Part shown: positions 1-44,746 of the stretch, piece after piece
Position numbering within the stretch: position 1 is the first letter of the stretch
Layout: each line of letters starts with the position of its first letter
Source of the DNA: Candidatus Aenigmatarchaeota archaeon
GTDB lineage: Archaea; Aenigmatarchaeota; Aenigmatarchaeia; QMZP01; QMZT01
Length of the DNA stretch: 44,746 bases
Reading direction: 5' to 3'
Assembly: GCA_016932735.1 (NCBI GenBank)
Contig: JAFGCI010000010.1
Location: 1-44,746 of the forward strand
Notes under the pieces: model-generated
Told to the model about the DNA's origin: nothing
The model's database searches: none
The model's input: the letters and a program-made list of their open reading frames with translations, nothing else
Made by a program: the position numbers and the translations under genes

Positions 1-282
1 AATAAAACAGAATACAATTTATTGATGTTCTTATTAAAGAAAGATAAAAGCTTTACAGCAACACAAATTTCAGAATTAATGCAACTTGATAGAACGACTA
101 TTCAAAAAGCTATAAGTAATTTAGTTGAAAAAGAATTAGTAAAGCGAAAACAAAAAAACATTTCTGGCGGAGGTTATACTTTTTTGTATTTAATAGAAAA
201 TAAACAAGAGATTAAAAATAAGATAAAGGAAGTTATCCGTAAATGGTGCAAAGGAGTTGAAGAAGCTATTAATGAAATATAA
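1..282 (+). CDS. Winged-helix DNA-binding protein, 3' part (5' end outside window)
   Basis: The frame is open from base 1, so the gene begins before the window. The visible 93 codons read N-K-T-E-Y-N-L-L onward. The layout is that of a TrmB/MarR-like winged helix: a helix ending in LLKKDK, a helix-turn-helix (TATQISELMQLDRTTIQKAI), then a basic wing (KRKQKN) and a C-terminal helix with KWCKGVEEA. It probably regulates transcription; the target is unknown. It is very AT-rich and uses AAA for lysine throughout, unlike the AAG/AGG-rich genes to its right, so it may belong to a different or transferred segment. Family is confident at fold level only. Confidence 0.7.
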   Translation, partial: NKTEYNLLMFLLKKDKSFTATQISELMQLDRTTIQKAISNLVEKELVKRKQKNISGGGYTFLYLIENKQEIKNKIKEVIRKWCKGVEEAINEI

Positions 283-308
283 TCCTTTTGCGTAGTAGAA
301 GACTATCT

Positions 309-416
309 GTCCGAAGGACTAAAAGCCCCCTCTTAATAAATTTCTTTTACGAAGTAAAAGGCAATATGTGCGTATCACCTGGACTCCCCCTCTTTTGCTT
401 CTTTTTCTAAAAGAAG
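309..416. repeat. Three tri-loop hairpins
   Basis: Perfect stems with three-base loops: GTCC-GAA-GGAC at 309-319, CTTTTAC-GAA-GTAAAAG at 344-360 and CTTCTTTT-TCT-AAAAGAAG at 398-416. A similar GCAC-GAA-GTGC lies at 588-598. The last one, followed by no T-run on the plus strand, is not an obvious terminator. They look like small structural repeats rather than parts of a gene. Confidence 0.6.
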
Positions 417-459
417 AATGAGATTTAGACTAGTGAAAATTTAATTGCGTATAACATAT

Positions 460-529
460 GCAACTATGCGAAGTTCTGCGTAGCAGAATTTGGGAAAATG
501 GCGGGCTGAGCCGTTTTCCGCATAGTTGC
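460..529. repeat. Inverted repeat enclosing two hairpins
   Basis: An 11-bp perfect inverted repeat (460-470 with 519-529) encloses two smaller hairpins: TTCTGC-GTA-GCAGAA (474-488) and a 10-bp stem with one G-U pair (493-502 with 510-519, loop 503-509). The inner and outer stems share only base 519, so the whole can fold as a three-way junction of about 70 nt. Confidence 0.65.
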
Positions 530-530
530 T

Positions 531-953
531 GTTATTTGCCCTGAGCGACCCGAGGGAGCGAAAGCGCAAGCGTGGTCGAGGAGCGGAGCACGAAGTGCGA
601 GCACCGCAGAAGTCACAGGCTCCTGATCAGGGAATGGAGTTCCGTAGTTTCAGCGGCTTATTATCAATAAACCGTTATGCTGTACAACGCCAATTTAATT
701 ATTTCTACTCAGAACAATTAACAGGACCTCAGTTTCAATTCAGATTTATTTTCACAAGCCGCTGAAATTTTGATTAACGCTTGTTTGGCGATCGTGCGCA
801 GCATGTCGCCTACGCCGAAAGGCGTTTCCCAGCGGTCCGTTAATCGAAGGAACGTAATGGTTGAACAGTATGCTGGTTAACTTTCATAACAAGTAGCAAG
901 AGAGCCTGTGATTGCAAATAACAACTATTTAACGAATTTTATTCGTTATTTGC
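531..953. repeat. Nested inverted-repeat element, possible structured RNA
   Basis: Perfect complementary arms are nested in order: 531-539 with 914-922 (GTTATTTGC), 613-622 with 902-911 (TCACAGGCTC), and inside that two branches. These are 648-659 with 756-767 (TTTCAGCGGCTT) and 772-779 with 838-845 (GATTAACG). The last branch encloses 787-791/806-810 and a stem ACGCC-GAAA-GGCGT with a GNRA tetraloop (812-825). A further copy of GTTATTTGC at 945-953 can compete for the 914-922 arm. The arrangement suits either a multibranched RNA of about 390 nt or a palindromic mobile or replication element. It has no motif of RNase P RNA or SRP RNA that I can recognise. Confidence 0.5.
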
Positions 954-1017
954 GCCCGGTTAGGGCAGAAAGCGATATGCATGTTCACTTTTCATGTATT
1001 CATGTATTAGGATGTTA

Positions 1018-1025
1018 ATTTATAT
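1018..1025 (+). promoter_or_regulatory. TATA box of xerA
   Basis: TTTATATA centred about 30 nt upstream of the ATG at 1052, the spacing expected if transcription starts at or next to the start codon (leaderless mRNA). No ribosome binding site precedes any candidate start. Confidence 0.45.
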
Positions 1026-1051
1026 AGGCCGTGCTTTTATTTAGAATTTAT

Positions 1052-1861
1052 ATGATACACAGAGATTCCTGCCTGTCCTTTATGGAGAAGAGGTCTCTTC
1101 TGGCAAGGCTCTCCGATGAAATAAAGCTCAGAAGATATTCAAACGCGACCGGAAAAGCATATGCTTATATCGTTTCAAAGTTCCTCGATTCCGGACAGGG
1201 CCCGAAAGATTTCATGCTCTCTTATACGGGATTAGGCAAATCCTCTATGAGGACAGCTTATTTTGCCCTCCGGTTCTTCTATGTTCATGTTTTGAAAGAG
1301 GACTTTCGGGAAAATCTTCCTCTTGCAAGGTCTTCAGGAAAGCTTCCTGTTGTCCTCAGCAGGGAGGAGGTCCGCTTGATGCTCGATGTTACTGTGAATC
1401 CTAAGCACAGAACTGTTCTTTCCCTTCTTTATTACGCAGGTCTGAGGCTCTCAGAAGCAGGGAAGGTCAGCTGGGAGGATATTGATTTTGACAGGGGATG
1501 TATCCACATTAAGGGAGGAAAGGGCGATAAGGACAGGATCGTCTTCCTCCATGAGAATCTCAAAAAGAGCCTCATGAATCTGGATTCATCCAGAATCGGG
1601 AGGGTTCTATCTTCCGGGCGGGGAGGCCTTTACAACAAAAGGACAATACAGGTCATTGTCGGTAATGCGTCGGCAAAGGCGAGCATAGATAAGAACGTCA
1701 CGCCCCATACCCTCAGGCACAGCTTTGCTACCCATCTTCTTGAAGGCGGGGCAGACATACGCTTCATCCAGAAGCTTCTCGGCCACAAAGACCTCAAGAC
1801 CACGCAGGTCTATGCTCATGTGGCGAACAGTTCTCTTAGCAATCTTGCAAACCTTATTTGA
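1052..1861 (+). CDS. xerA: Tyrosine recombinase XerA
   Basis: Archaeal single-protein Xer recombinase, expected to resolve chromosome dimers at a dif site. The N-terminal SAM-like core-binding domain covers roughly residues 10-95. The catalytic domain shows the full set of active-site residues: Arg in YAGLRLSEA, Lys in KGGKGDKDR, His and Arg in HTLRHSFATHL, His in LLGHKDLKTT and the nucleophile Tyr in QVYAHV. It lacks the extra helix of integron integrases. The frame extends to a GTG at 1031; I prefer ATG 1052 because a TATA box sits 30 nt upstream, and ATG 1082 is a further option. The stop codon is followed 23 nt later by the RNase P p30 start, so the two genes probably form an operon. Confidence 0.93.
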   Translation: MIHRDSCLSFMEKRSLLARLSDEIKLRRYSNATGKAYAYIVSKFLDSGQGPKDFMLSYTGLGKSSMRTAYFALRFFYVHVLKEDFRENLPLARSSGKLPVVLSREEVRLMLDVTVNPKHRTVLSLLYYAGLRLSEAGKVSWEDIDFDRGCIHIKGGKGDKDRIVFLHENLKKSLMNLDSSRIGRVLSSGRGGLYNKRTIQVIVGNASAKASIDKNVTPHTLRHSFATHLLEGGADIRFIQKLLGHKDLKTTQVYAHVANSSLSNLANLI

Positions 1862-1884
1862 ATCAATCCATCCAAATATTCTTT

Positions 1885-2487
1885 ATGAAAAATGATTACG
1901 ATATCTGCTACTTCAATCACGAATCCCATGGAAAGATGGTGGAGAGGCTTAAGTCTTTCGGTTTCAAAGGAGCATACTTCCTGATAAAGTTCACCAACAA
2001 GAACGACTTCGAGAAATATCTTAATGATTTCAAGAACTCAGAGGCAAAGGACTTGGGCTGCAAGTCCTGCGTCCTTATCGAGACTGATAAGCCTGGAAAC
2101 ATACAGAAGATATGCCAGCAGGTCAAGGGAAAAGTTGATATTGTTGTCGTCCGCGGGCTCAATGAAGACGTATTTAGGAAAGCATCCGAGACTAAAGGGG
2201 TCGGAATGATAACCGGTTTTATCGACAAGGAGAACAAGCTTCTTGTTGACTATGTAACGATGAACTTCTGTAAAGAGAATAACGTCGCTGTCAATTTTGG
2301 ATTCTCAGAACTTCTGCAAAGAGAAGGCGTCGGCAGGGCCCACTTTGCCAAGGAAATGTTTGAAGCGGCAAAGATTGCAAGAAAAAGGAAAGCTCCTCTG
2401 ATGGTGTCAAGCCTTGCGGCGAATGAATGGGAGCTTCGCGGTAAAAGCGAGATTGAAGCATTCAGAAAGGTCTTAGGTCTTATCTAA
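1885..2487 (+). CDS. rnp3: RNase P protein component 3 (Rpp30 family)
   Basis: Protein subunit of archaeal RNase P, which trims the 5' leader of pre-tRNA together with an RNA subunit; the fold is a TIM barrel. Family marks are present: a central barrel strand DIVVVRGLNEDV, then VTMNFCKENNVAVNFGFSELL, the late GRAHFAKEM helix, and the end pattern SSLAANEWELRGKSEIEAFRKVLGLI with the conserved Arg. The 200-residue length from ATG 1885 is normal for the family. An in-frame TTG at 1858 overlaps the xerA stop and is less likely. The gene overlaps the 3' end of atpD, on the other strand, by 4 nt. Confidence 0.9.
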   Translation: MKNDYDICYFNHESHGKMVERLKSFGFKGAYFLIKFTNKNDFEKYLNDFKNSEAKDLGCKSCVLIETDKPGNIQKICQQVKGKVDIVVVRGLNEDVFRKASETKGVGMITGFIDKENKLLVDYVTMNFCKENNVAVNFGFSELLQREGVGRAHFAKEMFEAAKIARKRKAPLMVSSLAANEWELRGKSEIEAFRKVLGLI

Positions 2488-3131
2488 GTATTCATATCAT
2501 TCTGAATTCTGTCTTCCATCTTCCTCTTGATTACTTTCAATCGGAAGAAATTCTCCCTTTCAATCTCCTGCAGACGCAGGTCAATATATCTTTTGGTAAA
2601 GATGAGATTTGGAATCATGATATGTTCGAGGGAATTGGTTCTTCTCTTGACTTTCTTCGTTTCCTCGCCGATTCTTCTGACGCTTTCCTCGGCGACGATG
2701 AGCTTTACAAGGTTCTGATTGACCTTCATGAAGTTGCTCTGGGCTTCCTCAATCTTATGGGTTTCATGGAGGAGTATCTCTTTCTTAGGCTGTTCTACTT
2801 CCTTTTCCATGACCGGAATCTTGATGCCCATGACGTTCCTGAAGCCGAACTCTATATCGCCCATTTCAGGGGCGCTCTCTGCAATCGACTCTACAATTCC
2901 GCGGCCGGCGATTGCACGGGATTTTATGATGTTCTTTCGTCCCTCAACAAGCTCTTTTGTGAGCTCTCCTCGGACGCCTTTGGCCTGGTCTACGATTTTG
3001 AAGAACTCTGAAATCAGGGCGTCCCTTTTCTCCTTTAACAGCCTGTGCCCCTTGGTGGCTAGCTTTATCTTCCTGTTGGTCTTTATGAGATCCATCCTCG
3101 TGAGATGGACTCCGGATATTATCTTCGGCAT
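2484..3131 (-). CDS. atpD: A-type ATP synthase subunit D
   Basis: Central stalk (rotor) subunit of the archaeal ATP synthase, a long antiparallel coiled coil inside the A3B3 head. The start VHLTRMDLIKTNRKIKLATKGHRLLKEKRD region and the C-terminal RRTNSLEHIMIPNL motif are typical; 215 residues is the usual size. It is the last gene of the operon, 12 nt after atpB. Its end overlaps the RNase P p30 gene on the opposite strand by 4 nt, so the operon must terminate inside or beyond a convergent gene. Confidence 0.96.
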   Translation of the reverse strand: MPKIISGVHLTRMDLIKTNRKIKLATKGHRLLKEKRDALISEFFKIVDQAKGVRGELTKELVEGRKNIIKSRAIAGRGIVESIAESAPEMGDIEFGFRNVMGIKIPVMEKEVEQPKKEILLHETHKIEEAQSNFMKVNQNLVKLIVAEESVRRIGEETKKVKRRTNSLEHIMIPNLIFTKRYIDLRLQEIERENFFRLKVIKRKMEDRIQNDMNT

Positions 3132-3143
3132 CTTTCTTCAACC

Positions 3144-4625
3144 TTATTTTTTCTTCGGCTTTTTAGCCGGAGCAGTATTTGGTTTTTCATCCTTTTTTTC
3201 TCTTTCTTTGGGAGCGGCCGATTCGGTCTTTTTCGTTTCTGTCTTCGCCTTTTTCGGATGGAATTTATCAAGTATATCAGGCCTTATCCTCTTTATCTCC
3301 CTTTCCGGAAGCTGGCTTACGAGCTCCCATCCAATCGATAAAGTATCGGTTATTGTCCTGTCATCGGATTTTGATTGATTGACGAACTCGCCTTCAAACC
3401 TGTCGGCAAACTTCAGAAGGAACTTATCAGTTTCGCTCAAAGCCTCCTCGCCGACGACGGCGACAAGGTCTCTTAAGTCTCTTCCCTCTGCATATGAAGC
3501 ATACATCTGGTTGGAAAGGTCTGCATGGTCTTCTCTTGTCCTCTCCTTCCCGATGCCCCTTTGCATCAGTCTCGAAAGCGATGGCATTACATCTACAGGC
3601 GGATAAATCCCCTTCCTGTGAAGCTGGTTGCTCATTACTATCTGGCCTTCCGTTATGTAGCCGGTCAGATCAGGAATCGGGTGCGTTATGTCCTCGTTAG
3701 GCATCGTAAGTATCGGAAGCTGTGTGATGCTTCCCTTCTTGTCCTGTATCATTCCCGCCCTTTCATAAAGGCCTGCAAGGTCTGTATACATGTAACCCGG
3801 ATATCCTCTTCTTCCCGGGACTTCCTCTCTTGCTGCCGCGACTTCACGAAGAGCCTCGCAGTAGTTTGTCAAATCTGTCAGGATGACAAGGACATGCATT
3901 CCGTGTTCGAATGCAAGGAACTCGGCAGTCGTAAGAGCAAGCCTCGGTGTGATTATCCTTTCGATTGTGGGATCGTCTGCAAGGTTCAGGAATGTGACTA
4001 TCCTTTCCAAAGCTCCTGTCCTTTCGAAATCATCCCTGAAGAAATTGGCTTCTTCGGATGTAATGCCCATTGCAGCGAAGACTACAGCAAAGTTTTCTCC
4101 TTTTCCCGGAACCTTTGCCTGCCTTGCAATCTGGGCCGCAAGCTCATTATGCGGAAGCCCTGATGCTGAGAATATGGGAAGTTTCTGTCCCCTGACAAGG
4201 GTATTCATGCCGTCGATTGATGATATTCCTGTCTGGATGAAATCCTTTGGATATAATCTTACAACAGGATTTATTGGATTCCCGTTTATGTCAAGCCTGT
4301 TCTCGGGTATTATCTCTTTCTTCCCGTCCCTCGGCCTTCCGGCGCCGTCAAAAATCCTTCCCAGCATGCTCTTTCCGACAGCTATCTTCATTGTCTCCCC
4401 AAGGAACTTGACCTTTGTATTCTTTGTATCGATTCCGCTTGTTCCCTCAAAGACCTGAATGACTGCCTTGTCTTCCATGCTGTCAAGGACCTGGCCGTGC
4501 CTCTTCTCGCCTTTTCCGGTCGTTATCTCAACGACTTCCCCGTATTTGACTTCCGTGACCTTGTCAACGATTACGAGAGGCCCTGAAACGTTTGTTATGC
4601 TTGAATATTCTCTGACTGCCATCAT
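3144..4625 (-). CDS. atpB: A-type ATP synthase subunit B (regulatory head subunit)
   Basis: Non-catalytic nucleotide-binding head subunit, alternating with subunit A in the A3B3 hexamer. The P-loop position is degenerate ([17 protein letters not shown]), as expected for B, and the family motifs [13 protein letters not shown] and [19 protein letters not shown] are present. The last 40 or so residues are a Lys/Glu/Pro-rich unstructured tail (ends APAKKPKKK), longer than usual for B subunits. ATG 4625 and ATG 4622 are both possible behind the GGTGAT binding site; an in-frame GTG lies at 4631. It starts about 57 nt after atpA. Confidence 0.97.
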
Positions 4626-4682
4626 AATCACCTTCTATTTCGCTATCAAATTGTTAACGGATTTCGCTAAGTTAAACCTATA

Positions 4683-6449
4683 TTAGCGAACATCTAACTG
4701 ACTCTTTGCTCCTTTGATTTCCTCGACCTTCTCTTCCATCTTCCTGTAATTGGACGCAAAGGCCTTCTCATCCATGTACTTCATCTTAGAGATGTCATCA
4801 ATGACAGATGATTTCATTATCTCTGAAATGGTCTGTCCTTTGGACAAAGCCATCTGGGATGACTCATTGAACTTGAGGATGATGCTGAGCATCTTGTACT
4901 GCTTCTCAAGAGGGCAGTATGTATCAACATCATGGAATGCGTTCTGCTGGAGGAAGTCTTCCCTTAGCATGCGCGCGACCTCAAGGACCGCCCTCTCCCT
5001 TTCCGGAAGGGCGTCAAGACCTACGAGCTGGACAATTTCCTTGAGCTCGGACTCCTTCTGGAGGATTCCCATTGCATCATCCCTCAGAATCATCCAGTCT
5101 TTCGAGACGTTCTTCTCGAACCATTTTGAGACCTTGTCCTTGTAAAGAGAATATGATGTAAGCCAGTTGATTGCGGGGAAATGACGCCTGTCTGCAAGCG
5201 ATGAATCGAGCGCCCAGAATACCCTTGTGATTTTCAGAGTGTTCTGTGTGACCGGTTCGGAGAAGTCTCCTCCCGGCGGGGATACTGCACCTATTACACT
5301 GACGGAGCCATATCTTTTTCCGCTTCCAAGAGTCTCTACCCTTCCTGCCCTTTCATAGAACTCAGCGAGCCTTGATGCAAGATGAGCCGGATAACCTTCC
5401 TCACCAGGCATCTCTTCCAGACGTGACGAAATCTCTCTCATGGCCTCGGCCCATCTGGATGTCGAGTCGGCCATTAAAGCCGCATCGTAACCCATGTCCC
5501 TGTAGTATTCTGCAATCGTCATTCCCGTGTAAACTGAAGCCTCTCTTGCAGCTACAGGCATGTTTGATGTGTTTGCAATCATGGATGTCTTTTCCATAAG
5601 CGGTAACTTGTTCACCGGATCCTGAAGATGAGGGAATTCCTGAAGAACTTCAGTCATCTCGTTTCCTCTTTCACCGCAACCAATGTAGACTATGATATCG
5701 GCGTCTACCCACTTAGCAAGCTGGTGCTGGGAAACTGTCTTTCCCGTCCCGAACCCGCCGGGTATGGCTGCAGTCCCGCCCTTTACGAGAGGGAAGAAAG
5801 TATCAAAAATCCTCTGTCCGCTTATCAGCGGTATTTCTGGAGGAAGCTTCTTCATAAATGGTCTCGGCTTCCTGATAGGCCATTTATGGGAAGATTTTAT
5901 TTCATAGACTTTTCCATCAGAATCTTTGACCTTGCATATGACTTCCTCGACTGTGTATTTGCCGGAAGATGCAATCCAGTCTATCGTCCCGTTTACTTTG
6001 TAAGGGACAAGCACCCTGTTTTTTATGATTTTGGTTTCGGGTATTTCTGCTATTATATCTCCCTGCGATACTTTGTCGCCCTTCTTTTTTAAAGGAGCAA
6101 AATCCCATTTTTTCTTCTTGTCAATCGAGGAAACAGTGATTCCTCTCGCAATGAAATTGCCGGAAGCCTCTTTGATAAGTTCAAGCGGCCTCTGGACCCC
6201 GTCGTAAATGGATTTGAGGACTCCGGGACCAAGCTCTACTGAAAGGGGCATTCCCGTTCCATCGACCGGCTCCCCCGGCTTCAGGCCCGTCGTCTCCTCG
6301 TAGACCTGGATGGAAGCGACATCGTTCCTGAGCCTGATTATCTCTCCGAGCAGATTTTCTTTTCCTACCCGGACAAGCTCGTAAATGCTGTGCCCGTCCA
6401 TTCCGCTTGCTTCAACAAGTGATCCTGCAATCCTTACAATCTTACCCAT
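4683..6449 (-). CDS. atpA: A-type ATP synthase subunit A (catalytic)
   Basis: Catalytic head subunit that makes or hydrolyses ATP. The Walker A loop GGFGTGKT is at residues 231-238, followed by [11 protein letters not shown] with the catalytic Glu and by the [20 protein letters not shown] segment. The A-specific non-homologous insert lies around residues 110-190. At 588 residues it is full length. ATG 6449 is preceded by a GGTGGTAT ribosome binding region. It lies 83 nt after atpF and before atpB in the same operon. Confidence 0.97.
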
Positions 6450-6532
6450 AATACCACCTTATGATTTCTCCCAATTCAAATTTCATAGTTAATCTCAATT
6501 TGAGTTCCGTGAAAGCGCATGCTCTCCGTCTT

Positions 6533-6820
6533 TCAGGATGTTTCAAATCCTATAACATCTCGAATCATGCGGGAGACCATATCTTCGCCACCGCCTTCCT
6601 CATCCGGAATCTCAATAACCATTTTCTCTTTCATTTTCGAAAGAGCATCCCTTGCTTTATTGCGAAGTCTGGCCGAGATGACTATGATATCCACATCATG
6701 CGGAACATTCCTTACAACATCTGTTACATTCTCTTCGGTTGCCCGCCTGCAGTTCTTAAGACCCGCAAGCTTCATGCCTGTTACTGTCGTTTCATCCCCG
6801 ATAACTATCATTTTTGTCAT
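6533..6820 (-). CDS. atpF: A-type ATP synthase subunit F
   Basis: Small rotor subunit at the tip of the central stalk, 95 residues with a Rossmann-like fold. MTKMIVIGDETTVTGMKLAG is the typical start and VDIIVISARLRNKARDAL the central strand-helix; the end is an acidic then helical segment. It overlaps the end of atpE by 4 nt, which suggests coupled translation. An 83-nt gap separates it from atpA. Confidence 0.93.
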   Translation of the reverse strand: MTKMIVIGDETTVTGMKLAGLKNCRRATEENVTDVVRNVPHDVDIIVISARLRNKARDALSKMKEKMVIEIPDEEGGGEDMVSRMIRDVIGFETS

Positions 6821-7359
6821 GCAAAAAGCACCCTGGCTATTTCGTGCCTCTTTGTGGATTTTATCTGCTCCATCCTTTCTCTGAGCGTGTTGACCGCCAT
6901 TTCTTTTCCGTCTTTGCTCTTTAGAACGACGCCAAAATCGTTGATATCGGCGGCTTCTGCCTCCGGAAGGAATTTCGAATATTTCCTGTCAACAAAAACC
7001 TTTGCGCTTCCCATATCCCTTTTTGCTTCATTGGCAAGCTTCTCCAGCATTTTCTTCTTTTCCGCATCGCTGGAGTTTAGTATCATTTTCTCAGCTGAAT
7101 TGAAGGTCTCTTCAATCAGTTTGTGCTTCCTTTCATCTATAATGTCCCTTGCTTCCATCTTTGCATGGGACATTATCCTTTCCCTTATAAGAAACGACTC
7201 CGTTTTGGCTTTATGGAGAATGTCATTCGAAAGGGACTTTGCCTCTTCCTCATACTTCTTCCTGATTTTCCCGATTTCGGATTCGCATGACTTTTTGAGT
7301 TGTTCAGTCTCCTTTCTGCCTTCTTCTTCTATGCTTTTTAGCAATGTTTCCATACTCAT
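6817..7359 (-). CDS. atpE: A-type ATP synthase subunit E
   Basis: Peripheral stalk subunit that pairs with subunit H to hold the head against rotation. Residues 1-100 are a charged coiled coil (LKSIEEEGRKETEQLKKSC onward). The C-terminal globular part carries KVFVDRKYSKFL and DFGVVLKSKDGKEMAVNTLRERM-type sequence, as in the E family. Length 180 is slightly short but normal. It overlaps atpC (upstream) and atpF (downstream) by 4 nt each. Here E follows C, the reverse of the common archaeal E-C order. Confidence 0.93.
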   Translation of the reverse strand: MSMETLLKSIEEEGRKETEQLKKSCESEIGKIRKKYEEEAKSLSNDILHKAKTESFLIRERIMSHAKMEARDIIDERKHKLIEETFNSAEKMILNSSDAEKKKMLEKLANEAKRDMGSAKVFVDRKYSKFLPEAEAADINDFGVVLKSKDGKEMAVNTLRERMEQIKSTKRHEIARVLFA

Positions 7360-8420
7360 ACGCGCACCAACATTTCCTTAATTTCATTTGCCGGTATTTT
7401 GCCGGCGATGCATACAATAATCCTTCTGAGGTTCTTGACTTCCATCCTTTTCCTTGCAATGAAAAGTATTATCGAGCTCATACTCAACGGCCTGAAAAGC
7501 GCATCGTCAGCGAACCTCTTTATTATGACACCGTTGAGAAGGTTTTCAAGCTTTATGAACGAACCCGTCTTTCCAAAGTGCTCAATTCCTTCCTTTGCGG
7601 CATTATAGAACGGCGTCCTGCTCAGTATATTGAGAGCTTCCTCGTTTGAGCCTTCAGCCATTGCCTTGAACATCTTCTTTGTGACATACTTTCCCCCTTC
7701 AATGAAAACGTTTTCCTCATCAATGTGCTCCTCCATTATGCGGAGGGCGTAAGTGATGTTCATCACGTCGACATTCTTTGCTATATATGACTGGAGGTCG
7801 GGCGACATTACATCTTTAAGCGACAGCCAGTCCTTCGCAAGCATCTTCTCAAGCTTCACCTCAAGGGGTATCGTGCTGTCCATATTTTTATAATCGTCCA
7901 GCTCGTCTTTAAGGCCTTCTCTGTATTTCGCGTCAAGGTTCCCAGTCATTTTTTCAACCGACCCGGATTCCACGAGCTCCCGGACGTATTCACTGCTCCA
8001 TTTGCACGGGCTGAGCATTCTTGCAGTATCTTCCGGATTCGCTCCCGAATGCAGCATCCTGATTATTATCTGGAGATTCGATGTCTCTATATAGCCCAGC
8101 GTCATTTTCTCCAGCGTCATTCTGTCACCCTGGGGCAGGGTGGCTGCTATCTCGTTATATACCCTGAGGAAGTTCGAGAGGACTCCTTTCTCAAGCAAAT
8201 CCTGGTCCACTCTTTTCCCCATGGCGCCCTGTATATCCTGCTCATACTCTGTTCCCGCAAGGAAAGCCACAAGCTCGTCAAGGTTCTTGAACAGGGCAAG
8301 GTTTTCCGTCTGGTGGTAAGTGAGAAGTTTGGAGTGCTTCCCGCTCACAACGCCATAAGCATAGGAATAGTCTCCTCCCTTCCTCTTTAGCAGTGATACA
8401 AGTTTAGGTCTCAATATCAC
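7356..8420 (-). CDS. atpC: A-type ATP synthase subunit C (V-type d homologue)
   Basis: Funnel-shaped, nearly all-helical subunit that seats the central stalk on the proteolipid ring. YSYAYGVVSGKHSKLLTYHQ at the start, the three repeated helical bundles with KMTLGYIETSNLQIIIRMLHSG, and the closing segment with FIARKRMEVKNLRRIIVCIAGKI are the family marks (354 residues). It sits 10 nt after the proteolipid gene and overlaps atpE by 4 nt. Confidence 0.93.
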   Translation of the reverse strand: MILRPKLVSLLKRKGGDYSYAYGVVSGKHSKLLTYHQTENLALFKNLDELVAFLAGTEYEQDIQGAMGKRVDQDLLEKGVLSNFLRVYNEIAATLPQGDRMTLEKMTLGYIETSNLQIIIRMLHSGANPEDTARMLSPCKWSSEYVRELVESGSVEKMTGNLDAKYREGLKDELDDYKNMDSTIPLEVKLEKMLAKDWLSLKDVMSPDLQSYIAKNVDVMNITYALRIMEEHIDEENVFIEGGKYVTKKMFKAMAEGSNEEALNILSRTPFYNAAKEGIEHFGKTGSFIKLENLLNGVIIKRFADDALFRPLSMSSIILFIARKRMEVKNLRRIIVCIAGKIPANEIKEMLVRV

Positions 8421-8430
8421 ACCTTCGTCT

Positions 8431-8916
8431 CTAGAAGACCTGTCCTGCTATTAGCATCATTACACCGATGACAAAACCGAATAATGCGGCAATCTCCGGC
8501 ATGACGACGAATATAAGGACCTTACCCTTTACAGCAGAGTTCTTTGCTGCGGCTCCGATTGATGATGAAGCCAGTTTGCCCTGCATCAGAGCTGATATTC
8601 CTGTTATGCCTACGACAAGTCCGGCAAAGAATGATATGAATCCCTGCTCCATTGTCAGCCCGCCGTTCATTATGCCCAGAATTATCAGGATTGCTACGAT
8701 GAAACCGTAGATTGTCTGCGTCTGTGGCATTGCCTGAAGGATAAGCGAACTGCTGAAGTTCTCTTCATTCTCTCCTGTAGCGGCTGCTGCCGTGTTACCT
8801 GCTATTTCGAGCCCCTTTGCAGAGCTTATACCCGCTATTATTATCGCCAAAGCGGCTCCAATAATACCGAGAACGCTTCCGCCGATGACGCCGAAAAGCA
8901 TCTCTTCTCCTGCCAT
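8431..8916 (-). CDS. atpK: A-type ATP synthase proteolipid K, two-hairpin, Na+-type ligands
   Basis: Membrane rotor ring subunit (c subunit). At 161 residues it has four TM helices, that is two fused hairpins. Only the second hairpin carries the ion-binding carboxylate (E141 in MPEIAALFGF); the first has Q67 in MPQTQTIYGF. Aligned by eye to Enterococcus hirae NtpK, the side-chain Na+ ligands T64, Q65, Q110 and E139 correspond to T66, Q67, Q112 (ALMQGKLA) and E141. This points to Na+ coupling, by inference. A strong GGAGG site (8924-8928) and its own TATA box suggest extra expression to meet ring stoichiometry. Confidence 0.95.
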   Translation of the reverse strand: MAGEEMLFGVIGGSVLGIIGAALAIIIAGISSAKGLEIAGNTAAAATGENEENFSSSLILQAMPQTQTIYGFIVAILIILGIMNGGLTMEQGFISFFAGLVVGITGISALMQGKLASSSIGAAAKNSAVKGKVLIFVVMPEIAALFGFVIGVMMLIAGQVF

Positions 8917-8923
8917 ATTTTTT

Positions 8924-8969
8924 CCTCCTTTAGTTTTTCAAATCGTTTAATTTTTGTTTCTTTTTATAA
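8924..8969 (-). promoter_or_regulatory. Internal promoter and strong RBS of the proteolipid gene
   Basis: On the minus strand TTATAAAAA (8961-8969) lies about 45 nt upstream of the atpK start, predicting a short leader of roughly 20 nt that contains a perfect GGAGG (8924-8928) 7 nt before the ATG. It sits in the only sizeable AT-rich gap inside the H-I-K part of the operon. Confidence 0.5.
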
Positions 8970-8976
8970 CATTGTT

Positions 8977-10953
8977 TTATCTTTCCACTATTGTGTGTAT
9001 CCTTTTCTCCCTGAAAGGCTTGAAAGCGGTTCCTCCGCCCGAATAATATGCGCCGAAATGCTCGACATACTGGAGACGCAGCGAGTGGACGAAAGCGCCC
9101 AGACTGTTTATCAGTATATTGATGACGTGGCCGAATATGAAGACAGCTGCCCCAACCAGTATTCCTATGTACGGTATCTGGTAGGCCATCCCCGCGAGAA
9201 AGTTGAAACTCATTGCTATGCCTGCGGTTGTCAGGGCCATTGCAAGTATACGTGCATATGACAATGTATTCCCGACAAGTCCTATTAAATCAATAAAGGC
9301 CATGAAACCAAGACCCTTTACGAGCATCAGAAGCCCGACGACTCCGAGAACACCGCCAACGTATGTATATGTCTGCGGAAGCATCCCTGCCATCGGAAGA
9401 GCCGCAAGCACAACTCCTCCGATGAATACATACCATGCCGCATGCTCGAATATCGCTGTCTTCCTGTCCTTCCTCCTGAGATTATCATAGATGCCGAGGA
9501 AATGCCCGAACATTATGTGCATGAATCCTATGGCACATGTCAGCATCAAAACTGTCATTGCGTTGCTCCCGAACATGGGGTCTAGCCAAAGGGCCATGTC
9601 ATTCGGCAGTACTCCGAATATTGATTTTGCGAAAAAATCGCCGAGATAGCTTCCGGTTAGTACTCCGAAGAATATCGCCGATATCCCGCAGCCTATCATT
9701 ATGTAACCGGCGGCTGCAGCGTTATCTGACCTTTTTCCCATTGTTCTGAGAGTGAATATTCCCGCTATTATAAGTGCGATGCCGTAAATCGTATCAGTTA
9801 GCATGAAGCCGAAGAATATGCAGAATGTGGGCGCTATGAAGAATGTGGGGTCTATCTCATTATACTTCGGAAGGCCGAACATCTTTGTCAGGCCCTCAAA
9901 GGGTTTTGCTATTCTCGGATTCTGAAGAATTATTGGAGCTTCTTCGAGCTCTTCCTCCCTCTCTATTATGCACTTGCCTTCTGTTATTTTCTTTATAGTC
10001 TTCTCGACTTCGTCCGCATCCTTTTTCTGCGCCCAGAGGCGGATAACCGTGGTTTTTGAAGTCTTCCCGCAGTTGATGAATATCTCAGCCTTTTCCATCT
10101 GGAGATGAAGAATCTCTTCAATAACAAGGAAGTCCTTATACGATTTTTCGAATATCGACTTCAGCTTCTGCCTTTTCTCTTTCTCTTCCTTCCTGTATTC
10201 CTTAAGGCCAGATTCCAGAGAGTCTATGATATCAGAAACCCTGCCGCTTCCTCCCATCCTGAGGCCGTCGAACCCGCATTCCCTCAGGACAGCGTCAAGC
10301 TTTTCCCTTTGCCTTTTCTTTACAGCGACCGATATTATTGCCCTGCCTTCTGAAAGCTGGCTCTCTAAAGAATAATCCTTCTTCAGCTCTGAATCAAGCT
10401 TTGTCCGGATGTTCTCCAGATTGGCCGCCGGCACTGAGCCAAGGACGCAGTAAAGATAATTGGATTCCCCGAAGTCGTCTATCTTTTCTTTTACATTCTC
10501 GTATAACGAATACGTCTTTAGCTTTTCTGAAAGCCCTGATATCGTTGTCGAAAGCTTCTGTATATCATCTGACAATCCCGTGATTTCATCTTCATGGCCA
10601 TCTAGGAGTTTGCCGACTGCTTTGATTGTTTCCTCATAGTTCATGTCCTTTACTTTCTTCTTGTCGGTATAGTCCACTCCGAGCATATCGGCCAGTATGT
10701 TCTTCTCTGCCCTAGCCTCAAAAACAGCAAGAATATCAATAATCTTTCTGATCCTGACAAGAAGATTGGAAACGTCAGCAACCTTATCCAGAGGCTCGTC
10801 CCTCTCAAGAGAAATTTTCTGCAACGTCCTGTCTCCGAGATGCTCGACCTGCGTGATGCCCATAGAATGGAGGGCGTTCATCAGCTCCTCTTTCTTTCCG
10901 TCTGCGATTACGCAGTCTAACCGGCACATCCTGGCTGGTAAAAACATATGCAT
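8977..10953 (-). CDS. atpI: A-type ATP synthase subunit I (a subunit)
   Basis: Membrane stator subunit forming the ion half-channels. Residues 1 to about 345 are the cytoplasmic coiled-coil arm that binds the peripheral stalks; the rest is a membrane domain with about eight helices. Two key arginine regions are present: TLSYARILAMALTTAG (the arginine facing the rotor carboxylate) and SLRLQYVEHFGAYYSGGG. Length 658 is normal. Its ATG shares a base with the atpH stop (TGATG), so translation is probably coupled; an in-frame ATG six bases further in is also possible. Confidence 0.96.
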   Translation of the reverse strand: MHMFLPARMCRLDCVIADGKKEELMNALHSMGITQVEHLGDRTLQKISLERDEPLDKVADVSNLLVRIRKIIDILAVFEARAEKNILADMLGVDYTDKKKVKDMNYEETIKAVGKLLDGHEDEITGLSDDIQKLSTTISGLSEKLKTYSLYENVKEKIDDFGESNYLYCVLGSVPAANLENIRTKLDSELKKDYSLESQLSEGRAIISVAVKKRQREKLDAVLRECGFDGLRMGGSGRVSDIIDSLESGLKEYRKEEKEKRQKLKSIFEKSYKDFLVIEEILHLQMEKAEIFINCGKTSKTTVIRLWAQKKDADEVEKTIKKITEGKCIIEREEELEEAPIILQNPRIAKPFEGLTKMFGLPKYNEIDPTFFIAPTFCIFFGFMLTDTIYGIALIIAGIFTLRTMGKRSDNAAAAGYIMIGCGISAIFFGVLTGSYLGDFFAKSIFGVLPNDMALWLDPMFGSNAMTVLMLTCAIGFMHIMFGHFLGIYDNLRRKDRKTAIFEHAAWYVFIGGVVLAALPMAGMLPQTYTYVGGVLGVVGLLMLVKGLGFMAFIDLIGLVGNTLSYARILAMALTTAGIAMSFNFLAGMAYQIPYIGILVGAAVFIFGHVINILINSLGAFVHSLRLQYVEHFGAYYSGGGTAFKPFREKRIHTIVER

Positions 10954-11258
10954 CAGTCTTTGAACTCGCTGACAACCATTCCGACTGCTCTGTCCATATT
11001 TTTAGAGGCAGAAGATTCTATGTTCATGGTTTCCTTTTCAGCTTCTCTGATAACGTTTTTGGTTTCCTTTTCGGCTTCCCTTTTTGCCTGCTCAATAAGG
11101 GAATCGGCTTCTTTCTGCGCCTTATCAATTATAAATTTTGTTATCTCGCCCTTGCTGGCCAGTGCTTCTCTCAGTTTCTTTTCGCACTCGGCTCTTGTCT
11201 TTTCGACATCGTCCTGTATCTTCTTTTCGAATCCTTTGATTGTCTCGATATTTTTCAT
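10953..11258 (-). CDS. atpH: A-type ATP synthase subunit H
   Basis: Peripheral stalk subunit, 101 residues, almost entirely a right-handed coiled coil rich in Glu, Lys and Ala (for example KKIQDDVEKTRAECEKKLREA). It partners subunit E. It is the first gene of the operon, as in other archaea. The start is preceded by a GGAAGG/GGGGGA purine run and a TATA box about 55-60 nt upstream. Confidence 0.92.
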   Translation of the reverse strand: MKNIETIKGFEKKIQDDVEKTRAECEKKLREALASKGEITKFIIDKAQKEADSLIEQAKREAEKETKNVIREAEKETMNIESSASKNMDRAVGMVVSEFKD

Positions 11259-11310
11259 GAAAATTCCCCCTTCCTTCCGAGTAAATTTTCGCTTGATAAT
11301 TATATGATAT

Positions 11311-11321
11311 AACTATATATT
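11311..11321 (-). promoter_or_regulatory. TATA box of the ATP synthase operon
   Basis: Read on the minus strand, AATATATAGTT lies about 55 nt before the atpH ATG, giving a predicted leader of about 30 nt that includes the purine-rich binding site. It lies in the 220-nt gap shared with the divergent propeller operon. Confidence 0.5.
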
Positions 11322-11424
11322 CTTACACTAATTAATCAAGCAGAAACAATGTAAAAGCATTATTAACTGAGCAAGCTTAAATTTCTTTTTTGAAACTTTT
11401 AGTGACTATTGAGTTGTTAATATA

Positions 11425-11474
11425 TTTTTAAATACTCAATCCAATTATGTAACATAGTAGGTTAAAGTAGGTGA
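11425..11474 (+). promoter_or_regulatory. TATA box and RBS of the propeller operon
   Basis: TTTTTAAAT (11425-11433) is placed for a transcription start near 11455. AGGTGA (11469-11474) matches the archaeal anti-Shine-Dalgarno and sits 4 nt before the P1 ATG. No other promoter-like gap exists downstream until the end of the ten-gene array, so one transcript may cover it all. Confidence 0.5.
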
Positions 11475-11478
11475 ATTT

Positions 11479-12861
11479 ATGGATTTCGATTTCGGTTCAG
11501 ACTTCAGCGGTTTTGGTGACTTCCAGGCTTCTTCGGAAAACCTTGAGATGAAGAAAACAAGGCAGTATGACAGAATCTGGCGTGTCTCTGTAGGAGGAAG
11601 CATCTGTGGGAAGCCCCTTCTGCTCGATGGGATTATATATTTCGGGGCAATGGACGGGTTCCTTTATGCCGTGGATGCTTCCACGAATAAGGTATTGTGG
11701 AAATTCAGGGCAGACGGATTGTTCCTTGATTCATCTCCTATGCACTTCTCGGGAAAAATATATATCGGTTCTTTCGACAATTTCATGTATTCTGTTGATG
11801 CAAAAACAGGAAAGCTTGTATGGAGATTACGTGCAGGCGCTGAGATAAACTCAACTCCCTTCGTAGATGAGACCGGAGTCTATTTCGGCTGCAAGGACGG
11901 TTTCGTTTATGCTCTTCATCCGGAAACCGGAAATGAATTGTGGAGATTCAACACTGGAGACGTCGTAGCCTCTTCACCAGCCAAGGTTGACGGAAGGATA
12001 CTTGTAGGTTCTTTCAGCTCTTTCTTATATTGCCTGAATGCGAGCAACGGAAAAGAGATATGGAGGTTTAAAACAGGCGGCGAGATTGAGAATGATTATA
12101 CAATGACCACGCACAAGGGAATCGTCTATTTTGCCTCATTTGACAACTGCCTTTATGCTGTAAGCATTGAAAACGGCAGGGAGTTGTGGAGGTTTAAAAC
12201 AGGAAAATACGGGAACTGCAGTATCCCTACTATCGCTGATGATGTCATTTATTACAGTTCGAGAGACGGCATCCTGTATGCTCTCACCATGAGCGGTCAG
12301 GAGCTTTGGAGGTTCAAAACCGGCAAGGAGTGCATTGAAAAAGGACCCGTTGCACATAACGGCAGGGTATATCTGTGTTCAGGAGACAACAACCTTTACT
12401 GTCTCGATATCCATGGAAATGAACTCTGGAGATTCCAGACCGGAGGAGGCGTTTTTACTTCAGGCGTCATATTCAATGGAACTTTATACTTCGGTTCATG
12501 GGACTGCAGGCTGTATGGCATAGACCTCGAAACAGGAGAGGAGAGAACAAGGATACAGACCAGCACCAACAAGCAGGCATATCTTCCAGATGCTTTCGAG
12601 ATGTTCAAGCTGGAAGTCAGAAAGACTGCTGATAATTTCGAAACGGCAGGCTCTGATGACAAATATGCAGGCTCATTCCAGAATTTGAACCTGAGCGAGT
12701 ATGGAGCAAAATCTGAGTATGTTACAAAGTCCGAATACACCCACAAATCGGAGTATACGACTGATTTCGTTATATTTGAAGGGGCGATGACTATCGGAAA
12801 CGAGGTCATCTATATGCACAGAAACATGTTTCCGTCTTTAACTTCGAAGGAGATGATATGA
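11479..12861 (+). CDS. P1: eight-bladed PQQ-like beta-propeller protein with KSEY tail
   Basis: First of ten tandem paralogues; function unknown. 460 residues, no signal peptide or TM segment, so cytosolic. Residues 1-40 form a conserved cap (MDFDF, GFGDF, then a KKTRQYDRIW strand that probably closes the ring). Eight PQQ-like repeats of 40 residues follow (about 41-362), each ending in a G-x-E-L-W-R-F-K-T-G type motif. Blade 5 ends in TGKYGN, blade 6 carries SSRDGILYAL, blade 8 carries W341-D342-C343. A linker with FKLEVRKTADNFET leads to KSEY at 411, 417 and 423. The last 30 residues (VIFEGAM and a spacer ending FPSLTSKEMI) read through the next gene's leader. PQQ binding is not implied; the Trp motifs are structural. 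Confidence 0.9.
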   Translation: MDFDFGSDFSGFGDFQASSENLEMKKTRQYDRIWRVSVGGSICGKPLLLDGIIYFGAMDGFLYAVDASTNKVLWKFRADGLFLDSSPMHFSGKIYIGSFDNFMYSVDAKTGKLVWRLRAGAEINSTPFVDETGVYFGCKDGFVYALHPETGNELWRFNTGDVVASSPAKVDGRILVGSFSSFLYCLNASNGKEIWRFKTGGEIENDYTMTTHKGIVYFASFDNCLYAVSIENGRELWRFKTGKYGNCSIPTIADDVIYYSSRDGILYALTMSGQELWRFKTGKECIEKGPVAHNGRVYLCSGDNNLYCLDIHGNELWRFQTGGGVFTSGVIFNGTLYFGSWDCRLYGIDLETGEERTRIQTSTNKQAYLPDAFEMFKLEVRKTADNFETAGSDDKYAGSFQNLNLSEYGAKSEYVTKSEYTHKSEYTTDFVIFEGAMTIGNEVIYMHRNMFPSLTSKEMI

Positions 12862-14327
12862 TGGATTTTGATTTCGGTTTCGAAGCTAAACTGGAGGAGA
12901 TCGAGGTAAAAAGGGCAAAGAGATTCGAAAGGCTCTGGCAGGTCGGCGAAGGTGGAAGCATATCATACACGAAACTGAAAGGCGATGTCCTGTATTTCGG
13001 GGCGGCCGATTCATATTTTTATGCAGTCGGCATAAAGACCGGAAAAGAACTCTGGAGATTCAAAGCCGGAGGCATCATAACAGGCAGAGCTGAGATTGCA
13101 GATGAAAGGATATTCTTTACGACTTTCGACAAGACGTTGCATGCTCTTGATATAACGACGGGGAAAGAAATCTGGAGATTCAGATCGCAGGGCATGATGT
13201 TTGACGGACCTACATACTCAGAGGGCTTTCTTGTGATAGGAACGAAAGGCGGGTTCGTTCATGCAGTGGACGCTGCAACGGGGAGGGAGATATGGTCCTT
13301 CCGGACGGGAGATGACATATTATCCGCTTCGACAATACATGAAGGAAGGGTTTTCATAGGATCCGCCGATTCATATTTCTATTGCATCGACCTTTTATCC
13401 GGCAAGGAAGTATGGAGATTCAAGACAGGCGATCTCATACACAATGATATACAATGCCCAATATCTGGAAATATGATATTCTTTTCATCATTCGACAATT
13501 TCATGTATTGCCTCGACTGGAAAAATGGTAACGAACTATGGAGATTCAAGACAGGTAAATACGGCATGTCGGAGCCTCCTCTTCTATATAAAGATGTATT
13601 GTACCAAGGAACAAGAGACGGCATTCTATTTGCAATAAGTACTGAAGGTCGCGAAGTCTGGAGATTCACTACCGGAAAAACCCTTACAGGGCCTTCTATC
13701 TTCCGGGACAGAATTTATTTCGGCTCCGAAGACGGTTATTTACGTTGTATAGATACCGATGGAAAAGAAATATGGAGATTTGCAATAGACGGAATAATGT
13801 GGGACATACCTTCAATGTATGAAAACAAAATCATATTCGGAACGTTCAATTGCAGGGCATATGCACTTGACGCTGATACCGGAGAAGAACTCTGGAACTT
13901 TACCACAAGCAATCCCAATCCATCACCAGTTCCCCCGCCTCTCGACTCATTCGAAGCCGAAGTCAGGAAATCAATGGATAATTTTGAAACGGGAAGCGGG
14001 CAAGAAAACAACAGATATTCCGGAGCCGGTGAAACTATAAACCTCAGCGATTATAGAGATAAATCTGAGTATGTTACAAAGTCCGAATACACCCACAAAT
14101 CAGAGTACACGACAGACTTTGTGATCTTGGACGAGCGTTTACTTGCAAGTTCAAGACATCATGAGCGAACGTTTACATGTGAACTCGTGAGGTTGCACGG
14201 AACGTGCACACATTGCACAGGATGTGCATATGTATTCGAAGGAGCGATTAACTTTGAGGTGAATGAATGGACTTCAGTTTTGATGGATTCGATGGCTTCA
14301 CAGCCAAGACAGATAATATTGAAATAA
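12861..14327 (+). CDS. P2: propeller paralogue with a 36-codon insert in its tail
   Basis: 488 residues, the longest of the set. It opens MDFDFGFEAKLEEIEVKRAKRFERLW and has the eight blades, TGKYGM, TRDGILFAI and a blade-8 FNC in place of the usual W/F-D-C. The three KSEY hexads are nearly identical in DNA to those of P1. Between TTDFVI and FEGAI an extra 108 nt (14127-14234) is inserted in frame; it encodes a His/Cys-rich stretch with CTHCTGC and is built of short palindromes. The final 61 nt overlap P3 out of frame. I chose ATG 12861 over 12858 because GGAG then lies 8 nt upstream, as for the other genes. Confidence 0.88.
   Translation: MDFDFGFEAKLEEIEVKRAKRFERLWQVGEGGSISYTKLKGDVLYFGAADSYFYAVGIKTGKELWRFKAGGIITGRAEIADERIFFTTFDKTLHALDITTGKEIWRFRSQGMMFDGPTYSEGFLVIGTKGGFVHAVDAATGREIWSFRTGDDILSASTIHEGRVFIGSADSYFYCIDLLSGKEVWRFKTGDLIHNDIQCPISGNMIFFSSFDNFMYCLDWKNGNELWRFKTGKYGMSEPPLLYKDVLYQGTRDGILFAISTEGREVWRFTTGKTLTGPSIFRDRIYFGSEDGYLRCIDTDGKEIWRFAIDGIMWDIPSMYENKIIFGTFNCRAYALDADTGEELWNFTTSNPNPSPVPPPLDSFEAEVRKSMDNFETGSGQENNRYSGAGETINLSDYRDKSEYVTKSEYTHKSEYTTDFVILDERLLASSRHHERTFTCELVRLHGTCTHCTGCAYVFEGAINFEVNEWTSVLMDSMASQPRQIILK
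14127..14234. repeat. 108-nt palindrome-rich insert in P2
   Basis: Relative to the other paralogues, exactly 36 codons are inserted here. The insert contains ACTTGCAAGT (14141-14150, perfect palindrome), an imperfect palindrome around ACATGT (14171-14184), TGCACG-GAA-CGTGCA (14194-14208) and TGCACA-GGA-TGTGCA (14214-14228). The GAA tri-loop resembles the hairpins at 309-360. It may be a small mobile hairpin element or an RNA structure placed before the P3 start. Confidence 0.6.
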
Positions 14328-15640
14328 AGAAAACCAAGAAATACGACAGGATATGGAGAACCGGAAACGGAGGAAGCATTGATAACAATCCTCTTCTTTT
14401 TGAAGGCATTATATATTTCGGAGCTCTCGATGGGTATTTTTATGCGGTTTCTGAGAATACAGGCAAAATCTTATGGCAAATAAAACTTGCAGATAAGGTG
14501 AATGGCTCTTCGCCCGCAATTCATAAAAGAAGCATCTTCATAGGTTGTTACGATTATGGTCTTTACAAAATTAACATAGATACAAGAGAAGTCGAATGGA
14601 TATTCAAGACCAATGGAGAGGTGTTTAGCAGTCCCTTTGTCCATGATGGGAAAGTTTATTTCGGTTCAAGGGATTCCTATTTTTATTGCATTGATGCGGT
14701 ATCAGGACAGGAACAATGGAGATTCAAGACGGGCGCATGCATTGCAACTGCCCCTTTAGTTGAGGATGGAAAAACATATTTTGGTTCATACGATCATTCC
14801 TTCTACTGTCTTAATGCAGATAATGGCACGGAACTATGGCGTTTTCAGACCGGTAACGATATAATCAGCAATTTTCCCTTTGTAACGTACAAAGGCATAA
14901 TATATTTCGGATCATTTGACGGCTATATTTATGCTGTAAATAAGGATACAGGAATTGAGAATTGGAGGTTTAAAGCAGGCAAATATGGAGTTGCGGGAGG
15001 CATTCCTTACATACATGATAACGTCTTGTATTTTTCCTCCAGAGATGGAGATTTTTATGCAATGACGCCTGAAGGGAATATTTTATGGCAATTCAGGGCG
15101 GACGGGCCGATAATTGCTCAGTTACCAAGAATACACAATGGTAAAATCATGTTTGGCTCTGAAGATGGAAATATGTACTTTTTGGATCTTTACGGAAATG
15201 AGGTCGGAAGATTCAAGACGGACGGTCTTCTCTTTGGAAAATTCCTTTTAAACAATGGTAGAATATATTTCGGATCATTTGACTGCCGTTTCTACTGTGT
15301 CGATGTCGATACAATGTCAGAAGTTTGGAGAACAACAACATCAACAACTTCCAAGGCGCATATTCCGCCTGTCAATGAAGTCTTCGAGGCTTCGATAAAA
15401 ACGTCAACCGATACGATAGATTCTGTCGGTGAAGTTGAAGACAAGTACTCGGCATCTTCAAACACTCTGAACCTTTCAGATTATGGCGAGAAGTCGGAAT
15501 ATGTGACGAAATCTGAATACACGCACAAGTCGGAGTACACGACGGATTTCGTGATTTTCGAGGGAGCAATGACTTTAGGAAACGGAGGCGTCTACATTCC
15601 CGTAAATATATTCCCCTCACTGGCCCCGGAGATGATATGA
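14267..15640 (+). CDS. P3: propeller paralogue
   Basis: 457 residues starting MDFSFDGFDGF and KKTKKYDRIWRT. Eight blades; blade 5 ends in AGKYGV, blade 6 has SSRDGDFYAM, blade 8 has SFDCRFYCVD. The tail linker reads FEASIKTSTDTIDS and leads to NLSDYGEKSEYVTKSEY, then the third hexad. Like P1 it ends with a spacer (FEGAM ... FPSLAPEMI) that finishes ATGATATGATGG, so the P1/P2 and P3/P4 junctions are homologous. GAGGTGA 4 nt before the ATG serves as RBS. The first 61 nt overlap the end of P2 in another frame. Confidence 0.88.
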   Translation: MDFSFDGFDGFTAKTDNIEIKKTKKYDRIWRTGNGGSIDNNPLLFEGIIYFGALDGYFYAVSENTGKILWQIKLADKVNGSSPAIHKRSIFIGCYDYGLYKINIDTREVEWIFKTNGEVFSSPFVHDGKVYFGSRDSYFYCIDAVSGQEQWRFKTGACIATAPLVEDGKTYFGSYDHSFYCLNADNGTELWRFQTGNDIISNFPFVTYKGIIYFGSFDGYIYAVNKDTGIENWRFKAGKYGVAGGIPYIHDNVLYFSSRDGDFYAMTPEGNILWQFRADGPIIAQLPRIHNGKIMFGSEDGNMYFLDLYGNEVGRFKTDGLLFGKFLLNNGRIYFGSFDCRFYCVDVDTMSEVWRTTTSTTSKAHIPPVNEVFEASIKTSTDTIDSVGEVEDKYSASSNTLNLSDYGEKSEYVTKSEYTHKSEYTTDFVIFEGAMTLGNGGVYIPVNIFPSLAPEMI

Positions 15641-16998
15641 TGGATTTTTCTTTTGAAGGATTCGGCGATTTCGAGGCGAAAACTGAAAACATAGAAATCA
15701 GGAAGGTCGGAAGGTTCGACAGAATGTGGGAGGTCGGTTCCGGAGGAAGCATAAACAACGTTCCTCTGGTTGTCGGAGACATCGCATATTTCGGAGCAAT
15801 GGATGGATATCTCTATGCACTTGATCTTGATAAAAAAGAAGAGTTGTGGAAATTCAGATGCCTTGACGGTATTGAAGAATCAAGTCCACAGCATTCTGAA
15901 GGAATAATATATTTTGGAAGTTTTGATTCATATTTTTACGCAGTTAAGGCTGATTCAGGAGAACTTGTATGGAAGTATAAGGCACAAAACATGATTGATG
16001 TCGCATCATTTGTTCATAAGGACGGGGTCTTATTCGGAGATAAGGACGGATATCTTTACTGTCTTGACAAAAAATCAGGGGAACTGAGATGGACGTTTAA
16101 GACCGGAGGACCTGTAATATCAGCTCCTTCTGCAGTGGAGAACTTCGCCCTGACGGGTTCAGCAGACGGATATTTATATTGCATCAATTTTGAGACGGGT
16201 TCTGAAATCTGGAGATTCAAGACAGGAGCGGAAATCCATAACGACAACAATCTTACGATTGTAGATGGTATTGTTTATTTTGCATCATTTGATAACTTCC
16301 TATACGCGCTTGATGTAAGGAGCGGATCTGAAATCTGGAAATTCAAGACCGGAAAATACGGAAACGGTGGCTCTCCGACATACCATGAAGGAAGACTATA
16401 CCATGGAGTCAGAGATGGTTTTGTTTATTGCATTGATGCGAGCAAAGGCACTGAAATATGGAGGTTCAGAACCGGGTCTGATGATGTTCTGGATACAACA
16501 CCTTTGGTATATAACGGAAACGTCTATTTTGGCTCAGGAGATACATACATTTATTGTGTGAGCCTTTCCGGAGAACTTGTATGGAAAGTTAAAACAGACG
16601 GAATTGTCTGCACGTCCCCAAAGGTCTGGAATGGAAAAATTGTTATTGGATCGTTTGATTGTCATCTGTATGTTTTAGACTGGAATACAGGGGACATATA
16701 CTGGAGATTTTCAACATCAACCCTTTCCCAGTCTCCGGTTCCGCCACCATTTGAGAACTTTAAGGTCGAAATAAAAAAGACAACCGAATTCGGTGAGAAC
16801 ATAAGTGATTCTGATAATTATAAAAACAAGATTGAAAACCTGAATCTTGGTGATTATTCTAAATCTGAGTATTCTGTTAAAAGCGAATATGTCCATAAAT
16901 CAGAGTATACAACAGAGTTTGTATTTTTTGAAGGAGTTATGAAGAGTGAGCAGTTATGGAATTTGATTTCAATACCAACCTTGTGGATTTTGAAGTAG
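15640..16998 (+). CDS. P4: propeller paralogue
   Basis: 452 residues starting MDFSFEGFGDFEAKTENIEIRK and GRFDRMW. Eight blades with TGKYGN, a GVRDGFVYC variant in blade 6 and SFDCHLYVLD in blade 8. The linker is shorter (FKVEIKKTTEFGENIS) and the tail reads SKSEYSVKSEY followed by VHKSEYTTEF, a variant of the consensus that keeps all three KSEY units. An ATG 3 nt upstream overlaps the P3 stop by 4 nt. Its last 43 nt overlap P5 out of frame. Confidence 0.87.
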   Translation: MDFSFEGFGDFEAKTENIEIRKVGRFDRMWEVGSGGSINNVPLVVGDIAYFGAMDGYLYALDLDKKEELWKFRCLDGIEESSPQHSEGIIYFGSFDSYFYAVKADSGELVWKYKAQNMIDVASFVHKDGVLFGDKDGYLYCLDKKSGELRWTFKTGGPVISAPSAVENFALTGSADGYLYCINFETGSEIWRFKTGAEIHNDNNLTIVDGIVYFASFDNFLYALDVRSGSEIWKFKTGKYGNGGSPTYHEGRLYHGVRDGFVYCIDASKGTEIWRFRTGSDDVLDTTPLVYNGNVYFGSGDTYIYCVSLSGELVWKVKTDGIVCTSPKVWNGKIVIGSFDCHLYVLDWNTGDIYWRFSTSTLSQSPVPPPFENFKVEIKKTTEFGENISDSDNYKNKIENLNLGDYSKSEYSVKSEYVHKSEYTTEFVFFEGVMKSEQLWNLISIPTLWILK

Positions 16999-18302
16999 AA
17001 AAACCGAAATTTCACACGGTCAACTGGAATGTCACAGCAGGAGGAAGCATTTCAGCCGGAGGGTTAATCAAAGACGGAGTCGTATATTTCGGTGCATGTG
17101 ATGAAAGGGTTTATGCTGTTGACTGCAATACAGGAAAGAGCATATGGACTTTCAAAGGCAGAGGACTCTTCGTTGAGGCGCGACCGTGCATCCACGAAGA
17201 CCATCTTTACATAGGGTCCCATGGCGGGCATTTCTACAAAATTGATATACAAACAGGAAATCCTGTATGGGAATTCAAAGCTACCGACAGAATAACAGGA
17301 GCGTCTTTTGTTCATGACGGCGTTGTTTACTTTTCTTCTTTTGATAATTATGTATATGCTCTGAACGAGAAAACCGGAACAGAACTATGGAGATTCAAAA
17401 CGGGCGGCTGGAATGGTTCTTGCCCCCAGATTCATGAAGGAGTTCTTTACTTCGGTTCGGGGGATGGCAATTTCTATGCACTGAATCCAAAAAGCGGGAC
17501 TGAAATATGGAGATTTAAGACAGGAGGAGCTGTTTTCTACTACAAACCACTTCCAATTTATAATAATGTTATATTCTTCCCTTCAACAGACCATAACTTC
17601 TATGCTATTAACACGAAGACAGGAAAAGAGGTCTGGAGGTTTAAGATGGGAGCAAGAACAGAGACAACGCCTGTCATTGATGATGTTTTAATTTACTTCG
17701 GTTCTCATGACCACTATTTCTATGCGCTTAATATACTGACAGGGAAAGAGGTCTGGAGGTTTGAGGCGGGCGGAAGAATAGGAGACCAGAAAGCTCTCAT
17801 AGTGAATGACAGTATTTATTTCGGCGGTTCCGATGACGGCTTTATCTATTGTCTAAACAAAGAAAACGGTCAGCTTATATGGAAGTTCAGAACAGGCGGC
17901 GATATCTGGAGCGACGCTTTATATCATGAAGAGACCATTATTTTCGGCTCGTTTGACTGCTATTTGTACTCGCTTGATGCAAAGACCGGACAAGAAATCT
18001 GGAGGTTCGAAACAGCGAACAGGAAAATGTCCAATCTTACCATCAGCGAAGAGGTCGTTATAAAGAATGAAGAGACCGAACAGGTTTTGAATGTCGATGC
18101 GGAAGAACCGCACTATAAAATAAAAAATGAAGATATTCTCCTTGGAGAATACGGAACAAAATCCGAATATGTAACTAAGAGCGAGTATACGCATAAATCC
18201 GAATATACAACCGATATGGTAATTTTTAATGGAGTGATGGAATGGATTTCGACTTTGAAGGATTCGGAAATTTCAATGTCCAGAGCGAGAATCTGGAAGT
18301 AA
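16956..18302 (+). CDS. P5: divergent propeller paralogue
   Basis: 448 residues and the least conserved member. The cap reads MEFDFNTNLVDFEVEKPKFH and lacks the K-K-F-D-R-x-W strand motif. Blade 5 lacks KYG, and blade 6 has SHDHYFYALN instead of a RDG motif. The linker lacks the IKKS helix and instead carries an acidic stretch (KNEETEQVLNVDAEEPHYK). Even so, blade 8 keeps SFDCYLYSLD and the tail keeps all three KSEY hexads unchanged. It may be a specialised subunit. The last 61 nt overlap P6. Confidence 0.86.
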   Translation: MEFDFNTNLVDFEVEKPKFHTVNWNVTAGGSISAGGLIKDGVVYFGACDERVYAVDCNTGKSIWTFKGRGLFVEARPCIHEDHLYIGSHGGHFYKIDIQTGNPVWEFKATDRITGASFVHDGVVYFSSFDNYVYALNEKTGTELWRFKTGGWNGSCPQIHEGVLYFGSGDGNFYALNPKSGTEIWRFKTGGAVFYYKPLPIYNNVIFFPSTDHNFYAINTKTGKEVWRFKMGARTETTPVIDDVLIYFGSHDHYFYALNILTGKEVWRFEAGGRIGDQKALIVNDSIYFGGSDDGFIYCLNKENGQLIWKFRTGGDIWSDALYHEETIIFGSFDCYLYSLDAKTGQEIWRFETANRKMSNLTISEEVVIKNEETEQVLNVDAEEPHYKIKNEDILLGEYGTKSEYVTKSEYTHKSEYTTDMVIFNGVMEWISTLKDSEISMSRARIWK

Positions 18303-19591
18303 GGAAGACGAAGAAGTTCGACAGGCTTTTCCGCATAAAGGGCGGAGGCAGCGTCAGCACTATACCACTTGTCCATAAAGGAGTCGCATATTTCGGGGCA
18401 ACTGACGGAATATTCTATGCAGTTGATATCAGTTCCGGAAAAGAAGTCTGGAGGATAAAAACCGACGGACTTTTCATGGAATCATTCCCCACTCTGCATG
18501 GGAACACTATCGTTTTCGGTACATATGACTGTAATGTTTATGCAATCGATGTTTCTGAAAGAAAGATAAAATGGAAATGCAAGACAGGAGGAAAGATAAT
18601 CAGTTCTCCATGCGTCCATGAAGATTTCGTTTACATAGGTTCGCAGGACGGGTTCGCATATTCTATAGACATTAATACCGGACAAATAAAATGGAGATTC
18701 AATACAGGCGACTGGGTCGTATCATATCCGAACGTCTCTTGCGGAAAGGTATATTTCGGCTCATTCAACGGTTTTATGTTTGCGATTGACGCCGAAACGG
18801 GCCATGAAGTATGGAGATTCAAAACCGGAGCAGAGATTTATAATGCGACACAGTTCCTGATAAGAGAAGGAAAAATATACGTTCCTTCACTTGATAATCA
18901 TCTGTATATTCTGAATTCGGAAACGGGCTCAGAGATAAAAAGAATCCGCCTGGGAAAATACGGTCCCGCATGCTCACCAGTCTATCACGACGGCGTCCTA
19001 TATCAGGAAACAAGAGACGGGGACCTTTATGCTTTAACACCGGACGGACAGGAGTTATGGAGATTCCGGACAAGCGAAATCATAGGAGTGATAATACCAT
19101 TCAAAGACAGGATTTATTTCGGCTCTGCCGACAACAACTTCTACTGTGTCGATAAGAGCGGAAACGAGCTTTGGAGGTTCAGGACGCAGGGCTATGCATG
19201 GTATATAACAATGCATGAAGGTTTGTTTTACCTTGGATCATGGGACTGTCACTTATACTGTGTGGATATGGAAGGCAATGAAATCTGGAGATTTGCAACG
19301 AGCACCCCGCAGCCGGCTGAAATACCTCCCGCTTTCGAAGGCTGGGAAGCCGAGATAAAGAAATCGGTGCAGGAAGCAGAAACAATAGCGGACGAATCGA
19401 GATATTCGTCTTTGGCGGAGTCACTTAATCTTTCTGAGTATGGAGCAAAATCCGAGTATGTGACTAAGTCAGAGTATACAAACAAATCAGAATACACGAC
19501 TGATATGGTAATTTTTAATGGAGCGATAGAATGGATTTCGACTTTGAAGGATTCGGGGACTTTAGCGTTCAGCTCGAAAATCTTGAAATGA
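18242..19591 (+). CDS. P6: propeller paralogue
   Basis: 449 residues starting MDFDFEGFGNFNVQSENLEV then KTKKFDRLF. Eight blades; blade 5 ends LGKYGPAC, blade 6 has ETRDGDLYAL, blade 8 SWDCHLYCVD. The linker is WEAEIKKSVQEAETIADESR and the tail reads KSEYVTKSEYTNKSEYTTDM. GGAG stands 7 nt before the ATG, inside the FNG codons of P5. The region around this start (18213-18267) is almost the same as that around the P7 start, with two differences in 55 nt. It overlaps P7 by 61 nt. Confidence 0.87.
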   Translation: MDFDFEGFGNFNVQSENLEVRKTKKFDRLFRIKGGGSVSTIPLVHKGVAYFGATDGIFYAVDISSGKEVWRIKTDGLFMESFPTLHGNTIVFGTYDCNVYAIDVSERKIKWKCKTGGKIISSPCVHEDFVYIGSQDGFAYSIDINTGQIKWRFNTGDWVVSYPNVSCGKVYFGSFNGFMFAIDAETGHEVWRFKTGAEIYNATQFLIREGKIYVPSLDNHLYILNSETGSEIKRIRLGKYGPACSPVYHDGVLYQETRDGDLYALTPDGQELWRFRTSEIIGVIIPFKDRIYFGSADNNFYCVDKSGNELWRFRTQGYAWYITMHEGLFYLGSWDCHLYCVDMEGNEIWRFATSTPQPAEIPPAFEGWEAEIKKSVQEAETIADESRYSSLAESLNLSEYGAKSEYVTKSEYTNKSEYTTDMVIFNGAIEWISTLKDSGTLAFSSKILK

Positions 19592-20877
19592 AAAAACTCA
19601 AGAAATTCGATAGGATGTGGTCTGTGAAGAAGGGCGGTTCAGTCTGGTCTATACCTCTTGTAGAAGACGGTGTAGTCTATTTCGGAGCATATGACAACAA
19701 GATTTATGCTGTCAATGAGAACAGCGGAGAAGAGATATGGAGAATAGAAACCGGCGGACCGATTGTTGCAAATTCGCCAAGAATACACAAACAAAAACTC
19801 TTTATGGGCTCCAATGATGGTTTTTTCTATTGCATTGATAAGAATGGAAAAGTTCTTTGGAAATTCAAGACTGGCGGGGAGATTGCATGCAGCACACCGG
19901 CATTTCTCGATAATATTGTTTTCTTCGGTTCAAAGGACTGCAACGTATTTGCTCTCGATATTGTAACAGGGAGAGAAGTCTGGAGATTCAAGGCAGGAGA
20001 TACTATAATGTCTTCCCCGACTGTATGGAACTCCAGATTGTTTATAGGTTCATATGATAGTCATATGTATTGCCTTGATGCAAAAACTGGCCGGGAAGTC
20101 TGGAGAAAGAAACTTGGGGCTGAAGTTGTTAATGAATGCCCCTTTGTTATTTACAACGATGTTCTTTACTTCTCTTCGTTTGATAATTTTTTGTATGCTG
20201 TCCGGGCGCCGGGCGGGCAGGAAGTATGGAGGTTCAGGACAGGACAGTATGGAAACTCGTTTGCAAGCGTGATATACAAGGATGTAATATATCACGCATC
20301 CAGAGACGGTGTTCTCTTTGCATTGACTCTTGATGGAAAGGAGTTGTGGAGAAAGAATTTTGACGGATGTATGTATTCTACTCTTGTCGCTTATAATGAG
20401 CATTTATATTTCGGAGTTGAGGACGGCTTTATTTACTGCGTTGATATGATGGGAAATGTTGAATGGAAGTTCAGGACAGGACAAAACCTTACAATGTGCC
20501 CCACATTATCAAGCAATAAACTTTATTTCGGGGCATGGGACTGCCATGTCTATTGCCTGGATATGGAAGGCAATGAAATCTGGAGGTTTACAACAAGTAG
20601 TACAGCGCCTGCTGAAATGTCAAGCCCTTACAGCATTTTCAAAATGGAAATAAAGAAGACAATCGATGAGTCTGAAACAATTGATAGTGAATCGAAATAT
20701 TCGGACAAAACGGAAAACATAAATCTCAGCGAGTATGGAACAAAATCTGAATATGTGACAAAATCCGAATATACACATAAGTCTGAGTATACGACTGACT
20801 TCGTGATATTTGAAGGAGCGAATGAATGGAATTCGAATTCGGTGATTTCGGGGCCAAAGTCGAAACTATTGAAGTAA
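19531..20877 (+). CDS. P7: propeller paralogue
   Basis: 448 residues starting MDFDFEGFGDFSVQLENLEM and KLKKFDRMW. Eight blades; blade 5 ends TGQYGN (Gln for Lys), blade 6 has ASRDGVLFAL, blade 8 has AWDCHVYCLD. Two blades end in V-W-R-K-K or L-W-R-K-N rather than W-R-F. The linker reads FKMEIKKTIDESETIDSESK and the tail carries three standard KSEY hexads followed by TTDFVIFEGANEW. Its last 52 nt overlap P8; the GGAG for P8 lies within the FEGA codons. Confidence 0.87.
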   Translation: MDFDFEGFGDFSVQLENLEMKKLKKFDRMWSVKKGGSVWSIPLVEDGVVYFGAYDNKIYAVNENSGEEIWRIETGGPIVANSPRIHKQKLFMGSNDGFFYCIDKNGKVLWKFKTGGEIACSTPAFLDNIVFFGSKDCNVFALDIVTGREVWRFKAGDTIMSSPTVWNSRLFIGSYDSHMYCLDAKTGREVWRKKLGAEVVNECPFVIYNDVLYFSSFDNFLYAVRAPGGQEVWRFRTGQYGNSFASVIYKDVIYHASRDGVLFALTLDGKELWRKNFDGCMYSTLVAYNEHLYFGVEDGFIYCVDMMGNVEWKFRTGQNLTMCPTLSSNKLYFGAWDCHVYCLDMEGNEIWRFTTSSTAPAEMSSPYSIFKMEIKKTIDESETIDSESKYSDKTENINLSEYGTKSEYVTKSEYTHKSEYTTDFVIFEGANEWNSNSVISGPKSKLLK

Positions 20878-22154
20878 AGCAGACAAAGGATTTCGACAGG
20901 CATAAGAGAATCGGAGCAGGCGGGAGTATAGGGTACCATGTACTTCATGATGGCATCGTCTATTTCGGCGCGATGGATAGCAGATTCTATGCAGTTGATG
21001 CTGATACCGGAAAGAAATTATGGATATTCAAAACCGATGACAGAATTGTCGGAAAGGCCTCGATCCATGAAGCCAAAATCTATTTTGGCTCATTGGATTC
21101 ATGCATGTACTGCCTTGAGCGCCACACAGGAAAAGAGATTTGGAGAACTAATACAGGAGCAGGCGTATTTGCAAGCTCTATTATTTACCAGGGCAGGCTT
21201 TACGTCGGAAACTTCAACGGATATGTCTCCTGCATCGACATAGAAACAGGAGACATCATATGGCAGTTCAAGACGGGAAAGGACATACTCGCAACGCCTT
21301 CAGCATTTGACGGAAAGATTGTGATAGGGTCGTTCGACCATAATCTATACTGTCTTGATGCAAAGTCGGGAAATGAAGTCTGGAGATTCAAAACAGGGAG
21401 CGAGGTACATAATGACGGAGCTCCTCTTATCCACAACAACAGAATATACTTCACAAGTTTTGATAATTTCTTATATTGTCTGGATTTGAACGGAACTGAA
21501 ATATGGAGGTTCAGGACAGGAAAATACGGCAATGCATGCTGTCCTGCAGAATACAATGGCGTCCTTTACCATGGATCAAGAGACGGAATCCTTTACGCTC
21601 TGGCAATAGACGGAAAGGAAATCTGGAGATTCAGATGCGCAGGCATGATAGAATCGCCTCCTTTTTTCCATGAAAATAGAATATATGTATGTTCTGAAGA
21701 AGGAAATATGTATTGTCTTGATTTGAACGGAAATGAATTGTGGAGGTTCGAGTTCAGCGCAAGCTCATATGATAGCCCGTCCTTCTACAAAGGAAAACTT
21801 TTTGTCGCATCATGGGACTGCCATTTATACGCTATCGATATCAACACACATGAGGAGGCTTTCCGCGTTTCGACAAGCACGAACAAGATTGCAGAGGCGC
21901 CTCCTGCAAACGAGTCCTTTGAGGCGGTTGTCAGGAAATCTGCTGATACGATTGATACAATCTCATCTGATGAAAGATATTCAGGCATGAGTCAGACTCT
22001 GGATCTTTCCGACTACGGCGGAAAATCAGAGTATGTGACGAAGTCTGAGTATACACATAAGTCTGAATATACAACGGATTTCGTACTATTTGAAGGAGTG
22101 ATGGAATGGACTTTTCAGACAGCTTCAACATCTCTGTTGAAGATATCGAAATGA
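20826..22154 (+). CDS. P8: propeller paralogue
   Basis: 442 residues starting MEFEFGDFGAKVETIEVKQ, with TKDFDRHKRI at the closing strand. Eight blades; blade 5 TGKYGNAC, blade 6 GSRDGILYAL, blade 8 SWDCHLYAID. The linker FEAVVRKSADTIDTISSDER is closest to those of P3 and P10. Three KSEY hexads follow a DLSDYGG segment. The last 49 nt overlap P9. Confidence 0.87.
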   Translation: MEFEFGDFGAKVETIEVKQTKDFDRHKRIGAGGSIGYHVLHDGIVYFGAMDSRFYAVDADTGKKLWIFKTDDRIVGKASIHEAKIYFGSLDSCMYCLERHTGKEIWRTNTGAGVFASSIIYQGRLYVGNFNGYVSCIDIETGDIIWQFKTGKDILATPSAFDGKIVIGSFDHNLYCLDAKSGNEVWRFKTGSEVHNDGAPLIHNNRIYFTSFDNFLYCLDLNGTEIWRFRTGKYGNACCPAEYNGVLYHGSRDGILYALAIDGKEIWRFRCAGMIESPPFFHENRIYVCSEEGNMYCLDLNGNELWRFEFSASSYDSPSFYKGKLFVASWDCHLYAIDINTHEEAFRVSTSTNKIAEAPPANESFEAVVRKSADTIDTISSDERYSGMSQTLDLSDYGGKSEYVTKSEYTHKSEYTTDFVLFEGVMEWTFQTASTSLLKISK

Positions 22155-23440
22155 GGAAGACGAAGAAATTCGAGAGGATGTGGCACATATCAAGAGGCGG
22201 AAGCATCCTTTGCATAATTCGGGTAGATGAGGATACATTATATTTTACTGACATGGACGGGTACATTTATGCAGTAGGTACAGACGGGGCAGAGAAATGG
22301 AAGTTCAGGATGAGGAATGTATCGGAGGCGAGCCCTTCGGTATACAGAGACATGATATTTGCGGCTGGGCATGATTCTTATGTATATGCGCTGGACAAGA
22401 AAACGGGCAGCAAAATCTGGGAATACAAGACAGGAGACCAGATATTCAGCGTCCCGTGCGGAGGCGGAGATCTTGTTTTTGTCGGCTCCAAGGACGGCTT
22501 TCTCTATGCATTAAAATATGATACAGGTGATTTAGTCTGGAGATTTTCAGCTGGAGACTGGATTGCATCAGCACCCGCTTATCATGACGGTAAAGTCTTT
22601 GTGGGAAGCTTCGATAATTATCTTTACTGCATTGATGCAAAATCCGGAAAAGAGATTTGGAGATTTAAGACCGGAGGCGAAGTATTCAACACTTCGCCAT
22701 TGGTTGTTTATGAGAATATCATATTTTGTCCTTCAATGGATAATTTCCTTTACGCCATAGACACACAGACCGGTCATGAAATCTGGAGATTCAAGACAGG
22801 AAAATACGGTAATGCTGGAACTCCGCTTGTTTACAACAATACGATTTTCTACGGCTGTCGTGACGGCATAATGTATGCATTATCGATGGATGGCAGGGAA
22901 TTGTGGCGATTCACTGTAAAGAGCGAGGAAATACTTGACAAGACTCCTGTGGCGAATGATGGCAGGCTGTACTTCGGGGCAGGAGACGGCGCTTTCTATT
23001 GCCTCGATATAAGAAGCGGACATGAGATCTGGAGATTCCAGACAGGTCAAAAGATATACAGCCAGCCTGCGGTAAAGGATGGAGTTCTCTATATAGGCTC
23101 ATGGGACTGCAACCTGTATGCCGTTGACGGAAACACCGGCGAAGAACTGTGGAGGTTTGCAACCGCCAACAGGCAGGTATCGCAGATTCCTCCCGCCTAC
23201 GGAGCATGGGAAGCGGTCATCAAAAGGTCCGCGGAAGAAATAGAGACTATATCTGAAATGGACAGGTATGCCGTTTCCGCCGGCAATCTGAATTTATCAG
23301 AATATGGGACGAAGTCGGAGTATGCGGGAAAGAGTGAATATGCAGGGAAATCGGAGTACACCACTGATCTTGTGATATTTGATTGGGAGAATGTATTATG
23401 GACTTTTCAGACAGCTTCAACATCTCCGTTGAAGACATAG
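22106..23440 (+). CDS. P9: propeller paralogue
   Basis: 444 residues starting MDFSDSFNISVEDIEMRK and TKKFERMW. Eight blades; blade 5 TGKYGN, blade 6 GCRDGIMYAL, blade 8 SWDCNLYAVD. The tail is the simplest version of the repeat (KSEYAG twice, then KSEYTTDL), so KSEY itself is what is kept and the two spacer residues vary. The start region is almost the same in DNA as the start of P10. The last 43 nt overlap P10. Confidence 0.87.
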   Translation: MDFSDSFNISVEDIEMRKTKKFERMWHISRGGSILCIIRVDEDTLYFTDMDGYIYAVGTDGAEKWKFRMRNVSEASPSVYRDMIFAAGHDSYVYALDKKTGSKIWEYKTGDQIFSVPCGGGDLVFVGSKDGFLYALKYDTGDLVWRFSAGDWIASAPAYHDGKVFVGSFDNYLYCIDAKSGKEIWRFKTGGEVFNTSPLVVYENIIFCPSMDNFLYAIDTQTGHEIWRFKTGKYGNAGTPLVYNNTIFYGCRDGIMYALSMDGRELWRFTVKSEEILDKTPVANDGRLYFGAGDGAFYCLDIRSGHEIWRFQTGQKIYSQPAVKDGVLYIGSWDCNLYAVDGNTGEELWRFATANRQVSQIPPAYGAWEAVIKRSAEEIETISEMDRYAVSAGNLNLSEYGTKSEYAGKSEYAGKSEYTTDLVIFDWENVLWTFQTASTSPLKT

Positions 23441-24672
23441 AAATAAAGAAAACCGGAAAATTCGACAGGATATGGAAGATAACAGATGGAGGAGGAATAG
23501 ACCAGTCTGCAATTATAGTTGACGGAAAGCTTTATTTTGGATCGGCAGACTGGAATTTCTATTGTCTTGATTCAGCTACAGGTAAGGAGTTGTGGAGATT
23601 CAGGGCCAATGGCATGTTTATAATAGCGTCGCCTTTATGCATAGATAATATTATTTATATCGGAAATTATGACGGGAATATGTATGCACTTGAAAAGGAC
23701 ACAGGAAAACTTATATGGTATTTTAGAACAAACGATTCGATAGGCACAAGGGCAGGGCATTATAAAAATAAAATATATTTTGGCTCAAAGGACGGTTTCA
23801 TATACTGCCTTGATTCGCTGAAAGGAAACTTAATATGGAAGTCAGCTACAGGAGAGCCCATTGTATCATCTCCATCATTTTTCAAAGGAAAACTTTACAT
23901 GGGATCATTTAACGGCTTCTTTTACTGTCTTGATGCCGAAACGGGAAAAGAGGTCTGGAGACTTAAAGCGGGCGCTGAAATATATAATGACAGCCCATTC
24001 CCGATAAGAGAGGGCATAATTTACATCACATCTTTTGACAATTATCTGTATGCAGTAGATACTGAGAACGGAAAGATATTGTGGAGATTTAAGACCGGAA
24101 AATATGGAATTGCGGGGCCGTGTGAAATATATAATGAAACCATTTTCCAGCCTTCAAGAGATGGCATACTCTACGCTTTGACTATGGAAGGCCACGAAAA
24201 ATGGAGATTCAGGACAAACGAGCTTGGAGTCATTGTAAGTGTCACGGTCCGTGAGGAAAGAATTTATTTCGGGTCAGAAACAAGGGATTTTTACTGTATT
24301 GATATTAACGGTAAAGAGATATGGCGTTTACAGACAGAAGGAGGGATATTCTGCGGCAAAGTCCCTTTCCATAATGGAAAGCTGTATTTTGGTTCTTACG
24401 ACTGCCATATGTACTGCGTCGATGCGGAAAGCGGCGAATTGTTATGGAGATTTGCCTCAAGTGTACAGAAAAGGAATGAGTACCCGCCTCTTACAGAAGG
24501 GTTTGAGGCCGTAATCAAGAAGTCTGCGGAAACGATTGATACAATTGTCTCGGATGACAAATATTCCTCTCTTAATAATGCTTTTAATCTTTCCGATTAT
24601 GGGGAAAAATCCGAGTACATGACAAAGAGTGAATATACTAATAAATCAGAATACTCTGCAGATTTTAATTAA
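23398..24672 (+). CDS. P10: last propeller paralogue, natural tail end
   Basis: 424 residues from ATG 23398 (GGAG 8 nt upstream; an in-frame ATG at 23383 is less likely). It starts MDFSDSFNISVEDIEIKK and TGKFDRIW. Eight blades; TGKYGI, PSRDGILYAL and SYDCHMYCVD are kept. It stops directly after the third hexad (NKSEYSADFN). As no gene follows, this shows the functional tail ends near DF and that the VIFEGAM extension of the others comes from reading through the next gene's ribosome binding site. Its stop abuts the convergent pseudouridine synthase gene with no spacing. Confidence 0.88.
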   Translation: MDFSDSFNISVEDIEIKKTGKFDRIWKITDGGGIDQSAIIVDGKLYFGSADWNFYCLDSATGKELWRFRANGMFIIASPLCIDNIIYIGNYDGNMYALEKDTGKLIWYFRTNDSIGTRAGHYKNKIYFGSKDGFIYCLDSLKGNLIWKSATGEPIVSSPSFFKGKLYMGSFNGFFYCLDAETGKEVWRLKAGAEIYNDSPFPIREGIIYITSFDNYLYAVDTENGKILWRFKTGKYGIAGPCEIYNETIFQPSRDGILYALTMEGHEKWRFRTNELGVIVSVTVREERIYFGSETRDFYCIDINGKEIWRLQTEGGIFCGKVPFHNGKLYFGSYDCHMYCVDAESGELLWRFASSVQKRNEYPPLTEGFEAVIKKSAETIDTIVSDDKYSSLNNAFNLSDYGEKSEYMTKSEYTNKSEYSADFN

Positions 24673-25431
24673 TCAGACCCCAACAACCCTTCTTATCTCG
24701 GCAAGGCTCGATATCTTATAGTTTTTCCCGCCGAAATTGATTTTATCAAGCCTCATGTTGCCTATACCGACTCTTCGAAGGGCGAGGACTTCAATCCCGA
24801 GAACTGCAAGCATCCTTTTTATCTGCCTCTTCTTGCCCTCATCAATTGTCATTAAAAGCCTGTCTTTCCCGACAGTCTTCGCAAGCAGCGCTTTGACGAA
24901 GAATTCCCTTCCGGTATCATCATCTTTTATTGTCACTCCTTTCATGAGCTTTTCCTTCTCTTTTATGGTGGGGTCTCTTGAAACCTTTGCTATGTAAGTT
25001 TTTGCGATGTGGCTTTTGGGGTTCATGAGGTCTTTTTCGAGGGCTCCGTCGTTTGTCATGATGAGAAGCCCGTCCGTATCCATGTCAAGCCTCCCGACAG
25101 TAAAAAGGCTTCTTTTTGCTCTTTCATCAAGTTCGCTTACGACGGAAAGAAGGTCGTAGATGCTCTTTTCGCCTCTGGTGCTCTTCTGGCATATGTAACC
25201 TGGAGGCTTATTGAATATCAAATAAGCGTTCTTAACCGGCTGCACAGATGCAGCCTTTCCATTCTTTTCAATAATTATTCTCGAGTTGTTCCGGACGAAG
25301 CTCTGAACTCTCGTGACCTTCTTGCCGTCGACTGTTACTTGTCCTGTTTTGATAGCGTTTTCTGCGTCAGAAGTCCTTGCAAATTCTCCGGTCTTCATCA
25401 GATAAGTAAGAAGCCTCACGGATTTTGACAT
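24673..25431 (-). CDS. Pseudouridine synthase, RsuA/RluB/RluE/RluF family
   Basis: Isomerises uridine to pseudouridine in rRNA. The N-terminal S4 RNA-binding domain covers residues 1 to about 60 (LLTYLMKTGEFARTSDAENAI, TVDGKKV). The catalytic domain follows, with YLIFNKPPGYICQ, the active-site loop GRLDMDTDGLLIMTNDG (Asp of RLD is the catalytic residue) and EGKKRQIKRMLAVLG. This family is common in bacteria and uncommon in archaea, so it may have been acquired. It is convergent with the propeller operon and its start is preceded by a short gap to the K+ channel gene. Confidence 0.9.
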   Translation of the reverse strand: MSKSVRLLTYLMKTGEFARTSDAENAIKTGQVTVDGKKVTRVQSFVRNNSRIIIEKNGKAASVQPVKNAYLIFNKPPGYICQKSTRGEKSIYDLLSVVSELDERAKRSLFTVGRLDMDTDGLLIMTNDGALEKDLMNPKSHIAKTYIAKVSRDPTIKEKEKLMKGVTIKDDDTGREFFVKALLAKTVGKDRLLMTIDEGKKRQIKRMLAVLGIEVLALRRVGIGNMRLDKINFGGKNYKISSLAEIRRVVGV

Positions 25432-25464
25432 GAAAATAGTTGTGGAGGATGTTAATAAACAATT

Positions 25465-26430
25465 CTATTCCCAGGTCTCCAATTCTGTTTCCTTGCCATA
25501 ATTCTTTTCATTTGATAAGAGAAATTTATGTATCGTCGTTTTACCATTTGGCTTTCCGTTGGCTTCCTTCAGGACGAACTCTGCAATCTCCCTGAACTTG
25601 GTCTTAGAGTTTGAAAATGCCATCTTTGTTAGTATCTTTGATGAGCCGCAGTGGTTGATTATGTCGTCTCCTTTCTTTATGCATTTGCCGATAAGCTGGA
25701 CTGTTATATCCATATACCAGTCCGCTTTCTTCTGGTTAAGAGTCTGGAGTAGTTCATGAACTTTCTCCAGCGACAGTATTATTCCGTTAATGATAAGTTC
25801 AGCATTGACCGAATCTATTTTTTTTGCATAGCTGCTTGTCATTGGCTTTTTTATGATGTAATCTATCTCGTTAAGAGTATCATCAAAGTTAGATAAGAAA
25901 AGGTAGAGGCTGCTTGCGTCTTTCTTCCTGAAACTGCCTTCTTCTGCCTTTTCGGCTATTCTTGAGAGATTCTGCCTGAAAAGCATCATCGTGGACCTTA
26001 TCCTGTTAAGCTTCTCAGAGAAGGATATGTCATAAAGCTCTCCCAGTATGACATCCTGTTTTATCGATACAAGCTTCGATGTCACAAGCGAAAGCAGCAG
26101 AAGACCACACAGCACCTCAGCTATAGCGAGCAATTTAAATAGACCCATCGGTATTATGTCACCGAAACCTGTTGTTGTCGCTGAAACAAAGCTGAAATAA
26201 ACTGCATCGAATATGTTCGATACGTTTTCGTTTTTTATGCCGTAATAGAGATGATTTTCCGGGCTGCCAAAAATAACATATGCAACTCCGAAAGAAAGTA
26301 TAAGTATGCCCCATAAAAGAAGAATGTATGGGAAAGTCATCTTGTCAAACCATGTCCTCACCTTGTTTTTTCTATTCTTCAGCTTTGTAAAAAGATCGTC
26401 AATTTCAGCAAAATCCTCGGTCATTTTCAT
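25465..26430 (-). CDS. Two-TM potassium channel with helical cytosolic domain
   Basis: Kcs/MthK-type pore: TM1 about residues 35-55, pore helix and selectivity filter in SATTTGFGDIIP (TTTGFGD, a variant of TVGYGD), TM2 about 105-130. The C-terminal 190 residues are mostly helical and contain no RCK/TrkA nucleotide-binding motif, so gating control is unknown. ATG 26430 is chosen; an in-frame GTG lies 3 nt upstream. It is divergent from the MFS gene. Confidence 0.85.
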   Translation of the reverse strand: MKMTEDFAEIDDLFTKLKNRKNKVRTWFDKMTFPYILLLWGILILSFGVAYVIFGSPENHLYYGIKNENVSNIFDAVYFSFVSATTTGFGDIIPMGLFKLLAIAEVLCGLLLLSLVTSKLVSIKQDVILGELYDISFSEKLNRIRSTMMLFRQNLSRIAEKAEEGSFRKKDASSLYLFLSNFDDTLNEIDYIIKKPMTSSYAKKIDSVNAELIINGIILSLEKVHELLQTLNQKKADWYMDITVQLIGKCIKKGDDIINHCGSSKILTKMAFSNSKTKFREIAEFVLKEANGKPNGKTTIHKFLLSNEKNYGKETELETWE

Positions 26431-26482
26431 CACACTATTGAATGTTATTTCACCTAATAAACTATTATTATATCTTCATATT

Positions 26483-26489
26483 TTTATAC
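26483..26489 (+). promoter_or_regulatory. TATA box of MFS gene (leaderless)
   Basis: TTTATAC centred 26 nt before the ATG at 26512 with no ribosome binding site between, so the mRNA probably starts at the start codon. Confidence 0.45.
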
Positions 26490-26511
26490 TTTAACATTTC
26501 TTATTATAAGT

Positions 26512-27960
26512 ATGTCCAGAAAATTATATATGAAAAAACAAAGATATGAAGATAGTAATATCCCAGAATCCAGAAATATAATGGTAGAGGCCATATTCTC
26601 TGAGACATCGCACTCAATAAAGAGTAGATTCCTTACGCCACTGGCAGTATTTCTCAATGCAAGCGCTTCTCAGATAGGTGCATTAAGCGCTTTCTCTTCG
26701 CTGGCTGCTATCTGCGGGCAGATTCCCGGCTCATATGCAGTATCAAGGATAAGCGGCAAGAAAATATGGATAATATCAAACATATTTGCCCGTTCCGTTG
26801 CCATGTTTGTGCTTGCGCTAATAGCGCTTTATCAATGGGAATCCTCTATTACTATACTTGTCCTTATGGGTGCCATGATATCGTTTTTTGTCGCTTTCCG
26901 GGAGCCGAGCGTTTCCAGTTCTTTAGCCGACATGGTTCCCAAGAATTCAAGGGGACCTTTTTTTGGCAGAAGAGACAGTATTATAAGCCTCATATCGGTT
27001 TTCATAGTCCTGACAGCCGGTTTAGCTTTGAAAATGTTCGGCTTCCCTGTGATATTCATAGCGGGAGGCATAGCTGGCCTGCTTTCCATTCCTCCAATAT
27101 TGAGAATGAGAATAAAGGACGGTGAAAGAAGTTACAGCTTCCGTAAGCTGATAAGGATAAGCCCAAGCGATTCCATCACCAGTCTTAAAGTCAACAAACA
27201 ATTGGTCTATTTCACATTGTACATTGCCCTGGTCCGTTTCGGGATAGGAATCGGCGACCCCTTTTTTGAGGTATATATGCTAAGGGATATCGGTCTTGAT
27301 TACATAGCCTACACCGCCGCCATTGTCACGGGAATAATTTTTGATTACATATTTTTGAGATACTGGGGCAAGGCTAGTTCCCACTTCGGAAGCAAGAACA
27401 TACTCATAGTGACAGGAACACTCATGTGCTTTACGCCACTCTTCTATTCAATGTCGACAAGCTTTGCACACATAATACTGACAAAGGTTTATGTTGGATT
27501 CACTTTCTCAGGATTCACTCTTATGACTTTTAGCTATCTTCTGGACATCGCCCCCCAAAGACAGAGATACAAGTATATTGCACGGTTTAATGTATTCAAG
27601 GAAGGCGGGTTCTTTTTGGGTACGAGCGCAGGAACCCTTCTTGCGCTGACTTTCGTCTCGACAGGAGACCCCTTCACAAGCGGGCTTAAAATGATATTCT
27701 ACGCATCGGCATTCTTCAGGTTCGCTTCTATACCTATACTGCTTTCCCTAAAAAAGAAGGGTCAAAGAGGCGACAACTACAGGCTCGGCTATGTAATGTG
27801 GGAGACGGCCGGAGCAACTCCGGTCAGAATCGCAGGCAGAAAGATATCTCACTTAATAAATATTTCATTTGCTCCCTTAAAGCTGGCTTCAAAGATTATA
27901 GAAATTGCAAAAAGACTTTTTTATTATCATGCACGAGGCCGGTCATGGTGTTTTGGTTAA
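26512..27960 (+). CDS. Major facilitator superfamily transporter
   Basis: 482 residues with about 11-12 membrane helices. The loop between TM2 and TM3 has SRISGKKIWIISN in place of the usual G-x-L-x-D-R-x-G-R-K, and a later cytosolic loop has GPFFGRRDSIISL, typical of the family. The C-terminus ends in a basic cytosolic segment. Substrate cannot be told. It runs toward ftsZ (convergent), with an A-rich 55-nt gap. Confidence 0.85.
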   Translation: MSRKLYMKKQRYEDSNIPESRNIMVEAIFSETSHSIKSRFLTPLAVFLNASASQIGALSAFSSLAAICGQIPGSYAVSRISGKKIWIISNIFARSVAMFVLALIALYQWESSITILVLMGAMISFFVAFREPSVSSSLADMVPKNSRGPFFGRRDSIISLISVFIVLTAGLALKMFGFPVIFIAGGIAGLLSIPPILRMRIKDGERSYSFRKLIRISPSDSITSLKVNKQLVYFTLYIALVRFGIGIGDPFFEVYMLRDIGLDYIAYTAAIVTGIIFDYIFLRYWGKASSHFGSKNILIVTGTLMCFTPLFYSMSTSFAHIILTKVYVGFTFSGFTLMTFSYLLDIAPQRQRYKYIARFNVFKEGGFFLGTSAGTLLALTFVSTGDPFTSGLKMIFYASAFFRFASIPILLSLKKKGQRGDNYRLGYVMWETAGATPVRIAGRKISHLINISFAPLKLASKIIEIAKRLFYYHARGRSWCFG

Positions 27961-27984
27961 GAAGAAAACAAAATTCAGAAATAT

Positions 27985-28012
27985 ATTAAAAATAAAAAAT
28001 GAGAAAAACAGG
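27985..28012 (-). terminator. T-rich terminator downstream of ftsZ
   Basis: On the minus strand, right after the ftsZ stop, several T-runs follow each other (GTTTTTCTC, ATTTTTTATTTTTAAT), the form of archaeal oligo-T terminators. The opposite strand is A-rich, so it would not serve the MFS gene. Confidence 0.45.
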
Positions 28013-28015
28013 AAA

Positions 28016-29056
28016 TCAGGCGAATGTCCTTATTCCCATCTTGGTGAATTCATTATTGACCTTTTTCTGAAGGCTCTTTTCTTCCTCTTTATGCGTTCCG
28101 AGAATGTAAGGCGAAGTAACGCCGGTTATTATTGTTATTACCTTAACCTTCCCCTTCATATCAGGAGCAAGCCTTGCGCCCCACATCACAGTTGCATCCG
28201 GGCTCATCTTCTTTGAGACCGTTTCCCCGATTTCAGTTATCTCGTCAAGTGTGAGGTCTTCGCCTCCGATTACCTGTATCAAAGCTCCGGAAGCTCCCTG
28301 ATAGTCAACATCAAGAAGCGGGTGGTTAAGCGCAATCTCTATAGCTTCCCTCGCCTTGTTCTTTGTGTCGGACTCACCCACGCCTATTGTCGCGACTCCG
28401 CCAGAATGCATTATAGACCTTACATCTGCATAGTCCAGATTGACAAGAGATGGCTCTGAAATAAGCTCTGTTACACCTTTAATCATGCTTGCGATAAGGT
28501 CATCTGCAACGGCGAACGCCTCCTTCAGAGGCCTCTGGCCTGCAAGCTGAAGAAGCTTCTGGTTTTCAATGATTATGACTGTATCAGCGTAATCCCTAAG
28601 GTTCATAAGGCCGTCTTCTGCCTTTCCTATCCTGGTTCCTTCCATCCTGAACGGGAATGTAACCGGTGCAATAACAATTGCGCCCATCTCCTTTGCTATT
28701 TTAGAAACGACAGAGATGCTTCCTGTACCTGTTCCGCCTCCAAGTCCGCACGTAGCGAACAGAAGATCGCATCCCTGAAATGCTTCTTTTATCTGTTCTT
28801 TCTGTTCTTCTGCCGCTCTTTTTCCGACATCAGGATACCCGCCCGCGCCAAGGCCCCTTGTCAGCTCCTTGCCTATCAGGATCTTCTTATCGGCGTTTGT
28901 AACGCTCAGATGCTTTGCATCAGTATTCATTGCAATAATCTGCGCGCCCTTGACGCCGAGCTCTGTCAGCCTGTTTACGGTGTTGCACCCACCGCCGCCG
29001 CATCCTGCAACCATTATGCGTGCTTTATACGCATCAAAACCCGATTGCTCGCCCAT
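28016..29056 (-). CDS. ftsZ: Cell division protein FtsZ
   Basis: Tubulin-like GTPase that forms the division ring. RIMVAGCGGGGCNTVNRL begins the GTP-binding domain, the tubulin signature GLGGGTGTGS is present, as is FPFRMEGTRI and the NxxD region NLDYADVRSIM. The C-terminal domain ends near residue 325, followed by a short tail ending GIRTFA. I start at ATG 29056, 346 residues, behind GGGTGAT; the longer frame to 29110 adds non-conserved residues. Monocistronic in appearance. Confidence 0.96.
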   Translation of the reverse strand: MGEQSGFDAYKARIMVAGCGGGGCNTVNRLTELGVKGAQIIAMNTDAKHLSVTNADKKILIGKELTRGLGAGGYPDVGKRAAEEQKEQIKEAFQGCDLLFATCGLGGGTGTGSISVVSKIAKEMGAIVIAPVTFPFRMEGTRIGKAEDGLMNLRDYADTVIIIENQKLLQLAGQRPLKEAFAVADDLIASMIKGVTELISEPSLVNLDYADVRSIMHSGGVATIGVGESDTKNKAREAIEIALNHPLLDVDYQGASGALIQVIGGEDLTLDEITEIGETVSKKMSPDATVMWGARLAPDMKGKVKVITIITGVTSPYILGTHKEEEKSLQKKVNNEFTKMGIRTFA

Positions 29057-29190
29057 TAATATCACCCATCCTTTCCCTGAACTATAGTAATTATATTTTA
29101 ATATGCGCATATTTATATATTAAAATTTGATTAGTTTCCGGATTCCCCGGAAACAATAAAATTTATATATCCTTAAAGCAAGTTTGTTTC

Positions 29191-29376
29191 ATGGTAGACG
29201 AACAGCCCCAGAGGGAGACTATAACAACCACTATAGAAATCGATAAGGAGCTTTTCCTCCTTTTCAAGGCGCTCTGCGTCCTTAACGAGACAACTATTTC
29301 CGGAGAGATAGAAAAGCTCATTAAGGTAAGAGTGGGCAAGATGAACAAGGAGACGGGGAACATATTGAACGGTTAG
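29191..29376 (+). CDS. Small ribbon-helix-helix-like protein
   Basis: 61 residues. A beta-strand segment ITTTIEIDKELFLLFKALC is followed by a second helix NETTISGEIEKLIKVRV, the layout of ribbon-helix-helix (CopG/Arc) DNA-binding proteins, which act as dimers. A TATA box TTTATATA (29162-29169) is 26 nt upstream of the ATG with no RBS, so it is probably leaderless. It sits alone between divergent ftsZ and rqcH and could regulate either. Confidence 0.7.
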   Translation: MVDEQPQRETITTTIEIDKELFLLFKALCVLNETTISGEIEKLIKVRVGKMNKETGNILNG

Positions 29377-29434
29377 AGATCATTAATCCTATTTCTTGCT
29401 GAACTATTTTTAATCTTGTTTACAAATAAATATC

Positions 29435-31423
29435 ATGGAAAAACTGTCAGGAAAGCATGAAATGACCGCTCTGGACATTTATTATCTTGTCAGAGAGCTA
29501 AAAGAAGTGCTTGAAGGCGGGTTTTTCAGGAAAATCTATCAATGGAGGCTGGACGACGGCTTCCAGTTCATATTCGAGATTTATGCTCCGAAAGCTTCAA
29601 GAACGGGCTCTAAAACTTCAACTGCCAGATTGTTTGTCGATAAGAGCCATATATTCCTGACCACCAAGAAGGCCGAAGCGCCTGTTCAGCCGCTGGGTTT
29701 CTGCCAGCTTTTAAGGAAGAAATTGATAGGAGCCAAAATCAGGAACATAGAGCAAAACGAGTTCAACAGGATAATCGAAATAAAAATGGACGACTATTAT
29801 CTCATCATAGAGAACTTCCATCAGGGCAATGTAATATTCTGCGATAGCGGGGAAAAAATAATAATGCCTCTTTATCACCAGACGTGGAAGGACCGGACAA
29901 TCCGTCCGAACCACGCCTATGAATACCCGCCGTCTGATTCAAACCCTCTCACCATTTCAAAGGAAGACTTCATTAAACAGGCAAAAAGTTCCGACAAAAA
30001 GATTGTCGTTTTCATGTCTGTCAATATGGGTTTTGGCTCCGTTTACGCAAATGAAATTCTGAAGGACTTCGATTCCGATAAGAATGCAAAAGAATTCTCT
30101 GAGAAAGAACTTTCAGTATTATTTTTATCAATGAAAAAATTCGGCATGATGAAAATGAATCCTTCTATATACCCCGATTTCGTGTCGCCTTTTCCCATCG
30201 GGGAGAGAATCCCTAAAAGGACGGAAACTTTTTCGGAGGCTCTCGATTCATATTTCACTCCGAGGCTGGTTGACACTGTCGAAAAGAAAGAGCAGAAAAT
30301 ACAGAAGAGCGAAAAGGACAGGATACAAAGAATTGTAAAAAGCCAGGAAGAAGCCATTGAATCTATGCATGGAAAAGGCGTAAGCAGCAAAGAGATAGGA
30401 GAGATTATCTATGAGAATTACCAGTTTATTAACAATACAATTCATCAGCTTCTGGGAGCAAGGGATTCAGGTCTGTCCTGGAATGAGATAAAGGAAAAAC
30501 TGAAATCAAGTGGAACTGAGATGGCAAAGTCCATTATAAAAATAGATGAAAAGAAAGGGCTTCTCACACTTGAAATCACCGGAAAGAGATTTGATATAGA
30601 TTATAAACAGCCTCTTGATAAGAGTGCGACAAAATATTTCGAGACTTCCAAGAAGATGAAAGTAAAAATCACTTCGGCCAAAGATGCCCTTGAGAAATCA
30701 AGAAAGAGGCTTCAGGATACTGAAAGAGAAGGCCAGAGAAAGTCAGAAAAGGTCAGGCAGAATGAATTGCTGAAGAAAAGGCAGAAATCGAGGTGGTTTG
30801 ACAATTTCAGGTGGTTTGTAACTTCAGATGGCTTCACAGTCGTCGCCGGGAAAGACGCTGAAACCAACGAAATGCTGATTAAGAGCCATACGCAGTCAGA
30901 CGATTTTGTATTGCATTCCGATATACAGGGAGCCGCTTTCGCCGTTATTAAATCAGAAGGAAGAAAAATTTCCGATGCGGCCAAGAAAGAGGCCGCAGTC
31001 TTTGCCGCGGTCCAGTCAAAAGCGTGGTCAAGAGGGCTTGGGACTGTTGATGTGTACGGGATAATGCCGAAACAGGTCATCAAAGCCAGCCCCGACGGCA
31101 TTAACCTCCCAAAAGGCTCCTTCTATATAGAAGGGGAAAGGGAATGGTTTCACAGCACGAGGTTGGAACTGGCTCTCGGTTTCTGGGAGAATCCGGAAAC
31201 TGGCAGAAAGGAAGCGATATCGGGGCCTCTGCAATCGGTGAAGGCCAGAACAAAATATTATGTTCTCATCAGGCCGGGCTCTACAGACGCTGCCGAACTT
31301 ACAAAACAGATTAAGGGCATAATCGTTCCCAAAGCAAAACCGGAAGACAGGAAATGGATTGACTCTGTAAACACTGAAGAAATAAGGCGGCTGATTCCCG
31401 GCGGAGCAGGAGATATCAGATAA
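29435..31423 (+). CDS. rqcH: Rqc2/NEMF/RqcH family ribosome quality control protein
   Basis: Binds peptidyl-tRNA-obstructed large ribosomal subunits. NFACT-N domain about residues 10-190 (MTALDIYYLVRELKEVLEGG), a long coiled coil about 275-440 with many Lys/Glu, then the NFACT-R domain about 450-580 (WFVTSDGFTVVAGKDAETNE, DDFVLHSDIQGAAFAVIK). At the position of the Asp-Arg pair needed for tail synthesis in yeast and Bacillus, this protein reads Asn111-Arg112 (EFNRII). Start ATG 29435 has a TATA box (29405-29413) 26 nt upstream. The 3' end overlaps the convergent PHP gene by 8 nt. Confidence 0.93.
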   Translation: MEKLSGKHEMTALDIYYLVRELKEVLEGGFFRKIYQWRLDDGFQFIFEIYAPKASRTGSKTSTARLFVDKSHIFLTTKKAEAPVQPLGFCQLLRKKLIGAKIRNIEQNEFNRIIEIKMDDYYLIIENFHQGNVIFCDSGEKIIMPLYHQTWKDRTIRPNHAYEYPPSDSNPLTISKEDFIKQAKSSDKKIVVFMSVNMGFGSVYANEILKDFDSDKNAKEFSEKELSVLFLSMKKFGMMKMNPSIYPDFVSPFPIGERIPKRTETFSEALDSYFTPRLVDTVEKKEQKIQKSEKDRIQRIVKSQEEAIESMHGKGVSSKEIGEIIYENYQFINNTIHQLLGARDSGLSWNEIKEKLKSSGTEMAKSIIKIDEKKGLLTLEITGKRFDIDYKQPLDKSATKYFETSKKMKVKITSAKDALEKSRKRLQDTEREGQRKSEKVRQNELLKKRQKSRWFDNFRWFVTSDGFTVVAGKDAETNEMLIKSHTQSDDFVLHSDIQGAAFAVIKSEGRKISDAAKKEAAVFAAVQSKAWSRGLGTVDVYGIMPKQVIKASPDGINLPKGSFYIEGEREWFHSTRLELALGFWENPETGRKEAISGPLQSVKARTKYYVLIRPGSTDAAELTKQIKGIIVPKAKPEDRKWIDSVNTEEIRRLIPGGAGDIR

Positions 31424-32255
31424 GCAGTTTCAGCCCGCCATAAACAGTTGACATTCTGAATGCAAACTCTGCCATCGCTTTCCATGTATAGTCGAGCGTT
31501 CTGCTTTTTGAATAAACAAACCTGTTGAGCATGAACTTTGATAACTGCATCTTAGGGGCCCAGTAGTGCATATTCACATAATCCACTATGTCAAAATACG
31601 ATCTCGCCATCCTTTCACGCGTCCATTCTATAATGACGTTGGCGGGCTGGTAATCCGATTTTGCTATCGATACCTTTCCGTTTTTTAATGCAGAAATAAA
31701 ATCATCGACTGTATGTACATCGCCGCTTATCTCGTTAAGAGACATTCCAAGCATGTCCGCCGAATGTGCATCTGAACCTGCGAACAGAGGCTTTCCGAGG
31801 TCTTTTGATTTTCTCTTCGTCAGCCAGTTGGCGACTTTATCGACATTAAGAGAATTGAATATCTCAATGCCGTCTGCGTATTTTATCTTGTCCTGTATTC
31901 CGAGACCCTTTATATCAAAAGGATGCGCGGCGATTGCAAAGCCGCCCTGCTGGTGTATCCTGTCTATCGTTTCCTCGGCAGAGAGCTTCTTCGGTATAAG
32001 CTCATTAAGTCCGAGACCGAGTATATGCCCGTCTGCGGATGAGATTTCCGTTCCGGGGACAACAAAGACGCCGTGCTTTTTTCCGGCTTCGATTGCTTCA
32101 GGCCATGCTTTTATGTTGTCATGGTCTGTTATGCATAATGCGCCTATACCCAGATTCTTTGCTCTTTCTACCATCTCGGCAGGAGTATTGGTTCCTTCCC
32201 ATTTAATCTTCATCTGCTTTGAATAAACTGTATGGCAGTGCGTCTCTATCAGCAT
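31416..32255 (-). CDS. PHP-domain metal-dependent phosphoesterase
   Basis: 279 residues. The metal ligands of the PHP fold are all visible: ETHCHTVYS at the start, CITDHDNI, VVPGTEIS, IAAHPFDI and FAGSDAHS. This is the stand-alone type related to the PHP domain of bacterial DNA polymerase III; known members hydrolyse nucleotides or phosphosugars. The C-terminal 80 residues are helical and specific. Substrate unknown. A TATA-like AT run lies 25-30 nt upstream of its ATG. Confidence 0.88.
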   Translation of the reverse strand: MLIETHCHTVYSKQMKIKWEGTNTPAEMVERAKNLGIGALCITDHDNIKAWPEAIEAGKKHGVFVVPGTEISSADGHILGLGLNELIPKKLSAEETIDRIHQQGGFAIAAHPFDIKGLGIQDKIKYADGIEIFNSLNVDKVANWLTKRKSKDLGKPLFAGSDAHSADMLGMSLNEISGDVHTVDDFISALKNGKVSIAKSDYQPANVIIEWTRERMARSYFDIVDYVNMHYWAPKMQLSKFMLNRFVYSKSRTLDYTWKAMAEFAFRMSTVYGGLKLLI

Positions 32256-32348
32256 GGGTATTCCCTTGGAGCTAAAATATATAAAATCATATATTTACTA
32301 TTTATATACTATCTACAATAGCATATATTAATTTACTGGGTTGGTTTT

Positions 32349-33068
32349 ATGGGAGTTTCAAGATACCCTTATCACATAGCGATAATACCTGATGGGAACC
32401 GGAGATTTGCTAAGCGCCTTATGCTACAGCCATGGAAAGGGCATGAATGGGGAGCGGAGAAGCTGAAGAAGGTTCTCGACTGGTGCAAAAAGACAGATAC
32501 GAAGATGATTACCTTCTATTCGTTGTCTCTCGAAAATATAGAAAGAAGGCCGAAGAAGGAGATAAATTATATCTATGACATCTTTCGTAAAGAACTGAAG
32601 GATATTATTGTAAATGAGGACAATTACACCCACAAAAACAAAGCCCGAATCAGCTGTTTTGGTAATTTTGAAGTCCTTCCCGACGACATAGTCGATTTGA
32701 TAAACGGGGTCGAGAAGAGAACAAAAGGTTACAATAATTATTATCTCAACCTTGCAATAGCGTATGGCGGAAAACAGGAAATAACAGACACTGTCCGGAA
32801 GATTGCCGGAAAGGTTTACCGCGGGGAGATTTCAGCCAGAGATATTGATGAAAAAGAAATAATCAACAATCTCCATACGAATGGCTTCCCCGACCCGGAC
32901 ATGATAATCAGGACAGGCGGCGAAAAAAGGATGTCAAACTTCCTTCCCCTGCAGTCCGCTTACTCCGAGCTTTTCTTCATAGACACTTTATGGCCGGAAA
33001 TGACGGAAAAAGAGTTCAGGAAAGCTGTAAAGGAATATTCTGAAAGAAAGAGAAGGTTCGGTGCTTAA
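32349..33068 (+). CDS. uppS: cis-Prenyl transferase (UppS / polyprenyl diphosphate synthase)
   Basis: Makes long cis-polyprenyl diphosphate, the lipid carrier for glycan assembly. IIPDGNRRFAKR holds the catalytic Asp, followed by KGHEWGAEKL, FYSLSLENIERRPKKE, IAYGGKQEI and the PDMIIRTGGEKRMSNFLPLQSAYSE-type block. 239 residues, full length. TTTATATACT at 32301-32310 is a likely TATA box with a leader of about 15-20 nt. Convergent with the unknown gene at 33079. Confidence 0.95.
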   Translation: MGVSRYPYHIAIIPDGNRRFAKRLMLQPWKGHEWGAEKLKKVLDWCKKTDTKMITFYSLSLENIERRPKKEINYIYDIFRKELKDIIVNEDNYTHKNKARISCFGNFEVLPDDIVDLINGVEKRTKGYNNYYLNLAIAYGGKQEITDTVRKIAGKVYRGEISARDIDEKEIINNLHTNGFPDPDMIIRTGGEKRMSNFLPLQSAYSELFFIDTLWPEMTEKEFRKAVKEYSERKRRFGA

Positions 33069-33078
33069 TTTTCTGTTT

Positions 33079-33555
33079 TCAGCTTATAGAGAAAATATTT
33101 CCGGTTTTCACTTTTCTCATGCATAAAATGCGTCCGTCTGTTGCGATTTCTACTGAAGGGTTCTTGGGGTTGCAGTGAACTCCGGCAATCGTTCCGTCGA
33201 TAAATCCTATATTTCCAAAAACAGTTTTGTAGCAAACAGTCCTTTTCTTTCCTAATATTTTTTTCAGAGGTATACTTTCATAGTGAGTATCAATGACGCA
33301 TCCTTTATGTATCGGGTCTTTGTATCTAGGACTAAGATATGCTGAGACCACCCCATCCCTAAACCCGTGATAAACGAGAATATCTTGACCTTTCGGTGTC
33401 GCCGAATGGAGTGAAACAATTTCACTGTCACCGGAAGAACTCACCTTACCCGCATAGTGGGAATGACGACCGTTTTTTTCTTCAACAGTCAGGTAAACGT
33501 TTCTTTGAGAAAGATAGCTTTTTCTTAGCATGTTTTTTATTTCATTTCTATCCAT
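33079..33555 (-). CDS. Unrecognised 158-residue protein
   Basis: I do not recognise the family. The protein is soluble, basic at the N-terminus and predicted mostly beta (VYLTVEEKNGRHSHYAGKV, VVSAYLSPRYKDP, FIDGTIAGVHCNPK). It may be a small beta-barrel, as alternating short strands and turns suggest. TTTAAA (33583-33588) lies about 30 nt upstream of the ATG, fitting a leaderless mRNA. It looks real because it has normal codon use for this genome and its own promoter. Confidence 0.6.
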   Translation of the reverse strand: MDRNEIKNMLRKSYLSQRNVYLTVEEKNGRHSHYAGKVSSSGDSEIVSLHSATPKGQDILVYHGFRDGVVSAYLSPRYKDPIHKGCVIDTHYESIPLKKILGKKRTVCYKTVFGNIGFIDGTIAGVHCNPKNPSVEIATDGRILCMRKVKTGNIFSIS

Positions 33556-33606
33556 AATATTCTATCTAACCAAATGAAAAAATTTAAAGGGATGATTATC
33601 CAGTGC

Positions 33607-34998
33607 TTATTCCACGTGGACCGTGTTTGAAAAGACTCTTCTCTTCTCTCCTTCTTCCGTCTTCTTATATCTCATCACAGCCGGATGAAGCTTTATCTGC
33701 GCTTCGACCTTTCCCCTAACATTGTAGGAGAGTATCCTTTCATCCATTCTCTTCATGGTCCCTATTCTCCACAGAAGCTCAGTGTTATCCTTGCCCTTCC
33801 TGATTACAGGTGCGATGCCTTCGAATTTTCCCTCAACCTCCATAAGAGGCGATATAGTGTCCTTAATCAGAACGCTCTTTATTGAGGTGAAGAATGAGCC
33901 TTTGGCCTCAAGTATTACAAGGAAATGGTTCGAGCCTTTCTTTACGAACCTCTTGGTTATGCTTGGTCTCGACATCTTCATGTAAACGATAGCCACCGCA
34001 ATGAGCACCAATATTACGGCTATTATTATTTTCATGAGCGAGAACCAGTAGTTTATCGTATATGAAATGTATACCTTATCTCCCGGATTCATGGTTTCTA
34101 TGGTCCAAATGCCTTCAATGACGCCATTATCTAATGACCGTGACGCGTGTGGTGGGACATCCCATACTATATATTCTGATAGGGGGACTTCTTCACCGAA
34201 CGCATAATTATGCTCGACAACATTTCCAAGATTCTCAACTGATATCAATACGGTTTCATAAAGGAATCCCGACGTCACTTCCCTTGTTTTCTTTACATTC
34301 CTCGCTTCAGGAATAACCACAGTATCAATTTTGCTTAGCATCAGGTCCCTTACAAAGACCTCTGTTACATAACTGCCGGCCAGAAGGCCGTCCGTTGGGA
34401 ATTCATAATCAACTGTTTTTGAGCCTGAACCTTCCAGGACTTTTATATATGATAAAATAACATCCCCATTTATGTCCTTAAGATAGAAATCCACTGTTAT
34501 GGCAGTCTCGTCAGGCTTCAGAATCACGGCGCCCATTTGTATATTGCTCCCTGAGATTTTTGCATCAACAGTTTGTATTGATGTCTTTTTCTCTTTAACC
34601 AGAATTTCCGATTTCTTATCCCCGACGGCTTTTAACGAGAAGGCAAAAGACTGGTAAACGTTAGGCATCGATATAGACTGAACTGTCAGTTTATAGGTTT
34701 GCGTCCCGTTATCCTGCGGAAAAACGACAACGTCTAATTGTTTCTGCGACAGTGCAGGAACAAGGAAGAAGTATTTGTCCAGTGTTACCCACTCAGAATG
34801 CTTTCCTTCGACAAGAACAACAATATCCATCATCATGTTAAGGCTGTTCTTAACTGTAAAATCGAATCTAGTTGATTTTCCGAATTCTATCGTCTTGGAA
34901 TCTGTTCCTGTTATTTCAACACCGGCTGCGGAAATCAATGGATTAAATAGGATAAACAGTGACAACAAGAAAACTCCAGTCAAAATTAACTTTCTCAT
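33607..34998 (-). CDS. Secreted, membrane-anchored protein with Ig-like ectodomain
   Basis: 463 residues. Signal peptide about 1-24 (MRKLILTGVFLLSLFILF ... SAAG). The outer part has beta-sandwich repeats, the first resembling NEW3/APHP-type domains (FDFTVKNSLNMMMDIVV, WVTLDKYFFLVPALSQKQLDVVVFP). One TM helix lies about 320-340, then a cytosolic domain of about 120 residues (ITKRFVKKGSNHFLVILEA onward), which is unusual for such proteins. GGAGG lies a few nt upstream of the ATG. The role is probably in the cell surface; function unknown. Confidence 0.75.
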   Translation of the reverse strand: MRKLILTGVFLLSLFILFNPLISAAGVEITGTDSKTIEFGKSTRFDFTVKNSLNMMMDIVVLVEGKHSEWVTLDKYFFLVPALSQKQLDVVVFPQDNGTQTYKLTVQSISMPNVYQSFAFSLKAVGDKKSEILVKEKKTSIQTVDAKISGSNIQMGAVILKPDETAITVDFYLKDINGDVILSYIKVLEGSGSKTVDYEFPTDGLLAGSYVTEVFVRDLMLSKIDTVVIPEARNVKKTREVTSGFLYETVLISVENLGNVVEHNYAFGEEVPLSEYIVWDVPPHASRSLDNGVIEGIWTIETMNPGDKVYISYTINYWFSLMKIIIAVILVLIAVAIVYMKMSRPSITKRFVKKGSNHFLVILEAKGSFFTSIKSVLIKDTISPLMEVEGKFEGIAPVIRKGKDNTELLWRIGTMKRMDERILSYNVRGKVEAQIKLHPAVMRYKKTEEGEKRRVFSNTVHVE

Positions 34999-35183
34999 TA
35001 ATTAACCTCCCCCAATACACCAAGCGTAGTGTATGTAAATTCCTTGCTTTCCTGATTTATAAGTTTTTTAGTTATTTCGTATCATTACGGGTTTTAATAG
35101 TTAATTTGAATTTAAGTTTCACGACGGCCATGCCGTCTGTTGCATTAAAATATCAACTTCTCATTAAACTACTTTAGAGAGAA

Positions 35184-35258
35184 TGGGATCGGTGGGATTT
35201 GAACCCACGCTCTCGAACTCCCGAAGCTCGGATGTTAGCCAAACTACACCACGACCCC
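35184..35258 (-). tRNA. tRNA-Pro (anticodon CGG)
   Basis: 75 nt on the minus strand. The acceptor stem GGGGTCG pairs with CGATCCC (one G-U), the D arm has GTGT/ACAT with TTTGGCTA in the loop, the anticodon stem is CGAGC/GTTCG with loop TTCGGGA (anticodon CGG), and the T arm is GTGGG-TTCAAAT-CCCAC. The discriminator base is A, as in Pro tRNAs. CCA is not encoded. Its 5' end is 1 nt from the end of the epimerase gene on the same strand, so it is probably cut out of that mRNA. Confidence 0.95.
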
Positions 35259-35259
35259 T

Positions 35260-36174
35260 TTAATCTAAATATTCTGACCCCAATTCTTTTATAGTCTTCC
35301 TTATTCCGGTCTTAAAATCATATTTAGGTTTGTAGCCGAGAACTCTCCTTGCTTTCGAAATATCCACAATCCTGTTCCGCACCAATCGTGTAATGCTCGA
35401 GACTTTGGTCGTGGTGTCGGATTCTCGCCTCTTTTCTTTAAGTCTGGCCAGTAATTTAGCCAGAAAAACAGGAACGGTCTTCGTTGGCATTTCAACTCCG
35501 AGAGCATCAGCAATATCCTTGTATATTTCCCTGTAGGTCTTCGGGTCGCCGTCTGCTATATTGAATATTTCATTTTTTGCTTCCGGTTTCAATGCGAGGG
35601 CAAGAGCATCGACCATGTCATCGACGTAAATCAGATGCCAGAAATTCTTTCCGGAACCTATCATCGGATATCTTTTCTTTGCTGCCTTGATTATGTCAGA
35701 CCAGAATTTGTTCGGCCCGTAAGCGATGGTAGACCTTATTATTGTGTATGGTATACCCGATTCTTTGACGAGCTTCTCCTGCTGCATTTTGCTTTCTTCG
35801 TAACCAGTATCCGGATTATAAGGAGCATCCTCATCCAATGGAAGTCTGGCCTCTCCCAGAACACCAACAGAGCTGACAAGAATAAATCTCTTTATTCCTT
35901 TCTTCAGGAAGTTTATGGTTCCTTCGATGTTGACCTGTTTCATCATTGGATCGGTCTCATCGAGTATTGCAGCAAGATGATAAACGACATCGGGCAAGGG
36001 GGATAATGTTTTTTCAACTTCTTTTTTATTGAGTATATCGCCTTTGATTAGTTTCGCCCCTTTGGGAGCTTCCCCGTAGCTTGCAAAAATCACGACCTCA
36101 TGGCCGTTTTTCATGAGCTTCTTCGCAAGCCTGTTCCCCACAAACCCCGTTCCGCCTGTAATCAGAACACGCAT
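35260..36174 (-). CDS. NAD-dependent epimerase/dehydratase (extended SDR)
   Basis: 304 residues. The Rossmann dinucleotide site GGTGFVGNRLAKKL is at the N-terminus; the catalytic Ser is in FILVSSVGV and the Tyr-Lys pair in GYEESKMQQEK. The family acts on nucleotide-sugars or similar substrates; the exact substrate is not clear. It may supply surface glycan precursors, consistent with the nearby cis-prenyl transferase. Confidence 0.88.
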   Translation of the reverse strand: MRVLITGGTGFVGNRLAKKLMKNGHEVVIFASYGEAPKGAKLIKGDILNKKEVEKTLSPLPDVVYHLAAILDETDPMMKQVNIEGTINFLKKGIKRFILVSSVGVLGEARLPLDEDAPYNPDTGYEESKMQQEKLVKESGIPYTIIRSTIAYGPNKFWSDIIKAAKKRYPMIGSGKNFWHLIYVDDMVDALALALKPEAKNEIFNIADGDPKTYREIYKDIADALGVEMPTKTVPVFLAKLLARLKEKRRESDTTTKVSSITRLVRNRIVDISKARRVLGYKPKYDFKTGIRKTIKELGSEYLD

Positions 36175-36338
36175 TTATAATCACCGACACAATTAAATTG
36201 AAACTGTCGTTGAAATATAGTGAATGTCATTATTCAAATTTATTATGCCCTTCACTATAAATCACTGAAATACGAATGGTATCTATTATTTAAATATCAC
36301 TGAAAAGAACAATCTATAGAATTACAAGGTGTTCGGTA

Positions 36339-37115
36339 ATGATGAAAATCGGGAAAGTTGAGAAGTATATTAATGATGTCATTGAAAGGGAGGGCGGGAT
36401 GACTTTCATTCTGATAGACCCGTGCGATCACAAGACTCCGGAAACGGCAATAAAAACTGCCAAAGAAAGTGTTGAGTCAGGAGCAGACCTCATACTAATC
36501 GGCGGTTCCATTGGAGCGCAGGGCGAGCTTCTTGACGCCGTTGCAAAAGGAATAAAGGAGCAAGTCAATGTTCCGATAAACATATTTCCGGGAAACACTT
36601 CATCTATAACAAGATACGCGAATTCGATTTATTTCATGAGCATGTTAAACTCAAGGAATGCATACTGGTCTACGATGGCTCAGACCGTCGCCGCTCCGGT
36701 GATAAAAAAGCTCGGCATAGAGGCCATTCCTACCGGCTACATAGTGATTTCCCCCGGCGGAACGGTTGGGTGGGTAAGCGATGCTAACCTTGTCCCGAGG
36801 CATAAGCCGCAGATAGCGGCTGCCCTTGCAATGGCAGGCGAGCTGACGGGGAACAGGATTATTCTGACGGACTGCGGCTCCAATCCGAAAGACGGTCACA
36901 TGCCTTTTGAAATGATAAAAGCCGTCAGCGATTCCATAAGCGTTCCTTATGTGGTTGGCGGTGGGTTCAGGACAGCGGAGCAGGCCGGAAAAGCCATAGA
37001 AAACGGGGCAGACGCTGTCCAGATAGGCACAGCCGTAGAGAATATAGCAGATGTCAGGAAGAAGGTCGAGGCAATCGTCAAATCCATTAAAGCCGCAGGC
37101 AGGAAGAAAGTCTAA
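36339..37115 (+). CDS. Geranylgeranylglyceryl phosphate synthase
   Basis: First committed step of archaeal membrane lipid synthesis: joins geranylgeranyl diphosphate to sn-glycerol-1-phosphate. Motifs: TFILIDPCDHKTPE (Mg2+/phosphate), LILIGGSIG, VNVPINIFPGNTSSI, TGYIVISPGGTVGWVSDA, then the phosphate-binding PYVVGGGFRTAEQA and DAVQIGTAVE. This pattern fits the group II enzymes. 258 residues. AAGGTG lies just upstream; TATA-like TTATTTAAATA near 36285. The start could also be the next ATG (36342). Confidence 0.94.
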   Translation: MMKIGKVEKYINDVIEREGGMTFILIDPCDHKTPETAIKTAKESVESGADLILIGGSIGAQGELLDAVAKGIKEQVNVPINIFPGNTSSITRYANSIYFMSMLNSRNAYWSTMAQTVAAPVIKKLGIEAIPTGYIVISPGGTVGWVSDANLVPRHKPQIAAALAMAGELTGNRIILTDCGSNPKDGHMPFEMIKAVSDSISVPYVVGGGFRTAEQAGKAIENGADAVQIGTAVENIADVRKKVEAIVKSIKAAGRKKV

Positions 37116-37185
37116 GACATATACATCCGGAAAATAAGTGACCTTTTTCATATTTCTTCTTTCATAAAACCCATATTAAGAGAAA

Positions 37186-37258
37186 CATTTATAAAGCAGG
37201 ATAATCAAAATCAATTAACCGCTTAACAAAAGCTTATTATATTCTAAGTGGTGGAGGT
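37186..37258 (+). promoter_or_regulatory. Promoter and RBS of the MC1 gene
   Basis: CATTTATAAAG (37186-37196) is a near-ideal TATA box. It predicts a leader of about 45 nt ending in GGAGGT (37253-37258) 5 nt before the ATG. This is the strongest promoter/RBS pair in the right part of the window, fitting an abundant protein. Confidence 0.6.
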
Positions 37259-37263
37259 AATTT

Positions 37264-37569
37264 ATGGCAAAAAGAAAATCTAAAAGAGTTGCAAAAAAAT
37301 ACTATGTTCTTAAAGCTGGCAGAAAATCAGCAATCTTTACCGGTTCCCAGCCAAGACAGGCAGCTCTGAAAGCAGCAACGAGGGGTTTCAGCGACATAAA
37401 GCTTAGAGAGAGAGGCAGAAGGAACAAAGACGGCACATACACAATGCACCTTTTCAAGGGTAACAGAAAACAGGTAAGTGCTCCATCAAACGCTCCTTCA
37501 TGGTTGCCAAGCAAGGTCTGGAAACCAATCGTAAAGAAAGTTGGCGTTGAAAGAGTAACAAAAATTTAA
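37264..37569 (+). CDS. Chromosomal protein MC1
   Basis: Small basic non-histone protein that bends and compacts DNA as a monomer. 101 residues. Family marks: YYVLKAGRKSAIFTGSQPRQAALKAATRG, then IKLRERGRRNKDGTYTMHLFKG and APSWLPSKVWKPIVKKVGVERV; the tryptophan and Pro-rich loop at the DNA-bending face are kept. The N-terminal KRKSKRVAKK extension is basic. No histone gene is visible here, so MC1 may be a main chromatin protein in this lineage. Confidence 0.95.
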   Translation: MAKRKSKRVAKKYYVLKAGRKSAIFTGSQPRQAALKAATRGFSDIKLRERGRRNKDGTYTMHLFKGNRKQVSAPSNAPSWLPSKVWKPIVKKVGVERVTKI

Positions 37570-37581
37570 TTTGTTTAACCG

Positions 37582-37622
37582 GATGCAACTTTAGGGTTGC
37601 ATCATATCTTTTCTTTTTCTTT
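37582..37622 (+). terminator. Hairpin plus T-rich terminator after MC1
   Basis: An 8-bp perfect stem GATGCAAC/GTTGCATC (37582-37589 and 37596-37603, loop 6 nt) is followed by a T-rich run to 37622. The bacterial-like hairpin form is uncommon in archaea, where T-runs alone usually suffice. Confidence 0.55.
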
Positions 37623-37642
37623 ATAAATGGGCTCAAAACTAA

Positions 37643-37687
37643 TTATATAAATGTCATCCGTCATTAATGTGTTATAGTTTCAGGAGG
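37643..37687 (+). promoter_or_regulatory. Promoter and RBS of hppA
   Basis: TTATATAA (37643-37650) is the likely TATA box. AGGAGG ending at 37687 lies 7 nt before the GTG at 37695 and decides that start. Confidence 0.5.
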
Positions 37688-37694
37688 CCTGCTT

Positions 37695-39680
37695 GTGTAC
37701 GAAAATATATGGAACTGCCTGCCTTGGGTTAGTGGTTTATTAGCTCTTGTTTTTGCCGGAGTGCTGATAATATCTATAAAGAGAAAAGATGATGGTCCGG
37801 AAGAAGTAAGGAATCTGACACACCTTATACATCAGGGAGCATTGACTTATCTTAATAAACAATACAAAATTCTCAGTGCCTTCGTGTTAATTGTCGGAGT
37901 TGTTCTGTGTTTCGGCATTGGACAAAATATTGCAATAGCGTTCTTTTTGGGAGCGTTTTTCTCGGCTCTTGCCGGTAATATAGGGATGAGGGTAGCAACA
38001 ATCGCCAACGGAAAAACAGCTGCCGCATGCCAGAAAAGCATGAACAAAGGCCTTAGGGTCGCGTTTTCCTCCGGAGCTGTAATGGGTATGACTGTTGTAG
38101 GTATGGGTCTTTTAGGCATTAGTTTTCTTTATGCGGTTTTCGGCGATCCTAACATAATATACGGTTTCGGTTTCGGGGCATCGGGTATAGCTTTATTTGC
38201 AAGGGTCGGCGGCGGAATATACACAAAGGCCGCAGATGTCGGAGCCGACCTTGTCGGCAAGATTGAAGAAGGAATTCCTGAAGATGACCCCAGAAATCCT
38301 GCAACGATTGCTGATAATGTGGGTGATAATGTCGGCGATGTTGCTGGTATGGGAGCCGACCTTTTTGAATCATACGTCGATTCTATAATAGCCGCTATGG
38401 CCATAGGAGCCGTTCTGTCAACTTTCGGCGGCTATGCGGCCGTCCTTCCAATGGCTATAGCCGGTCTCGGTATTCTCGTTTCGATAGTGGGGACATTCTT
38501 TGTTAAGGCACACAGAAAGAAAGATGCGGCAAAAACTCTTAACAGAGGCACCTTCATTTCAGCCGGACTGATGTTTTTATTATCGTATTTCCTTATAACT
38601 CAGATGATGGGTCCGGAAGGTGTGAATCTCTGGTATGCAACAATATCGGGTCTGGTGTCCGGACTTTTAATCGGCGCTTCAACTGAATATTTCACATCAG
38701 AAAAAAATAAACCTGCACAGGATATTGCAGAAGCTTCAAAAACCGGGGCGGCAACCAATATAATCACGGGTCTTGCATTTGGAATGGAGAGCACAATAAT
38801 ACCCGTCCTTGCTATATGCGCAGCCATTCTTATCTCTTACCAGACCGGAGGTTTGTATGGAATTGCACTGGCGTCTGTAGGCATGCTTTCAACTCTGGGC
38901 ATAACCCTTGCCAGCGACACATATGGTCCCGTGGCGGACAACGCTGCAGGCATTGCAGAGATGGCAAACCTCGGGATCAAGGTAAGAGAAAAAGCAGAAT
39001 CCCTCGATGCTGTAGGTAACACAACGGCAGCTATAGGAAAGGGATTTGCAATAGGCTCGGCCGCATTGACTTCGATTGCATTGTTTGTGGTATACGGACA
39101 GACGGTCGGCCTTACAGGAATAGATCTTATCAAGCCTGGCGTTTTTGTCGGATTATTTATCGGAGGCCTTCTTCCCTTCGTTTTTTCCTCACTTACAATG
39201 AACGCTGTAGGAAAAGCGGCTATACAAATGGTGGATGAGGTCAGGAGGCAGTTCAGAACAAAGAAAGGTATTCTTGAAGGAACAGAAAAGCCCGATTATG
39301 CAAGATGCATTGAGATAAGCACCCATTCTGCATTAAGACAGATGATTTTACCCGGTGTGCTTGCAATAGCAGCTCCTATAGCTGTAGGTATGGTATTGGG
39401 TGTGGAAGCTCTCGGGGGGCTTCTTGCCGGCGGTATTGTGACAGGCTTCATGCTCGCGCTCCTAATGGCCAATGCAGGCGGTGCATGGGACAACGCGAAA
39501 AAATACATAGAATCAGGAAAGGATGGAGGCAAAGGTTCGGATACGCACAAAGCTTCTGTCGTTGGAGATACCGTGGGAGATCCATTCAAGGATACGAGCG
39601 GTCCTTCATTGAATATTCTGATAAAACTGATGTCAATAGTGGCGCTTGTCTTCGCTCCGCTTTTCCTTTTATTTGTTTAA
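37695..39680 (+). CDS. hppA: K+-dependent membrane pyrophosphatase, probably Na+-pumping
   Basis: Integral membrane pump driven by pyrophosphate hydrolysis, 661 residues with about 16 helices. Substrate-site motifs: [39 protein letters not shown] and, near the C-terminus, [30 protein letters not shown] at 441-445 has Ala, typical of K+-dependent enzymes (K+-independent ones have Lys). Glu225 in ADLFESY sits at the position (6.53) linked to Na+ transport in M. mazei and T. maritima enzymes. Na+ pumping is an inference. Start codon is GTG with AGGAGG upstream. Confidence 0.95.
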
Positions 39681-39837
39681 GAATGGAACGTATCCAGAAA
39701 ATTGCTCAGGTGGGATTTTTCTGATTTAAGTCCCTGTATATCAACATTCCTGCAGTTTTCAGTTTTGTATTCATTCACAGAAATCGGTTTGATTTCATCA
39801 ATTAAATATTTATTTCCCCCTTTTCATATTCATTGTC

Positions 39838-40326
39838 ATGGATACTGAAAAGAAGATTGTTTTTGTTGTGATGATCATTGCTACTTTCGTTTTTGTTGTG
39901 GCACTGTCATCTCTTTATGTGCAGACTGAAGTCTCTGCCGGAAACGCCTGTGGTTGTGCAATACCTATATGGCTTTTCATACCACTGCTTTCATCGATAG
40001 GCCTTCTTATCGGAACCCTTATATATTATCTTCTCAGAAGCGGAAAACAGGCCGAAACTCATCAGAAGGCTGGGTTCGATGTTAAAGAAATGGCCTCTTC
40101 ATTCACAAAGATGCTTCCGCAGGATGAAGCCGCGATAGTCAGACTGCTTATAGGAAATAAAGGAGAAATGACACAGGCAAGGCTTATGAAAGACAGTGGC
40201 TACAATAAAGTCAAGATTCATAGAATAGTAAAGAGGCTTCAGCTCAGGGGATTCGTAACTAAAACCAAGGACAGGAAAATCAATACGATTGCGCTTAGAG
40301 AAGATATAAGAAAATATCTGGATTAA
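39838..40326 (+). CDS. Membrane-anchored winged-helix protein
   Basis: 162 residues. Two TM helices (about 8-28 and 45-67) joined by an outside loop with NACGCAIP, then a cytosolic winged helix (about 92-155: DEAAIVRLLIGNKGEMTQARL, NKVKIHRIVKRLQLRGFV). Proteins of this layout are common in archaea and are thought to be membrane-bound transcription regulators. TATA-like TTAAATATTTAT (39802-39813) lies about 30 nt before the ATG, so probably leaderless. Its end overlaps the convergent smc gene by 4 nt. Confidence 0.82.
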   Translation: MDTEKKIVFVVMIIATFVFVVALSSLYVQTEVSAGNACGCAIPIWLFIPLLSSIGLLIGTLIYYLLRSGKQAETHQKAGFDVKEMASSFTKMLPQDEAAIVRLLIGNKGEMTQARLMKDSGYNKVKIHRIVKRLQLRGFVTKTKDRKINTIALREDIRKYLD

Positions 40327-42821
40327 TTCGTTGCTATCAGTTTTTTCAGGTTGTCCTCTTCTGTCAGATTAAGGCCTATAACCTTGGATTCTCCTTCATC
40401 CATTGAAACTCCATAGATTGTGTCTCCCTTTCTGACCAGATCTATATTATGGGAAACCACTATGAACTGCGCCATCTTTGACTGGTGCTGTATCAGTCTG
40501 GTCAGTGCAATCGTGTTGGTCTTATCAAGCGCCGCATCCGCTTCATCGAGTATATAGAACGGGCTCGGCTTATGCCTTTGTATAGCAAACAGGAAGGCGA
40601 GCGCGGTAAGTGTCTTTTCGCCTCCTGACATAGAATCGATGTACAGAAGTTTCTTCCCGGGAGGCTGTGCAGAAATCAGAAGGCCGGATTCTATATCCCC
40701 TTCCTTCTCTAATTTGAGATACGCATCGCCGCCCGTCATCTCATTATACAGTTCCAGGAACTGCTGGGAAACCGCTTCAAGCGTCTTTTTGAATACATCA
40801 TGCCTTTTCGAATCGACTTCAGCTATCGTTTCTTCTATCGACAATTTCTCTTTTATTATCTTTTCGACCTTTTCCTTGAAGGTCTTGAATTCCTCGTACA
40901 GGCTGTCATAATCCTCAATGGCTTTCATGTTGACAGGCCCGAGCTGCGCGAATTCGCCCATTATCTCGTTCTCCCTTCCCTTCAGCCACTGGACGCTCTT
41001 GTCCTTAAGATCGGATTCTTCCATCTCTTTGATATCATTTTCCTGCTTGCCGCCCCACTGTTCCTTGACAGAGTCACGCTTCGCTTCAAGGCGGGCCTTG
41101 TTTATATTAATTTTATTCAGTTCCTGCTGGATTATAATTCTCTTTTCATAAATGCTCTTTCTTTCTGACCTCAGCTTTTCGAGCTGCTCCTTGAGCTTTG
41201 CGCGCTTGCCTTCAAGGTTTGCGCTGCTCGATTTCTTCTCCTTTCCGAGAAGTTCCTTTAGCTGGGCTTCAAGCTCTTCTATCTCAATAATGAGTATCTT
41301 TATCTCTGATGATATCTTCTTTTTTTGCTCGTTATAACCCCTTATTCTTGGATCGGAGCTCTTCTTGATATAGAATCCTCCTGTCATGGCTCCGGTCGAT
41401 TCGACAAGGTCGCCGTCGATTGTCACCATCCTCGTTCTTTCGGTCTTGGATATCTCCTTTGCATTCTCGATGGTGCTGACGCATGCAGTAGTTCCAAAAA
41501 CGTAGCGGACTATATTCGAGTATTTCGGCTCGTGGTGGACGAGGTCTGAAATCCATCCGAAAGAGCCTTCGGGCGAGTCCGAGATGGCTTTCTGCTGTAT
41601 CCTGTCCATCGGAAGAAATCTGGCTCTTCCTATCTGGTTTTCTTTTAGATATCTTATACAGTTGACTGCAACATTTGCATTTTCAACGATGACATCCGAC
41701 ATATGGGCTCCGCCTGCTACATCGGCTGCGACTGCATATTTGTCAGGGACTATTATCAAATCTTTAAGGACTCCATGCACTCCCTGAATGTTCAGGACGG
41801 CCTCGACTGCAGGCGGACGCTTGCTGTCCATCTGGCGCATATCATTAATAAGTGCTTCAAGCCTCTCAATCTCTCTGTTATTCGCATCTATTGCGTTCTT
41901 CTTTGACTCTATTCCGGATTCGAGCCTTGAAATCTTTTTTGTAAGGTCGACCTGCTCTGAGATGTTCATCGCATCCCTTATAGCGTCTTCCAGTTCGTTC
42001 TCCTTTGCTTCAATCTTAATATCAAGCTCCTGAATGGTTTTTTCGCTCCTGTCATACTCGGACTGCTTCTCGTTTATCTTCTGCTCAATCTCTTCCATGC
42101 TTTTTTCCGTGGAAGAGAACTCTTTCCAGATGATCGATAACCTGACTTTGTTAAGCTCCTTCTCAAAGTTTTGATATTTCAGGGCTGCCTCCCTTTCTGC
42201 GGAAAGCCGTGACATTATTTCTCCTTTCTGTTCAACAACTATCTCGGCTTCCCTCACCTTAACAGCAATCTTTTCCAGTTCGTTCAGAGCCTTCTTTTTC
42301 TTCTCCTCATATTCAGTTATTCCGGAAATCTCGTCCAGGACAGTTCTCCTTTCCACCGGATCCATTTCTATTATCTGTGTGACTGCACCCTGTTTAAGGA
42401 TATTGTGGCCTCCGGGCTGTATCCTTGCCTTTGTGAAAACGTCGAGAATCTGCTGTCTTGTGACAATCTTCCCGTTTAGCCTGTATGCACTGACACCGCT
42501 CTTGTTTATCCTTCTGGAGATTGTCACGGTATCGGTGTCGAACGGCAGGACTTTGTCTTTGTTGGAAAAATATAATGTGACCTTTGCATAGTCAGCTCCT
42601 TCCTTCTTCCTGCTGCCGTTGAAAATAAGGTCCTGAGATTTCTTTGCCCTCAATATTTTTGATGATGTTTTTCCCAGAACAAATGATATTGCATCAGCAA
42701 TATTGCTTTTCCCCGAGCCGTTTGGTCCCGTGACAACGGAAAAATTGGTTGGGAAAGGTATGCTCGCTAACCTCTTAAATGATTTGAAACCCTGAACAGA
42801 AATCTTTTCGAGCCTGACCAT
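40323..42821 (-). CDS. smc: Chromosome segregation protein SMC, short-arm form
   Basis: SMC ATPase that organises DNA. Walker A GPNGSGKS is at residues 32-39, the hinge about 345-490 (GVHGVLKDLIIV, DSPEGSFGWISDLV, STGAMTGGF), signature MSGGEKTLTALAF at 731, Walker B FYILDEADAALD at 755-766. The order is complete, so it is not a truncation, yet the protein is 832 residues against about 1150-1200 for usual SMCs. Each coiled-coil arm is only about 170 residues rather than about 300. A TATA-like AATAAAAAC lies about 27 nt upstream. Confidence 0.93.
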   Translation of the reverse strand: MVRLEKISVQGFKSFKRLASIPFPTNFSVVTGPNGSGKSNIADAISFVLGKTSSKILRAKKSQDLIFNGSRKKEGADYAKVTLYFSNKDKVLPFDTDTVTISRRINKSGVSAYRLNGKIVTRQQILDVFTKARIQPGGHNILKQGAVTQIIEMDPVERRTVLDEISGITEYEEKKKKALNELEKIAVKVREAEIVVEQKGEIMSRLSAEREAALKYQNFEKELNKVRLSIIWKEFSSTEKSMEEIEQKINEKQSEYDRSEKTIQELDIKIEAKENELEDAIRDAMNISEQVDLTKKISRLESGIESKKNAIDANNREIERLEALINDMRQMDSKRPPAVEAVLNIQGVHGVLKDLIIVPDKYAVAADVAGGAHMSDVIVENANVAVNCIRYLKENQIGRARFLPMDRIQQKAISDSPEGSFGWISDLVHHEPKYSNIVRYVFGTTACVSTIENAKEISKTERTRMVTIDGDLVESTGAMTGGFYIKKSSDPRIRGYNEQKKKISSEIKILIIEIEELEAQLKELLGKEKKSSSANLEGKRAKLKEQLEKLRSERKSIYEKRIIIQQELNKININKARLEAKRDSVKEQWGGKQENDIKEMEESDLKDKSVQWLKGRENEIMGEFAQLGPVNMKAIEDYDSLYEEFKTFKEKVEKIIKEKLSIEETIAEVDSKRHDVFKKTLEAVSQQFLELYNEMTGGDAYLKLEKEGDIESGLLISAQPPGKKLLYIDSMSGGEKTLTALAFLFAIQRHKPSPFYILDEADAALDKTNTIALTRLIQHQSKMAQFIVVSHNIDLVRKGDTIYGVSMDEGESKVIGLNLTEEDNLKKLIATN

Positions 42822-42892
42822 ATGTGAATAATATTGTCCGGCGAAGTTTTTATTGGTTAATTGATTAATATCACCTGAGACAATATCTTATT

Positions 42893-44746
42893 ATGAGTAA
42901 GATTATACTCTTCTTCATTTTGTTCGTCTTTCTCACTATCATAGTATCAGGAGTTTCTGCCAGAGAGGATTGCTGGGACCCCGTAAAAGGACATTGCTAT
43001 CCCAGAATTGGTTTCTTCATGTTTGGTAAAGCAACGCCCGAATGGACAGCAGAATTTGATTATGTGATAACTGCTCATTATTCATCATCGTATCCGCTTG
43101 AAGTAAAATCTATCAGCCCTCATACATACGTCATAGGAACAACCGACTGGAACTATGGCTCTGTCTTGTTACAAAGCGGGGAATCCTTTCCCGAAGAATG
43201 GTTTGTAAGAAAGTCAGACGGCACCAAATTCAAAATTTATGGAGACAGATACCATCTCATAGACCAGTCCGACTTTTGCCCCAAATCTACCGCTTTCGGC
43301 GGGAAAAGGTACAATGAAATAATAGCAGACAGAATGCAGTGGCGCTTTGATCTGACTGCATTTGATGGTGTCGGAACAGACGGTGTATGGGAAACACCCG
43401 GCTGGGGCAAGGACTATGACCTGGACGATAACGGCGTCAAAGACTGGAATGAGCACGATTATGCATGGATAGAGAATGTATGGAATACAAACGGCGTAAT
43501 GAAAGCTGTCAGAGAACTTAGAAACGATATAGGGGATGATAAAATAATTTATATGAACTCCCTGCGGTTTCATGGATTCTCCTGGCAGGAGACGAACGGT
43601 CTTTATCTCGAGCATCAGCACGGAATGACCAAGGGAGGCTACTGGCACAATTTCAAAAACTATATGACATGGTTTGACCAGTGGATGACAATAGCTCCGG
43701 AGCCTCACACGATTTTATACGGGGCAAACAGAGGCCAGTCAAGAGACGACTACACTTATATGAGATTCAGCCTCGGTGCCGCCATGTATGGCGATGCTTA
43801 TGTAGAGGTGACAGACAAAACCTCCCGCGAACATATGTTCATATCTTACTATGACGAATATGACATCAATCTGGGATATCCCACCGGTCCCATGGAACTT
43901 TTATATGACACGGAAGGCGTTGATGGGGAAGGTGTATGGGTCCGTTTTTTTGATAACGGTGCATATATCCTTAACATGGACTCAAAATCAAATACTGTAA
44001 CAGATAACCAGCTCAAAAGCATGCAGGGGTATAACGGACCTTATTACCGATTCAAAGGCGGTCAGGACCCCGATTTTAACAACGGGGAATTGTTTGATTT
44101 TGTAATCCTTTCGGGAAGATCGGAAACTCATATAGATGACGGCAGACCGAGTTCTATCGGAGATGGAATAATGCTTACAAAAAATCCTGCAGTATCAATC
44201 AGCGATATTATCATTGACAATGAAGCACAGTTCACTTCTCCCGGAAGCGATGGAGCCAATTTTCATGGAACATGGATCAGGGAAAAGGGCAACCCTGAGT
44301 TCTGGACTCCGGGATATAACTGCGAACAGGGAAACTGTGGCTATAGAGCGGCAAGTTCATCTTCATACACCACTCATGCAGATTTTATACCGACTATAGG
44401 CGTCGCCGGAGATTATGAAGTATATGAATGGCATGGACCGCGCTCCGGAGCCTCTCAAAACGTTGTTTTTGAAATAAGTCATGCAAACGGCAAAGATACA
44501 AAAACAATTGACCAGACAAAAAATACAGTGCACTGGAATCTTATTGGAACATATCGATTCAATAAAGGCGGCAATGGCTTTGTAAGAATAAATACAATGG
44601 GCTCAAATGGTGATGTTATTGCGGATGCAATAAAATTCGTTTACAAGAATGAGCCTTCGCTTTCATGCTCTGACCAGAACGGCTTCATATGTTCAGAATC
44701 GCAGGTTTGCACTGATAACTTTATCGAGGCCAATGACACAGAAAGA
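42893..44746 (+). CDS. Secreted glycosidase-like protein with golvesin-type CBD, 3' end outside window
   Basis: The frame from ATG 42893 stays open for 618 codons to the window edge. Signal peptide about 1-23 (MSKIILFFILFVFLTIIVSG). Residues 35 to about 430 resemble the hypothetical glycosyl hydrolase GHL15 TIM-barrel type (FDGVGTDGVWETPGWG, YTYMRFSLGAAMYGDAYV, YYDEYDINLGYPTGPMELL). About 436-582 is a golvesin/Xly carbohydrate-binding-like domain (YEVYEWHGP, TIDQTKNTVHWNLIGTYRF, VIADAIKFVY). A Cys-rich module begins after that (CSDQNGFICSESQVCTDN, then IEANDTER), a pattern I associate with secreted proteins of DPANN archaea. Probably cleaves or binds cell-surface glycans, by inference. Confidence 0.75.
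   Translation, partial: MSKIILFFILFVFLTIIVSGVSAREDCWDPVKGHCYPRIGFFMFGKATPEWTAEFDYVITAHYSSSYPLEVKSISPHTYVIGTTDWNYGSVLLQSGESFPEEWFVRKSDGTKFKIYGDRYHLIDQSDFCPKSTAFGGKRYNEIIADRMQWRFDLTAFDGVGTDGVWETPGWGKDYDLDDNGVKDWNEHDYAWIENVWNTNGVMKAVRELRNDIGDDKIIYMNSLRFHGFSWQETNGLYLEHQHGMTKGGYWHNFKNYMTWFDQWMTIAPEPHTILYGANRGQSRDDYTYMRFSLGAAMYGDAYVEVTDKTSREHMFISYYDEYDINLGYPTGPMELLYDTEGVDGEGVWVRFFDNGAYILNMDSKSNTVTDNQLKSMQGYNGPYYRFKGGQDPDFNNGELFDFVILSGRSETHIDDGRPSSIGDGIMLTKNPAVSISDIIIDNEAQFTSPGSDGANFHGTWIREKGNPEFWTPGYNCEQGNCGYRAASSSSYTTHADFIPTIGVAGDYEVYEWHGPRSGASQNVVFEISHANGKDTKTIDQTKNTVHWNLIGTYRFNKGGNGFVRINTMGSNGDVIADAIKFVYKNEPSLSCSDQNGFICSESQVCTDNFIEANDTER

Follow-up and report, generated by a model that had tools for sequence, protein, structure and literature searches.

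A ten-gene array of soluble eight-bladed propellers with a common four-tyrosine tail in Candidatus Aenigmatarchaeota: candidate binding modules of differing specificity

The DNA analyzed here (44,746 nucleotides, hereafter the window) is one whole contig (C5) of G000, a Candidatus Aenigmatarchaeota (DPANN) genome of 1.18 Mb that is divided among 11 contigs and is 91% complete. Ten consecutive open reading frames, P1 to P10, with products of 424-489 amino acids, occupy positions 11479-24672 of the plus strand. An A/V-type ATP synthase operon, encoded on the minus strand, lies on one side of the array and a gene for an RluA-type pseudouridine synthase on the other. A sequence-only reading of the window had described ten consecutive same-strand propeller genes with no other gene inside the array, and both statements were borne out. 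Pairwise identity between the ten products is 35-49%. The features of the array are as follows.

11415..11478, plus strand: putative archaeal promoter and leader, AT-rich, with TATA-like TATATTTTTAAATAC and an AGGTGA Shine-Dalgarno motif, inferred by eye
11479..12861, plus strand: P1, 460 aa, eight-bladed propeller; KSEY tail at 12709-12756; orthologues in G137, G140, G143 and G144
12858..14327, plus strand: P2, 488-489 aa, ATGATG start at 12858/12861; tail at 14061-14108; orthologue in G142 (68% propeller identity)
14267..15640, plus strand: P3, 457 aa; tail at 15491-15538; orthologues in G137, G140, G142 and G143
15637..16998, plus strand: P4, 452-453 aa; tail at 16861-16908; orthologues in G138, G140, G142 and G143
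16956..18302, plus strand: P5, 448 aa, the most divergent; tail at 18159-18206; eight blades and a disordered tail predicted by AlphaFold2; orthologues in G138 and G140
18214..18302, plus strand: P5/P6 junction, given as an example; GGAG ribosome-binding site inside tail codons, P6 start codon (ATG) in the -1 frame and 61 nt ahead of the P5 stop
18242..19591, plus strand: P6, 449 aa; tail at 19448-19495; the orthologue is a solitary gene in G139
19531..20877, plus strand: P7, 448 aa; tail at 20743-20790; nearest relative in the G137 array
20826..22154, plus strand: P8, 442 aa; tail at 22023-22070
22106..23440, plus strand: P9, 444 aa; tail at 23312-23359
23398..24672, plus strand: P10, 424 aa from ATG 23398, probably its start rather than TTG 23383, which is also open; tail at 24607-24654; eight blades and a disordered tail predicted by AlphaFold2; blade-8 Cys336

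Overlaps between neighbouring genes measure 4 to 61 nt. Any additional promoter would thus be located inside coding sequence, and a single transcript for P1-P10 is plausible; the operon-like organization proposed earlier is supported to this extent. In arrays of the window genome's taxonomic family (f1; f3-f5 are other families with propellers) the tail runs into an extension whose codons contain the Shine-Dalgarno motif for the gene that follows (as in TTTGAAGGAGTGATGGAATGG between P8 and P9). Residues of P1-P9 beyond KSEYTTDFVIFEG are mostly out-of-frame read-through into the following gene, and P10, the last gene, stops at KSEYSADFN without a coupling extension. All 35 long overlaps (43-73 nt) in f1 arrays place the next ATG in the -1 frame, and a Shine-Dalgarno motif precedes most of these starts. 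In the other families adjacent copies are mostly separated by gaps of some 16-54 nt lacking the motif. Programmed -1 frameshifting into poly-propellers was considered and rejected: a slippery heptamer was found in just 5 of 37 junctions and none is conserved, so that overlapping initiation driven by Shine-Dalgarno motifs is the simple reading. That they all share the -1 phase is most readily explained if the junctions descend from a single one. A palindrome-rich insert of about 110 nt (window 14112-14225; fold z = -2.1) follows the P2 tail and occurs at none of the other junctions; G000:C11:139365 is the site of a 36-nt relative (89%).

All ten proteins scored above the Pfam gathering thresholds for PF13570 (199-241 bits, cut-off 133), the top-scoring family for most copies, and for PF13360 (114-270 bits, cut-off 27.6). 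Eight Trp-docking motifs are spaced about 40 residues apart. AlphaFold2 folds both P10 and P5 into eight-bladed propellers with a blade pLDDT of about 97; the last ~50-80 residues are disordered in the models, and tail pLDDT falls below 50. The array proteins are thus predicted to be eight-bladed, in agreement with the PQQ-like plan read from the sequence. Top fold matches in the PDB were designed PQQ-like propellers and BamB, which is among the best natural matches and has the same fold and Trp-docking repeats (PF13360, TIGR03300). BamB, however, is an exported single-copy lipoprotein without a Tyr tail or blade-8 Cys, whereas the array proteins have MDF/MEF N-termini with no signal and reach at most 174 bits with TIGR03300 (cut-off 285). 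Propellers of the Beta-prop_ACSF4 (PF13570) and AfsK type have the same kind of repeat, joined in one protein to an adenylation or a kinase domain. The array proteins, in contrast, stand alone with their Tyr tail; no kinase domain match was found in them, and the AfsK model score was at most 195 bits (cut-off 1300). The repeat type is also that of PQQ-dependent dehydrogenases (TIGR03075, TIGR03074), which are exported enzymes and whose models gave at most 133 and 59 bits against cut-offs of 480 and 833. All specific NCBIfam models tested (BamB, PQQ dehydrogenases, AfsK) fall far below cut-off for P1-P10. A role in defence was rejected, as no PADLOC model of a known anti-phage defence system matched P1, P5 or P10. 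The earlier statement that the array matches no described system is supported. Titles and abstracts that we searched contained no account of such propellers in Aenigmatarchaeota or DPANN.

No recognisable signal peptide was found in any family member examined, whereas outside homologues mostly begin with a signal-like or lipoprotein-like N-terminus. The 21 copies in the G000 genome carry 63 N-glycosylation sequons, against 56.4 expected by composition; an exported PQQ-propeller protein of the same genome, at the end of contig C11, has 57 in 1058 aa, against 18.7 expected. Family copies contain 1.86 Cys per 100 aa. The N-termini and the background level of sequons support the cytosolic location proposed earlier. 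The exported sequon-dense propeller runs off the contig end at L023:8307-11480, and a similar piece begins at L024:1-2103; the end of C11 and the start of C7 may be adjacent in the genome.

The array itself is real, as had been read, but it makes up only part of the set: another 11 copies are scattered over five other contigs of G000, making 21 in all, and the family takes up about 2.4% of the genome. Within f1, eight of nine genomes have copies, with 5 to 24 matches each (a count that includes fragments and, in G000, also the separate exported protein); the remaining one, 92% complete, has none. A search for other arrays showed that they recur in these relatives with 5-11 copies: 11 in G140 and five each in G143, G142 and G137. 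The propeller family is nearly confined to one order. In a sample of the phylum 39 of 156 genomes matched at 1e-60. Of these, 33 come from the window's order (33 of 41 sampled), and the remaining six belong to two further families of the class. Two genomes labelled otherwise, G139 (JAADIF, 'Ca. Micrarchaeota' M_MetaBat.29) and G129 (JAHIVW, 'Nanoarchaeota'), are placed in the window's phylum by kinship codes. A contig labelled 'Thermotogae' (L046, QNAP01000240) is probably misbinned, as it codes for a family-like protein that has the blade-8 Cys motif.

Inspection of flanking genes, which the earlier reading had suggested, gave no constant partner. Clustering of neighbours returned mixed housekeeping genes (NrdD, FEN1, ThrRS, eRF1, T2SSE, TrmB), and a conserved partner gene next door was therefore rejected. 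Recurrent neighbours are the anaerobic ribonucleotide reductase (in f5), FEN1, ThrRS, T2SSE ATPases and TrmB- or AsnC-type regulators. In one orthologue pair of 77% identity, one copy lies in an NAD biosynthesis operon (L021) and the other beside unrelated genes. In f5 (L166, L168) propeller genes lie between nrdD and a radical-SAM gene resembling its activase, and nrdD beside a propeller was seen again in further f5 genomes. At L018:1949-6492 a solitary propeller gene heads an operon that also encodes a short pilin-like protein and an ATPase related to those of type II/IV secretion. In several genomes (G000, G109, G110 and G137 for the solitary genes) helix-turn-helix regulators of the TrmB or AsnC type directly adjoin propeller genes, most of which are solitary, at the following sites.

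L019:7732-8505, L020:6765-7541, L161:8606-9364, L164:6903-7655 and L207:6550-7704: TrmB-/AsnC-type regulators
L016:9008-10036 and L158:6971-7966: further TrmB-/AsnC-type regulators

A tree of the propeller domains alone grouped array members with their counterparts from other genera and not with their array neighbours. It requires 17 changes for the 21 G000 copies, with clusters corresponding to orthologue groups and not to genomes; in f1 there are sixteen cross-genome groups at 55% identity or above. Such orthologue groups spanning genera indicate that the paralogues are old. Close orthologues have dN of about 0.11-0.16 and dS, where estimable, of about 0.8-1.8, values that point to purifying selection.

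Sites that separate paralogues were located by counting blade positions from the docking Trp and subtracting, for each offset, paralogue-pair identity from orthologue-pair identity. In f1 the difference peaks at offsets +7 to +10, the D-A loop and start of strand A (at +9, 0.67 for orthologues and 0.14 for paralogues), with a second peak at -16, in the B-C loop (0.73 and 0.30). The A-B and C-D loops vary among orthologues and paralogues alike. The D-A and B-C loops of a four-stranded antiparallel blade share one face, so that the specificity pattern is confined to one side of the propeller; this assignment of loops to faces rests on blade topology. In f1 the fraction of identical residues at top-face positions is 0.69 between orthologues and 0.25 between paralogues; at bottom-loop positions it is 0.36 and 0.19. 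Orthologue identity is higher at the top than at the bottom by 0.33 in f1 (0.25-0.41 on bootstrapping over orthologue groups) and by 0.17 in f3-f5 (0.09-0.25); since the position classes were picked after the per-offset result in f1, f3-f5 are the independent test. Paralogue variability of top and bottom positions is nearly equal. We infer that the one-face pattern reflects ligand binding, and of the two options put forward from the sequence, binders of differing specificity are favoured by these figures. The other, a hetero-oligomer of ten related subunits, is not needed: arrays comprise 5 to 11 genes in differing order, some orthologues stand alone elsewhere and the 92%-complete f1 genome does without copies.

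The C-terminal tails behave differently from the propellers. Four tyrosines are present in 138 of 149 tails. In f1 and f3 they are six residues apart, in f5 mostly 6-8; the six-residue spacing was imposed by the search pattern in f1 but not in f3. The tail reads SEYxxKSEYVTKSEYTHKSEYTTD in G000, SDYHVTSEYSxxSEYKQKSDYD in G137, G138, G142 and G143, and DIADYGTFSGTYIDTxKTDYLGRKKKGY in G117/G131. A pattern of paired KSEY motifs matched the G000 genome 32 times, every time in a propeller gene, and the reversed control gave no match. The common tail noted earlier is indeed present in all ten array proteins; the periodicity of its tyrosines and its genome-specific identity had been missed. The closest tail of an array member belonged to its own genome in 36.8 of 51 cases; for propellers the figure was 11 of 51. 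Among pairs matched for propeller identity (~40%), tails are 61% identical within and 51% between genomes in f1, and 50% and 30% in f5. Same-genome likeness of this size was reached in 0 of 2000 label shuffles in f1 and in f5 and in 63 of 2000 in f3, where the effect is weak; the shuffles ignore phylogeny.

Synonymous codon differences among the ten tails of the array amount to 0.57, against 0.53 expected from the propellers. Synonymous sites being saturated, recent gene conversion of tails was rejected except for P1 and P2, whose tails still have about 40 identical nucleotides in common. Since tail codons are synonymously as diverged as the propellers, constraint at the amino-acid level, and not fresh conversion, keeps the tails alike. 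This fits selection for one common tail per genome, though old gene conversion or descent could account for part of the sharing. Phosphotyrosine or FHA-based signalling through the tail was rejected, as neither a dedicated kinase nor a reader was seen in G000: no FHA domain was found in this genome, and its one Pkinase-like open reading frame is short (235 aa) and has a similar counterpart in G141, which has no propellers.

A further feature common to the family is a cysteine in blade 8 (residue 336 of P10), present in 148 of 152 members; its motif occurs in 2 of 53 outside homologues. It sits in a loop, at a position occupied in other blades mostly by Gly, Asn or other residues. A blade table, inspected for cofactor and metal ligands like those of PQQ dehydrogenases, revealed no off-pattern invariant acid; this cysteine and the partly conserved Arg254 alone stand out, the remaining strongly conserved residues being repeat-structural.

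The reading that we prefer, with a probability of roughly 0.45, is that the propellers are interchangeable binding modules of differing specificity whose common tail docks on one shared putative partner. The array would encode soluble cytosolic receptor-like proteins, each binding its own ligand, protein or metabolite, through the variable face formed by the D-A and B-C loops. The flexible tail with its four regularly spaced tyrosines presumably binds a partner, one common to all paralogues of the cell, and the blade-8 Cys, on the side of the variable face, may serve a shared step. Such an architecture would resemble interchangeable substrate receptors on one hub, as in the WD40 receptors of SCF/CRL ligases (e.g. 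Fbw7, which is among the fold-search matches), where many propellers of differing specificity use one docking element. Those receptors belong to another superfamily, and the array proteins have no F-box; the comparison is a working analogy and not a claim of membership. Against the hub model, the neighbour search gave no partner gene, with contexts differing even between 77%-identical orthologues; tail sharing could partly be old gene conversion or descent, the f3 effect being weak; and the variable loops are placed on one face from blade topology.

Other explanations account for parts of the data. Were the propellers structural, co-assembling into a shell, filament or condensate with the tyrosine-repeat tails as a shared polymerisation element, the overlapping, probably co-transcribed genes and the close likeness of all tails would be expected. 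We consider such a scaffold unlikely, because copy number ranges from 0 to 21 among related genomes, array composition and order differ, solitary copies bear the same kind of tail, AlphaFold2 gives the tail no order and the residues kept among orthologues are confined to one face. Cytosolic sensors or buffers of metabolites, with one small molecule per propeller funnel and a tail only for stability or localisation, would agree with the variable funnel-face residues, with the copy inside the NAD biosynthesis operon and with the regulators adjoining solitary copies in four genomes. This proposal leaves the likeness of tails within genomes and their difference between genomes unexplained, and the neighbours differ between orthologues; we consider it unlikely as well.

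The PQQ-type repeats and the near-invariant Cys could also belong to cytosolic quinoprotein-like or Cys-dependent enzymes. Catalysis of this kind is very unlikely given the dehydrogenase scores (at most 133 of 480 bits) and the repeat-structural nature of nearly all strongly conserved residues, the blade-8 Cys and Arg254 excepted. The presence of many paralogues in a DPANN genome of small size, together with a shared C-terminal tail that could be an export tag, would suit effectors leaving by an unrecognised route and acting on the host cell of a presumed symbiont. This we regard as highly improbable: signal peptides are absent, sequons are not enriched, unlike in the exported propeller, the Cys content is 1.86 per 100 aa and orthologues evolve slowly.

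Old paralogues, divergence on one face and one tail per genome are what a design with many receptors and one hub predicts. In the fullest form of the preferred reading, which we put forward tentatively and with more doubt than belief, the genes would represent a modular recognition system, so far undescribed, that belongs to a single Aenigmatarchaeota order. Each cell would have as many as about 20 receptors that diverged long ago, and a four-tyrosine tail specific to the lineage would connect all of them to one common machine co-evolving with the tails. In logic this would be an archaeal counterpart of the interchangeable substrate receptors of eukaryotes. A lineage known for minimal gene content spends about one fortieth of a genome on a single cytosolic family, and what is annotated as a 'PQQ-binding-like repeat protein' becomes a system open to testing. 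Should a partner common to the tails exist, it would indicate a new regulatory, quality-control or assembly machine in DPANN archaea.
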